Shown: positions 1-64,000 of the stretch, in pieces
Layout: every line of letters begins with the position of its first letter
Numbering within the stretch: the first letter of the stretch is position 1
DNA from: Anaeramoeba flamelloides
Taxonomy: Eukaryota > Metamonada > Anaeramoebidae
Direction: 5' to 3'
NCBI GenBank assembly: GCA_027625915.1
Contig: JANTQA010000032.1
Span: forward strand, 9,176,001 to 9,240,000
DNA length: 64,000 nucleotides
Notes under the pieces: generated by a model
Database searches by the model: none
The model's input: the letters and a program-made list of their open reading frames with translations, nothing else
What the model was told of the DNA's origin: nothing
Position numbers and translations under genes: made by a program

Positions 1-819
1 TAAACTTAAATATTCCTGATCACGATGTCCGTTTTTGTCTGTGTAATAAATGTCTGGGTTGGAATTGCCAACATCTAAGACAAATTTTGGTAAGGGGATA
101 TAGCATTTGTCACCAGTGTTGGTTCCGCATTGGTGAAACGACATTACACATTGAAGCTTGAGATCGTGTTTCTTTGCGGGGTTTTGTTTTTATTTTGAAA
201 AAGGAAAGTTTTTGTTTGTTTTGTTTTTTTATTTTGAAAAAGGGAAGTTTTTGCTGTTAATATTTTTCATTGAAATTCAAGTTTCTTTTTTTTTTTTTAA
301 TGTTTTTTTTTTTGAATAGATGCTTGTTGAAAGCAAAAGGTGGTACTGCAAACTTATTAAAATTTGATTTCTTCAACTTTAAAACTAAAATTGAAAGTAT
401 TTGAAATTTTGTGAAAGTGAGTAGGCCCAAAGAAAGATCAACAACAAGGATGTAAAAAAAATCCGGTAAAAAAAACAAGAAAAAAATCAATTGACAAAAA
501 TTGATTTGAAAAAAAAAAAGAAAATAATGGACCAAAATACCTGAAGAAGTGAAACAAGTTGATCATAACCAGCCCAATTGTAGTTCTTTTCATTGCTTTC
601 TACAATTCCCCACCAAACATCAGCCATGACACCATCAGCACCTGCTTCGTTTTTAATCTTTCCAAACCAATCGTCAAGCTCACCTTGATTATTTAAATTA
701 CCATCATTATTGATAAAATCAAGTGGTAACATTAAATAAACTGGCACATAGGTGTTTTGTGCAGAGCTAATAAATAAAGAAGAAACTACAAAAATAACTA
801 ACAATAATTTAAAATTCAT
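1..819 (-). CDS. Beta-amylase, 5' part (partial at window edge)
   Basis: Glycoside hydrolase family 14 enzyme that releases maltose from the non-reducing ends of alpha-1,4-glucans. Two exons are seen: 819-541 and 171-1, joined in phase 0 by a GT-AG intron (540-172). Residues 1-21 are a clear signal peptide (hydrophobic core [12 protein letters not shown]), so the enzyme is probably secreted or lysosomal. The family signature [11 protein letters not shown] follows directly, then [12 protein letters not shown], and after the splice [16 protein letters not shown], which matches the beta-amylase active-site loop including its conserved Asp. The catalytic Glu residues would lie beyond the left edge. 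The splice is supported because the joined LLQ/KHDLKLQ reads straight through the family alignment. 150 codons are visible; the family is usually near 500. Known from plants, bacteria and some anaerobic protists. Confidence 0.93.
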
Positions 820-989
820 TTTTGGAAAATGGTATTTTAAAAAAAATGGAAAAATTTTTCAAAAAAAGGTATTCAGTTAAAATCTCTTCCATTTTGTGAG
901 TTTGGGTACTTATGTAAAGAAATTGTCAATTCTTGGTTTCTGAGTCAAGATTAATTCCTTTCAAAAAATTTTCTATTTGAATTCCTTTC

Positions 990-1226
990 TTACTTTCTCT
1001 GTAATTCAATTAACCTACAATTAGCATCACCGAATTCATTGCAATCTTCACCTGTTTTAAAATACGTTTTTTCTTTGTCGTTTTGTTTGTCAAATTTCGC
1101 TTTATGTTGGTTAAATGTTTTATATTCTTCTCTAATCCATTTCCAGGAACAGTTCTTTTCTTGAATTATTTTTCTAAAAAATTGAAGACCAAGTTTTATG
1201 ATTTTGCTTTTTTTCATTTTGTTCAT
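990..1226 (-). CDS. Small LYR-motif-like protein (tentative)
   Basis: A 78-codon ATG-to-TAA frame lying 171 bp upstream of the beta-amylase start on the same strand. Its layout resembles Complex1_LYR proteins such as LYRM2: a basic helix ending LQFFRKII (in place of the LYR tripeptide), then WIREEYKTF (compare the WxREEF/FRxNK segment), then a C-terminal helix ending GDANCRLIELQRK (compare GxxxLxxLxK). LYR proteins are small mitochondrial or mitochondrion-related accessory factors for Fe-S or respiratory complex assembly. The LYR tripeptide is degenerate (FFR), so the assignment rests on overall pattern only. No intron is evident and the size (78 aa) is usual for the family. It could instead be an unrelated small protein. 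Confidence 0.42.
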   Translation of the reverse strand: MNKMKKSKIIKLGLQFFRKIIQEKNCSWKWIREEYKTFNQHKAKFDKQNDKEKTYFKTGEDCNEFGDANCRLIELQRK

Positions 1227-3468
1227 CCCAAGTAAACCCAGACTCCCTTTTTTTGTCTTTTTTCTTCTTTACTCAATTAATATTTTTTAAAAATACACTC
1301 TTCAAAATATTTTTCCTAGTTGTTTTCCAAAAATAAGTAAAAAAGTTGAACAAATAATCAAAAACAATCTGTTTCAAGTCATCGATTTGAGTAATTTGAA
1401 CAACTTATTCTTTAAAGTATCTTTATTGAATCTTTTGAGGTAGTGCTACATTTTGTTGGGAAATGAAGGCTTCCAAGCAAACCCAAAAAATGAAAATGGA
1501 TTTCAAATGGTTTTATTATTTGATGGTGTTAAAATTGATTTATTCTTGACTAAAAGCAAGTTTTTAATGGAGCTTTCGAAAAAAACAGCAAATCGGAAAA
1601 ATAGTTACAGGAGGATGTTACAATTAAGAAAATAAAAAATACCACAAACTTAATCAAATTGTTTTGAACAAAGTGAAACAGATCTTTTTATTCAAAGATT
1701 AAAAGATTCTATTTTTCCCAATTAATAAATGAAATTTTTTCTTTCCAATTGCCAAAATTATTTCAAGTCATTTTTTGTTGAAAAAGCCCAAGTACTTGTG
1801 AAAAATTAATTAGAGATTTCAGTCACAACTCAAACATTTTTCAAACTGTAATTTTTCTAATTATAAAAATAAATTATATCACAAAGTTTCAAAAATAAAG
1901 AGATCCAAATTAATAAAACTCAAGGTTATCATGATCAAATGATCTTGAGAAGATCTTTGTTTTTTTTCAACTGTTAAGAGTTCGAAAAAATTCCTTTAAA
2001 AACCGGAAATAAAAATTTTTCAATCTTATTTGAAAAATCATAGTAAATTATCTAGTTGATATTAACAATATAAAGGGGTAATGATTTGTGCTTCATTTTC
2101 CTTTTCTAAATAGAGTACTTATTAGGGAGTGGTAGGTGGTGAGTATGATTCTATTTTTAAAAGAGGTAAATGAAATATAAGCAAAAATGTTTGCCTATGT
2201 ATTATTCAGGCAACGGTGTCGTGTTAAAAAGTATCGACTCAGACTTGTTTAATCTATGTTTCAAAAATCAAAAGCTATGTATCCTTATTTACGAGAAGAC
2301 CTATACATTAATTGATCAAAGAAACTGGCAATAAATCTTAATTAAATTTGATATCAGTTTAAACACCCTATTATTAAAAAAATAGATATCAAAATGAGGG
2401 ATCAAATGAGTAGAATTTCACTATTAAAAGAGACAATGTTTTTGTGAAATTCATATTAACCAGAAATATACAAAAAAATAAAACTTTATTAAAAATTAAA
2501 TAAAAACGAAAAATTTTCAATTCCTAATTCAAAATTTCCTCCAAAAATAAGTGTGTTCCCCTTAACAATTGGTTTGAAAATGTGTATACTATTAGGCTGT
2601 CGATTAGATGGTGTTTTCGAATCCAAAAAAAAAAAAACATGGGTTTCCTTTTGAAAAGCGTGTTTTAGACCTTAGTACTTTTATTTTATTTCATCATTGA
2701 AAAGAAAAAAAATCTTTTGTTGTTGGGTTTTTATTTCTGTGTTGATTGGTAATTTTCACACCCTTATGAGGATTAAACAAGAGTGGTGGTTTATTTTTAG
2801 GAAAATGGTTAAAATTTACTTCATTATTAGTCTAAAATTTCAAATAACTCAATTCTATTTTAAAATAATCATATATATCTTTTTATGTGTATTTTTCAGG
2901 ATTTATTAAGTGAAATTTCCCAGCCAAATAAAAAATTAAGTACAAAAAAACTCCAAAAAAATTCATACATTCAAAAAGATATTTATTTAATTCGTGAAAA
3001 CAAGATCATGATCACCTTTTCCCCATCTGGAATGTGATACTTACTAAATTATATTTAGAAAATAATTTCTTGATTTATCTTTAAATATTATTGTCGTTGC
3101 TGTCATTGATGAAGTTTTAAAGTGTCGCTTTTGATTCCAAGTCAAACAAGTGTTAATTTTGTTACGGTAGTTATTGGCACTGTCGATTATTATAGCCAGT
3201 ACAATTTTAAAGTCCGATTTTTTGAATGAAAATTGAGAACTTAAAGAAAATCTAAATTTAAACAACAATCCAATTTCTAGGTATAAAGCACGAGGAAAAG
3301 AATTCTAAATTTTGTGCTTTTATTTGGGATTTTTGGTATGCTCAATTCCAATTTAAAATTTGTGATTTAAAAATTAAGTTGATATAGTTATTATTATCGA
3401 TAGTGGTTATTTAGTTATTATAACTATACTTATCAAAAGTATATGACCAGATTATTTTAACTATTTTC

Positions 3469-3485
3469 TACAGTCAGTTTCACTT
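3469..3485 (+). repeat. Solo terminal repeat of family A
   Basis: TACAGTCAGTTTCACTT is identical to the terminus of the family-A fold-back elements described elsewhere in this window. The internal part and the partner end are not recognisable nearby. It is therefore either a decayed or truncated copy or the relic of an abortive insertion. Confidence 0.6.
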
Positions 3486-4014
3486 ATTACACCTGTTATT
3501 CGCATTAATTACTGGAAAATTTGATATTATTGCTTATTTGGTCATATTCTTAGTATTGACTGATTAGTTTTTTGAAATTAAAAAAATAAAAAAAAAGGGA
3601 GGGATAATTTTTGGGTTTCTTGCCTATAATAAGGGATGGAAAATATTTTAAAAAATTGAAAAAAAAAGAGAGAATCAATGATGATTTTATAAATAGTTCA
3701 TTTAATATTATTTTTTTAGTACGTATTCTACACTATAATCCATAATCTTTACCACCCAAAAATGTTATCTTTTTAGTCCATATTTTCAATCAAATCATTT
3801 TTTTTCTTTTTTACAACCAAAATAATTTCAAAATAAATAGAGAGATCTTGGAAAAGTTGAAAAGATAACAATATCACAATACCCATTGAATTTATCAATA
3901 ATTTTAATTTTGGCAATTATTTTTTTCTTTTTTGATTTTTTTTATTTTATTTTCATTTCCTTTTTTTCCAGTTACGTAATGTATTTCCTTAGAACAAGGA
4001 ATTTGCATTAAATG

Positions 4015-4300
4015 GCTGATGGAAGGTTAGTGCTGAGTTTATCAAATAAAAAAAAATCAAATACATTTGGTTGATGATATCTTATCATTTGCTCGATCAA
4101 TAATTATTGGTGAAATTTCAACAAATTTACCAATACATTTTTTGTTCGGCTTTATTCATTATTTTGGACACACCAATAATAATTTTTTTCGGTTAATATT
4201 TTTTCCCTATAGTTGGACAAAAATGATTACTTATGAAAAAATTAACATTGTGTAAATTGGATGCAGTTTAAAATTCAGTTTCGAAAAACACACTGGATTT
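4015..4300 (+). repeat. Diverged dispersed repeat, family P copy 1
   Basis: This stretch aligns by eye with 16255-16520 on the same strand. Shared landmarks in order are GTTGAT-GATA/GTTGATAGTA, CGATCAATAAT, a block ending in AATACATTTTTT, then ACACACCRATAAT and TTAACATT. The copies are strongly diverged with many small indels and no conserved frame. The 62-codon frame at 4067-4255 lies in it and is probably accidental. Confidence 0.55.
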
Positions 4301-7300
4301 CTTTTTTTTCTAATTATCACGAGTATAAAGACTGAATAGTTATTATTAAAATATGCATTATTTAATAATATTTATATTTATTATTTTTTTTAAATTAATG
4401 CTTAATTGAATATAATTCGACCCATTTAAAATATTTTAAAAATTACCAAAAAATATATTATTTATTGATACTTTCAATTATTGGAATTATTACTATTTTA
4501 CTAAAATTATTAACATTTTTGGATTTCATATTAGTTATAAATAATCAAATTGAAAATTATTTCTTTATTTCTTTTTTTTTTTTCACAATTAGAATTTCCA
4601 GGGGTTTTTTAAAGGATTTTATGATTCTTTTGAATTTATGGTTTTTTGTAATATTTTTTCATATATATTTTTTTGTCTAAAAATTATCAAAAAAAGATTC
4701 AAATTCTTTTTTGAATTAAGAAATTATATATATATTTTCAAGTTAAAAATGATACCTCTTAATTTTTTTTAATATTAAGTAGATTTTTTTAACTTTGTTA
4801 TTTAAATGTTAGTTGGTTTCATTTTTGAAGTGTATTTTTGTACTTTATTTACATAAATTAAGATTCATTTCTTCTTTCAAAGGAAATATTTTTTTATTTA
4901 TATAATTCAGAAATATGTCTAATGAAGAACTTGGAAAAATTGAGGAAAAGGCAATATTTTTTTTTAAAAAAAACAGTATTTCTATCTGAAAAACATATTA
5001 AAAGTTGAGTTTCACAGCTAAGTAATTATTTTTTTTCTTTATTTTTCAAGTTCAAGATGCTATGATTTTTTTTATATAATTTTCTAGTGAATTTATACAA
5101 GATTTTTAATATCTATAAATCGTCAAGGGGGTGTGTCTAACACATAGAAACATAAAAAAAGCATAGAAACATTGAACGTGCATGTAATTTGTGTATCGTG
5201 TACTGCAAATGAATAAAACACAATGCCAAGTAAAAATATACCAAAAGATGATTTAACCTCTTAAAAAATTGCTCTACACTGGTAAAAACTCCAAGAATTA
5301 TCAAAAAAAACCCTACACTTTGAAACTAATTTAAAGATTTAATAATCAATATTGAGACTTCAACATTGAAAAACTTTTTAATTTTTTTAAGAAATTTTAA
5401 ATTTGATTTATTGTTAAGGTTGCTGAGTTGGAAACATTTCATCTGATTAGTTAGAATTTTGAAGTGGCTAAATTCAAGACTTCCCAATTCAAAAAATATT
5501 GATTATAGACCTATCCCTCATCAAAATATGAAATATTTGTTAGTGTACTATGGAATGTAGATTTTTTTCAAAAAAAAATAAATATTTAACTAATGACCAA
5601 TTTCTTCAATAGTCCAGATCAACAATTTCGTTTTTTTTATTATTATTATAATTATTTTTTTTTTTGTTTGGAAAAATCAAATCCACAATAACTAATATTT
5701 GGATAATAAAAATAAAAAATTCAAATTCGTTTACACCTCTTTTCGTTTTTAGAAATATATTTTTTTCATGCAATAGAATTTAATTTGATTTCTTTATTTA
5801 TTTCCTTACCCCCGTACTATGCTATCTAATATTGGATACACTTAGAACCACTAAAATTAAAACCAGTTAACAGTTTTAAAATGGATGCTCAATTGGTATT
5901 TCATGTCATTGAATTGTTAAATACTTCTATTGGATAAACATACACACACTTAACAAAACAGCTAAAAAATTGAGAATGACCCAATAAATAATTTATCTTA
6001 AATTATTAAATAATCTTTAATTTCTTTTTAAAAAACCAATTAGCACGAGAGGTATCTAAAAAAACTAAGAATACCCAATTTTTAAAAAAATAAAAAATGA
6101 AAAACTTTTAATTGATAATGAAATGAATAGGGTGTTTAATTAAACCTTTTACACAAAATGAAGTATCGAACAGCAATTCCAAAATTGATTTTTTTTTTAT
6201 AAAATTTTAAGATCATTTGTCTTTTGACCTAATCTTTTTGCATGAAATAAATCACCTAACAGATATTCCAAAATCAAGTTTTTTTTTTAAATTTCCAAGA
6301 TCATTCATATTAGGTTATAATTTTGATGAATATGAATTATAAAAAGAAATTACAGAAAATCGATAATTGCTCATGAAATTACAAGATCAAAAAGATCAAA
6401 AAATCAAAAAAAGTATATTTATTTAAAAAATTGAAAAAACAAAAAAAAATAATATCTTTGATCTTAATTATTTCTTTTTCTGAGTTTTGTCTGAATTATT
6501 ATCATAATTTATTAATATGTATCATTTTATATCCAATTTCAATTAATCACTAAGAACTTTCATATACAATATAATAAAATAAATGATTTGTTTATCATTT
6601 TAGTTTATAAATCTAATACCATTTTTTTTATCTCTTCAAACTTTTTTTTATTATATTAAGTTTTTTTCATATGGAGTTATCCCTTTTTGGTATTTCAAAT
6701 AAGTATTATGACTTTTAAATTATTTTTGTTTTCCCATTTTTCATACAAGTTTTTATTTTTTTAAAAAAAAAATCATCTAATAATTGTATTTTAGAAGAGA
6801 AATTACATAATATCTCTTTGATTTAATAAATTCAGTATAATATATTCTTTATAATAAAATATGTAGCATAAATTAGATACAAAAATTTCAAAAAAAATAA
6901 TTAATCTCCAAAAAGTGAGGAATATCTTTTGATTTTTACTAAAACATTTTTATTTGAACTTGATATAATAAATCAAAATAGGTATCTTTATTTCACTTTA
7001 ATTATTTTTTATTTTGTAAAAGAAATAGCTGAAAATCTCTAATAGGGTTATTTTCCAATTAATTATTGAATAATTGTTTTTCAAATACCAAAATGAATAT
7101 TAATTATTACTGTTACAATGAAATTAAAAGAGTCAAAAAATTGCCTTAGATTCCACTAAGGTAGTTTAATTAAATGTCTAAAAATATCCTTTCTAAACGA
7201 TTAGTTAAATATTTTAGGTGTTTTCTTTCGACTAATTATTCATATAAAAATATTTTGGAGAATTTGAACTTAAAATTTTCTTTTTTTAATTGGAAAATAA

Positions 7301-7642
7301 TAATATATAGCGAAAAGAAAATGTTCTTTGGGAATCCAACAAACGATAATTTAGGGAAAATATTAAATCTTATTTTACAGCCCTATGACTTAATAATTGC
7401 TTTTTAGTATTTTAAACATCTGAAAGCCTGTTAATTATAGAGTTTTGATTGTTTGGATTATATAATATATTTCTTATCTGTGAATATACCTTTTAGTAAT
7501 ACTCAAGAAAAAGATTTCTTTTTCTGTCGTTAGTATAGAGGAGGTGAATGTTCAATTCTAAAATATACAGATAAACAAATGATTAAACATTTTATCCAAA
7601 GAATTCATTTTTTTTACTTTTACTTTTTTAGACTTATTGAAA

Positions 7643-10600
7643 ATGTCTTATGAAATTTTAGAATTAAAATCACGAATAAACAAACTGATGCTTGAAGAGC
7701 CACATGAAATTAACATTCAACTCCTATCCAATCTTCTTCAAATGCTTGACGAAAAAACGTTAACTTATAGTATTTTAAAAAGCACCAAAATTGGTATCAC
7801 GATCAACAAACTAAGAAAACACAAATCAGAAACTATCCGAAACAAGTCTGCACACTTATTTTCCAAAATGAAAAAATTATTTGTACAAGAAAAAAGAAAG
7901 AATTCCACCAATAAGTCTGGTGATCTAAATAAGAAATCAAAAACACAGACAAAAACAAACACAAACACAAATACAATAAACAAAACTCCCAATAACAATA
8001 ATGTTAATAATGATCTTAAAGCCACAAATTTAAAAAACAATAAGAAAACAACAACAATAAAAAAACCTCTTGAGAAAAAAACTGAATGGGTATTGTCGAA
8101 AACTTCAAAAAATAAAGTTCGAGACAACATCTGGAAAACATTTTCTTTAGATTTGTATCACCATTTCCATAAAGTTGAAAACCCACAAATTGAAATTGAA
8201 GAATTAGCGAGACAAATCGAGACTGGTAATCTTTTTTTTTTTTATTATTTTTTTTATGAGGATAAATTAAAAAAAAAATAGCAAAATTTTCACTTCTGTT
8301 TTCTTTTTGAAATTGTAAACCCTGTTTTCACAAATTTCATTTCAAAGAAGATTTTGAAGATCGACTTATTTTGATCCTTTTGTTGAATTTACCCAAATAA
8401 AATTCTTTCACCTTCTTGATCTCGAAAGAAAGTTAAAATATTTCAACAAAAGGAATGAGAACTAAAAAAATTTTTAAAGATTTTTTTTGAATTTTAAAGT
8501 ATTGTGTCTTTGTCGTTTGGTTATTGGACAGTTAAAATAAATGCTGGAATGAATAACTGAAATTACCTTATTATTTTCACGAGTCTTTTTAAAGTCAAAT
8601 TACAGTTTGTTCAATAGCCCGTGTTGACTTCAATAACTATTTTTTTTCAAACTTTTGCTGTGGTTTTTTCAAAAAAGTGTTTTTTGGTGTTGTTTTCCAA
8701 CTTTTTTGGTCTTGTTTTCTTTTTTTATCTGTTGTTGAAATGAAAAGTTTTCAAGAGTGTCTTTATTTTAAACAGGCAAGTATGTCTTGACAATACTATT
8801 GTCCTTCTCGAAGTCATAAAAGAAATTTTTTTTCAAAATTTTCTACCAAAATATTTTTTCTTCTAATTGAAAGAAAAACCATAAAGATCTTGATATAGCC
8901 AATGAAAATTGATCTTTTTAGAGATTTAATTTGCTCTCATTATGAAAATTGTTGAAAAAGAATTGATTTTTAAATAATTTGGTCATTGGGCATGTTCTTG
9001 TCTAATTTTAATCAGATAAAATATCAACAAATTAACTTTTGATTCAAACAAAATGTTTCTTCATTTTAGGATTCTTATTTCAACCAATATAGACACAAAA
9101 TAAGAATGAACTAAATAAATAAAGTCAGTCAATTACAAGATATGATGCGAAGACGATCGACTTAAATGAAAAAAGAAAATTGAAATGAATTTTTTGGTTA
9201 ATTTCAATTTCAAAAAACTTTGAAAAATTTATATTTCAGTTTTTCCCATGTCGAGATAAAGGGAAAAAAATTTTTAAGAAACTCTTTTTATCCTTTTTTA
9301 TGTTTTTTTTTTGTATATATTCCAATTGAAAGATTTGGTTGTTGTGGATTTTGGTGTTTGTTTGTTTAAATTTTGTTGAATTAGATCTCTTTTATGAGGA
9401 GATTGGTCTTGAAGGTTGTAGAAAAACACTTTGATAATATGATCTATTGTAATTATTGGTTAATTTGAAAGTATAGTTATACTGAACTGTATTTTTTTAT
9501 TAAACACAAAATAAAAAGAAAAAACCACAGCTAAAGAAAAAAAGAAAACAGTTAAAAAAAAAAAATAATACTAATAATTTTTAAAAATACAAAAAAGGCT
9601 GACGACACAGGTTATTGAACAAATTGTACACTGTTTTTTATTGAGGCTTGGATAAGAAATTTGATTCAAAACTTTGAAATAGTTTTCACTTTTTAGAAGG
9701 TTTTAAAATCTTTTAACTGTTTTAATTCACCAAAACTTTCGTCTTTTGCAAACCTTTGCAATTAAAAATATTTTAAAGTGAATGATTATCTTTTATTAAA
9801 AAGTTTTCACTTTTTGAAAACAACTCTATTTTCACAATCAATGCTTGTTTCAGATCGAATAATCAGACACATTTGAAAATATTATTGAATTTAGACTTTA
9901 ATTTTGATATTCCCAGTGCTATCTTAAAAACTTTTTTGTCAGATTAAAGTGTGTTGACTGCTTTATAGATATTTTAATCAACTATAATTACCCCACTTTT
10001 TAAAAATGACCAAATAAACATTTATGTTTTCTAAGAATAATGAATTTACCAAATAAATTTTTAAGGGAATATTATTGTTATTTTGAAATGAATAAAAATG
10101 GGTTTTTATTATTTTAATCAAAATTTAAATCGAAAAAGCAAAATAAATAAATTTTGTAAAGATTTCCAATATTTTATTTTTTAAATTTGAATAAGCACTT
10201 TTTTTTAAATATTAAATTGGTTGAAAAATAAAATAAAAAAAGTTTTCTAAAAAAAGAGATTATCAATTTTTCATACTCAAATACTTTATTTAGGGATTTA
10301 AAATATCAATTAAATTTGGATTTTATTATAATCAATTCATTTATCACCCACCTCATATTAATAACTCTTTACTAGTCGAATAAAAAAAAAAAAAAAATGG
10401 AAATGGGGTGATTAATAATTTATTAATATTTCAAACTGAAGCTATTATCATTAAAAAAAAAACACAAAATCGCCCTTTTTCAAAAATTTAATTGACAAAA
10501 ATAAAACCGCAAATATTAAAATTAAGTTCTTCTTGAATATATAATTTTATTTTTCTTATTTTAAAGCTTTATTGAAAAAAACTATAACGTTAGGTAAAAA

Positions 10601-10943
10601 TTATAAGAGGATATTTCGAAAAATTGCACACAACCTCGCAACAGAAGAACATGATGAATTACGACAAAATTTATTTTCCAAGATTATATCACCTGAGAAA
10701 TTAGTTAATATGTCAAATTCAGATTTCATGACAAAAGAACAAAAACACGAGCACAAGAAATTTCTTGAGGAGGGGGTGAAAAAATCCCAAGGCCGAGTAA
10801 TACAAACAAAAACAAACCGTTTCAAGTGCTTTCGTTGCAAAAGTTATGAGTGTAGCTATGCAGAATACCAATCACGTTCTGGGGATGAGCCAATGACGGT
10901 TTTGGTTACTTGTCTGATTTGTAATAATGCATGGAAATTGTAA
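7643..10943 (+). CDS. TCEA/DST1-like: Transcription elongation factor TFIIS
   Basis: RNA polymerase II cleavage-stimulation factor that rescues backtracked polymerase in the nucleus. Exon 1 is 7643-8225 and exon 2 10567-10943, joined in phase 1 by a 2,341-bp GT-AG intron; the product is 319 aa, close to the usual 300. Residues 1-85 form the N-terminal LW domain (LQMLDEKTLTYSIL, STKIGITINKLRKH). Residues 85-160 are a basic Thr/Asn/Lys linker. The central domain follows (VRDNIWKTF, EELARQIETALL across the splice, KNYKRIFRKIAHNL, then KIISPEKLVNMS). The C-terminal zinc ribbon has Cys 282, 285, 310 and 313 and the acidic hairpin RSGDEPMT, whose Asp301-Glu302 pair is the one inserted into the polymerase active site. 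All key residues are present. The ATG at 7643 gives the standard LW-domain start. The intron shows no further exon; it is plain AT-rich sequence. Confidence 0.95.
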
Positions 10944-11248
10944 ATAACAAAATTAACTTTTTAAAATTATTGTTTAAATCTTCTTATTATTTATGTTATG
11001 TTATATGCTAAAGAATAAAAAATTGATTCTTATCACAAATTATAATTTAATATAATTTTTAAATTGATGATTTCATTTAATAATTGAATTCGATAAATAA
11101 TAAAATAACCACCTTAAGGTTTTTATCTTTTTTACAACATACTTTTATTTCTATAATTGAGTTAGTGTAATTAAAAATTATATTTTATTTTTTTCATACC
11201 ACACAAAGTTTTCACCAAAATAGTTTTTTGAGTATTAGTATCTATTAT

Positions 11249-11267
11249 GGGGGGGGGGGGGGGGGGG
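11249..11267 (+). repeat. Run of 19 G
   Basis: An uninterrupted G19 tract in a region otherwise rich in A and T. It lies where the family-R copies elsewhere have their terminal AAGGGGTTAGCGTC, so it probably arose by expansion of that terminal GGGG. Its true length may differ because homopolymers are error-prone in sequencing. Confidence 0.8.
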
Positions 11268-11700
11268 TCTAAAATTAACAATACGTTGTTATTGAATGTC
11301 AATCATATTAGTGATTCATACTTCAAATGTCTCGAAAAATTCGAATAGTAAAATAGTGATATTTGTTGATCTCACTCATTAAATATAATCCTTATATTCG
11401 TAAAAAAAATCTACATTCCGATACAAATTTAGAATTTGAGTCAAAAATGTAGAGGTGAAATTATCAATTATTCAGACTTCAAAGTTGAAATTTTTCTTTC
11501 TTAAATTTGTCTCATAATGTATATTAGTTGACTAAAAAATTAAATTGTTAATGAAAAATTGAAGAATTAACTTTGAGATTATTTAGACAAATTATTTTTC
11601 CATTTAGGAAATATGTGAAAAAGGAACGAGATTCATAAAAAATAAACAAATCCAATTAATTTTTCTGTGTTTATATTAATCATTATTGAGTTTCATTTTG
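11249..11700 (+). repeat. Family R element, truncated copy
   Basis: Aligns with the left half of the family-R element at 16821-17585. Shared landmarks are GTTRTTATTGAATGT, ATCATATTAGTG, CAAATGTCTC, TTTGTTGATCT, ATTATCAAT, CTTAAATTTGTCTC and TAGTTGACTAAAAAATT. The right terminus is missing; the sequence passes directly into duplication S. Confidence 0.65.
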
Positions 11701-11704
11701 TAAT

Positions 11705-12990
11705 TAAAAAAAAATGAAAAAATTGATCAACAAAAAATAAATAAAAATCATTTATTTCGAGATCTTATCTTTACGATTCGATACAATTACTTATTCTTAA
11801 TTTGGTTTTATTTTAAATTTGGTAATAATTATGTTTTGAAAAATTTTTCAGAAACAAATTACTTATTATTTGAAAAGAATTACCAAAAATGAATAAAAAT
11901 CAATTTTTCATTTGATTCATATAATTTGTGTTTTAGTTCAGAAAATAGGATATCTTTGAAATTCCTCTTCAGAAATAATTATTAAGGGGGCAAAGGTGGT
12001 TTGATTTTATAATTATTTATTTTCCATTAAAATGAAAACGAAAAATAATTCTGAATCTGGTTGAAATTTTTTCTCAATTTTTCTTTTTCTTTTGGATTGA
12101 ATCTTTTTCAACTGTTTCTTGATTCTGCGAATTCAACACACTATTTTAACTTTTGAAATAATATTCTTTATCTTGGCTATATTTGATAAAAATATTTTAA
12201 AAATAGAATTTTGAAAACAAAGTCAGAACAAAATGGTTTTAAAAAAAACACCTTTGGTTTAATAATAAATAAATCGTAATTATGTCGAGATTTTCAAGGT
12301 TATAACTAGGTAAGATTCATACAAATTAAGAAGACAAAAAAGAAAACAAATATTCGAGAATAGACTTTGGTTGATTATTTTTTTTTTCTTATTTTTGATT
12401 TCAACAAATTTATTTGGAATGGTAATCTTTTATGTTTGGTCTTCAAAAAGAAAATATTTGTTTCAAATACAAACCTTTTCCGGAAAATTTTTTTTGGTTT
12501 ACTCTTTGGTTAATTCCACTTGTTTTAATAAACACATTTCTAGATTCAAAACCAAATTTAAGAAAACTCAAAAATTTAATCAAACAAAAATTAATGCAGA
12601 CAGTTCCCCTTTTCAGACTCAAACTTTCAACACAATTTAAGGTACATAAAAATCTCAAATTAAAGAACACTTTTTGAAATTTTTTTTAAAACAAATTATT
12701 TTACTAGAATCTGAATTTTGTGCCTTAATTTGAGATTTTTTTGTGCTTTAAATTTTATTCAAAGTTTGAGTCTTAAAAGTGGAACTGACTGTATTCAAAA
12801 ATTTGAAAAATTAAAGATCCGACTCTGAATTACTTTGGTTTCGTTTTCTTTTCACAAATAGAGCAGCGAATGGTGTTTTGGTTTCAAAGTTTCAATATCT
12901 AATTGCCTGAGCAATTATTTTTCAGTAAAGTTTACACAATTAAAAATTTTCAAAATGGTAAAATGTACTTATTTCCTTAAATTAACAAAA
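11705..12990 (+). repeat. Long duplication S, copy 1 (with a family-A insertion)
   Basis: About 1.09 kb of this stretch, once the inserted family-A element at 12595-12793 is removed, aligns end to end with 42195-43262 in the same orientation. Landmarks shared in order include AATTCCTCTTCAGAAATAA, AATTTTGAAAACAAA, ACACCTTTGGTT, AAGATTCATACAAATTAAG, ACAAATTTATTTGGAA, CACAAATAGAGCAG and ATGGTAAAATGTA. No conserved reading frame is seen and substitutions and small indels are many, so this is an old duplication or an element of unknown class. Confidence 0.75.
12595..12793 (+). mobile_element. Family A fold-back element (copy 1, inserted in S)
   Basis: About 199 bp including flanking TA. Left end is worn (TGCAGACAGTTCC) but the right end GGAACTGACTGTA is intact. 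The body shows the family-A plan of two inverted arms with the TTAAGGCACAAA-like motif. The homologous position in the other copy of S (near 43070) has no such element, so insertion postdates the S duplication. Non-coding; probably a non-autonomous DNA transposon using TA target sites. Confidence 0.85.
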
Positions 12991-12994
12991 ACTG

Positions 12995-13400
12995 CTGTTA
13001 GCTTTCCCATATTTTGAATTTCGTAAAATCAAAGATTTTTCTCTATTCAAATGAATTTTGGAAAAGTGTGGTTAGGTTTTTTTTTATTTCAGAAATGAAA
13101 CGAAAATATATTAAATTTTCTTTTTATTTCTAATTCTAAAAAAAACCTAGTCACTCTACGGAACTTGACGGCTCGTACCTAGAATTCACAGGGAGTGACA
13201 AAAACCCGATTGAAAGATTATCAATAACAAATAAAAATTCCACAATCCGTGATTAATAATTGGTATTCTGCTGTCGTTAGCTTTTCCAGAATTCAAAAGA
13301 AATGGAGTAAAATTTTTGGTTTTGCTCAATTTTTTTGAATTGAAAAAAAAAACCTAGACATAAACTCTAAGAGAAGGGCATTAAGTACCCGTAAAATCAA
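12995..13400 (+). repeat. Dispersed repeat family Q
   Basis: Contains a core resembling GTAAAATCAAAGATTTTTCTC with an AAAACCTA-type flank and a GAGTGxC/TCACTCTACGG segment. Related stretches occur at 29881-30070, about 44865-44955 and 53455-53640. The class is unknown; the core is itself partly palindromic. Confidence 0.5.
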
Positions 13401-13688
13401 AATAATTATTGATAATTTTTTAATTTTTTGGTTAACTTTCCAGATAGAGTTGTATAAAATTAAAGTATGTTATTTTTGAAGGTAAAATGTTTTTAGTATT
13501 ATGACGCAAATTATTCTGAAAATTCGATTTGTAAAATAGTAAAGCAGCTGAAAGAATTGATGAAAAAATATACTGATTTTAGTAAAAACGACATAATTTT
13601 ATAAAATAAGTCCCATTTCAAAAAAATAATAAAAATAATTTTGTTTTATTCAAATAGAGATTTAATAATTTAGGGTTTCATTCGTTTA

Positions 13689-16600
13689 TTAATAAAGTAA
13701 ATCATCGATTTCGTCTTCATCATCGTCATCTTCGTCATCGGAATTATCCTGTAGATGAATCAAATAAAAAAATGTTGCTTGTTTTCGAATTTGTATTATC
13801 CGAGAATCCATTAATTTTACAATTTTTTCAATACCCTCTTCTTCCTCAAATTGAGTTATATACTCTGTAAGTTCTTTATTTTGATATTCAGAATCGGCAC
13901 TTTCCACTTTAAAAAATATATCTAGAGATTCCATACATGTAGAAACGATTTCTTGATCTTCATTGGATAGTAATCTTGTAATGATTGGGATTATTCCCTG
14001 ACTTGCAATATATCTACATTGTGCGACCTTTGCAGAATGTATCATATTAGAAATTACATAGCAAACTTCTTTTATAATCTGATTAATATCATTTTCCAAG
14101 ATATCAATCAAGTGTGGTAACGCGCCTTCTTTAATTACTTCCTGTGCAGCAGCAGCACTGCATGCGCAAATATTTGAAAGAATCCAGCAAGCCTCTTTTC
14201 TATTCAAAAGTAAGATTTTATTATTTTTGAAATAAATATTTATTTGTATTATTTTTTTAATTATTATATTTTTTTAATTATTATATTTTTTAAAGTTTTA
14301 TTCATAAAAATTCCTATTTTTGAAAAACTAAATAAGGTATTTGCAAAAAAGTGGGGAAGTTTGTTTTTTTTTACATTTCCAAAAAACATTCTCTCTTTCA
14401 AAGTAATTATATTACTAAATTGGCAATTGGAAATTAAGAGGAAATACTTATTAATACTGGTTGTATCAACACCTAGATTAGGTATTTTTCAAAATAGGTT
14501 CATCAAAATATTTTCAAAAAATAAAAAACAAAATTTCTTTTTTTTTTTTACGAAAAAAGCGAGGCACTCAATTTCAATAAAAAATCGAAAAATATGATAA
14601 AGATACAAACAATTTTTTAAACAACAAAATACATTTAAAATTATATCATTCTCTGAGAAAATCTATCAAGATTAAATATCTTTTGAAAAATTTTTTTTAT
14701 TATCAAAAAGAAAAAAATAAATACATTTTCACACTATTAAAAAAAAATCTTATCAAATCAAGATCAGAAACTTTCATATCTTTTTTTAAAACAATTCAAT
14801 ATAAATAAACAAATTGAATTATCATTAAGACTCAAGAATTAATGAACAACAATTTTGGATATTTAAATAGTTTTTTTAGAATTGTTTTTGCAAAAGATAT
14901 TTTCAAATAAATTTATTTATTTTATTTGGAATACCTTATTTCTTTTTTTCTTTCAATAGCAATAATCTTTAAATTTGATACACCCAAGATGACTATTAAA
15001 TACCTAATGCCGTAAAAAAATAAATAAAAAATGATCAAATGATTGTAAAGTTCTTACCTAATTGCTATTTTTTTGGATTGGATAAAATCAACTAAATATG
15101 GAATTAGCCCATTCTCTAAAACTGCAACTATTTGTTCCTCTGTTCCTGTAATTAAATTTCCTAGGCATCTAAGTGAAGGAAATTTAATAATATTATCCTC
15201 AGATTTTAAAAAATCAACAAGTACTGGAACGATTTTATGATCAATAATTAATTGAATGTTTTGTTTTGATCCTTCTGCAAGATGGCTATATAGAATGATA
15301 TAAATCCAGAAAAGAAAAAAAATATATATATATTCAAAAAATTGCCAAAATCTTTTTATATATTATAAAAAAGGAGATTTTATAAATAAAAAAACAAAAA
15401 ATCAAACCCTAAAGCAGTAGTTGCTTCAACTATTATTTCTCGATCTGAAGTCATTAAAGTTTTTTTAAAAACAGCCATTAAAGGTTTTACCTAATTAGAA
15501 ATTCAATTTAATTGATTAAAAAAGAAAAAAGAAAAATAAATTATTTTTGAAAATATAGAATATTTAAGTATGAACGAAAATCAAATAAAAAAATTTAAAA
15601 AATAAAAGAAGAATTAAAAAAATTTGTTTTTTATAATACCATCACAAATTGTTTATTGAAAATAATAGAATTTTATTCCGAAGTGAGAAATCAAAGATCC
15701 ATTTCTAGTTGTTAGCCTTTTTTTAACGATTATTTTGATCAGTAAACCGTTAAAGTTTATGAAGCAACAATAATGATTGCTTTAAATATATATATATATA
15801 TATATAGATAGATAGATATAATTTTATAGATTTCCTATACATCCGCTTCAAGGCTATCGTAATTTTTTTTTAAAAACAAGTTTCATATTTTGATTCATTT
15901 TTTTTTCAATCAGAATAAGAAAGATGATCTGAAAAAAATGAATCAAAATACGAAACTTGATTTCTAAAAAAAATTCATGGTCGCATTGGAAATACTGTAA
16001 TTAATATTTAATTAATAAAGGATAATTCAAAATTTTATTACCCAGTTTAAAACAATTAAAAGAATAACAATAATCCTATATTTTCCTGAAATTTGATTGA
16101 AAATTATTTTGTTTGATGATAAATATATTATCATTTCTTCAAAAAATCTTTTTCAATTTTTAATGTTTTTTGTTTTTGATTTTCATTTGGAATAATAGTT
16201 TATTCCGTTTGATAGAGCAAATTTGTTTTGAATGATTTGAGATTTAGGTTTAAGGTTTAGTTCTTTTAAATAGAAGAACTCAAATAAAATTAGTTGATAG
16301 TATCTAACCTTTAGATCGATCAATAATCATAGAATTTTTACAAATTTCTCAATACATTTTTTTTTTGTATCCTCACTCCAAAAATTATTGACACACCGAT
16401 AATTTGTTAGTATTTGATAATTTTTTATTTTTTTATTTTTGAGAGTATTATAATTTATAAACAATTGTTAACATTTCAATTAGTGAATCGTTCTAATTTA
16501 GTATTTCGAATAGAATTTATTTAATAACAATTTTTGTTGAAAAATTGAATTTTTGCGTGTGTTAAAAAATTTGAATTGGGGTTTGGTTTGTGTGTTTAAT

Positions 16601-19499
16601 TAATTATTCCAATTATTAAATTAAAAATAAATATATTTTGAGATTTTTTTTTTAATATTGATTTTAATAACAGAAAAATAGATTAAAAATTTATCTTTTT
16701 AGTTCCAAATTCTTCATAAAAATAACAGAAATCACAGAAATTAGAAAATTAATTTTTTGAGCATTTTTTTTCAATAATCTCTTTTTTTGTTACATTTTGA
16801 AAAAGTTGAACTTATTCACTAAAAGGATTAACGTCTACCATGAAGGGTTCTAATATTAAAAAATATGTTGCTATTGAATGTAAATCATATTAGTGTTCCA
16901 TAGTTCAAATGTCTCTAAAAATTCGATTAGTCAAGTAGTACTATTTGTTGATCTTATTAATTAACAACGATCCTAGTTTTAGTAAAAAAAACTCGTGAAT
17001 TTTAGAAAATAATCTTTATTTCAAGACAAATTTAAAGGTTGAATTATCAATTTTCGGACTCCAAAAGTTGGAAAATCATTTATTAAATTTGTCTCAAAAT
17101 ATAGATTAGTTGACTAAAAAATTCGGATTTTTTTAAAAAAAAATAAATAATTTACCAAAGAGATTTTTTTGACAAATTATTTCTAGTATATTGTAAATAT
17201 TTTGATAATACAACTATCTTTATAAAAAGGAAATAAAAATAAGAATTATTTGGGTTTTTGTATTAATAATTATTGAGTAAATCTTTGAAATTAAAAAATT
17301 GCAAAAATACTTTCTTTTTTAAGTTTCTAAATATTAATTATTAAATACCAGAAATACTATTATTTTTGTTTCTATTTTTTAAATTTGGAAAAGGAATTAA
17401 AAAAAAAATTTCCAAAAAGGACAATTTTTAATTGTGAATATGATTTAAAAAATTTATTGTTCAATAATATTTATAATAAATTTTTCACAGAAACGATTTA
17501 AATTAAGTAGCACTAATATCATTTCCTTCCAATTACAACACGCTTTAATTATAGACGAATTTATAGTGATGCTAATCCCTTTAAGTACGATAATGTCCAT
17601 TTATGTATCCATTATTATTTAGAAGATTATAATGATTGGAAATTCTTCGATGGTGTAAATAAGAATAATTCTTTCAAAATTGATCTTTTGAGAAATCTCG
17701 ATTGTCTGTCACCAATGAGATATCACAATTTTTTCACTGGATTTATTAATAACCATAATCCATAAGATTTACAAACCTTTTTATTGAATCACTTTTTAAA
17801 TGATTCAAATGGATTTTATATAATGTGGTGGGAAAAAAATACCAGATTATTGTGAATTTATCTGTATTTCCAAATAATTATAAAAAAACTACAGGATTTC
17901 TTTTCCATCCAAAACAAAGTTTAAACAGAAAAATATTCCTTCTCAACCAACTTTGGATTTTTGCACTTAAATTTGTTGACATTAAATTAAAAAAATGAAA
18001 ATACTTACCATCACAAATGAAGGGGCTGGATTTCCTTTGCACAAATGACGAAGCACCCAAATTGAGATTTTTACAATTTCAAAATTCTTCGTTTGATTAA
18101 CGACATCACACAATATGCTAATTGCATTAAATTCCAATAATCTGTTTCTATTTGAAATATCTTCGCCAACTAAAATTACCGAATAAAAGAGAGAAATGGT
18201 AATGCCAGGAAAACAAAAAAATTAATACAAAATAATTAAATGGAAAAGATTAAAGGAAAGTTGAGGTTGAATATTTGTTTACATTTCCAAACCTTAAATT
18301 CAATAAATTATGATTAGAATAAACAAAAGAAAGAGAGAAAAATATAAACCAAAGAAACTAACCTATGTTACCAAGAGCCCAAATTGACTAATTTAAATTT
18401 TCAGAGCATTAATGAAAAAAAAAAAAAAAGCAAGAATTAATAAAAAAATCAAAAGGTATTTTTAAAATTATACAATTGTGATCCAATTAAATCTTGTGTG
18501 TAATTAGAAAAAACTTTTGGTGAATAAACTGAAATAATCATACCTGGTGCCTAATGTCATCGTTTTGAGAACCAATTAAATCAATAAAAATAGGAATTGT
18601 GTTATATTCAACAACAAGTTTTGTGTGTTCTGGTAACCCACTTGCAATATTTGAAATCGACCAGGCTGCATTAAACTTTGTACAGTTAAGGAACAAAAAT
18701 ATTGAAAGAAATAAGAAAAAGAATTTTACAAAAATTATGTAATTGTTCTGGTTTCTTTGATACAAAGAAAATTTGAAAAAATGGAAAACACTTCATTGAG
18801 AATTGTGGTTTTTTAAAATTCAGACCTATTAAAGCCAATTAAGGTTTTGTTTGGTTCTTTGTTTTTTGTTATTTTATTATCTCTTCTTGAAAGATGCTTT
18901 TAAACAAACAATAAAAAAAAAAAAAAAAAAAAAAATTCATCAAAATAGAAAGGTATGTTACCTGAAGATCTGGCTCTTTTGGATCTTGTAAGAAATCAAC
19001 TAAAATTGGCAAAATTTTACATTGCAAAACTTGATCTATTGGAGGATCTTCTGGGATACTCAATAAATTTCTGATTAAAACAGACGCCTCAATTTTTTCG
19101 TTTTTGTTTTCACTTTGTAATTGTTTTGCTAATTGTGGTAAATCATTGATCTTTTGAAAAAGGTGGAAATTAAAAGAATTAAAAAAAAGAAAAGAAGCAA
19201 ATAAAAAGGGTTTAAAAAAAAAAAAGATGTTATGGTAAAATTTAGAAACGTAAGGCATTGGGTTTCGAAGTTTATTAAGAGTCTGGAAAAAAATATACAT
19301 AATTAGTAATTTCTTTTGGTAAATATTGGTTTAGCTCTGTTGTTGGAAGTAAATTTCTTTTTTTATTTAAAAGCTTTTGCCTTTTGATTTTGGAGATTTG
19401 AATTTGTTGTTTATAGCGTCTTTCAATCGTTTTTTCTTTGGTACGGGTGCTTTTGTATTGTTTTCTTCTTGTAAGCAATTTTTTATGAAAAGTAGACAT
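13689..19499 (-). CDS. Importin alpha (karyopherin alpha)
   Basis: Adaptor that binds nuclear localisation signals through armadillo repeats and importin beta through its N-terminal IBB domain. Eight exons join in frame: 19499-19299, 19150-18962, 18675-18544, 18387-18363, 18169-18009, 15490-15408, 15285-15058 and 14199-13689, giving 509 aa, a normal length. The IBB segment (residues 7-50) has the expected RRKQYK, ERRYK, KIKRQKLLNKKRN pattern. ARM repeats follow with their diagnostic helices: AAWSISNIASG, IWALGNIVG (split over the 25-nt exon 4), IWVLRHLCKG, ALGHLAEG, CLGNLITG, CWILSNICA. The C-terminus is acidic. ALGHLAEG and others lack the usual Trp/Asn pair, so minor-site binding may be altered. 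The 2,518-bp intron 5 contains a family-R element, family-P sequence and a palindrome. Exon 1 could alternatively be followed by a 16-nt intron, which I consider less likely than the 148-nt one used here. Confidence 0.94.
15786..15819 (+). repeat. (TA)n then (GATA)n microsatellite
   Basis: Simple repeat in importin-alpha intron 5: a run of TA dinucleotides passing into GATAGATAGATA. Confidence 0.85.
15838..15999 (+). mobile_element. About 160-bp palindromic element in an importin-alpha intron
   Basis: Two nearly perfect inverted arms (about 15860-15916 and 15935-15990) share AAGTTTCATATTTTGATTCA/AAGTTTCGTATTTTGATTCA and flanking T runs, with a short loop of about 20 bp. The outermost bases are TACA on the left and TGTA on the right, consistent with a TA-flanked fold-back element. 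No coding capacity. Confidence 0.65.
16255..16520 (+). repeat. Dispersed repeat, family P copy 2
   Basis: Diverged relative of 4015-4300 in the same orientation; see that entry for the landmarks. It lies inside importin-alpha intron 5. Confidence 0.55.
16821..17585 (+). mobile_element. Family R inverted-repeat element (copy 2)
   Basis: About 765 bp bounded by inverted ends of roughly 85 bp. Left end: AAAGGATTAACGTCTACCATG, then TTGCTATTGAATGTAAATC and ATATTAGTG; right end, read on the other strand: CTTAAAGGGATTAGCATCAC, then a TTGTAATTGGAAG block and ATATTAGTG. The same pairing of ends is found at 29229-30439 (reversed) and 46491-47865. The interior is non-coding. Position inside importin-alpha intron 5 accounts for a third of that intron. 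Confidence 0.75.
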
Positions 19500-21370
19500 A
19501 ATTTTTGGGTTCTTTTTATCAATTGAAAAACTTTTTAAAAAAATGATTCCATTTTTTAGTTTTGAAATTATGAATTTAATAATGGGAATCCTATTCAGAA
19601 ATCTTAAGATTATGAATGAACTAAGTTTGTTTATTTTTTAGATTTAAAGATCTTGGTTCTTCCAATTCCAAAATAATAACTTTGTGTAAAAAAATCAAAA
19701 TCTACATTTTAAAAGTTTTTTTCTAAATTTATAATTTATCAATAACTTGGACAATTAAGATATTGATTTTTTTACCTATTCGGGAAATTTCTTTCAATGA
19801 TTTTTTATGAGAAAAAACTAATTATTGAGAGTTTGTCCAATTATCAGTAATTACTGATTTCATCACTAATAATAAGTGTTATTGTGAGTGTAGCAATTAT
19901 TCCTGAATATATCTTTGTTAACTCAAACATTTCAGATATAATTTCAATCTGTTACAAATATGGAAATAATACAAAAAAAGTTACATTATTTTTACAGATT
20001 TTTTAATTGTTGTTGGTTTTTAAGACATTTTTTTTAAGGATTCTCCGAATTTCATGATCTGTGAATACTCTTTTGGTGTGTAAAAACATATTTATAAACT
20101 TAAAATCTCGTTGAGTAAATAGATCTTTTTAACTCGAAAAAATAGTTTTTTTTCAAAAAAATTGAGCAAAGCAAACCCATTTTTTGATAAATTTTAACAT
20201 CTTTGTCATTTTAACCACAGCTCTCTCCAACGATTCTTCAAAATTAAGAATCCACTACCTTTCTTCCCATTGAAGTTGGTCTAAATCCAGATTCTTTGTT
20301 ATTTATTTATTTTGGGATAGATTTCTGTTTCGTTGGTGTTTCAAAATGAAAGTGTAGGAAAATAGTTTCTGAACTTTTTCAATTTTGCAATCTTTGGGAT
20401 CAATAAATCCATTCTGTTTCCTTTTCCCCTTTGTTTTGGGGGTTTTGTATGTTTGGGTTAGTGCAGTGTCTTCTCTCAATTTTAGTAAATGTGATAAGTG
20501 AAGAGATCAGCTTGTTTACAATAGGAAGGTAGTTTGGGTTTCTTTATTTCTAGTCGATTATCTGAGTGCCTTTGAAAGTGACTATTATTGGTATGTGATA
20601 TCATTCAAAATACCAAACTTTCGAATTCCTTTTCTCTTCCCATCTAAAATTTCAATGGGCTGTGCTGTTCAGATTGGTAATAAAAAAGTTTTTGTTTTCC
20701 ACATCAAGGGATTTTTTGAATTTGATAATGGAGTTTCGCAAATGATTTTTGGTTTCTTTTTTTTTTCCAAACCAAAGAAATTTGAAAGTAAAAGGTTTTC
20801 AGCCTTTTTTGAAGTTAGTTTAAAAAATTCATTTCTTGTTTCTCAAAATTAAAAACAATTTTTTTGTCAAATTAAAATATTTAAAAATTTAAAAATAAAA
20901 AAAAATAAAAAATTCTTTTAACCATTTTAACCATTGAAACCTAATTTGTGGATGAAAATATAAAAGAGTCAAGATAATTTCCAAAATTTAAAATTTTACA
21001 AAATTTCAATAATTTTTCAACTAAAAATTAAAAATCCAAAAGTCTCTGGAGTACGGTCCCTCCACGTTATATTCAAGTATTATCGAATAAAAGGTAAGGG
21101 AATAAACATACATCAATTTAATCCGGAGTGAAAGTTTTCCAAGGGGTAAAAAAAATCGATTTTAAATTTACCTTGTTTTGTTTGAAAAGTCATACAAGTT
21201 TTTGATCAAAAACTGTTTTTTTTTAATTTTCCTCAAAAATTTTAAAATAGGAATATTTAGGCTTTCCTTTAAGATATAATCAATTAAATGTTTTATTTTA
21301 CTTGTGATATTTTATTACAGTACCCACAGAGAATAAATTTCGGAGAATCCTTAACTTAAATTAAAATTAC

Positions 21371-21571
21371 TACAGTCAGTTTCACTTTTAAGGCACAAAC
21401 TTTCAACGAAATTTAAGGCACAAAAAAAATCTCAAATTAAAGCACAAAATTCAAATTCTAGTAAAAATAAATTGTAAAAAATAAAATTGCAAATTTTGTG
21501 CCTTAATTTGAGATTTTTTTGTGCCTTAAATTTCGTTGAAAGTTTGTGCCTTAAAAGTGAAACTGACTGTA
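21371..21571 (+). mobile_element. Family A fold-back element (copy 2)
   Basis: 201 bp with TA at each end. Arms of about 80 bp start TACAGTCAGTTTCACTT and end AAGTGAAACTGACTGTA. Within each arm the motif TTAAGGCAC (TTAAAGCAC in one case) occurs three times at 25-bp spacing. The two arms are separated by about 35 bp. This copy is close to the family consensus. Confidence 0.93.
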
Positions 21572-21593
21572 AAAAAATTTCTCAATTGATTAT

Positions 21594-22256
21594 TACTGTA
21601 GAGAGAAAAATGTTGGACACAGAAAAATGGCTGGACACCATTTTTAATTGGGAACATTACTGAAAATGATTTTTAATTTCAATCATTTGTGAAATAACTA
21701 AAGAAAATAACAATAATCTACTTATTAGAATAACGATTACAGTCAGTTTCACTTTTAAGGCACAAACTTTCAACGAAAATTAAGGCACAAAAAAAATCTC
21801 AAATTAAGGAACAAAATTCAAATTCTAGTAAAAATAAATTGTAAAAATTAAAATTACAAATTTTGTGCCTTAATTTGAGATTTTTATTGTGCCTTAATTT
21901 TCGTTGAAAGTTTGTGCCTTAAAAGTGAAACTGACTGTAATGTAATTCTACTTTTTCAAAACCTTATCTCTTATAATCTAAATCCAGTTTAAAAATTACC
22001 ATTTTCAGAATTAATAGTAAACTTTACTAAAACTTGGATTTTTGTCAAAATAGCATGATCTACTTGAGTTATCAACCATTCAAATGAGTATTCTAAACAG
22101 ACCACAGATTAATGAACTTTTAACACCTTTAAACTTGGATTTATATAAAATTCACCTAGTTATCAATAGGATTTGATTTTCAATTTCAGTAGTGTTCCCA
22201 ATTAAAAATGGTGTCCAACCATTTTTCTGTGTCCAACATTTTTCTCTCAACAGTTA
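21594..22256 (+). mobile_element. Family C inverted-repeat element, interrupted by a family-A copy
   Basis: Ends are TACTGTAGAGAGAAAAATG and, on the other strand, TAACTGTTGAGAGAAAAATG, continuing through GTTGGACACAGAAAAATGG and a TTTTTAATTGGGAAC block, so the terminal inverted repeats are about 75 bp. Without the 202-bp family-A insertion the element is about 460 bp. Internal segments (CTTATTAGAATRAYGAT; GTATTCTARACAGACC-like) resemble family B at 26590-27081, so B and C are sister families. Non-coding; TA-flanked. Confidence 0.87.
21738..21939 (+). mobile_element. Family A fold-back element (copy 3, nested in family C)
   Basis: 202 bp, TA to TA, near consensus. It sits inside the family-C element after GAATAACGAT; the matching site in family B reads GAATGATGATTAAAG with no insertion. 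The TA at the junction is therefore the target duplication. Confidence 0.93.
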
Positions 22257-22607
22257 ACTATTTTTTTTCAATTATTGTGAATTTATCAATTCTAGCTAGT
22301 TTTTATTATTTTCAGAAGTATTTCAAATTATCAACAAAAAAGCACAAATTGATGATAATCTATCTTATTGTAAAAAGATTAATAATATTAAAATTTTCCT
22401 AACTAATAGAAAAATTAGTGATCCGTTTATAACCCCTATTTAATGATATATAAGTGTGTTGGAATATTTTTATATATACAACTGTCAAATTTTATAGGAA
22501 TACATGTATCCTGTGAGGTCTCTATATTACTTTTATTACCACAAATATTCTATTGAGTTAAAAAAAAGGCTAAGTCAAGTGATCTAGTTGAAAATTTTAA
22601 TTTTTAT

Positions 22608-22808
22608 TACAGTCAGTTTCACTTTTAAGAAACAAACTTTCAACGAGATTTAAGGCACAAAAAAAATCTTAAATTAAAGCACAAAATTCAAATTCTAGTA
22701 AAAATAAATTGTAAAAAATAAAATTGCAAATTTTGTGCCTTAATTTGAGATTTTTTTGTGCCTTAAATTTCGTTGAAAGTTTGTGCCTTAAAAGTGAAAC
22801 TGACTGTA
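22608..22808 (+). mobile_element. Family A fold-back element (copy 4)
   Basis: 201 bp, TA to TA, near consensus, with one change in the first arm motif (AAGAAACAAAC for AAGGCACAAAC). Confidence 0.92.
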
Positions 22809-22883
22809 TTTTTAAGATTTTTTTAAAAATTATTCAATCGTTTTCGCTAAAAATTCACAATTGGGCATTTTTTTGACAATAAA

Positions 22884-22905
22884 CTTAAAAGTGAAACTGA
22901 CTGTA
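22884..22905 (+). repeat. Solo right end of family A
   Basis: CTTAAAAGTGAAACTGACTG followed by TA, identical to the family-A right terminus, 76 bp beyond the full copy 4. No matching left end lies between them. Confidence 0.75.
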
Positions 22906-22940
22906 TGTAAAAAAATTAAAAAGTGGTTAAGAAATCAATC

Positions 22941-23004
22941 AGTATCAAGATTCCGTACCCGCGGTTTACAAAATGGGGGGAGCGGGGTACGGAATCTTGA
23001 TACT
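22941..23004 (+). repeat. GC-rich hairpin with 22-bp arms
   Basis: Left arm 22941-22962 (AGTATCAAGATTCCGTACCC plus GC) pairs with right arm 22982-23004, with a single bulged base. The loop is about 19 nt and ends in GGGGGGA. The arms are far richer in G+C than the surroundings. A 66-codon frame crosses it but owes its openness to the repeat. Confidence 0.88.
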
Positions 23005-23007
23005 AAT

Positions 23008-23102
23008 AAAAATGAAAAATGGTCAATTTTTTTGTTATTTTTTGTTAATTTTACGAAGTAATATTAACAAAAAATCTCAAAAAATCAACTATTTTCATTT
23101 TT
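23008..23102 (+). repeat. Second, AT-rich palindrome next to the hairpin
   Basis: Arms of about 43 bp: the left begins AAAATGAAAAATGGTCAATT and includes TTTTTTGTTAAT, the right carries ATTAACAAAAAATC and ends CTATTTTCATTTT. The loop is short (around ACGAAG). It starts four bases after the GC-rich hairpin. Confidence 0.7.
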
Positions 23103-23399
23103 TTTTTGGTTTCAAGATGAAGTAACCCACCCATCCCCCCTTTTAATTACTTATTTAAACATTTATGATCACTTTTTTTTTTGAAAAAATGATCTAAATA
23201 TGTCAAAAAAAAGTTTTATAATTTTTTTTGAAAAAATTTTTTTTTCGCCGTAGCTAATGTTGCTAAAAATTTTTGATCGAGATCTCCGTGTATACTTATC
23301 CTGCAGTTCCCGCTAATTATCTCAACCAATTTATTTTCACTATAAAAATGAAATATCCAAAAATTTTCAAAATCAGGATTAGTACATGTTGGCCACTTA

Positions 23400-23945
23400 A
23401 GGGATATAAACACATTTTTGAAATTTTGAAATTTTTGAAAATTCATTATTTGAGACTAGGGACAAAAGAATAATGTTAGTGTGTTGAGTCTTTAAAAGAA
23501 ACAATGTTTTATAATATAATATTTGACTAGGTTCAGTATCTTATGAATTTTCATTTTTTCATTTTTGAAAATTTTGAAAAATTTGAAAACATGTTTTGAC
23601 CATATATATATAAACACTTTTTGAATTTTTGAAAATTTTGAAAATTCATTATTTGAGCCAAGGAAGAAAAATATAATGTTAATGTATTGTATCTTTGAAA
23701 TAAACAGGGTTTTATAATCTTGTATACGAGTAGAGAACCTATCTTTGAAAATTGTATTTTAACATTTTTGAAAATGGTTTTGAAAATTTTGAAAACATGT
23801 TTTGACCATTTATATATAAACATTATTGAATAATTGAAAATTTTGAAATTTTTGTAATTTCATGATTTGTGATTTGGAAGAAAAATATAATATTAATGTA
23901 TTGAGTCTTTGAAATAAACAATGTTTTAAAATATAGTATTTGAAT
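23400..23945 (+). repeat. About 205-bp tandem repeat, 2.6 units
   Basis: The landmark TATAAACA recurs near 23406, 23610 and 23816. Each unit then has TTTTGAAATTTTTGAAA-type sequence, TTCATTATTTGAG, AATAATGTTA/ATATAATGTTA, GTCTTTGAAATAAACA and, before the next unit, GAAAACATGTTTTGACCAT. The third unit stops exactly where a family-A element begins (23945). The variable spacing and lack of unique spacers exclude a CRISPR array. Confidence 0.85.
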
Positions 23946-24145
23946 ACAGTCAGTTTCACTTTTAAGGCACAAACTTTCTACAAAATTTAAGGCACAAAAA
24001 AAATCTCAAATTAAAGCACAAAATTCAGCTTCTAGTAAAATAAATTGTAAAAATTAAAATTCCAAATTTTGTGCCTTAATTTGAGATTTTTTTTGTGCCT
24101 TAAATTTCGTTGAAAGTTTGTGCCTTAAAAGTGAAACTGACTGTA
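23945..24145 (+). mobile_element. Family A fold-back element (copy 5)
   Basis: 201 bp, TA to TA, near consensus, inserted at the end of the third 205-bp tandem unit. Confidence 0.93.
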
Positions 24146-24943
24146 TTAGAAATGAAAAAAAAATTAAAATTTATTGTCATTTCATAATAATTATTTAAAA
24201 AAAATCAGATTGGGAGAATATGATCCATCGCAAAAAAACAAAAATATAAAACAAGAAGTTTTTAGAAAAAAAGTCAAAAAGGGTTTCACCCAATTTCCAA
24301 TGTGAATGTTTGTGAATTATAATTTTGAATCTAACTGTTTCATTTTCATAGTTTACTTATTTCACATTTTTTGGAATAATAAAATAAGAAAAGATATAAT
24401 TTTGTTTTATAAAATAAAATTTTAGATTTTTTGATCCTTTAAAAATTTTTTTATTATAAATATAAATTTTTTGAAAATGAGACACAATGAACTTTTCTTT
24501 GTTTCTTTGAATTTTTTGGCAATCAAGATTTCTTTAAAAGTTTTTTTTTGTATTTATAACTTATGAGATTAAAATAATTAGTTATTTGAATTTATTGAAC
24601 CCAACAATGTTCAATTTTAGGATATTATTATGTAGGATAATATATTCCTTGAGTGTGTAGTAACACAGCATAATGTAGTTGGGCAGTTTAAAATGGCTTA
24701 TTATTAAATTTTATAAAAAATTGAAAGAGTATTTTTCCAATATTAAGCATTACTTTTTTCCTTGAAAGGCATTTATAAAAATTTTGAAAATAAAAAAGAT
24801 CTTATTTTTTTATATAATAAGCCAAATTTCAAAATTAGGGGCAAACTTTTTTATTATTATTTTTTTCTTTTTTCGTTTGTCTTTTAAAAAATAAAATTAT
24901 GACACTATATCGTTATTTATTAATCTAAATTGGTTATTATCTC

Positions 24944-25145
24944 TACAGTCAGTTTCAAATTTAAGGCACAAACTTTCAACGAAATTTAAGGCACAAAAAA
25001 AATCTCAAATTAAGGCACAAAATTTGGAATTTTTAATTTTTACAAATTATTTTACTAGAATCTGAATTTTGTGCCTTAATTTGAGATTTTTTTTGTGCCT
25101 TAAATTTCGTAGAAATTTTGTGCCTTAAAAGTGAAACTGACTGTA
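24944..25145 (+). mobile_element. Family A fold-back element (copy 6)
   Basis: 202 bp, TA to TA. The left terminus has TTTCAAATTTAAGG for TTTCACTTTTAAGG. The middle is inverted relative to copies 2-5 (TTTGGAATTTTTAATTTTTAC on the left), consistent with a fold-back that can insert either way. Confidence 0.92.
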
Positions 25146-25284
25146 AACACTTTAGTAAAATACATTATTATTCAAAAAAAAAAAAAACAATTAAATAAAT
25201 TTTTTACAGATGAAAAATCTGCACTATTTTTGAAATTAAGCTTAAAGAACTAAAAAACTATTTAATTATATAAATTTAAATAGA

Positions 25285-25482
25285 TACAGTCAGTTCCACT
25301 TTTATGGTACAAACTTCAGCGAAATTTAGGTAGAATAAAAATCTCAAATTAAGGTACAAAATTCAGATTCTTTAAAAATAAATTGTAAAAAAAAAAAATT
25401 CCAAATTTCGTGCCTTAATTTGAGATTTTTTTGTGTCTGATATTTTGTTGAAATTTGTGTATTAAAAGTGGAACTGATCGTA
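25285..25482 (+). mobile_element. Family A fold-back element (copy 7, worn)
   Basis: 198 bp, TA to TA. More diverged than its neighbours: right terminus GGAACTGATCGTA and several lost arm motifs. Confidence 0.88.
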
Positions 25483-26589
25483 TTATTATGATAATTATCA
25501 ATTTATAATGATATTTAATTAATGATTTTTTAAAAAAATATGAAAAATACATCAATAAAATTTATAATTTTAGGAATATAAATCACTTAAAAGTATTTAC
25601 AAATATTTTAAAAAATATTCATAATGTAAGAATATATATTATATGAAAAAAAAAAAAAAAATATTCAATAATTTATTGTATAATAAATAATGATATTTCA
25701 GAAATAATTAAGGATTGTTTCACAATTTTCAATAACGATTCAAATTTTTATTATTTTCAAACAAAAATAATCAAATGTTTTCTTTCTGACTTCAAAATAT
25801 AAATCTTTTTTGAAATTTTTTTTAAAACTTGATTTCTGATTTTTATTTTCCAATATTACTTTTTATATTAGTTTCAAATAGTTTTATGATGTTGTTAGAT
25901 CTTTTTTGAAATATAATAAATGAAAATCAAAAACTAAGAAAACATTATAATATTTTTTTGAATCACCATTTATTAGTGAAAAAAAAATTAATTTTTTTTG
26001 CTGAGCTTTCTGAGTAATAATGTAAAAGTTGAGTAAATAGCAATTCTGTAAGTTTTAAATATTTTTTAAGATAATTACAGTTTGGAAAAAATATTATTTT
26101 ATACTCAAAAAAAAGTTCTTTCTTGAAATTTTTACAATTTTATTTTTCCTAAAAAGTTCAACAAACTGAGAATTTAAGTTGATTATGATATGGATTAATT
26201 TCAATTAATTATCAAGTTGAAACAATTATTTGTTTATTTATAAACCGATTTGCCGAAAAAACTGGAATATTATTTTTTCAATGAAAATATATAATTTTCT
26301 TAGGCTTGGGAAAACTTTTTTATTTATCCGCTAATAAATTTTTATTTCAATATTTTAACGTTCCTAAAATCAGAACAAGAAATTTACTATTTTTTTATAA
26401 AAAATAAATAAATTCTAATTGTGTGACTCGATTTTTTAAAAAGATTCAAAAAATGATTTCTGGTTTTACTTTATATAATTGAAGATGTTTATCAATGAGT
26501 TTACAGTTATTAAAAAGGTTTTTCAAAATTTTCTTGTGTTATTTTATCTTATTAATATTGAGAATTGAAAAACAACTCTTTATTATATG

Positions 26590-27081
26590 TAGAGTGGTGA
26601 AAAAAATACCGGAAATAAAACAATCCCGGACAAGATTTTTAATTGTGAATATTAGTAAAATTATTGTGTAATTTCATTTATTTACAATCAAATTCCTTTT
26701 TTTAAGAATCGAACTTTTTAAATTATAACTCACCCACTTATTAGAATGATGATTAAAGAAATCACACTTGTTCAAAACACCATTCAATCAATCAAAAAAC
26801 AAGAAGAAAAATTATCATTTTCCAAACTCTAGTAAACCTCAATAAAACTCGATTGTTTTTCAAAAAAAGTTGATCAACATATGGATATCAAACAATTACT
26901 TTGAGTATTCTAGAGACACCTTACTTTGATGGACTTTAGGTAGGTTTATTACTAATCTCATAAAAAAATTGATTATTTATAATAAGGATTTCATTGAAAT
27001 TAGACAAAAATTTTACTAATATTCACAATTAAAAATCTTGTCAGGGATTTTTTTCATGTCCGGTATTTTTTCCCGACTATA
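26590..27081 (+). mobile_element. Family B inverted-repeat element (copy 1)
   Basis: 492 bp. Left end TAGAGTGGTGAAAAAAATAC then CGG; right end on the other strand TATAGTCGGGAAAAAATACC then GG. Terminal inverted repeats run about 75 bp through CCCGGACAAGATTTTTAATT and GTGAATATTAGTAAAATT. Matches 41344-41834 over its whole length in the opposite orientation. Non-coding, TA-flanked. Confidence 0.92.
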
Positions 27082-27785
27082 CTTTTAAAATACAAACTTT
27101 CTAATTCTGATGGAAATTCTTTTAAAATTTCAGATCAAAAAAAAAGAATATTTTTTTTTTGGGAAAATTTCAAACTCCCTTTGTAGCCACTGTAAATTCT
27201 TAAAAAAAAAACTATGTGAGCTTTTATAAGAAAATTTCCACTGTACTATTTATATTTTGGACTTGAGGATCAGATGACAGTTTATTGTCAACAAGTAGTT
27301 AAAAGGTCAAGAGGAAAGTTATTAATTCTGATTATCTATTTTTTCAATTCTGAAATAGATGACTTTCCTTTCAGAGTCTTGATTTATTCAAAATTATCAA
27401 AAGCAATAAAAAAGGAAACAAAAAAGTAAATAGAAATCACTAATTACAATCTATTTCTTTAAATACTCTTTTTCCAAAATATAAAAAAAAAGGAAAATGA
27501 TCTACCAAATTTTTCCCCATTTTGTATCCAAATTACTACACTAAAAATTGCATGACTTTTACATAACCTTAGCCTTTATGGAATCTTTAAAGCATTTTCC
27601 AACCCGTGAAAATAGTGTAAGTGTGTGAAAAGCTTTGTAATTAATGTTCTTTTGCACTCAATAGCAAGAAGAAAATTAATTGGTCCGATTAAACAATTTC
27701 ATTTTTTATTCATCTTTCCTTTTTCTTCTTTTTTTCGATTTACTTGAAAATAAAAAGTGGATTTGTAAAATATTTATTTTAATTG

Positions 27786-30700
27786 ATGAGTAGTCTAATC
27801 TTTGGGTGGGGTTTAAATCAAAACAAAATCCTGACTTATCCAAAAAAAAAAACAATTCTTCACAAACCAACACTCTTAACCTATTTTAAAAATTTTAAAG
27901 GGATTCAAAATATAGCCTGTGGGACTATCCGAAGCATATACCTTTCCAAGGAGGGCAAATTTGCTAGCTTTTCAAGGGCTCTTCTCAGGCGTGATTTCAA
28001 GCTTTACGATATCAAATTCGTGGCCTGTTCAGGAGAGCATTTCCTGATCCAAAATTCTAAAGATGAGCTGTATGTGATCGGGTTGAACAATTTTGGACAG
28101 CTTGGTCTGGAAAACTATAGACAACGAAAAACTTTTCAAAAGCAGATCTTTTTTGAAGAGCACAAGATTGAATTAAAAAAGATTGTGTTTGGGAAATTTT
28201 CGAGTTATTTTCTAAGCAAGGAGAATGGCGATTTTTATGGTTGTGGTTCAAATTTGAATGGCGAATTGGGTTTGAAATACGAAACAGTTCGGGTTGTGTC
28301 TCCAAGGCTTCTTCAATCGAATATTTTCAACATTTTTAGTGGGAAAGGAAGCAAATTTGTATTTATCTTAAACAAAAAAGGTCTTTTTGCCACAGGAAGG
28401 TATGTCATTTTTTTTTTTTTTTTTGTTCCTTTCAACGAAAAGCCTCTTTAACATTTTTTTGAACGTTAGTTGCCTTTTGGTGAAACTTTTAAAGTCGGTT
28501 ATTACTAATTAAGGTTCGTTGCCAAATAGGGTTTTCTTTTTTAGAAATAAGAAGGAACAAATTAATTGTTCAAATCAAATCGATAAATCTTTGAATTGAA
28601 AATGTAAGGAAATTTTTCAAAGTCTGTTAAAACCAAATCCTTCTAATTCCAATTTTCATCTCAAAGACGAAAAAAGGAAGACCAATTAAATTTCTAAAAA
28701 TATCATTTCTAATTGGATTTTTTCAAGATCTTTGGGTTTTTTCAATCAAATAAGAAGCAAAATATTTTGGAACTTGAATACAATTTTACCTTTACTAATA
28801 GGAAAATAAAAGAATTGAGAAACAAAAGGAAATAGAGCTGTCATGGAAATCTTGATAATGTATAATGAGTCGTTAATTCTTTGAATCTTAAAACATCAAT
28901 TTTTAAAAGAGTGGTACTGCCTTATTAAGGACGATCTAAATTTGAGTACATTCAGTTCCACTTTTAATACACAAACTTTCAACAAAAATTAAGGCACAAA
29001 AAAATCTGCAAATTAAGGAACAAAATTTGAATTTTTTTTTACTCAAATTATTTTACTAGTTTTTGAATTATGGGTCTTAATTTGAGATTTTTTTGAGCCT
29101 TAAATTTCGTTGAAATTTTGTATCTTAAAAGTGGAACTGGCCGTATCAATAATTGGTTGATTTTATTTTAAGACAACTAAACTTCCAATTTTTCTTTTTA
29201 GAAAAAGAAATAAATAATAATTTTTAAACTTAAGGGGTTAGCGTAACCATAGATACGTCTATAATTAAAGTATGTTGGAATTGAGTGTAAATGATATTAG
29301 TAGTTGATAGTTTCGCATAGTTTTTGTGGCTAATCTATTTTAAATATTATTGAACAATAAATTATTACATTTTTTACTAAGGATCAAAATTAAAAATTTT
29401 TATTTTGGAATTTTTTTTTTCATTCCTTTTTCTGAATCTAAAAATAGAAACCAAAATAATAGTATTTCAGAATTTAATAATTCTTTTTTAGAATTTATAA
29501 AATTAACTATTTTTTTAATTTTTTATATTTCAAGATTTAACTTTATAATCATCAACATAAAAACAAAAAATGGTTCGTTTTGTTTCTTTTTTAAAGACAA
29601 TTGTAACATTAATGTATTTCCAAGATTTCAGAAATAATTAACCAAAAGAATTAATTCTTTAATTATTTAATTTTTTAAAAAAATTGAATTTTTCTCCCAG
29701 CCTATGAAAATAATCATAAAATCTGGATTTCTAAATTAAAAAAAAATAATTTTCAATTAATAAAATAATAATAATATTTTTAATATTATTAATAAACAAG
29801 ATCCAATATCTTTATTATCTCTAGTAGATAATAAAACTATGTTTGAATCTTTTAAAAAATTTCTAAATTCTTATTTAGGAATTCGGGGAGTGTCGTAGAG
29901 TACCATCAAGTTCCTATGTTTTCCGAAATACAAAGGGATAGAGTAAAATCAAAGATTTAACTCTATTCTTTAAAATTTTTGAAAACCTAACAACAGTTTT
30001 TTTTAATTTGAGAAATTACAAGAAAATTTTTGAAATTTTCTTTTAATTTGAGAAATTAAAAAAAACCTAACGATAAAATAAGTGGAATTTTAAACTCCTC
30101 GCTTAAATTACAATAAAAAAAAAAAATTGAATTTTTTTTAACAACTAATCTACCTTTCGCGACCAATTTTAGAAAGATATTTTGCAAATTTGGAGTCTGA
30201 AAAATTGATAATTCAACCTTTAAATTTGTGGCGAAAGCATAGATTTTTTTGAACTGCAATTCTTGAGTTTTTTACTAATACAAGGATCATTTTTAATTGA
30301 TGAGGATCAACAAATATTACTACTTGACTAATCGATTAATTAGAGACATTTGAATCATGTCGTACTAATGTGATTTAAACCCAATGGCAACTTACGAAAT
30401 CTTAGACTTCTCATTGGTAGACGCTAATCCCTTTAAAGGAAAAAATAGATAGAATTGATTTTGAATTTGGGTCTCAACGAATATTAAAATTCGATGTAAT
30501 ATTCAATATTACCTATTTAATGTATTATTTGTTGATGGAAATTCAAAATATTTAAATTATGTTTTGAATGTAAAATCATATTTTTGATCAAAAAATTGTT
30601 AGAATTTACTTAGAAATCGAGTTAAAATTTAAAATAATTTTTTTTTTTTTTTACCTCAGAGTATATCGGCTAATTCATATAAGGTTCAAACATGGTTTTG

Positions 30701-33700
30701 TTATACATTAGTCGTGCAAATAAAAATATTGGATTATGTTTATCAATAATATTAAAAATATTATTATTTTTTAAAAATTTTAATTATTTATATTTGATTT
30801 GAAAGAATAGGGAAACTCCATGAGTTATACAAAATTCTTTTAAATTAAAAAAACAAATTACATATTAAAAAGTGTCGAGTATTTGTATACATATTACACA
30901 ATTATTTTAAATTCTAGAAAACTATGTGCCCTCCCAACGTTTGAATGGGGTGTGGTTAAATCTTAATAAAAATATTAAATTCTTTTGATTCTTGGTTTCA
31001 TATTTTACGAATTTTTGTTTTAACCTCGCAGAAATAATTTTTCATCAAAGTGCATTAACATTAGGAAATATTGGTTTAATTTTTTTCAACAGCTTTTGGT
31101 TGTTTAAAATTATTCCTCTAGCTTTTTTAAAAAATAACGTGTAAAGAATATAAAACGTATGAGAGGTATTGTTGATTTTTTTTTTTTTAGTTATCAAAAT
31201 AAATTGATCTTGAAAAATTCTTTAATAATAATTTTTATTCAGAGTTTTTAATACCTTATAAACTTTTTTGTCAAAGTAACTAATATTTTATTCTTTTTTT
31301 ATTTTTTTATTTATTTTTTTTTTGAAATCTTTAGGAATAATTGTGGTCAATTGGGAATTGGTAGCGAAAGGTTAAAATTTTTTTCATTTACAAAGGTGCC
31401 AATACCTGAAGAATATACAATTGTTGAAATAATCGGGGGTGCTAATCACACACTTCTTCTAGCTCTTGATGGTGAATTTAAACAGCGGTTCCTTGCAAGT
31501 GGTACAAAATTCAAATGTGGATTGGGTGAAAATTGCTTTTCATTTAAAGAATTTACATTTTTTGCTGATAAGCCCATTAAACAATTTGATTGTGGTGAAT
31601 TACATTCAATGGTTTTAACCCAGGATTCAAAACTTTACGTTTGGGGAAATTCTGGTAAACTCTAATAATTTTTTTTTCTTATGTCTTTATATTTGTGTGG
31701 TTGTTTGCTCTTATCCTGGTTGTAAAATGTATCATTTTGTGCGGTTGATTTAAAGTGCTTAATTAAAATATTTTTAAAGTGTTTAACTTGAATTTAAATT
31801 TTCATTTGATTTATCAAGGGGTGTACTTTTATAAGTTATTATTTAAGAGTTTGAAAAGTTGGTTTATTTATAATTAGTTATCAAAATTGCCAATTTTTTC
31901 TAGAAAAAAAGTAAAATTCTATTTCATTGTTATAAAAAAAAAAATATGAGAAACTTAAAAAATGAAATAAATCATAATGGATCAAATTTTCATTTTCGAT
32001 CTATTGATTTAATGATTTTTGTAAAGAACTATTCAATGAAATTTATTTTTTCAGTGTTTTTTATACTAAAATTTATCTGAAGGGGCAAGTGTTGTCGTTT
32101 TATATTCAATATTTCAATATTGTATTTTAAAAATAAACTTACATTTAGCTATTTCCAAAAAAGTGGGGCAAATTTATTATAAAATATCTTTATTAAACTC
32201 AATTGTCCAGAAAACTCCTCAACTGTGCAAAATCATTAACAGTCATTTATTGATTAATGGTAAATGATTCAATTTGTTTGTTAGTAAGGTATTACATAAA
32301 TAAAATTTATTGAATTTTCTAATCTTGATTTTATCTGATATTTTTTAGGTATGAAAATTGGTGTTTATTATTTTCTTTTTGATCGAAAAAATCGTTTTCA
32401 GAGCTTTTTTTATCTCGATAATTTTTTCGAATAGAATGGAAAACATATAAATGTATTTTATATATTAAAAAAAAATTTTTGCCCTTGCAGTATTTCAAGT
32501 TTTTTATTGAAATTTGTTCGTACATTGCTTTAACCAAAAAAAGTGTGATTTTTTTTTTTCATTTTTTGGGAAATATTTCGATGAATGAATATATTTTGAA
32601 ATAAAGATCATAGTCATCGATTTAATTAGTTTTAATATTTAGTTTAATTTATTATTGTCAATTAACAAATAGTTCCACAAACAAAGTGTGATTTTTTATA
32701 AAATGTAAAAAAAAAAATGCCAATCTTTTTCTAAAATACCTTTTTTAATGATCATTAATCAAACTTTTGTTATTTTCTTTCTTGATCATTCAAGAATTCG
32801 CAAATAAAATTTGTATTTACTTTTCAGAATTAATATTTGGTTATTCTTTTTGTTTTAATTTTATACCAATACTTTCTTTTAGATTTATCATTTTATATGT
32901 TTAACATTGATATTGTAAGTATCAGGTATTGTTGTTTTACAAATTAAAAGAAAAGAAAATTTTATAGAAGTAAATCATTCTTGTACCAAAATAAATTTTG
33001 TTTCTGTCAAAGAGGAACCAAAAAAATAAAAACATCAATTATTTTTTATAAATGACTTTTGAAGAGCAAATCAGAAATAAGTAGAAGTATACATAATAGA
33101 GAATAGTTGATATATGTATGTATCAAGTAAATCTAATCAGTTTATATATTTTTGTAAAAATTGAAAAACAAAAATTCGTTGATACTTATTGAGAAAAATA
33201 ACAATGTTCATTTTGATCTTCGATTGAAGATCCAAAGAAAATTACAATAGAAAACAATATTATTTTTCTCTGCAATCATAATCACTGGTTCAATAACATT
33301 AGAAGTGTTCGTGACAACCGATCTTGTAATGTAACATTTTTTGCAACTGAATTAGTTTTCAAAAAAAATCGAAACAAGAAGAAAAAAAGCAAAAAGTAAA
33401 AAAATGATTTCAATTTTGAAATTTCCAAAATAAAATTTATTTCTTCGGATATTCGTTAAAATCCTTTGAACATATTTAATTTATACACTGCAGTTGGTTC
33501 CCTGTGGTTGTAAAATGGTTTACAACTAGTCTATTTTGAAAATTAATTTGAAAAGAAATTAGTTTTAAATATCTTTTTTTAAATTTTAATTTTATTTTAC
33601 AAAAATTGGGCAGGATTCTGAAAATGCGATTATTTGCGATGCGATTATTTGAGACGATTATAATATTTTTTTATTTTTATTGAGTAATGATGTCTAAACT

Positions 33701-33932
33701 GACAAAATGTTATAATCGTCGCAAATAATCGCAGTTTTGGTATTTTCCCAAAAATCGGTGAATAAACAATCATTACAATTCTATTAAACAAAAACATTTT
33801 TTACATTGCTTTAATATTTATAATTAATAAAATTTTTTTTTTAATTTTTTTCTGATTTATTTTTTCAAAATATAACAATAATTTTCTTTTTTTGATTTTT
33901 TTTCAAAATTCTTTTTTACCAAAAATCTGATA

Positions 33933-33968
<36 letters not shown>

Positions 33969-34953
33969 ATATTTGATTTTATATTTGTATTATGAATGTT
34001 TATATATGTATAGATTATGGGCAATTGGGTCTGGGTGAATTAACAGATAAAATGACGCCTACACAACTTTATATTGAAGAATTGCAAAATGTAAAAAATT
34101 TAAAAATTCATGCTGGATCTTTTTCAAGTTTTATTTGGCAGGAATCAATTGAAGAGATACAAGAGGATTTTTTAAATCTTTTCCAAAATGAATACTGCTG
34201 GGATCTTGAACTTTATGGTTTTAAAGTGCATAAAATATTAGTTGAACATCGTTTAAATAGCAATCTAAAGAAAATTAACAAGGTTTTAAGTAATTATTCG
34301 AAATCTGAAATCGAAATTTTACTTTATTGGGTTTATTCTGGATCATCTGATGATATTGAAATATTAAAACAAATTTGTTTAAATTTTGAAATTGAAGATC
34401 CATTATCCAAACACCTTGTCGATGATTTAAACGAATTATTTGAATCTAAAAAATCTGCTGATTTTGTTTTGAAAATTAATGAAACAATAAAAACTGGAAA
34501 AAAAAAAAAAATATGATCCTTAATGTTCATAAAAAAAAAAATAAAAATAAAAATAAGAATAAGAATGAACTCGAAGATAATAGTAGTGATAATAATGAAA
34601 ATGAGGATGAAAATGATAAAAAACATATCAAAGAAATTCTTTTACATAAATTTGTCTTATGTGCAAGAAGTGAATTATTTCGTGGATATTTTTTGACGTA
34701 TAATGATCAAAAAAATTCAGATTCAGATTCGGTTTTGGATTATTCTGGAAAATCTTTTCAATCTATACAAATCTTTATGCAATTTTTGTACACTTCTAAA
34801 TTAAAAATTGAAAATAATTCTAATAGAAAGCTTTTATTTAGTGAATTATCAGATGCACACCAATATTACCAAATAAATACTAAATCTAATTATTTGGAAA
34901 AATTAGAATCTTTAAAATTGTTGAATGTATTAAAAAATAAGATAATAAAATAA
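27786..34953 (+). CDS. RCC1-repeat / BTB-domain protein, with an apparent frame break
   Basis: Exons 27786-28399, 31335-31654 and 34014-34953, joined by GT-AG introns of 2,935 and 2,359 bp in phases 2 and 1. The N-terminal two thirds carry RCC1 beta-propeller repeats (GLNNFGQLGLE, GCGSNLNGELGL, ATGRNNCGQLGIGS across splice 1, VWGNSDYGQLGLGE across splice 2). The C-terminal third has a BACK/BTB-like region (ADFVLKI, then HKFVLCARSELFRGYF, FMQFLYTSKLKI). Such proteins are usually adaptors, e.g. for cullin-3 ligases; no substrate can be inferred. The frame breaks in an A14 run at 34498-34511: the upstream frame stops at 34516, the downstream BTB half continues in another frame to 34953, about 623 residues in all. 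Sequencing error in the homopolymer, slippage, or a recent null allele are all possible. Intron 1 carries family-A and family-R copies, intron 2 a family-E copy and a palindrome. The ATG at 27786 precedes the first repeat. Confidence 0.85.
28947..29145 (+). mobile_element. Family A fold-back element (copy 8, in RCC1-BTB intron 1)
   Basis: 199 bp, TA to TA, somewhat worn (TACATTCAGTTCC at the left, GGAACTGGCCGTA at the right). Confidence 0.88.
29229..30439 (-). mobile_element. Family R inverted-repeat element (copy 3, reversed, with inserts)
   Basis: Ends CTTAAGGGGTTAGCGTAACC (29229) and, on the other strand, TCCTTTAAAGGGATTAGCGT then CTACC (30439). The order of internal blocks is the reverse of that at 16821-17585. 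At 1.2 kb it is longer than copy 2, because it encloses a family-Q stretch (29881-30070) and a segment at 29690-29750 that recurs reversed near 44641-44700. The 95-codon frame at 29350-29637 lies in it and is not conserved. Located in RCC1-BTB intron 1. Confidence 0.7.
29881..30070 (+). repeat. Dispersed repeat family Q
   Basis: Contains GAGTGTCGTAGAGTACC, then GTAAAATCAAAGATTTAACTC and AAAACCTAAC; related to 12995-13400 and 53455-53640. Confidence 0.5.
32146..32745 (+). mobile_element. Family E element (copy 1, in RCC1-BTB intron 2)
   Basis: About 600 bp that aligns with 40746-41346 in the same orientation. Shared landmarks: ATTTCCAAAA, TTAACAGTCATTT, GAAAATTGGTG, AAAAAGTGTGAT, CATTTTTTGGGAAATATTT, ATATTTTGAAATA, GATTTAATT. 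The ends are short inverted repeats around CTATTTCCAAAAAAGTGGGG (clear in combination of the two copies). Non-coding. Confidence 0.72.
33606..33752 (+). repeat. Palindrome in RCC1-BTB intron 2
   Basis: Arms containing TGCGATTATTTGCGA and CGATTATAA on the left pair with TTATAATCG and TCGCAAATAATCGCA on the right. The left arm has an internal 16-bp duplication. The central part is about 45 bp. Probably another small fold-back element. Confidence 0.7.
33936..33966 (+). repeat. (TA)n microsatellite
   Basis: About 15 TA dinucleotides just upstream of RCC1-BTB exon 3. Confidence 0.85.
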
Positions 34954-36986
34954 GAATGAATTTTTATGTATTTATCTCAATAAAAATTTTTAAAAGAAAA
35001 ATGTTAATAAATAACCCTTTAAAAAAATTTTGAATATTTTATATACTGTAGTTTTTAAATTTATGGAATATTAACCTATGTTTAGTAACTATAAACAATT
35101 ATGTTATCAGGATTTCAAAAATGCAAGTGTGGAATGTGAATGTGACTGAAATTATATAGATTATAGTTTTCATCTGTTATTGGGGATCAACATGATTAAT
35201 TTTTCTTTTTTGTGCTTTATACCTTTTCTAAATTCCCTTTTTTAAGTCGCTTGTCTCTTTTCCCTTTTTGTTTTTTTTTTTTTTTTTGGTTTGGGGGGGG
35301 TAAAAGGGGTAAAAAAAACAATAATTATAGGTATTGGTAAACTTGTTCATAATTGGATCATAAACAAAACTTGGTCTTAATTGGATCTTAAACTAACTAA
35401 ACTGGATGGAACGGGAAGAGAACTGAACCCAAATGGGCGATTTGAAATCAACTGAAGTGAACCAACTTGCCCTTCCCATACAAACCGGTTAGAATGTACC
35501 TGGATTTTCTCAATAATGCCAAGTCGGCACTTGCCATGTGAGTTATGTAAAAATAAGATTTGAGGAACTTGTAAAAAAAAAAAAAATTATAAAAATAAAA
35601 AAAAAAAAACCTTAAAAATAAGTATACTAACAAAAAGAAATTTTTCTTAAAAGTTGGTTCTTTTTAGATAAGTTATATCTATAATATTCCAATGTAAAAC
35701 TTAATAAAGTAAACTATTTCGTTTCTTCCGGGGTTGGCCAACTATTGAGACCTCTTTATTAAAATAGTAAAATTAATTACTTTCTGCTTAAATTAGTTTT
35801 TATAAATTTAGGTTTTAAGGCGCCCAGAGTCTATTTCACACTTGTTCCTCTAAGTAAATAAATAAATGAAGATATTTACTTTTATTAAAGGTTCAGTAAT
35901 TTATTAAATATCTTGAAATTTAAAATATTAGGTAATATTTTTTTTTCATTCTTCAAGGTTTAAATAACGAAATATTGATAGTAAAATAAATTATTTGATA
36001 ATATTTATTATTTTTTTTATTATAATTACGAATTGGTAATTATTTTTTTCCAAATAAAATCGTTAAAATTTTTGAGAAAGAATAGTAAAACCTACCCAAG
36101 CCCTAAGTCTTTGGATTCATTGTGGATTCACTGGAAATATTTAAGATTATGTTATTAATTATCAATTTTCAAATACCGTCAGTTCCACTTTTAAGGCAAA
36201 AACTTCAACGAAAATTAAGGCACAATAAAAATCTCAAATTAAAAAACAAAATTCGGGTTCTACGAAAATAATTTGTAAAAAAAACAATTCCAAATTTTGT
36301 GCTCTAATTTGTTATTTTTTTTTGAATTAAATTATGTTGAAAGTTTGTGCTTTAAATTTGAAACTGACTACAATCAATTTTCTAAAGTATTTTTTTCAGA
36401 TTTTAAGTTGAATTTTACAAATTTTAATAAATTATTCTGGATGAATTTTAAATTTCTTTGTTTTGGCTTTTTTTTATGTTATTTTTTTATTCAATAATGA
36501 AAAAATAGATTTGAACTATTATTTGAACTCTTGTTTGAATAAAAAAATTATATTTTTTTAAAATAATTTTTTTTCTTTTTTTGGAAGGTTGAATGAAAAT
36601 TTTGATCGATTTATTTTACAATTAATAGAAATATTTTGCGGTGATAGGAATCTTCTTGAATTCCTAAAAAAAGAAAAAGGATCGAAAAGTTATGCCTTTT
36701 GAAATCTCAACATTAAGAATAAAAAGCGTCTCCCAAGAAAATATGGTGTCGAAAATTAAAACAAAAATTCAAAAGTTAAATAAGTCTTTATGTTTTATTG
36801 ATAAAGATAATTGTTCATGAATTCTATAATTCAAAAAAAAGAAATCTTTTTGTAAAATACAAGAAAATCATATGAAAAAGTATATTAAAGAATGGGTTGT
36901 TTCTTTAATAATCTCAATGGTCGATTTTATTTGTATTTTAAAGATGGTTCTTATCGGTGTTATTAAACAAGATTGAAATAAATCGT
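34954..36986. other. Convergent intergenic region, no gene seen
   Basis: Between the RCC1-BTB and H4 stop codons. It holds a family-A element (36174-36372) and, at about 35290-35560, a G-run (TTGGGGGGGG) and a patch of clearly higher G+C content that also contains a 61-codon antisense frame (35633-35448). I cannot identify this patch; it does not fold as a tRNA by eye. Confidence 0.6.
36174..36372 (+). mobile_element. Family A fold-back element (copy 9, worn)
   Basis: 199 bp. Termini TACCGTCAGTTCC and AAACTGACTACA show decay of the TA-flanked consensus; arm motifs are partly lost. Confidence 0.85.
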
Positions 36987-37292
36987 TTAAACACCATAGC
37001 CATAAACAGTTCTTCTTTGTCTTTTCAGCGCATATACAACATCCAAAACAGTAACTGTTTTTCTTCTGGCATGTTCGGTATAAGTAACAGCATCACGAAC
37101 AACGTTTTCAAGGAAGGCTCTGAGAACGTTCCTGACTTCATCATAGATTGTTGCTGAGATTCTTTTGACACCACCTCTTCTGGCCAATCTTCGGATAGCT
37201 GGTCGACTGATCCCTTTGACAGATTCAAGAATTGCTTTTCTTCTTTTGGCACCTCCTTTTCCCATTCCTTTTCCTTTTCCTTTTCCTGACAT
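36987..37292 (-). CDS. H4: Histone H4
   Basis: Core nucleosome histone, 101 aa and intronless. The globular part is typical: [49 protein letters not shown]. The tail reads [19 protein letters not shown]: the acetylatable lysines corresponding to K5, K8, K12 and K16 are present, Arg3 is replaced by Lys, and the basic patch before the K20 equivalent is one residue shorter. The C-terminus is VYGYGV rather than LYGFGG. Divergently paired with the H3 gene 1,057 bp away and sharing a 35-bp upstream element with it. Confidence 0.97.
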
Positions 37293-37313
37293 ATTTTAAA
37301 AAGTATTTGTGTT

Positions 37314-37348
37314 TTAATAATAAAAGTTAATTAAGAAAAAATGATTTT
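37314..37348 (-). promoter_or_regulatory. Shared histone promoter element, H4 copy
   Basis: 35 bp ending 21 nt upstream of the H4 ATG. On the coding strand it begins AAAATCATTTTTT and ends TTAACTTTTATTATTAA. It matches the element upstream of H3 at 32 of 35 positions without gaps. Position and conservation suggest a core promoter or initiator region; function is inferred. Confidence 0.7.
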
Positions 37349-37506
37349 AATTTTTTCAATATTGTTTTAATTTCAAAAATCTTGTGAAAACATACGTTTT
37401 ATTGGTTTGGTTTGAGTTAACTTTTTTATTAATTCTAAATCTCATTGAAAAACTAAATATGATTTTTTCTATGTAGATCTTTTGAATACTTTATGGTTTT
37501 GTTATC

Positions 37507-37625
37507 AATGAATAAAGAGATTAAAAAATTTGAAAAAATAATCCAATAATTTTCCGATTTACCTTATTAATAATAATTATAAATTTTAAAACTGATAATA
37601 TTCAACTAATCTACATTCACTAACA
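37507..37625 (-). promoter_or_regulatory. Inverted arm upstream of H4
   Basis: About 120 bp that pairs as an inverted repeat with 38008-38127. The best-conserved part spans ATAATCCAATAATTTTCC, GATTTA, TTATTAATAAT and TATAAATTTTAAAACTGATA. Its outer edge lies 215 bp from the H4 ATG, almost the same distance as its partner from the H3 ATG. It could be a duplicated regulatory region or the terminal repeat of an inserted element. Confidence 0.7.
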
Positions 37626-38007
37626 AAAACTAGAAAATAGAATCTAATACTTTGTTGGTTTAGAGAACAAGTAACTCTAACTTGAAAAATGAATTGGTGA
37701 TTTCTTTTTTATAAATGATATATTTTGTACTGTTTTCACACTATAGAATTTTTAGTTTTTAGTGAGCAAAAAATTGATGTAATAAAAGTTTAGATCAGCA
37801 CATATTATCAAACTCATTGAACACCAAATTATTCAAAAATTGGTTCCCATGAAAGCAATATATTAACTAGAACTTCTTTTAAATTTTTAAACAGTTAATT
37901 TAAAAAAAAAAATATTTTTACATTTTTTAAGAGGATTTAATTATCTTTATCTTTTGAATAACAATTTCTTACAAATCACTTAAAAAAAATCCTATACTAG
38001 CAGACTT

Positions 38008-38127
38008 TTTGAATTTTTGATGTTTGTTGAATGTTATCAGTTTTAAAATTTATAAATATTATTAATAAGATAAATCGGAAAATTATTGGATTATTTTTTC
38101 ATTTTTTTTATATCCATTTATTCATTC
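38008..38127 (+). promoter_or_regulatory. Inverted arm upstream of H3
   Basis: Reverse-complement partner of 37507-37625; outer edge 223 bp from the H3 ATG. The 380 bp between the arms are unique in the window. Confidence 0.7.
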
Positions 38128-38295
38128 AAGAAATTCATAATAAAAAACTCAATTAAAATATTACAAATGAATTTTGTTGGAATAATTTCAACTGGTTTAA
38201 GTTTTAAATCATTGATAAAATACAATACTAGTGGACCAACTAATTATCGGTTTCACAAATTTGTTTCCTATATTTAAACTTTTGATAACAAAAAA

Positions 38296-38330
38296 AAAAT
38301 CATTTTTTATTTTTTAACTTTTATTATTAA
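38296..38330 (+). promoter_or_regulatory. Shared histone promoter element, H3 copy
   Basis: 35 bp ending 19 nt upstream of the H3 ATG, matching the H4 element at 32 of 35 positions. Just upstream both genes also have a TTTCACAA block (GGTTTCACAA at about 38249 here). Confidence 0.7.
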
Positions 38331-38349
38331 TTAAACATTTTAATTAAAA

Positions 38350-38895
38350 ATGGCAAGAACAAAACACGCAGGACAAAAAGGAACTAAAGGACAAAAAGGA
38401 CAAAAAGGAAGAAAATCCACAGGAGGAAAAGGACCAAAAAAAGGACAAAAAGGACAAAAAGGTAGAAAGGGGCAAAAAGGACGTAAAGGAACCAAGGGAC
38501 AAAAAGGACAAAAAGGTAGAAAAGGTACCAAAGGAACAAAGGGTACCAAGGGAACAAAAGGAACCAAAGGTGCTAAAGGAGAAAAAGGTACCAAAAGACC
38601 AAGAAGATACAGACCAGGTACAGTTGCCTTGAGAGAAATCAAAAAATACCAAAAATCAACCGAATTACTTTTAAGAAAGCTTCCTTTCCAAAGACTCGTC
38701 AGAGATATTGCACAAGAATACAAAGGTGATCTTCGTTTCCAAAGCGCAGCAATCGCTGCTTTACAAGAAGCCACCGAAGCCTATGTTGTTGGTGTTCTCG
38801 AAGATACTAATCTCTGTGCCATCCACGCTAAAAGAGTCACCATTATGGACAGAGATCTCTCTTTAGCTGTTAAAATTCGAGGAGACAAACTCTAA
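38350..38895 (+). CDS. H3: Histone H3 variant with expanded Gly-x-Lys tail
   Basis: 181 aa, intronless; canonical H3 is near 136. The globular part is clearly H3: [55 protein letters not shown]. The start ARTK is kept, as is RKSTGGK with its K9, S10 and K14 equivalents, but about 15 residues separate them. The rest of the tail (K18 to K36 region) is replaced by GxK triplets: 22 in all, mostly GQK, GTK and GRK. K27 and K36 have no clear equivalents; the K79 equivalent (EYKGDLR) is present. At DNA level the tail is a 9-bp minisatellite (GGAACMAAR, GGACAAAAA), which explains its length and the open antisense frames across it. The C-terminus [15 protein letters not shown] departs from PKDIQLARRIRGERA. 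It may be the main H3 or a special variant. Confidence 0.96.
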
Positions 38896-39759
38896 GATCT
38901 TTTCTCGATTGCTTTTTCTTCAAAATAAATTAATTATTTTTTTTTTTGTTATTTTAGTTTTTATTTTTGTTGTTGTTGTGTTTATTTTGTTGATTTTCAA
39001 GTAATTTCTTTAAACGTGATCCCAATTTGTGATTTTCCATTAATTTATTTTAATTCACTAATGAAGACTAAAAGAGTTGATTTTTCGATTTTATACAAAT
39101 AACGCCAGTTATTCTGCTATTTTTTTTCATATAATCCAAATTTTATGTTATTAGTTGATACATAATAATTGGTTACAGTTGTTTCCCTTAAGGGACTTAT
39201 CCCGAATAAATTTTTTTACCTAAATTTAATAGAGATTAAGAAAATTAATTACCAATTACTTAGATTGAAAGGCCATGTTTATTTTCAATACTAAACATAT
39301 TTCGAGATAAGGAATCCTCATTTAGAAATTGTTCAAAAAAAAATAATATAGACTAGTTCCTTACAAATAAAAAAAATTTTATTTTTTTTTAAGTATTGGT
39401 TTTGGCTTTTACATTAATGAGTTTAAGGATAATTATTAATGAAAAAGAACTTTTTTATTTATTTTTCTTTTTATTGTTGTTTTTTCAACGACTCAGGAAC
39501 AAAATAATCATTTTTTTTCATTTATAAGAAAGGATTGTAATTCAAAAAGCCATATAAGCTCAATAAAATATGTTACAACCAAAACTAAAGCATTGACCAC
39601 TTGCAAGAAAAGAACACAATATAATATAAAATAGGACAAAAATTAAAAATTAAAGACTGATTTTTTTTATTCGTTTATGTGTTATAAAGTAATTATAATT
39701 AGAAAAAATTGATAAATTATAAATAATAATAAAAAAATAAATTAAAATTTTTAATCTTA
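38896..39759. other. Convergent H3-TBC intergenic region
   Basis: AT-rich sequence between two 3' ends. An AATAAA-type signal is present shortly after the H3 stop (near 38922). Nothing else is recognised. Confidence 0.6.
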
Positions 39760-42700
39760 TTAATTTTTTAAATGGCTTTGTGCATGTTCATATTGGATTT
39801 TCCAAGTGTAAGCCTGTGCCAGAACGATTTTAAGTTCTTCTTCTGTCCATTCATATATTGGTAATTTTTGAAGAAATACTAAAACATTTTGTTCTGATAA
39901 TTTTTGTATTTCTTTAGAAAAATAAACCAATATGGAATCACACACAAAGACATGGAACACTGCAAAGCCATCACTTTCAGCAAAATATGTATCCCATAAA
40001 CGGACTAAAAGATCAGACGAAAATTCTCGTGTTAATAGGCAATTCATCCAACGAAAAGCAAACTGAAGAAATTGCACATCATTTTTTATCAAATGTTTAT
40101 GTAAAGGTTCTATTAATTAAGAAGAGTTGATGAATTTCATAAAATCATTAAAAAAAAAAAAAAAAAATTTTACAAAAAAAAAAGAAAGATCTTGAAAAAT
40201 AAATATCATAAAATTATTCTGAAAAGTTAATTTTAATTATTTACCATCTATATGGTGAATAAAGTTTTGCATATCAAATATCATCCTCTGAATCCCAGGA
40301 TTTGCAAAGGTATAATTATCTTGTATCCCATCCAACAACTTGGTAAAACACCAATAGATATCTGCTTCAAGGTTTAAAAGTGATTCTTCTGGAATTTTAT
40401 CAACATCTACCTTTTCTGGATCTTGTTCTATAAAATTTATTACATTTATTTTAATTGAAAAAAAAAAAAAAAATACAAATATAATTATAAAAATGAGTAT
40501 ACTAGTTTTAACAAAAGTTTTTCGTGTTAAAATGAAAAAAACAAAAAAATTATCAATTATTATTTTTTATTAAATAATAGCTGATACAAAAAATGCTTGA
40601 TAAAGAAAAAGAAGACCAAATTAATAACCTTTAATTTATTAATAAAATATTCATGACACAACGCAGTGGTCTTAACTTAATTATGGGATTAGCTCAAAAA
40701 GAAAAGAAAAAAAAAAATAAATAGGGAGAATTACTAATTTTTCTAAAAAGCCATTTCCAAAACCATGGGGAAAATTTATTTTAAAACATCTTTCTTAAAT
40801 ACAATTCTATTATAACTGCTTATACACACACAATCACCATTTAACAGTCATTTTTTTTTTTTACCCATCAGAACAATCCAATTTACTTGTTTGCATGAAA
40901 TTAGTTTAAATAAAAAATATGAAAGTTTCTGATCGTAATTTTATATGATAATTTTTTAAGGCTGTGAAAATTGGTGATTATCTTTTTTCTCCATTGATTA
41001 TAAAAATTATTTTCTAAAGAGATTTCATCATGAAAAAATTTCCAATAGAAGGAAAAATATATAACTGAAAATTTATTGTTTTAAAAAAACCATCTGTATA
41101 CTTTTCGTATTGTCAAATTTTTTATTAAATTTTGAATGTTTTCAAAAAAAAAGTGTGATAATTTTTTTTCCATTTTTTGGGAAATATTTTGATGAACATA
41201 TTTTGAAATATATCCAATAGACACTGATTTAATTGGTGGTAATATTCAACCCGATTTTATATTACCAATTTACGAATACCCCCACTACTTTGATAATATT
41301 TTTTGTGAAATGTAAAAAGTAATTACCCACTTTTTTGGAAATATAGTAGGGAAAAAATACCGGACATGAAAAAAATCCCGGACAAGATTTTTAATTGTGA
41401 ATATTAGTAAAATTTTTGTCTAATTTCAATGAAATCCTTATTATAAATAACCAATTTTTTTATGAGATTAGTAATAAACCTACCTAAAGTTCATCAAAGT
41501 AAGGTGTCTCTAGAATACTTGAGTAATTGTTTGATAGCCTAATGTTAATAAACTTTTTTTGAAAAACAATCGAGTTTTATTGAGGTTTACTAGAGTTTGG
41601 AAAATGATAATTTTTCTTCTTGTTTTTTGATTGATTGAATGGTGTTTTGAACAAGTGTGATTTCATCAATCATCATTCTAATAAGTGGGGGGGGTTATAA
41701 TTGAAAAAGTTCGATTCTTAAAAAAAGGAATTTGATTGTAAATAGCTGAAATTACATAATAATTTTACTAATATTCACAATTAAAAATCTTGTCCGGGAT
41801 TTTTTTCATGTCCGGTATTTTTTTCACTGCTCTACCTTAAAAAAAATTAATAAATATGAGTACTATCATTAATTTTGTTTTTGAGATTAAAAAACTAATA
41901 AACAAATCACATGATCAAAATTTCTAATATTTTTTGATCAAAGTGCAATCAAAATTTCAATTCTCAGAAAGATTGTTCAAAGTTTGAAAATTTCAAAAAA
42001 ATATTTTTTTAAAAATTGATTTTGGTTTTATTTTTTAAGGGGACAAAGTACATTTTACCAATTTTGAGTGCCAAGTTTATGTGAAACCGAATTATTCAAA
42101 TCATATCTTTAAGCCAAATACATTAATATTTTGTTAAATATGAGAGTGGAACATATCCTAGTATAATATATTTTCATACCAATTAAAAAATGGAAATCCA
42201 AAAAAATGAAAAAATTGAGCTTGAAAAAATAAATAAAAATCATTTATTTTAATCTTATCGGTAAAATTTGATATAATTACTTCTTTTTCTTTACTTGGCT
42301 TTATTTTTAATTCTTAATGGAAAAACTTATATTTGAAAAATTTTTGATTAACAAAATTACTTTTTGTTTTTATGGAATTTCCAAAATGAATTTAAAAATC
42401 CTTTTTTCATTTAATTCATTTAATTCTAGTTTTGGTTCAAGAAAATGGGATATTTTTTAAATTCCTCTTCAGAAATAAATATTTATTGGATGTATTTTAA
42501 TTTGATTTGAGAATTATTTAGTTTTACATTAATTGCGAAAACTCAAAATAATTCTGGTGTTGCTTTTAATTTTTTACTCATTTTTCTTTTTCTTCGGGTT
42601 GAACTTTTGTAGTTGTTTTTGGATTTCGAGAATTCAATTCCTTTATTTTAATCTTTGAAAAAGTATTTTTTGTTTTTGGCTTTGTTTTATAAAATCTTTT

Positions 42701-45700
42701 GAAATTAGAATTTTGAAAACAAATTTGTAAAAAACACCTTTGGTTAAATAACAAATAAATAGTAATGGCGAGAGAAATACAATGTCATAACTTGTTAAGA
42801 TTCATACAAATTAAGAAGATAAAGAAAATATATCTTCGAAAATAGAATTTGGTTGAATTTATTTTTTTTCATTCTTGATTTCTACAAATTTATTTGGAAA
42901 GGTGAACTTTCTTGTTTGGTCTACAAAAACAAAAGATTTGCTTCAAATGCACACTTTCTCTTGTCTATTTTTTTTTTTGTTTATGAATAATTTCAAGTTT
43001 TCCCCATAAACATATTTCAAGATCCAAAACATAATTTAATAAAACCAAAAATTTAATCAAAAAAAATATTCAAAACATTAAAGATTCAACTTTGGTTTAC
43101 TTGAGGTTCGCTTTCAATCCACAAATAGAGCAGTGAACTGGTATTTTGGTTTCAAAGTTTCAATATCCCATTACACTCAAAAGATCTTTTTTTTTCAGTA
43201 AGGTTGTATCAATTAAATTTTTTAAAAATGGTAAAATGTAACTACTTCCTTAAATCAACTTTTTCCAATTTTTTAATTTTTTGAAAATTATTTGTAGAGA
43301 AGTTTAGAACAATTTTAAGATGATGACTTAAATTAAGAATAAAGAGATTAATAAAAATTATCTTTTGATTATTATCAAAAAAAATAGAAAATAATTTGTT
43401 TTTAATTATTTTTTTTCACAAAATCAAATTATTTTGTAAAGTAGGGTAATGAATAAAAAGATTATTACAATTATTTTTGAAAAGTGATAATATACCCATT
43501 TTATCCTTTAAAGTTTTTTTTTTTTTGAAGCTGCTGCTTATTAGTAGATGAGAAAATATTTTTTTTTATAATAAACTTTAATAATTTCTATTTAAATAAA
43601 TCCAAGTAATAAAATTTAAATGAAAAGTTTTATAACTCTCGATTAACATTAATTATCTTTCTAAAGGACCTCTTCCTTTTTTTTTTTTTAAATAAAAAAA
43701 GAAAAAAATCAAAAAATATTTGTAAGAACACAAAAAAGTTGAAATTTTGAACTCTATTTTTTTGATCAAAACTCCAAAATTTTTACAAAATGAAAAATTT
43801 GGTTAAACATCAACCAAACATATTCCATATTATTAGTACACATCTGAACATTCATTCTTTGTTCTTTTAAAAACACAATTAAGCAAGCCACTTAAAAATT
43901 TGTTTCCTTATCTTTCATTTCTTGATTTGAATCAAGAATTAAAAAAAAAAAAAAATCCAAAATTTGACAATTAAATTGAATAAATAAAATAAAAAATATC
44001 AGAGTATCTAGAATTTCATAAAGATAAAAAAATAATCTTTAAGAATTTTTAATTTGCAAACATTAATAAATAATCGAGCCCCTTTAGCAATTTTGATTTT
44101 TGGTGATATCTCAGTTTAGCAAAAGTATATTACATAAAGTAATTTAATTCATTATTTGAAGGGGAAAAAACAAAATAAAGAAATAGATTTTACCTTCTTT
44201 AATATAGTCCTGAAAAAAGGTGTAAAAAAATGGAGTAACCAAGTCATTCATCCCCTGAACGTATCCACTTGCTGGGTGACGCACACTCCAAATATATAAA
44301 ACCTGTTTATATATATTATTGATTTTAGGATTTTGAATTAATTTCGAATCTATTAATTATTTAAAGAATTAGAAAATAAAATATTATAAATTATTTAATA
44401 TCAGAAATATAAAAAAAAAATTCAAATTTATTTTATTTTTTTTATTATTTAATGTAGGAGTTGTTAATTTCCTTTTATTTACCGTTAGATTTTCCTAAAA
44501 TTTTATTTAGAAATTGCTTTAAAGACTCAAAAATAAAGTAATTATACACTAGGACTTAATTAAAATTTTGAATTTTTTTTTTGTAATAACATCAAGACTA
44601 TTGTTTTTTTTTTAATATATTGGTCATATTAATTTTTTTTAATTCAGATATCGAGATTTTATGATTATTTTCATAGGTTGGGCAATTCCATAGAAAATTA
44701 TAAAAATCTTTTATGGTATCTAAATTATTTATTTTTTTTGGATAATTCGACAAAATTTTGATTTATTTTTATTTATAATACAAGAGGATCTATTTAAATA
44801 ATTTGTAAAATTTCCGAGTTATAAAATCGAAGTAGAACCCTTCCATTTTAAATATATTTTGTCTTTAGGGGTTCCAGAATTTGAAAGAATTTAGAAAAAT
44901 AAAAGATTTTATCCAATCCTTTCAAATTCTGGAAAACCTAACGGAACTGGATAATTTTTAATTTGGTCACGCAAACGATACACTTATTATTTTATTATAA
45001 TATTTTTTCTTCTCTTTTTTTATTTTGATTTTAGTAAATTTTCTTTAATTACCCCCCTCTCTCTCAATAATAAATAATAAAATGATTATTTTTTCTAAAT
45101 TGTTTAATAGTGTGGCTATTGTGTAAAAAAAGTGAGGAATGAAAAAAAAAGCGAGGGATTTTTTTTTTTTTTGAAATTTTATAAATTTAATTAAAAACCT
45201 TAGTAAAAATGATCAAATTCACAATAATTTTTTGAAACTAATAAGAACTCAAAACAGAATTGAAGCCTTTTACCAAGTATAGTATTTATTAGATTCTCTT
45301 TGTTTGAATTTCATCAAGATCGTCCAAGTATAATGTTATAGAATTAAATACTTTATTTTAATACTAAATATTACTGAAAATGAAGATTTTTCACTTTTTT
45401 TTTGATTCCTCATTTGTTTTTCACAACAGTGACATACCAAACGATTCAAATATTTGATTTTATTATCTGTAATATGCTTTTTTTTTTTTTTTTTTTTTTT
45501 TTAGTATTTTTTCTCAATTTTAAGTGCATTTAAAAACATACATTAACCCCAGGGTTCTAAGTCATATAATTATTTTGAATGATATCTGATAATAAAAATA
45601 TTTAATTATCAAATTATTATTATTTTTTTAATAAAAAAACAATAAAGGAAAATAATTGAGATGTGGTTTAGTCCCATTAAATATCAACTTTGAATACCGA

Positions 45701-48700
45701 CTAAAGAAAGAATTCAATTATTGAACTTTTTTTTCCGTTTATTAGTATTATTTTTTGTTTTCAATAGAGGAATTATTTGGACATTTCTTATTTTAAAATG
45801 AATTTACAAACAAAACAATAAAAAAATAAGAGTGATCAAAAATTTCCCAAAAGAAATATTAAAACAATTTAAAATGTTCAAACCTATCTACAAAACAGTT
45901 GATAAACTTAAATAGACCAATTTTCAGGAACATTTTAAAAACCTTTTTGCTAACACCTTTTTAAAAAGACTTTAAGTACTCCATATTTTTTGCTCTGTAG
46001 GCATTGTAATACAATACTTTAATGAATAAAAATGATTTAAAAAAATGCAAATTAAAAGAAAGTCAAAATTTAGCATTTTTTAGGATTTGAATGAAAACAT
46101 TAATAAAATATTTATTGATCCATAAAATTTAAAGAATTTTGGAACAAAACACAAAGCAAATTTAAAATCGATTTTTTTTTTTGAGATTGTGCCTGGGTTC
46201 GATCTAAGTTATTTTTGAGTATATCAATAAATTCACCATAAGCAAACTATGAGACAATTGAAAATAATTTGATTGGAACTAGCAGCACGTGGATTTTAAT
46301 TTTCTAACCTTTTCAAGTTAAATTTCAATTTGAATAGTAAAAATGTTTGAACCCAAATGACAAAAATTTTGAAAATTAAACCTAAAATTTAAAATTTAGC
46401 AAGAACTCTTTCGGTTCAGCATTCTTTTAAGTCAATAAATGTGTTTTTAGTCATAAAAGCAAAATTCACCTACCATGCAACTCATATTTCCTTTAAGGGG
46501 TTAGCGTCTACTACCAAGAAGCCTAAGATAAAAGCTTGTCGCGATTGAAGGTAAAAACCATCTTTGTTTTATATGGTTCAAATATCTCGAAAAAATTGAT
46601 TAGTCAAGTATTAATCTTTGTTTATCTCATCTATTAAAAATGCTCCAAAGTATTAGTAAAAAAAACCCAACAATTTTCGAAAAAAACCTTCGTTTTGAAA
46701 CAAAACTTAAAGTATGAATTATCAATATTAAGACTCCAAGGTTTCAAAATATCTTTCTTAAATTTGTGGCGAAATGTAGATTAATCAATAAAAAATATAG
46801 ATTTTTATTAAAAATTAAATAATTAACTTTGGAGATTTTTTTTTCAAATTATTTTACATATATTGTAAATATATTGAAAATGCATTGAAAATACAACTAG
46901 CACCATAGAAGGGAAACAAAAAAAAACAATCTTTATCACAAATATAAATATTACGGTCTCAAAAATAGAGTTTTTTTTTTAAAAATTTGGTTTTAAGGAC
47001 TATGTTTCCAGCCTAGAGGGTATTGAATTATTGTGTTATTTTATATTCACTTCTCAAAAAGAATTTTCATTCTGAAAAAATTAGATAAAAAAATTTACTA
47101 GTTTCGAAGTTTAAAAATCAAACACAAACAAAAAAAAAAAAAATCAAATAGATTTTTAAAGCAAAATTTTATAAAAAAATTGACTATAAGGTATTTTCAA
47201 CTACAATTCAAAATTTAAAAATATTTCAAACTTGTAAAAGTAACTAAAAACAATATTTAGAAAAGCTTGAGGAATTTTTTTGTGTTTATAAATTTGAAAT
47301 GCAAATTATGGAAATAAAATCAAATTTTGACAGGATCGAATAAAGGTAAAATTGTGAAAATTGTTGGAATTCTGAAAATTTCCCATTTTTTTGTAAATGA
47401 AATTCTATTTGGGTAAATTTAACTGAGATTACAGAACTCTTTCAAGAGCACGTTTATCCATAATTTTACCGTTTTGACTCGAAAACGTAGCCCTTTGAAC
47501 TATCATATTTGCTCCTGTTCAGTTTTTATACTAATAATTATTGAGTTAAATATTTAAATTAAAAAATCTCAAAAAAATAGATACTTTTTGGAAGTTCTAA
47601 ATCTAAATTTTTAAATCCTTTAATACTATTATTTTGGCTTCTATTTTTAGATTTGAAAAAGCAATTTAACAAAAGGAAAATGTCAAAATGATAATTTTTA
47701 GAATTGTGATCATCAGTAAAAAATCAAATAATTTATTGTGCAATAATATGTTATAATCGAATTTTTCCGAGTCATTTGGACTCATGGAGCATTAATATCA
47801 TTTGCTTTCAATTACAGCATACTTTAATTATAGACGAATCCATGATAGACGATAATCTCTTAAATCAACAAATATGTTTTTAGTCACAAAAGCAATCTGA
47901 ACAGAAAATAAAATATTAATAGTCCTTAAATTTTTTTTCAATTTCCCTTTTTTATAAAACCCCACCACCAAACAAATGTGTGTATTGTGAGATAATTCAA
48001 GTTTCTGTTTTAATACAATCAAAGATTTTTGTAAAAATAATTTTGAAAAAATCAGTCCCTGAAATAGGCTAATTTTCAAAAAAGAATGACACAAAAAAGA
48101 TGGGTGTACATGTTTTTAGCCTTAGTGGGTGCTTTATTGAATTAAAAATTTTCTTTTTCTTTTTGTTGTTTAGGTGTCAAACCAATGAGAAACAAAAGTT
48201 GTCAATTAACAACCAAAATTCCATATTTGATTAAATAAAAAAGCCGTTTATTTGAAAAAAGAAAAATAAATACAAACCTGAACACGTCCTTGGAAGATCC
48301 AATTCTAACTGGTGAAGCGTATTCTTTTCAAATTTATTTCGTTGAATTTTTTCATGAATTAATTTCGAGACAGCTTCTCTATATTCTTTTCTTTTCCTTT
48401 CCAATGTTGTTGCCCTTCGTGATTTGTTTACAGGTAAATAACCTTTAAGTAATTTGTTATTAAAAATACCAAGACAGTTTTGAATTAATAAGAAAGAAAT
48501 ATTAAAATATTGATCCGAAAGATATGAAACAGTTACCAAAATGAACACAAAAAAAAAAAAAAAAAAATTGTGTTTATATTTCAATAAAGCTCCAAAAAAA
48601 AATTAATTTACCTAATAAAATTTTCCAGGTTAAAGATCGGAGTCGTTTTGGAATTCCTGACCAAGACAAACTTCTCAAGTTTTCAATTTCAATTATTTCC

Positions 48701-48966
48701 TGATCAAGAACTTTTAAAAATTTTTGTTCACGGCTTGAGATTGTTTTTTTAATTTTTTCTTTTTCTTTTTCTTTTTCAATTTTTTTTGACTTTTTTGTGA
48801 TCTTCTTTTTGTTTTCCTTTTCGTTTTTGTTTTTCTTCTTTGTCTTCTTCCCAGAAAGTGATTGATTGATTTTTTTTTTTGAATGAGATTTTGGTTTTTC
48901 TTTTTCTTGTTCCTTTTCCTTTACTTTTTCTGGAATTTTTTCAACCTTTGTTTTTTTTTTACTCAT
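39760..48966 (-). CDS. TBC-domain Rab GTPase-activating protein, TBC1D22/Gyp1 type
   Basis: Stimulates GTP hydrolysis by Rab GTPases (Ypt1 for yeast Gyp1), at Golgi-associated membranes in known relatives. Six exons: 48966-48612, 48442-48278, 45466-45438 (29 nt), 44302-44194, 40427-40245 and 40109-39760, in frame, 396 aa. Residues 1-80 are a Lys/Glu-rich low-complexity leader. The TBC domain follows: LSWSGIPKRLRSLTWKIL, GYLPVNKSRRATTLERKRKE, LDLPRT (Arg finger, R170), then LYIWSVRHPASGYVQGMNDL (Gln finger, Q199), ADIYWCFTKLLDGIQDNYTF, FAFRWMNCLLTREF, VRLWDTYFAE. Both catalytic fingers are intact. The 29-nt exon gives DNKIKYLNRL before VLYIW; the alignment is about 7 residues shorter than Gyp1 here, so another microexon in phase 1 may be missing. 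The two largest introns (2.8 and 3.8 kb) carry families R, E, B and S. Confidence 0.92.
40746..41346 (+). mobile_element. Family E element (copy 2, in a TBC-gene intron)
   Basis: Relative of 32146-32745, same orientation. Right end reads ACCCACTTTTTTGGAAATAT, inverted to the left-end plan TTTCCAAAA. It abuts a family-B element at its right end. Antisense to the host gene. Confidence 0.72.
41344..41834 (-). mobile_element. Family B inverted-repeat element (copy 2)
   Basis: 491 bp, the reverse-orientation counterpart of 26590-27081, alignable without large gaps. Termini TAGTAGGGAAAAAATACCGG and CCGGTATTTTTTTCACTGCT then CTA. It contains a G9 run where copy 1 has a shorter tract. Inserted exactly at the edge of a family-E element. 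Confidence 0.92.
42195..43262 (+). repeat. Long duplication S, copy 2 (without the family-A insertion)
   Basis: Same orientation as 11705-12990. It lies in a TBC-gene intron. The site corresponding to the family-A insertion in copy 1 is empty near 43070. Confidence 0.75.
44865..44955 (+). repeat. Palindromic family-Q fragment
   Basis: CAGAATTTGAAAGAATT is inverted about 30 bp later as AATCCTTTCAAATTCTG, followed by GAAAACCTAACGG, the family-Q flank. Located in a TBC-gene intron. Confidence 0.55.
45108..45436 (+). mobile_element. Family D inverted-repeat element
   Basis: 329 bp. Ends TAGTGTGGCTATTGTGTAAA and, on the other strand, TATGTCACTGTTGTGAAAAA, both continuing to GTGAGGAATG/ATGAGGAATC and an A run. 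Non-coding, TA-flanked. Its right end overlaps the splice donor of the 29-nt TBC exon (45437 on the minus strand). Confidence 0.78.
46491..47865 (+). mobile_element. Family R inverted-repeat element (copy 4)
   Basis: About 1.37 kb. Left end CTTTAAGGGGTTAGCGTCTA; right end ATAGACGAATCCATGATAGA then CGATAATCTCTTAAA. Internal blocks align with 16821-17585. Located in the first large TBC intron. Confidence 0.7.
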
Positions 48967-51900
48967 AAGTAGAATTGTGGTGGGTTAAATTAAAAATAAT
49001 TAAAACTGTGTTTAAATAAAAACAAGAAAATTGAAAAAATGATAACTTTGTTTTCCATAAAAAAACTAATTTTTTGAGAAATGCAATAATAAAAGGTTTT
49101 GTCAATACCTTTTCTACTGGTTATTAATAACCTCTTTCTAAGGTCAAAATTTTGTTTGAGTCAATTCACGGTCAATGTCAAAACTTTAAGGTGGTATGGT
49201 AGATTAACCCATATTTGAAAATTTTAATTGAAAAAACTGAACTGTAAAAAAATATAATTGAAAGTTCAATATGGTATTGAAAAACAGTGAAATTAAAATA
49301 CAATTCGCTGTTTTATTTGTGAGTTGAGATTCAAAACAAATCAATTTTGAGGTGAATCTCTAAATTTTTAATTTTTTGAAAGGTTTTTTTATTTTATTTA
49401 TTGTTCTTATTGAATTATTTTTTGTCTTCAGAAATGTTTTCTTAGAGATTCTTGAAATTAACCCAAGTATAAGTCAAGAAAACGAATATAATAAGGTGTG
49501 TTTTTTAAATAAATATATTTCTTTCCAAGAACCAGATAAGAAAGATCACTGTTTCAAAGAAATTTGGTTGTAATCAAGAATGAAAAAACAATCTTTAATT
49601 AAGAAAATTAACAAGTATTAGTCTTTTTCAGTTTTTATAATAACCAAAAAAAAACTCCGATCTTTAGATCATTTCTTCAAGAAATAGTTGTTCGGTAAAG
49701 CCCGAATACAAGTATTAAATTAATATTAATTACTGGTTGGTATATGTAACTTTTTAAGAAAATGATCAACAATAAGCGATAATGTGGTTATTGTTATTCA
49801 AAACACCAACCTTCCAATAATTACTTAGACATTTTATCAATTACCGATTATTCATTCTCAAAAAAAATATTTTTATTAAAATAGAGCTTAATTTCATTTT
49901 TTAATATCTTGTAATTATTAACAAGAAATTAATTTTTAACTAATTTTTGGTTTTTCGGAATAATAATTCCAAAAATAAATTTACAAGAATGAAATATCAC
50001 TTCGATTGTAATTTGAGATATCTTTAATTTGAGAATCCTGACTAATGTGCTTTTAAAACTAGTATCAATACTAAAAACAAGTATATACCCTGATAACTTA
50101 AATTACTCTCAAAATTGAAATTAGATTCTTAACAATCACTTGAATAGAATCAAACCTCAAATTCTTTGTAAGTTGAATCCATTACTTTAAAATACACCAC
50201 ATTCACTTTAACAGATCAAAATTTTACTTTTTTTTTCAAAATAATAATCTATCACTAATTCACTTTTGAAGCTATCCCTATTATCATAAGAAACGAAAGT
50301 ATTCAAAATTCCACTTCAAAAAATCTGACTCACTTGAAATAATAAATTGAGTAAAAAAAAAAGGTCTTTTTGTATTAAAGAACAACTAATAATTAAACCC
50401 GATTTTTAATTTATGATCCACTTTTAAATCCTTCTTCATATATAAAAACCTGAGATTTTAAAAATCAAAAAAAAAAAAAATTAAACCAAAAACGTAAAAA
50501 AAAAGCGAGTCAAAGTTTTTGAAATGAGTATTACTGTTTTTTTATTTACTGAACTTTTACTCAGAAAAAGTTAAACAAGAAGATTTTTGGCTAATAATTA
50601 AATTCAATTTGAAAGACATAGTATCGTCTCATTTTTCTAATTTTTATTTGTCATTTGAGGATCATTTTTTTGTTTAATTTGATATTTTGCAAAAAAAAAA
50701 AGTAAAATAAACAAAAAAAAAAAAGAAAAAGAAAAATAAGAACAAAAGATAAACAAAAATTTGAAAAAGGAAAACTAAAATTTGCAAAATTCAAAAAAAA
50801 TGATTTTTAATACAAAATTTGTATTTTTTTTTGGTAAGAATCCTGGAATAAACCCCCCATCCCAACTTACATTAATATTATAAAGCGAATAACCATTTTT
50901 AAAAAATAGTTCAATTTCAATAAATATAATCCTTTTTGATTGAATAAAAAAGTGAATACAAAAAGAGCAAAATTTTCAAGAAATTATATTTTTTTCAAAA
51001 TATTTATTTTATCTTAATTATTTATCTTTGTAAATGATATTATTTAAAACTATTAATTAATAAAAGATTTTTTTAGAAAAAATAATTTTATATTCAAATT
51101 TATTTTTATTAGAATATTAATTCATAAAAAATGGATCTATTCTGGAAAATATGTTTATCGGACATTTTTCTCTCAAAAAAAAAATAAAAAAATAATATAT
51201 TTAACTTCTTATCAAATTTTTTAAAATAAACCTACACAATTCATCATTATTAAAGATATTAAACATAGATTTTTAATTTTGAGGATAGTTAAAACACACA
51301 GACAAATAATCATTTCATATCTATATTTAAAAGTGGAGTAGTGAATAAAATCCAAATTATGCAAGATAATTTTTTTTCTTAGTATTTATTTTATTTTTTA
51401 TTTCTATAAAAACAAAATATTATATTTAAATGAAAGAAAAATATCACAATTTGGAATTAGTGTATGTGAAACCTGTTTTTTTTTTCACAATATAAAATAT
51501 AAATGAAAAATATATTAAAGAATTGAAAGCAAAGAGAATCTAATTTTTTTCAATAATGATTTAAATACAACTTTTTACATTTGAAGAAAGACCAGGTTTT
51601 GTATTTTTTCATCTACCTTCTAGTTATTTGTAGAATATTTTTTTTTAACAAATTAATTCGTTAAATAACAAACATATAATTTCCTATAAAAGATCACACG
51701 GTTGGTGCATAATTATGATTTAACTATTGTTCATATTCCCTATTTAGATTTAATTGTTATTTTTGAAACTAAATCTAATTACGTTTATTAAATAGAATTT
51801 TTTCCTATATATTCACTATATAACAAATTTTCTGTTACAACCCTTAATTGTTCATAAAAAAAAAAAAAAAACAAAAAAGAGAAAAATCCATACTAAAAAA

Positions 51901-52029
51901 TGCTCAGAAATTACTTTGTTATAAAAAAAAAAATTTAAACAATCTTTTGGAAATTTATTTGGAGTTTCATATTCCTGTATATAAAAAAAATGTATTTAAA
52001 TATTAATCTATTGAATTAATAAACCAAGA

Positions 52030-53080
52030 GAAGAAAAAATTTAATTTACATAAAAAGAATGGAATATTTTATTTATTCATAAATCTGGAAATAAAGGAAT
52101 TGCTTTAAATTATAAACCAATATCAATTAATAAAACTTTAGCAAGATTTTTTCTAAAACTTATTTATAAAAGGAATAAAGATTCTTTGGAATCTAGTTCC
52201 AGATTCTTCATTTTTTTTTTTTTTTAAATTGGATATAAGAATAGCTGTTCTAAATATTCGATTTGAATTCAAAAACTAACAAAAAAAATTTAAAAATATT
52301 GAATTATAAATGATCACAATTGATATTGAAAAATACTTTGATACAATGAGTCTTATATTAGTTCACTACACTCTCAATAAATATCTTGAAAAATGAAAAA
52401 ATTACAATTTGGTTAGGGAAATATTATACAAAAGAAGGAATTGGAGTTTATCCAAAAGATCCTCTTTTCCCTTTAATTTTTGAATTTATCCACCACTTTA
52501 TAATTGAAAAAAAAAAAAAAATAAAGACTCAGTTCATCATGTTCAGATGTTTGTAGATAACTGGATTATAATAATGGAAGCATACAATATCAGAAAAAGA
52601 CAAAAATTAATACAGTCAGTTTCAAATTTAAGGCACAAACTTTCAACGAAATTTAAGGTACAAAAAAACCTCAAATTAAAGCACAAAATTTGGAATTTTT
52701 TTTATAAACAAATTATTTTACTAGAATTTGAATAATGTGCCTTAATTTGAAATTTTTTTGTGACTTAAATTTCGTTGAAAGTTTGTGCCTTAAAAGTGGA
52801 ACTGACTGTATTAATTTATAAAATTATTCAAGAACTTGAAAGGAACCCAAATATTGAAAATACTTAAAAATCAAATTAATTATCTGAAATAAAGTATTTA
52901 GGAATTGTGTTTGAAAAAGAGAAACATTTACATAAAAACTTTGAAAAATTAAAAGATAATTTTAAAAAAATCATAATGATAGTTAACCAAAAAAGCTAAC
53001 CAATGGAGTAAAACTACAAATATTCAAAGTGATGTGCATGAGCCAAATATACAAATTCCTTGTTATTTTCAATCCAAATC
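52030..53080 (+). mobile_element. Decayed LINE (non-LTR) reverse transcriptase
   Basis: Translated fragments in order give the non-LTR reverse-transcriptase landmarks: IHKSGNKGIALNYKPISI (fingers), TIDIEKYFDTMS (motif A, with the first catalytic Asp), GVYPKDPLFPLIFEF (motif B, from QGDPLSPLLF), MFVDNWIIIME (motif C, second Asp of FVDD changed to Asn) and KYLGIVFEKEKH (the KYLG motif). Several stops and frame changes interrupt it, so it is inactive. The flanks toward 52000 and 53400 probably also belong to it. A family-A element is inserted between motif C and the KYLG motif. Confidence 0.8.
52611..52810 (+). mobile_element. Family A fold-back element (copy 10, nested in the LINE)
   Basis: 200 bp, TA to TA, near consensus (TACAGTCAGTTTCAAATTTA at the left, GGAACTGACTGTA at the right). 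Inserted in the decayed reverse transcriptase. Confidence 0.92.
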
Positions 53081-53454
53081 AAAAATATTTCAACATGATA
53101 GATGTTTGAAGGAATAAAAAAGTAAAATTTTTTAAAAAATTAATCCACACTCTCCAAGAAGAATTTATAAAAAAGAACCAAAAATAGACTAAGTAAGAAT
53201 TTTGATATAAGAAAAGAAGATTTAAACTCAAAAATAAATTAAAAAATCTTGACTTTTGAACACACAACAAAAAATTTAAAAATTTCAAAATAAGAGAAAA
53301 AAAATTATAATTGGAAATTAGATAGTTAAAAACTACTAGATGCAAATATTAATCAATTTTGAGAAAACTTAATTATAGATAGCACTGGATGAAAAGGTTA
53401 AGAATATTTTAAAAATTATTTGACATAATAACAATATAAACAAAAAGTTGTGTC

Positions 53455-53640
53455 GTCAAGTGCCATAGAGTACCTTTGAGTGTCGCAAAGCACCGTAAAA
53501 TTCAAAAGAATGGAGAACAATCAAGGATTTTACTAATTCAACTTTAATTATATAAAAGATAATAGTAGTTTTTTTTTACCTTTTAAGAAATAAACCGAAA
53601 ATTTATTTAATTTTCGGTAAATGCCTAAAATTAAAAGAAA
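53455..53640 (+). repeat. Dispersed repeat family Q
   Basis: TGTCGTCAAGTGCCATAGAG, ATCAAGGATTTTACT and a later TTACCTTTTAAG block resemble 29881-30070. Just beyond the LINE fossil. Confidence 0.45.
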
Positions 53641-54051
53641 CCAAAAGAATGTAAGTTGTAATTAGTTTCCTCCCTTAAAAAAAAAAAAAAAAAAAAAGAA
53701 TATTTTATAAAGTTTAACTGTATTTTAAGAAGTATCAATTTTTTTTTTTTGCAGTATGATCTAGAAACTACTTGTACAAATTATAAATTATTAGGGTTAG
53801 TACCAAGTATGTAAGTTTAAAGTTAAAAAATATAGAAAAGGATACACCATATTGAACTATTGGATGAAATAAAAACAGAAAATAAAACAAAAAAAAAAAG
53901 ATAAAACTAAATATTATCAAAAAAAAGATCATGAAAAAATGAATTTTATTGGTTACTTTTATTTTTTTAAAAAAATATTCTTTTTAACAAAATATTTCAT
54001 TAAATTTTAATAAAAAAAAAAAATGAAAAAACATAAAAAAAACCAATTTTT

Positions 54052-57000
54052 TTAATTTTGTTTATTTTGGAAATATTGAGAATAATTATAATTCCCACGC
54101 TTGGCCCTTGTACCTGTTATCCGTATTAATTTTTCAGAACTTCTAAAAATATCTATCAGTTCATCAAATAGCAATTCTTCGAGAACCAAATTTTTTTCTT
54201 TTTGAGCCCAAAGTATATCCTCCATCAGGCTTAAAATCATGTCGACATTTGGCAATTCGTCTTCCATGATACCACCAGACAAACCTTCGACGTATTCTCT
54301 AAGGAATTTTGCGGCTGCCCATACGACGCCAATATATAATCCCGCGATTCCGCCCATTGACAATGCCGTTTGTGAAATACTGGATTTTGGCACATCAGCA
54401 TTTTTAATATAATAGCTAATAACACTGTCTGCATCAGTACTAATTCCCCAATATTTGGTATTTGAGTTTGTATCATTTGTGCTGCCACTTAAGGAAATTA
54501 ATCCATCTATTGTCTGATCACAAATTTCTTCTGGATCATCATAGTTGGCAATATAAATGATCTCTGGGACAAAATTGTTGATTGCGATTTCACCATCTTC
54601 ATTTTTTTCTAGAAGGTCTGCGAGGTTGTTGGCCTCAGTTGTCGAGAAAGTGTGGGAAAAGGAATATTCTCTTACCAATGACTCATCCTCTCCTGTGGCA
54701 TACTCGGAGTAGAATTTATATTCTATATAAAAGGTATCTACTGCACTCGATCTTAAACCGTCAATTAGATCCTGTTCGCCGGCTGGCGTAATTCCCCAAA
54801 AGGATTCGGACAGCTCACTCATTTTGATTTCCTGGAAATAATCCGAATCTAAGGAATCTTTTCTTTCTGTGCACATTTGCAAAATTTCTTGATTTGAACC
54901 TATTTTGTCGCCGTCGAGCAATAACTCTGCATGGTACATTGATTGATACCCTTCTACGCCAAATTCTGTATCGATCCTTAAAACGGTATTTTTTGTAAAG
55001 TCCTCGTTGCTGGCCATTAATAACACTGGACCGAAAATTAAAAAGATGATCAAAATTAGGGCGATGACGGACATGATTATCTTGCTTTTGAGGGGCGTCT
55101 TTTGCCCTGGCTTGTAATCATCAAAATCCTCGTTTTCTGTTTCGCATTTTAATAGAAAGCATTTGCCATGGATCGCATGGAATCTAATAAATTCTTCCAA
55201 GCTTAAAGTAGTCTTCGTACATATCCAATCCAGAATCACTCTCAATTCAAAAATGAAGGGGATAACCATGTATATTGTAAAAAGCACTTTGGAAAATTTT
55301 GAATATCCCCTCATCAAGATATTTCCCGAGGTGAAGGATGGATATCCAAATCGTATTTGGAAACCAGAGAAGAAGAAATAACCACATTTCAATAAGTACA
55401 AAAATACCAATGAGGGCATCTCTGTGAATTTCACGTTTAAATTATATGGTATGATCGCAAATATTATGAACCAATGGATTATTACACTTAATAGCTGATA
55501 TATCAATTTGAGAGTTAACGTATTAAATAAATAAAATATTCGATCAGCTACAATTAAAGAAAATTGTAAGATTAAAATTAAGACAAAATTTAATGGAATC
55601 ATTTGTCCACTTGATAAATAAGAACTCAAATCGCCGGAGATGGTCTCACTCCAATTTTGATAATAAAAGGCTAAATGAACTAACGTAATGACATCAATGA
55701 AAAAGCATACTGTATAAAAATCTTTCCCTATTTTGCCTAAGGGATCTAGAATTTTTTTAATGATTCGAAATTTGCCTGTTTTTTTATTTTTCTCTTTTTT
55801 TCTTTTCATGATTTTCAATAATGCTTCTTGATCGATATTATCTTTTTGATTTTTTCTTAAATCTGACATTACTTTCGACAAATATAAATCATCTAAATTT
55901 GTTTGAGTTTTTTGTAAACTGACAGTTTTTGATTTTTTTTGTAATTCATCTCCAGAAGAATTTAAATTATTATCACTATTATTTTTTTTTATTATTGAAT
56001 CTTTTTTTTGATCGTTCACTTCTTCTTTCTCTCTCTTTTCTTCAGAGCTTTCTTCTTCTTCTTCTTCTTCTTCTTCTTCTTTTTCGTTTTCATTATCTTT
56101 CTCTTTTAATTTTTGATCTTTTTTTTTCCTAAAAATTGAAAAAAATTTCTTTTTTTTTTTTTTTCCTTCTTTTTCTATTTCTTCACCTTGATCTTGATCT
56201 GTTTTTTTATCATTATCTTTGTCTTTAATATCAAATAATTTTTTTTTATCCCATCTACCTTTTTTCAATAACATTGATCTATGGAATATCATTAAAATTA
56301 ATACCAAAATATTATCCCAAATAACTGTAAAAAAGGAATTTGTAGATTTATCAAAGCCAATAAAGTATTCTAAAAAGGATTCAGTACCCGCTTGACATTT
56401 AACTTTATCACAATCGGGTAAAATGGAATAATAACCCCACTGCTGGTTTAAATAGCAAAAGCACAAAATGTCTAATTGGAAAAAAAATGTTATTGCAATT
56501 ATTACCTGAGTATAAGCAATTAAAAATTGCCAAAATTTTTTACTGGGTTGGAAAAATAATGCTAAGCAAAATAATAACGTTGGGTACACTAAAGAAATGA
56601 TTGATGGGCTATTTAATGGCACAATGATAAACGCAAAATAGCATAAATATTCGGTATTATTTAATAAGAAATAAAATAATGAACAAAGGAACAAATATAA
56701 ATGATTTGGCTGCTTTTTAATAATTTCTCCTTTTTTGTTAAATGTTAATAATTTTTCTGGATTACGATACCTTTTAAGTCGAATTATTTCTCGAAATATT
56801 TTATAATTTTTATCTTTTATTTTGTTTCTTTCTTTCTTTTTAAATTCTTTAACTGTTTTTGATCTTGGTTCTAATACTTTTAATCCATTATCATCATTAT
56901 TTATTATGTCTATAAGTTGTTTTTGTTTTCGTTTTAGTTCTTGTTTTTCTTTTTCATCTTTTTCAATTTTTTTGATAACTGAATCCCCAAACCATAATTT

Positions 57001-60000
57001 AATAGAAATTCCTAATAGTAATGTTTTTGTACAATTAACAAGTAGAGATCTATATAATTTTGATAATATTCCAAAAAGTTTTGAAATTTTTTTTAATTTG
57101 TTATTGATTTGTTGTTTATTTCCCTTTTCATTTTTATTATCATTATCATTATCATTACCAGTACCATTATCATTATCATTATTGTTTATGTCATTTCCAA
57201 TATTATTTTTCTTCATTAGTTTGCTATTTTTTTTGAATTGATTTTTAACTAATTTTAATTTTTCTTTTTGTTTTTGTTTTTCTAATCTTTTTGTTTCTTG
57301 TCTCATTTCCTGGTTGTTTAATGATTCAATTTCTTGATTTTTTAATTGATCTAATTTCTTTCTTATTTGAACATATCTATTTTGTCTATTTTTTTCAGAA
57401 ATTGTTGATTCCATTTTTTGGAATTCACTTTGATAAAACTCATTTTCTTTTAATTGGATTGATCGCATTGTAATTTGCTTTAAATCATTTATTTTATATT
57501 CTAATAATCCTTTAAAATATTTTGATTCTGAAAATGTAATTAATAAGCTGACAAACAAATACACAAAAATATGCGATAATGCACCATTTAATGAAAATCT
57601 ATCAGAAGGGTCAGTAGCATTTAATCCAAAAATATTACTATAGCTAAATTTTTCTTCGCTTTGAGGAATAAAGGGGGCAGTGAAAAAAATGTAAATAAAG
57701 GATACAAATAATAAATAATTTCGTAAATTGACATAAGATTTTGAATAGTGCTTGATGGTTAATTTATTCAATTGATTTAAAAAGTACATTGTAAAGACTA
57801 CATAAACGAAATTAAATAATGTTTTCAATGGTATCGCAAATAAAAATATTAAAATAATTAATATAAATTTAATTTGTGATGCAACAGATAAAAAAAGTGA
57901 TTCAAAGGTTGTGGTCTTATTAGAAAATTTATAATATTCATCGGGAGTTTCATTTAGATTCTCAATTGAAAATTTATCATCATCATCATCACCACCACCA
58001 CTAGTTTCATCAACATCAACATAATCATTGTGATCATCTGTGTTATCAGAATTTGAATTATTACTATCATCACTAGAATTTTTTTTCAGATTTTGCTTCT
58101 TTTGCTTCTTTTGAAATTTTAATTTTAATTCTCGTTTTTTCAATACCCAAGATTTTGTTGTTAAAGAAAGAAAGAAAATTATAAAAAAATCCCCAGTTAA
58201 ATATGTGGAATTTTCAATTTTAATATCAAGCCAAATTAACATATCATTTGATAAACTTGTTTTAACGTCCTCTATAAAAGGCGGGAAACCTAATAATATC
58301 AAATATCTGCTTAATAATGTGAAACTAAAGAGAAAAATTAAAAAGCCATAAGTTTTAATATCCCTTTTCCTTTTTTTGGCATGCAAAACGATTAAAACGA
58401 TTATACATAATATACCAAAGATACTATTATTTAAAAATGCAACGATTAATAAAGTAAGATTGACAATGATCATACCAAATTTTAGTAATATATTATTAAA
58501 AAACATTTTGGTATAATTGGTAATTAATTCAAAGGTCTCTGTTTCTGCAATATTTTCTTTTTCAAGAAATAATTTCAATTTTTTATCATCTGGATAATAT
58601 TGCTTTTTATAATGGTTGACCTGCTGTGCTAATCTTAAAGTTATTAAAATCCAAACTGTCCCTTTGATTTCGCTTCTAACATATGAAATTTCAAATCCAA
58701 TATATTTTAAATATTTGTTATCATGGTAATCCGAGAAGTAATTAAAATGATATCCATATGTTCCCAAAATTATTAAACATGAATAAACAAAGACGATCGG
58801 CCAAATTTTTTTAATATTGGATTTCAAAATAATTGTTAATATTGAAAATAATAGAAAAATGAAATTCAATAAATTTGGTTCATAAATGGCAACAAAAAAG
58901 CACACAAATAGATATAATTGAAAGGAATAAAGGAAAATAAATCTTTTGATAAATTCAATAAATATTGGTAATTGGGTTTTATAAGCAGCTTCAAGATCTT
59001 TTTTCATGTTATCAAAATATATGTCAAATTTAAATGGAGAGAGTTCAAATTTTAAATATCTTTTTAAATTTTTTTGATTATCAAATTGAATTTTGATTTT
59101 TTTTTTTAAATTTTCTTGTTCTAAAATTTGGTATGTTTCACTAGAAATCAAATCGTCTGAAGTTTCATCAGAAGAATAATTTGAAAAATTATCGTTCCAA
59201 TTTTTTTTTTTTATTTCATCACCATCATTATCATCATCATCATTATCATCATCATTATCATTACTATTTTTATTATTATCATTATTTTGATCGATTTTAT
59301 TATTATTTTTTTTTTTATTAGCCTTTTCATTCTTGTTATTTTCTTTTTCTTTGTCGGATCTATCATTCATTTGTACTAATTTTGATTTATTTTTCATAAA
59401 AGTTAATTGAGACACCAAATATATCAATAATATTGATTGTGGCAAAATAATTTCCCAAGGGTTTTCTTTATATTTTATTAACCCGAAATCTTGATAAAAA
59501 GAATCAGCGTCAAATTTATTGGAGACTGTGCTGTTTATGTAATCAAATTGGAAACTATATCTGGCCAAGACCGTTATTCCAACACTTATTGTTAAAATAT
59601 AAAAAAATAAAATTAATTTTTTGCTCGTATGGATTATTGAGTGTATGTAAAAGCAAATAAATGTAATGACCAAATAAAACAAATGGATAATACAAATCCT
59701 AGTATAAATACAAAATAATAAAATTATTATGTAAGATAAATGTTCACCAAATTGATAAAAAAATTGATTATAATATTTGTTCAAAGTTTTGATCAATTTT
59801 AATTCTTCCATGCTATTTGCTTCTTCTTGATCATTAAAAAGAGCATTTTGTTTCATCGTCGCAAACGACATGTTTTGTTTTAATGTATTAAATTTATTAC
59901 CAATACCTGCTGTCATTCTTGATTGTTTTTTGTTTTTTTTGTTATTTAATTCAAGTAGTTTTTCATTATTTTGTTCATTCTGTTTGTATATTTGGTTGAT

Positions 60001-61204
60001 GTGGAATTGAATAATTGCAAAAATTGTGATTAAAATATTCCAAAAAATGAAACTGGAAAAATTAATATCAGAATATACTCCCAAGGTATAGACAATATTT
60101 GATTCTGTGCGTGTATTATTTGATATAAATGAGAAATTCCATAAAAACATTGTCAGTAATACTAATTCCGAATAAATTACTAACCAGATCCAATACTTTC
60201 TTGCAATTCTTTTGGATAAAATAAATATTACAAAAAAGATCATAAATACAGAATTTAAAATGGTTATATTATTTAAAGAGCTTACCACCACAATGAATAA
60301 AGATAAATAGTATGAATAGGCCATGAAAAATCGAATAATTAATTTCCCAATAATTTGGAAAAACTGAATTTTCTTTTTTTTCTTTCTCTTTTTCTGCATT
60401 TCCTGAAGATATGAATCATAATTTAAATCAGAATCGGATTTGGAACCATGATCACTTTTATTACTTTGATCAGATTTCTTATATTCATTGCTATTCTTTT
60501 TGCTTTTGCTTTTGCTTTTGCTATTTTTGTTCTCGTGGAAAGTTGTATTCACCCATTCAATGTTTCCAGAGTCGCTACTAGATTCTGTAGAAAGAAGCCC
60601 AAAATTTGTATCTGTAGTATTATTATTGTAATTTTGTTTTTTTTTGAATTCTAATTCATCACCATCATCAGATTTGGAATTAGTAGTATGATCATTATTT
60701 TTATTTTGATCAAAATCTGTATTATTATGGAATTTTTTTAAAGTATAAATAATTCTATTTTGAAATAATAAAAAGCTAATTGTAAAAATGCCAAAGCCAA
60801 AAAAAAATTTTGAATTTTCAAAATAAGTGAAACCAATGTCTTGTAATATATCAGAAGTGTCCCATCCAAAATCAATATTAAAAATATATTGAATCATATA
60901 AATTAGTAACACATAAATCGAAGTTACTGAGATTAAATAATTAAAGATAAAGGGGTAAAGAACAGAAATGCCACAAACTAGCCAAATTGGTAATGTTAAA
61001 ATACAAGGATTTAATGAAATCCAAAATATTAATAAACATATGGAAATGGCAAATACTAGTAATTGAATTAAGGATATTAATGCATTATTCATTTTTCCTT
61101 TTGGTTGTTTTTTTTGTTTTTTATCATTTTCATTTTCATTTTCGTTTTCGTTTTCATTTTCGTTTTCGTTTTCGTTTTCGTTTTCATTTTCATTTTCGTT
61201 TTCA

Positions 61205-61236
<32 letters not shown>

Positions 61237-62034
61237 TTTATTATGGTTATAATTTTGTTCTGTAAATATTGATGAAATGCTCGTAAAAATACCGATTAAT
61301 AAGAAAATTTGAAATAATGGAATATAGGATGTAGCAGTGATATCAAATATAAAAAAAAATCCCAAATTACTTGGAATGCTTGAAATCTCAAATTTTGGGA
61401 ACTGATATAAATAAAGTAAGATATAATAAACAAACGAAAAGAATAATAGGATTACCCAAAATGGTTTGAAATGGATTATTTTTTCCGAACCAAATGACCA
61501 GATTATAAAAAAGATAAAGACAGTTGTTAAATAAACCAAATTTAAAATGTTTGTCTCAAGAACACAAAAAATGAAAATTAATAATAATGAGATGAAGATT
61601 TTTAAAGTTAAATTGCCTTTTGGGAATGTAATTTCATTTTGATTTTTCCATAAATCCAATTTCTTAATTTTGTAATGATCATGATAAAATAAGATAAACG
61701 TAAGCAATGAATACAAAAACAATAGTATGTCAGGTGTCAAAGTTAGGAATCCCTGAAATGGATCAATCCATACCCTATTTTTATTTGATTTTTTTTGTGT
61801 TTTGTTTGGTTGTTTAATCAAGAGATAAATAGTTTTTGTTAATGAATTTATTTTTTTTTATTTTTCAGGTTAAATAATACAGTCATTTTTAAAAAGGTGG
61901 AAATTTCAAGTTTTAATAATTGAACATCAAATAATTATAGTTAAGTTATTGATTCACTGTTTGAAAAAGATATTAAAGTGGTACTAAGGATTTTAAAAGA
62001 AAGTTAATAACTTCTTCTTGAGGGTCAAGTTCAT
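54052..62034 (-). CDS. Piezo-type mechanosensitive ion channel
   Basis: Giant plasma-membrane cation channel opened by membrane tension. The open frame runs from 61774 to the TAA at 54052 and shows dozens of hydrophobic segments grouped like the Piezo blade repeats. The C-terminal pore module is diagnostic: the anchor motif PFIFELRVILDWICTKTT, an extracellular cap (about 54400-55010), an inner helix (GGIAGLYIGVVWAAAKFLRE) and the cytosolic LPNVDMILSLMEDILWAQKE and LEELLFDELIDIFRS segments. No ATG opens the long frame; I propose a 23-nt first exon 62034-62012 (MNLTLKK) and a 237-bp GT-AG intron to 61774, in phase. That gives 2,581 aa, usual for the family. Intracellular loops carry low-complexity runs, including (EN)n near residue 200, and Asp/Asn- and Glu-rich blocks. 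Almost intronless, unlike the neighbouring long genes. The start exon is an inference; the family call is firm. Confidence 0.93.
61125..61235 (+). repeat. Minisatellite coding for the Piezo (EN)n run
   Basis: Repeats of TTTTCR (on the plus strand) encoding alternating Glu-Asn in Piezo. Length is likely variable between individuals. Confidence 0.85.
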
Positions 62035-64000
62035 TACGGGTTAAAAATAATTTTTTTTGATATCGAGAAAAAATTTTTTGCAATTTTTCTGAGTGTATCT
62101 AATACCAAGTAAAAACAAATCAAATATGATGAAGTACACTAGTTTAAATATGAATGTTGTAAAAAATAGAGTTTTTACAATTTTAGAGATAAATAAAGAG
62201 CAACATGCATTTATCCAAATTTTGGTAAGAATAAATTTAATATCTGATTATCTTAATAGACTAAGAATAATTTTAATCAAAAAATCGTTTGGAAAACAAC
62301 AATCTTTCAATTTTTTAAAAAAATCATTTTTCAAACAAAGTGGTGGGTATTTACCAAACGATTTTATATTGAAAAACCATTCAAACTCAAAAATCAAAAT
62401 GGATCTTTCGTTTACTATAACCGAAATTTGGATAAATGCATGGTGCTCTTTATTTATCTCTAAAATTGTAAAAACTTTATTTTTTACAACATTCCATATT
62501 TACACTAGTGTGCTATCGATCTCCAAAAATCAACAATGAAAAACTATAACATTTTTAGAAAAAAGTGACAAAGAGAGAGACACAATTTCCAATTTGAATA
62601 ATTAGAATATATAATTTTGAAAGCAAATGTGTTAATTTTGAAGTGCCATTCTTTGGAGCTTTTTGAGATCTCGAAGATTTTTTTTGAATTTTTTTTTTGA
62701 TTTCTTAAATGAGTTATATTTTTCGGAAAAGAATTAACGTAAGCACTTACTTTCACAAATCTAGATCGTTACAAAACAATCAAAGATTGGATTAAATTGG
62801 TTGTGTACCTAAAAGATTAGAATTTGGTTTAAATTAAAGAAATTTAACCTTTTGAAAATATAAAATAAGAAACAAGTAATTTTTTTTAAAAATTTGATTT
62901 TTTTGAAATTAGGAATTCAAAGAAACTGTTTTTTTTTAATTGAATTTTTTGAGAATTTCATCCTATGAATTTCTTATTTTTGCTATTCGAAATTTTTTAA
63001 AATTTGGAAAACGTCTCCAATTTTTTTTTGAATTTTTGTTATTGAAATCTTTTTATTTTTTTTTTTTTTTCAATTTGAATTTTTGTAATTGAGAGAGTAC
63101 TTTAATTGAATTTTTTTGTAAATTGAATTTTATCTCAATAGGGATCCTAAGAAAGTTTTTTTTTTGTAAAAAGAATTTTTCAATCAAAAAAAGAAAAAAT
63201 TTCACAATACCCTTTTTGGTTTCAAGTCACTCCTTGGGTATGGGGCAAATCCTAGGTGAATGACTAGACCCTTAAAACATTTTTTTTTTTTTTTTCTTCT
63301 TTGTATATTTTTTGACCTTGGCTTGTTTAATAATGTTTGCAACCCAAAAACAAAAAAAATTTGATTAAATTTTGCAAAAAATATTTCATCATAATTTGTT
63401 GAAATAAAAAGAATCTTCACAAATCAATTAAAAACGAAAATTGTCTCATTAATTCGAATCTCCATTCACGAACTTTTGAGATCAATTTGAATTTTTTTAA
63501 AACGGAAATTAACCATTCAAATGAAAAATTGATGATTTGTAAAGAAAATACTAATAAATTCACAAAAATATTTTGAACATTTTTGTGCACTTTACTGTTT
63601 TTGAAAATGTTTTAATGAGCTTGAAGAAAGAATTTTATTGGTTTCAATTCAAAGAAAATTTGTAAATTAGTTGACAACAAGACCGATGTTTGAAAAAAAA
63701 AAATTTGTTTTGAAAGTTGGTTGACAAGATAAATAAAAAATTGAAATTGAACCAAAAGTTTTTGATCTTTTTTTTGAAAGAAAATAACAGCAGGCATTTC
63801 TTATTTTTTACTGCACAAAATATGAATCGAGTATAATTAAAAAAAATGTTTCAAAAATTGAGTTATTTTTTAAAGCCCCTTATTTGTTTTCGTCCCTCAG
63901 CACCACTCTAATGAAAAATTTTCAAAAAAAAAAAAAAAAAAAATTTGAATTAAAAGAATAAAAAGTATTGAAAATACAAACATTTCGAGCCCGATCATGC
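62035..64000. other. Upstream of Piezo: palindromic element and AT-rich sequence
   Basis: Contains the palindrome at 62128-62518. The rest shows nothing recognisable. A small patch of mixed composition near 63210-63270 and an A19 run near 63930 are the only other landmarks. The frames at 62544-62756, 63202-63420 and 63612-63797 have no domain support. Confidence 0.6.
62128..62518 (+). mobile_element. 391-bp near-complete palindrome (family G)
   Basis: Arms of at least 110 bp. Left arm carries ACACTAGTTTAAATATG, TGTTGTAAAAAATAGAGTTT, TTAGAGATAAATAAAGAGCA and CATGCATTTATCCAAATTT; the right arm repeats these inverted (ACACTAGTGTAAATATGG, AAATAAAGTTT, GAGCACCATGCATTTATCC). The symmetry continues inward at AAAATCGTTTGG/CCAAACGATTTT. 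A 148-codon frame spans it only because of this symmetry. One copy in the window. Confidence 0.85.

Follow-up and report, generated by a model that had tools for sequence, protein, structure and literature searches.

Few eukaryotic sequences are as highly conserved as the N-terminal tail of histone H3; the C-terminal tail of linker histone H1 is a long lysine-rich arm, and the H3 variant CENP-A has a longer loop 1 that carries a tryptophan. Trichomonas belongs to the Metamonada, the same supergroup as Anaeramoeba. The motifs beside K4, K9, K14, K27, and K36 have been reported to be highly conserved in the H3 of Trichomonas (PMC2939574). Dinoflagellates are described as having divergent H3 variants with extended, divergent tails in which the K9 and K27 contexts are lost (PMC4751559). 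Sperm H2B histones of sea urchins and hydrozoans carry SPK(K/R) repeats, in a report whose title speaks of limited compaction (PMC9903204). DNMT1 has (GK) repeats, described as 13 alternating residues between two enzyme domains, whose lysines are reported to be acetylated and whose regulatory role is disputed (PMC5828336).

Here we compare with these systems a histone H3 gene from Anaeramoeba flamelloides that has an 85-residue tail built largely of Gly-x-Lys (GxK) triplets. The gene lies in a stretch of 64,000 nucleotides (the window), and positions below refer to it unless another coordinate is named. For this organism, an A+T-rich genome with more than 1100 ribosomal protein genes has been reported (PMC11550330). 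The window is 76.4% A+T; the genome has nine intact uL3 genes among 11 matches and yields 48 hits for the [FeFe]-hydrogenase family, 26 of which score >270 bits and cover all or almost all of the profile. These features fit the organism as described, and the PDB matches listed for one uL3 (60 of 69) pointed to no protist relative. The host is a single-celled eukaryote, probably an anaerobe. Elsewhere in the window, the reverse strand from 54052 to 61821 has a single open frame for a 2589-residue mechanosensitive channel of the Piezo type, which contains low-complexity loops of EN repeats and others rich in Asn.

Results

The open reading frame at 38350 to 38895 on the forward strand is as a first-pass annotation described it and encodes a histone H3, of 181 residues plus the stop codon. 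The top PDB matches of the protein were histone H3 chains (E of about 5e-50), and it matched the Pfam Histone profile at 136 bits. Mature residues 86 to 180 (38608 to 38892) form a plain H3 histone-fold core, with 72 of 95 residues identical to human H3.1. The core aligned without insertions to H3 chains and has neither the longer, Trp-containing loop 1 nor the divergence of a CENP-A (cenH3) protein, and the linker histone winged-helix profile (PF00538) found no match in the 181 residues. Because the core defines the family, we class the protein as an H3 with a variant tail. It shares with canonical H3 (H3.1/H3.3) the core, the ARTK start, the RKSTGGK-P-K module, a K36-like site, and an adjacent H4 gene, and differs from it in the length, charge, and central segment of the tail.

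Counted up to YRPGTV, the mature tail has 85 residues and a net charge of +33 (26 Lys, 8 Arg, and 1 Glu), compared with 40 residues and +13 for human H3.1, and so departs from the canonical plan of about 40 residues bearing K4, K9, K14, K18, K23, K27, and K36. It opens with the K4 module ARTK (38353 to 38364), followed by His-Ala where Gln-Thr is usual. A first block of five GxK triplets (mature residues 7 to 21; 38371 to 38415) leads into the RKSTGGK-P-KK module, which holds the equivalents of K9, S10, K14, and K18 (mature residues 20 to 30; 38410 to 38442) and whose RK overlaps the last triplet of the block. The second block, of 17 triplets (mature residues 31 to 81; 38443 to 38595), occupies the place of the K23-K27 segment, and the tail ends in RPRR. 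The annotation was right that the K4 and K9 modules are retained and set apart by repeats and that the K27 context is lost: the residues between roughly Q19 and G34, including K23 and the second ARKS (K27), are absent. Its statement that the K36 context had been lost as well does not hold, since human GVKKPHRYRPG is matched by a stretch containing TKRPRR (mature residues 80 to 85; 38590 to 38607; VKKPHR in human), a partly retained, K36-like site directly 5' of the core. In total the tail has 24 GxK triplets (runs of 5, 2, and 17), of which 22 lie outside the module; shuffling its residues 10,000 times gave a mean of 7.6 and a maximum of 16. Glycine follows 22 of the tail lysines, and the tail DNA is an array with a 9-bp period.

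A search of the genome (254 Mb in 76 contigs) gave 113 matches to Pfam Histone (PF00125); because 150 of 156 candidates were scored, histone gene counts are lower bounds. We took as H3 class the 52 matches of at least 89 bits, every one of which was read in sequence; among 60 others, reading of seven (L061 to L067) showed them to be something other than H3, some H2A and H2B genes were read, and score and range alone served to assign the remainder. The 67-bit match at C51:408434 is a broken class B H3 that extends over several frames (L161, G000:C51:408300-409500) and contains a decayed GxK-like stretch. Thirty-five genes, which we call class A, are of the type found in the window. All have the tail sequence, so that the tail is neither a single odd copy nor an assembly artefact. 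Thirty-two of the 35 encode 181 residues, and 25 give the identical protein. Four copies look as though a triplet had dropped out and a new one had come in, still with 181 residues; L035 and L036 have GTK in place of one GAK; and L041 has core changes. The sole in-frame copy of another length, L042, has 169 residues, an altered core, and 13 instead of 17 triplets in the second block, and L009 and L026 are now frameshifted inside the tail. Five locus pairs (L009/L010, L021/L022, L026/L027, L029/L030, and L041/L034) are inverted duplicates 17 to 56 kb apart with upstream flanks 96.6 to 99.1% identical; one member is altered in three of them (two frameshifts and one core change), and the pairs may be real duplications or assembly doubles.

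The canonical H3 elsewhere in the genome that would have made class A a side branch was not found. None of the 52 H3-class genes has a normal tail, in a search that an intron-split H3 could escape, and a query of the genome with the human H3 tail, run without a positive control, gave no match. The other 17 H3-class genes fall into classes B (three, plus the broken copy), C (four), D (five), E (three), and F (two). The 12 genes of classes B, C, and D have runs of four or more GxK triplets in register (seven counted by computation and five read from sequence; the broken class B copy is uncounted), and these classes use other x residues (Leu and Lys). Loop 1 is longer and contains Trp in the 11 genes of classes C, D, and F (L045, L047, L049, L050, L052 to L055, L057, L058, and L060), which are in this respect CENP-A-like, and nine of these have GxK runs. 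In a tree of 22 rows (three class A, the 17 other H3-class genes, and two human; L042 left out), the 11 rows of C, D, and F grouped together (96/96), separate from the 9 rows of A, B, and E (84/96); the joining of C, D, and F with human CENP-A is a flagged long-branch case, with weak support for the human rows (57/28). On this tree the distribution of GxK repeats requires three changes: a single gain with two losses, or gains on more than one occasion.

Over all pairs of the 32 class A copies, pS was 0.36 and pN 0.0086 in the tail (ratio 0.024) and 0.29 and 0.0030 in the core (ratio 0.010), as uncorrected proportions between paralogues, in pairs that are not independent; the five near-identical inverted duplicates of class A, which may be assembly doubles, are a further limit. 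Across 23 loci of the identical-protein class (L021 and L029 having been dropped as near-identical partners of L022 and L030), synonymous variation affects 59 of the 79 tail codons and amounts to no fewer than 89 nucleotide changes; replacements are zero by construction. Identical proteins with such divergent silent sites are not what gene conversion would leave, since it would be expected to homogenize silent sites too. The residues at x (Gln, Thr, and Arg) are nearly all preserved at their exact places. Class A H3 is very probably under strong purifying selection, and synonymous divergence together with a fixed protein means that the GxK array is best read as a constrained sequence and not as a drifting minisatellite. 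Growth of the tail as a minisatellite, as first annotated, may fit its origin but not its present state, in which the array is nearly frozen.

A TCATTTTTT box lies at 38300 to 38308 on the forward strand, at -50. It recurs 34 to 53 bp upstream of the ATG in all 35 class A copies, damaged ones included, against a background of 31 in 1066 stretches of 120 bp, and it may be an initiator-like element. A histone H4 gene lies divergent from H3 at 36987 to 37292 on the reverse strand. Of the 35 class A genes, 27 have H4 within their fetched flank (23 divergent and 4 in the same direction), the flanks differing in length and short ones possibly cutting genes at the stretch end; 22 of these 27 reading frames give the same 101-residue protein, three are shorter, and two have changed ends. 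An upstream block shared by many class A copies, at first unexplained, turned out to be this H4 gene. H2B genes were present in all seven of the longer loci examined, six of which contain class A H3. Class A genes thus have the multiple copies, near-identical proteins, and core histone neighbors of replication-type genes. Copy number, constraint, the TCATTTTTT box, the H4 neighbors, and the lack of a normal-tailed copy together indicate that class A is very probably the organism's main (replication-type) H3, and presumably expressed as such.

Gly-Lys arms are also found on linker histones. The genome has 19 matches to PF00538, 13 of them within frames of 129 to 293 residues, and in seven of eight H1 reading frames read (L068, L069, and L150 to L155) there is a (KG)n run near the C terminus; the eighth, L155, has a mixed KG/K tail and a long Glu-Ser stretch. 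H4 has a tail of normal length, and no GxK array was found in the two H2A and seven H2B genes read. There are 50 bromodomain matches, hence many possible acetyl-lysine readers. The PRC2 marker PF18264 had zero matches in the genome and zero also in 14 prokaryote controls, and the chromodomain matches listed lie within open frames of at least 1227 residues (introns ignored). Among Gly-Lys stretches elsewhere in the genome, one reading frame (L160:2180-2764; G000:C34 from about 10299779) includes a stretch like the H3 tail, with 73% DNA identity to it over 162 columns, and lies near a frame that by eye resembles a von Willebrand A domain; it is possible that this stretch is a transplanted H3 tail or a mimic.

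Discussion

We consider that the GxK tail would act as a basic arm of the H1 type that is built into every nucleosome and probably tuned by acetylation, and give this reading a probability of roughly 0.6; expression, DNA contact, and acetylation are its predicted components. The tail has been rebuilt such that the K4 and K9/K14/K18 modules stay near the N terminus, while 17 GxK triplets substitute for the K23-K27 segment and five more are inserted between K4 and K9. Most likely, the result would be a long, flexible, nonhelical basic arm lying along linker DNA or extending to neighboring nucleosomes. Such an arm would add about 20 positive charges per tail, or 40 per nucleosome, over a normal H3, as H1 C-terminal tails do, and would hold the K4 and K9 marks out at its far end; the 22 glycine-followed lysines could serve as reversible acetylation sites that tune contact with DNA. 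The suggestion of a linker-histone-like basic arm in the first-pass annotation is supported by these findings. Since true H1 genes are present, the tail is no simple replacement for H1, from which it also differs in lacking a winged-helix domain and in being fixed to the nucleosome core.

The main rival to the basic arm is that the array is a sequence-specific docking platform, in which GQKG, GTKG, and GRKG would be recognized by dedicated reader or chaperone proteins and contact with DNA would be secondary. Near-complete preservation of the x residues, with a pN/pS of 0.024 despite wide synonymous divergence, favors docking, as do the many bromodomain matches. Against it, the array tolerates both the altered triplets of the four-copy subclass and GTK in place of GAK in L035 and L036, and the Leu and Lys at x in classes B, C, and D imply that the order is not rigid across classes; we regard docking as the principal function as rather unlikely. 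A plain charge arm, however, would need no fixed x residues, and their conservation suggests that some sequence-specific reading takes place in addition to the role as a basic arm.

It is improbable that the tail is a functionless product of neutral slippage during replication, in a genome that readily acquires low-complexity sequence rich in Lys. The 9-bp period of the DNA and the Gly-Lys stretches elsewhere in the genome are what slippage would leave, but it is contradicted by the tail pN/pS and by the constant length of 32 of the 35 copies, and the only in-frame length variant, L042, has a changed core as well. Slightly less probable still is that class A is a specialized or silent variant and that another H3 dominates: other H3 classes exist, and five of the 52 H3-class genes are without GxK runs, but in those five (the intact genes of classes E and F) the core is divergent and a normal tail is absent, whereas the GxK-tailed class A is the most numerous, has the top scores against the Histone profile, and is often beside H4. 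Least credible is a triple helix of the collagen type linking nucleosomes to one another, for although the tail satisfies the Gly-x-y pattern at the sequence level and passes the Pfam Collagen profile (PF01391; 43.8 bits against a cutoff of 27.2), to which extent the annotation's collagen-like label stands, and although the full protein matched 77 viral-contig loci, mostly collagen-like Gly-x-y repeats with Gly in at least 70% of one register of the best segment in 58 (the H3 core was in 0 of the 77 and, searched alone against viral contigs, had no relative), both long GxK blocks are without Pro, Lys at every third place with one acidic residue would make three chains repel one another, a nucleosome has two H3 tails where the collagen helix needs three strands, and the profile matches may reflect the Gly period only.

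A broader extension of the basic-arm reading, which we offer as a tentative proposal that is somewhat less likely to be right than wrong, concerns chromatin as a whole. Gly-Lys arms occur on the main H3, on additional H3 variants, on CENP-A-like H3s, and on H1, some of them perhaps gained independently, and these could amount to a chromatin-wide rewriting of charge and marks, in which the H3 code would be split into distal K4 and K9/K14/K18 and proximal K36 signals, K27 signaling would be abandoned, and a multilysine acetylation rheostat would lie between.

In the comparison with described systems, the best functional analogue and precedent appears to be the sperm H2B of sea urchins and hydrozoans, a core histone whose N terminus is extended by short basic repeats; that case concerns a sperm-specific H2B with SPK(K/R), whereas here the most numerous H3 class carries GxK (PMC9903204). 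The dinoflagellate variants likewise have extended, divergent tails, with the K27 context lost as it is here, but the accessible portion of that report suggests conventional H3 sequences too and makes no mention of a GxK array (PMC4751559). The DNMT1 repeats resemble the tail as a Gly-Lys run in a chromatin protein (PMC5828336). Among the literature matches listed, taken by title and the start of the abstract and mostly from outside subscription journals, none seemed to describe an H3 with a GxK tail. Dinoflagellates already provide examples of extended, divergent H3 tails, and a GxK tail on what is predicted from sequence to be the main H3 would be a new form; it is notable because of the strict conservation of the protein and its very probable status as the main H3.

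A main H3 with a different, strictly conserved tail allows one to ask which parts of the tail are indispensable. In A. flamelloides, the K4, K9-K18, and K36 contexts appear to be so, and the K23-K27 segment appears to be dispensable. The GxK tail also allows one to ask how far the charge and the tail length of H3 can change.
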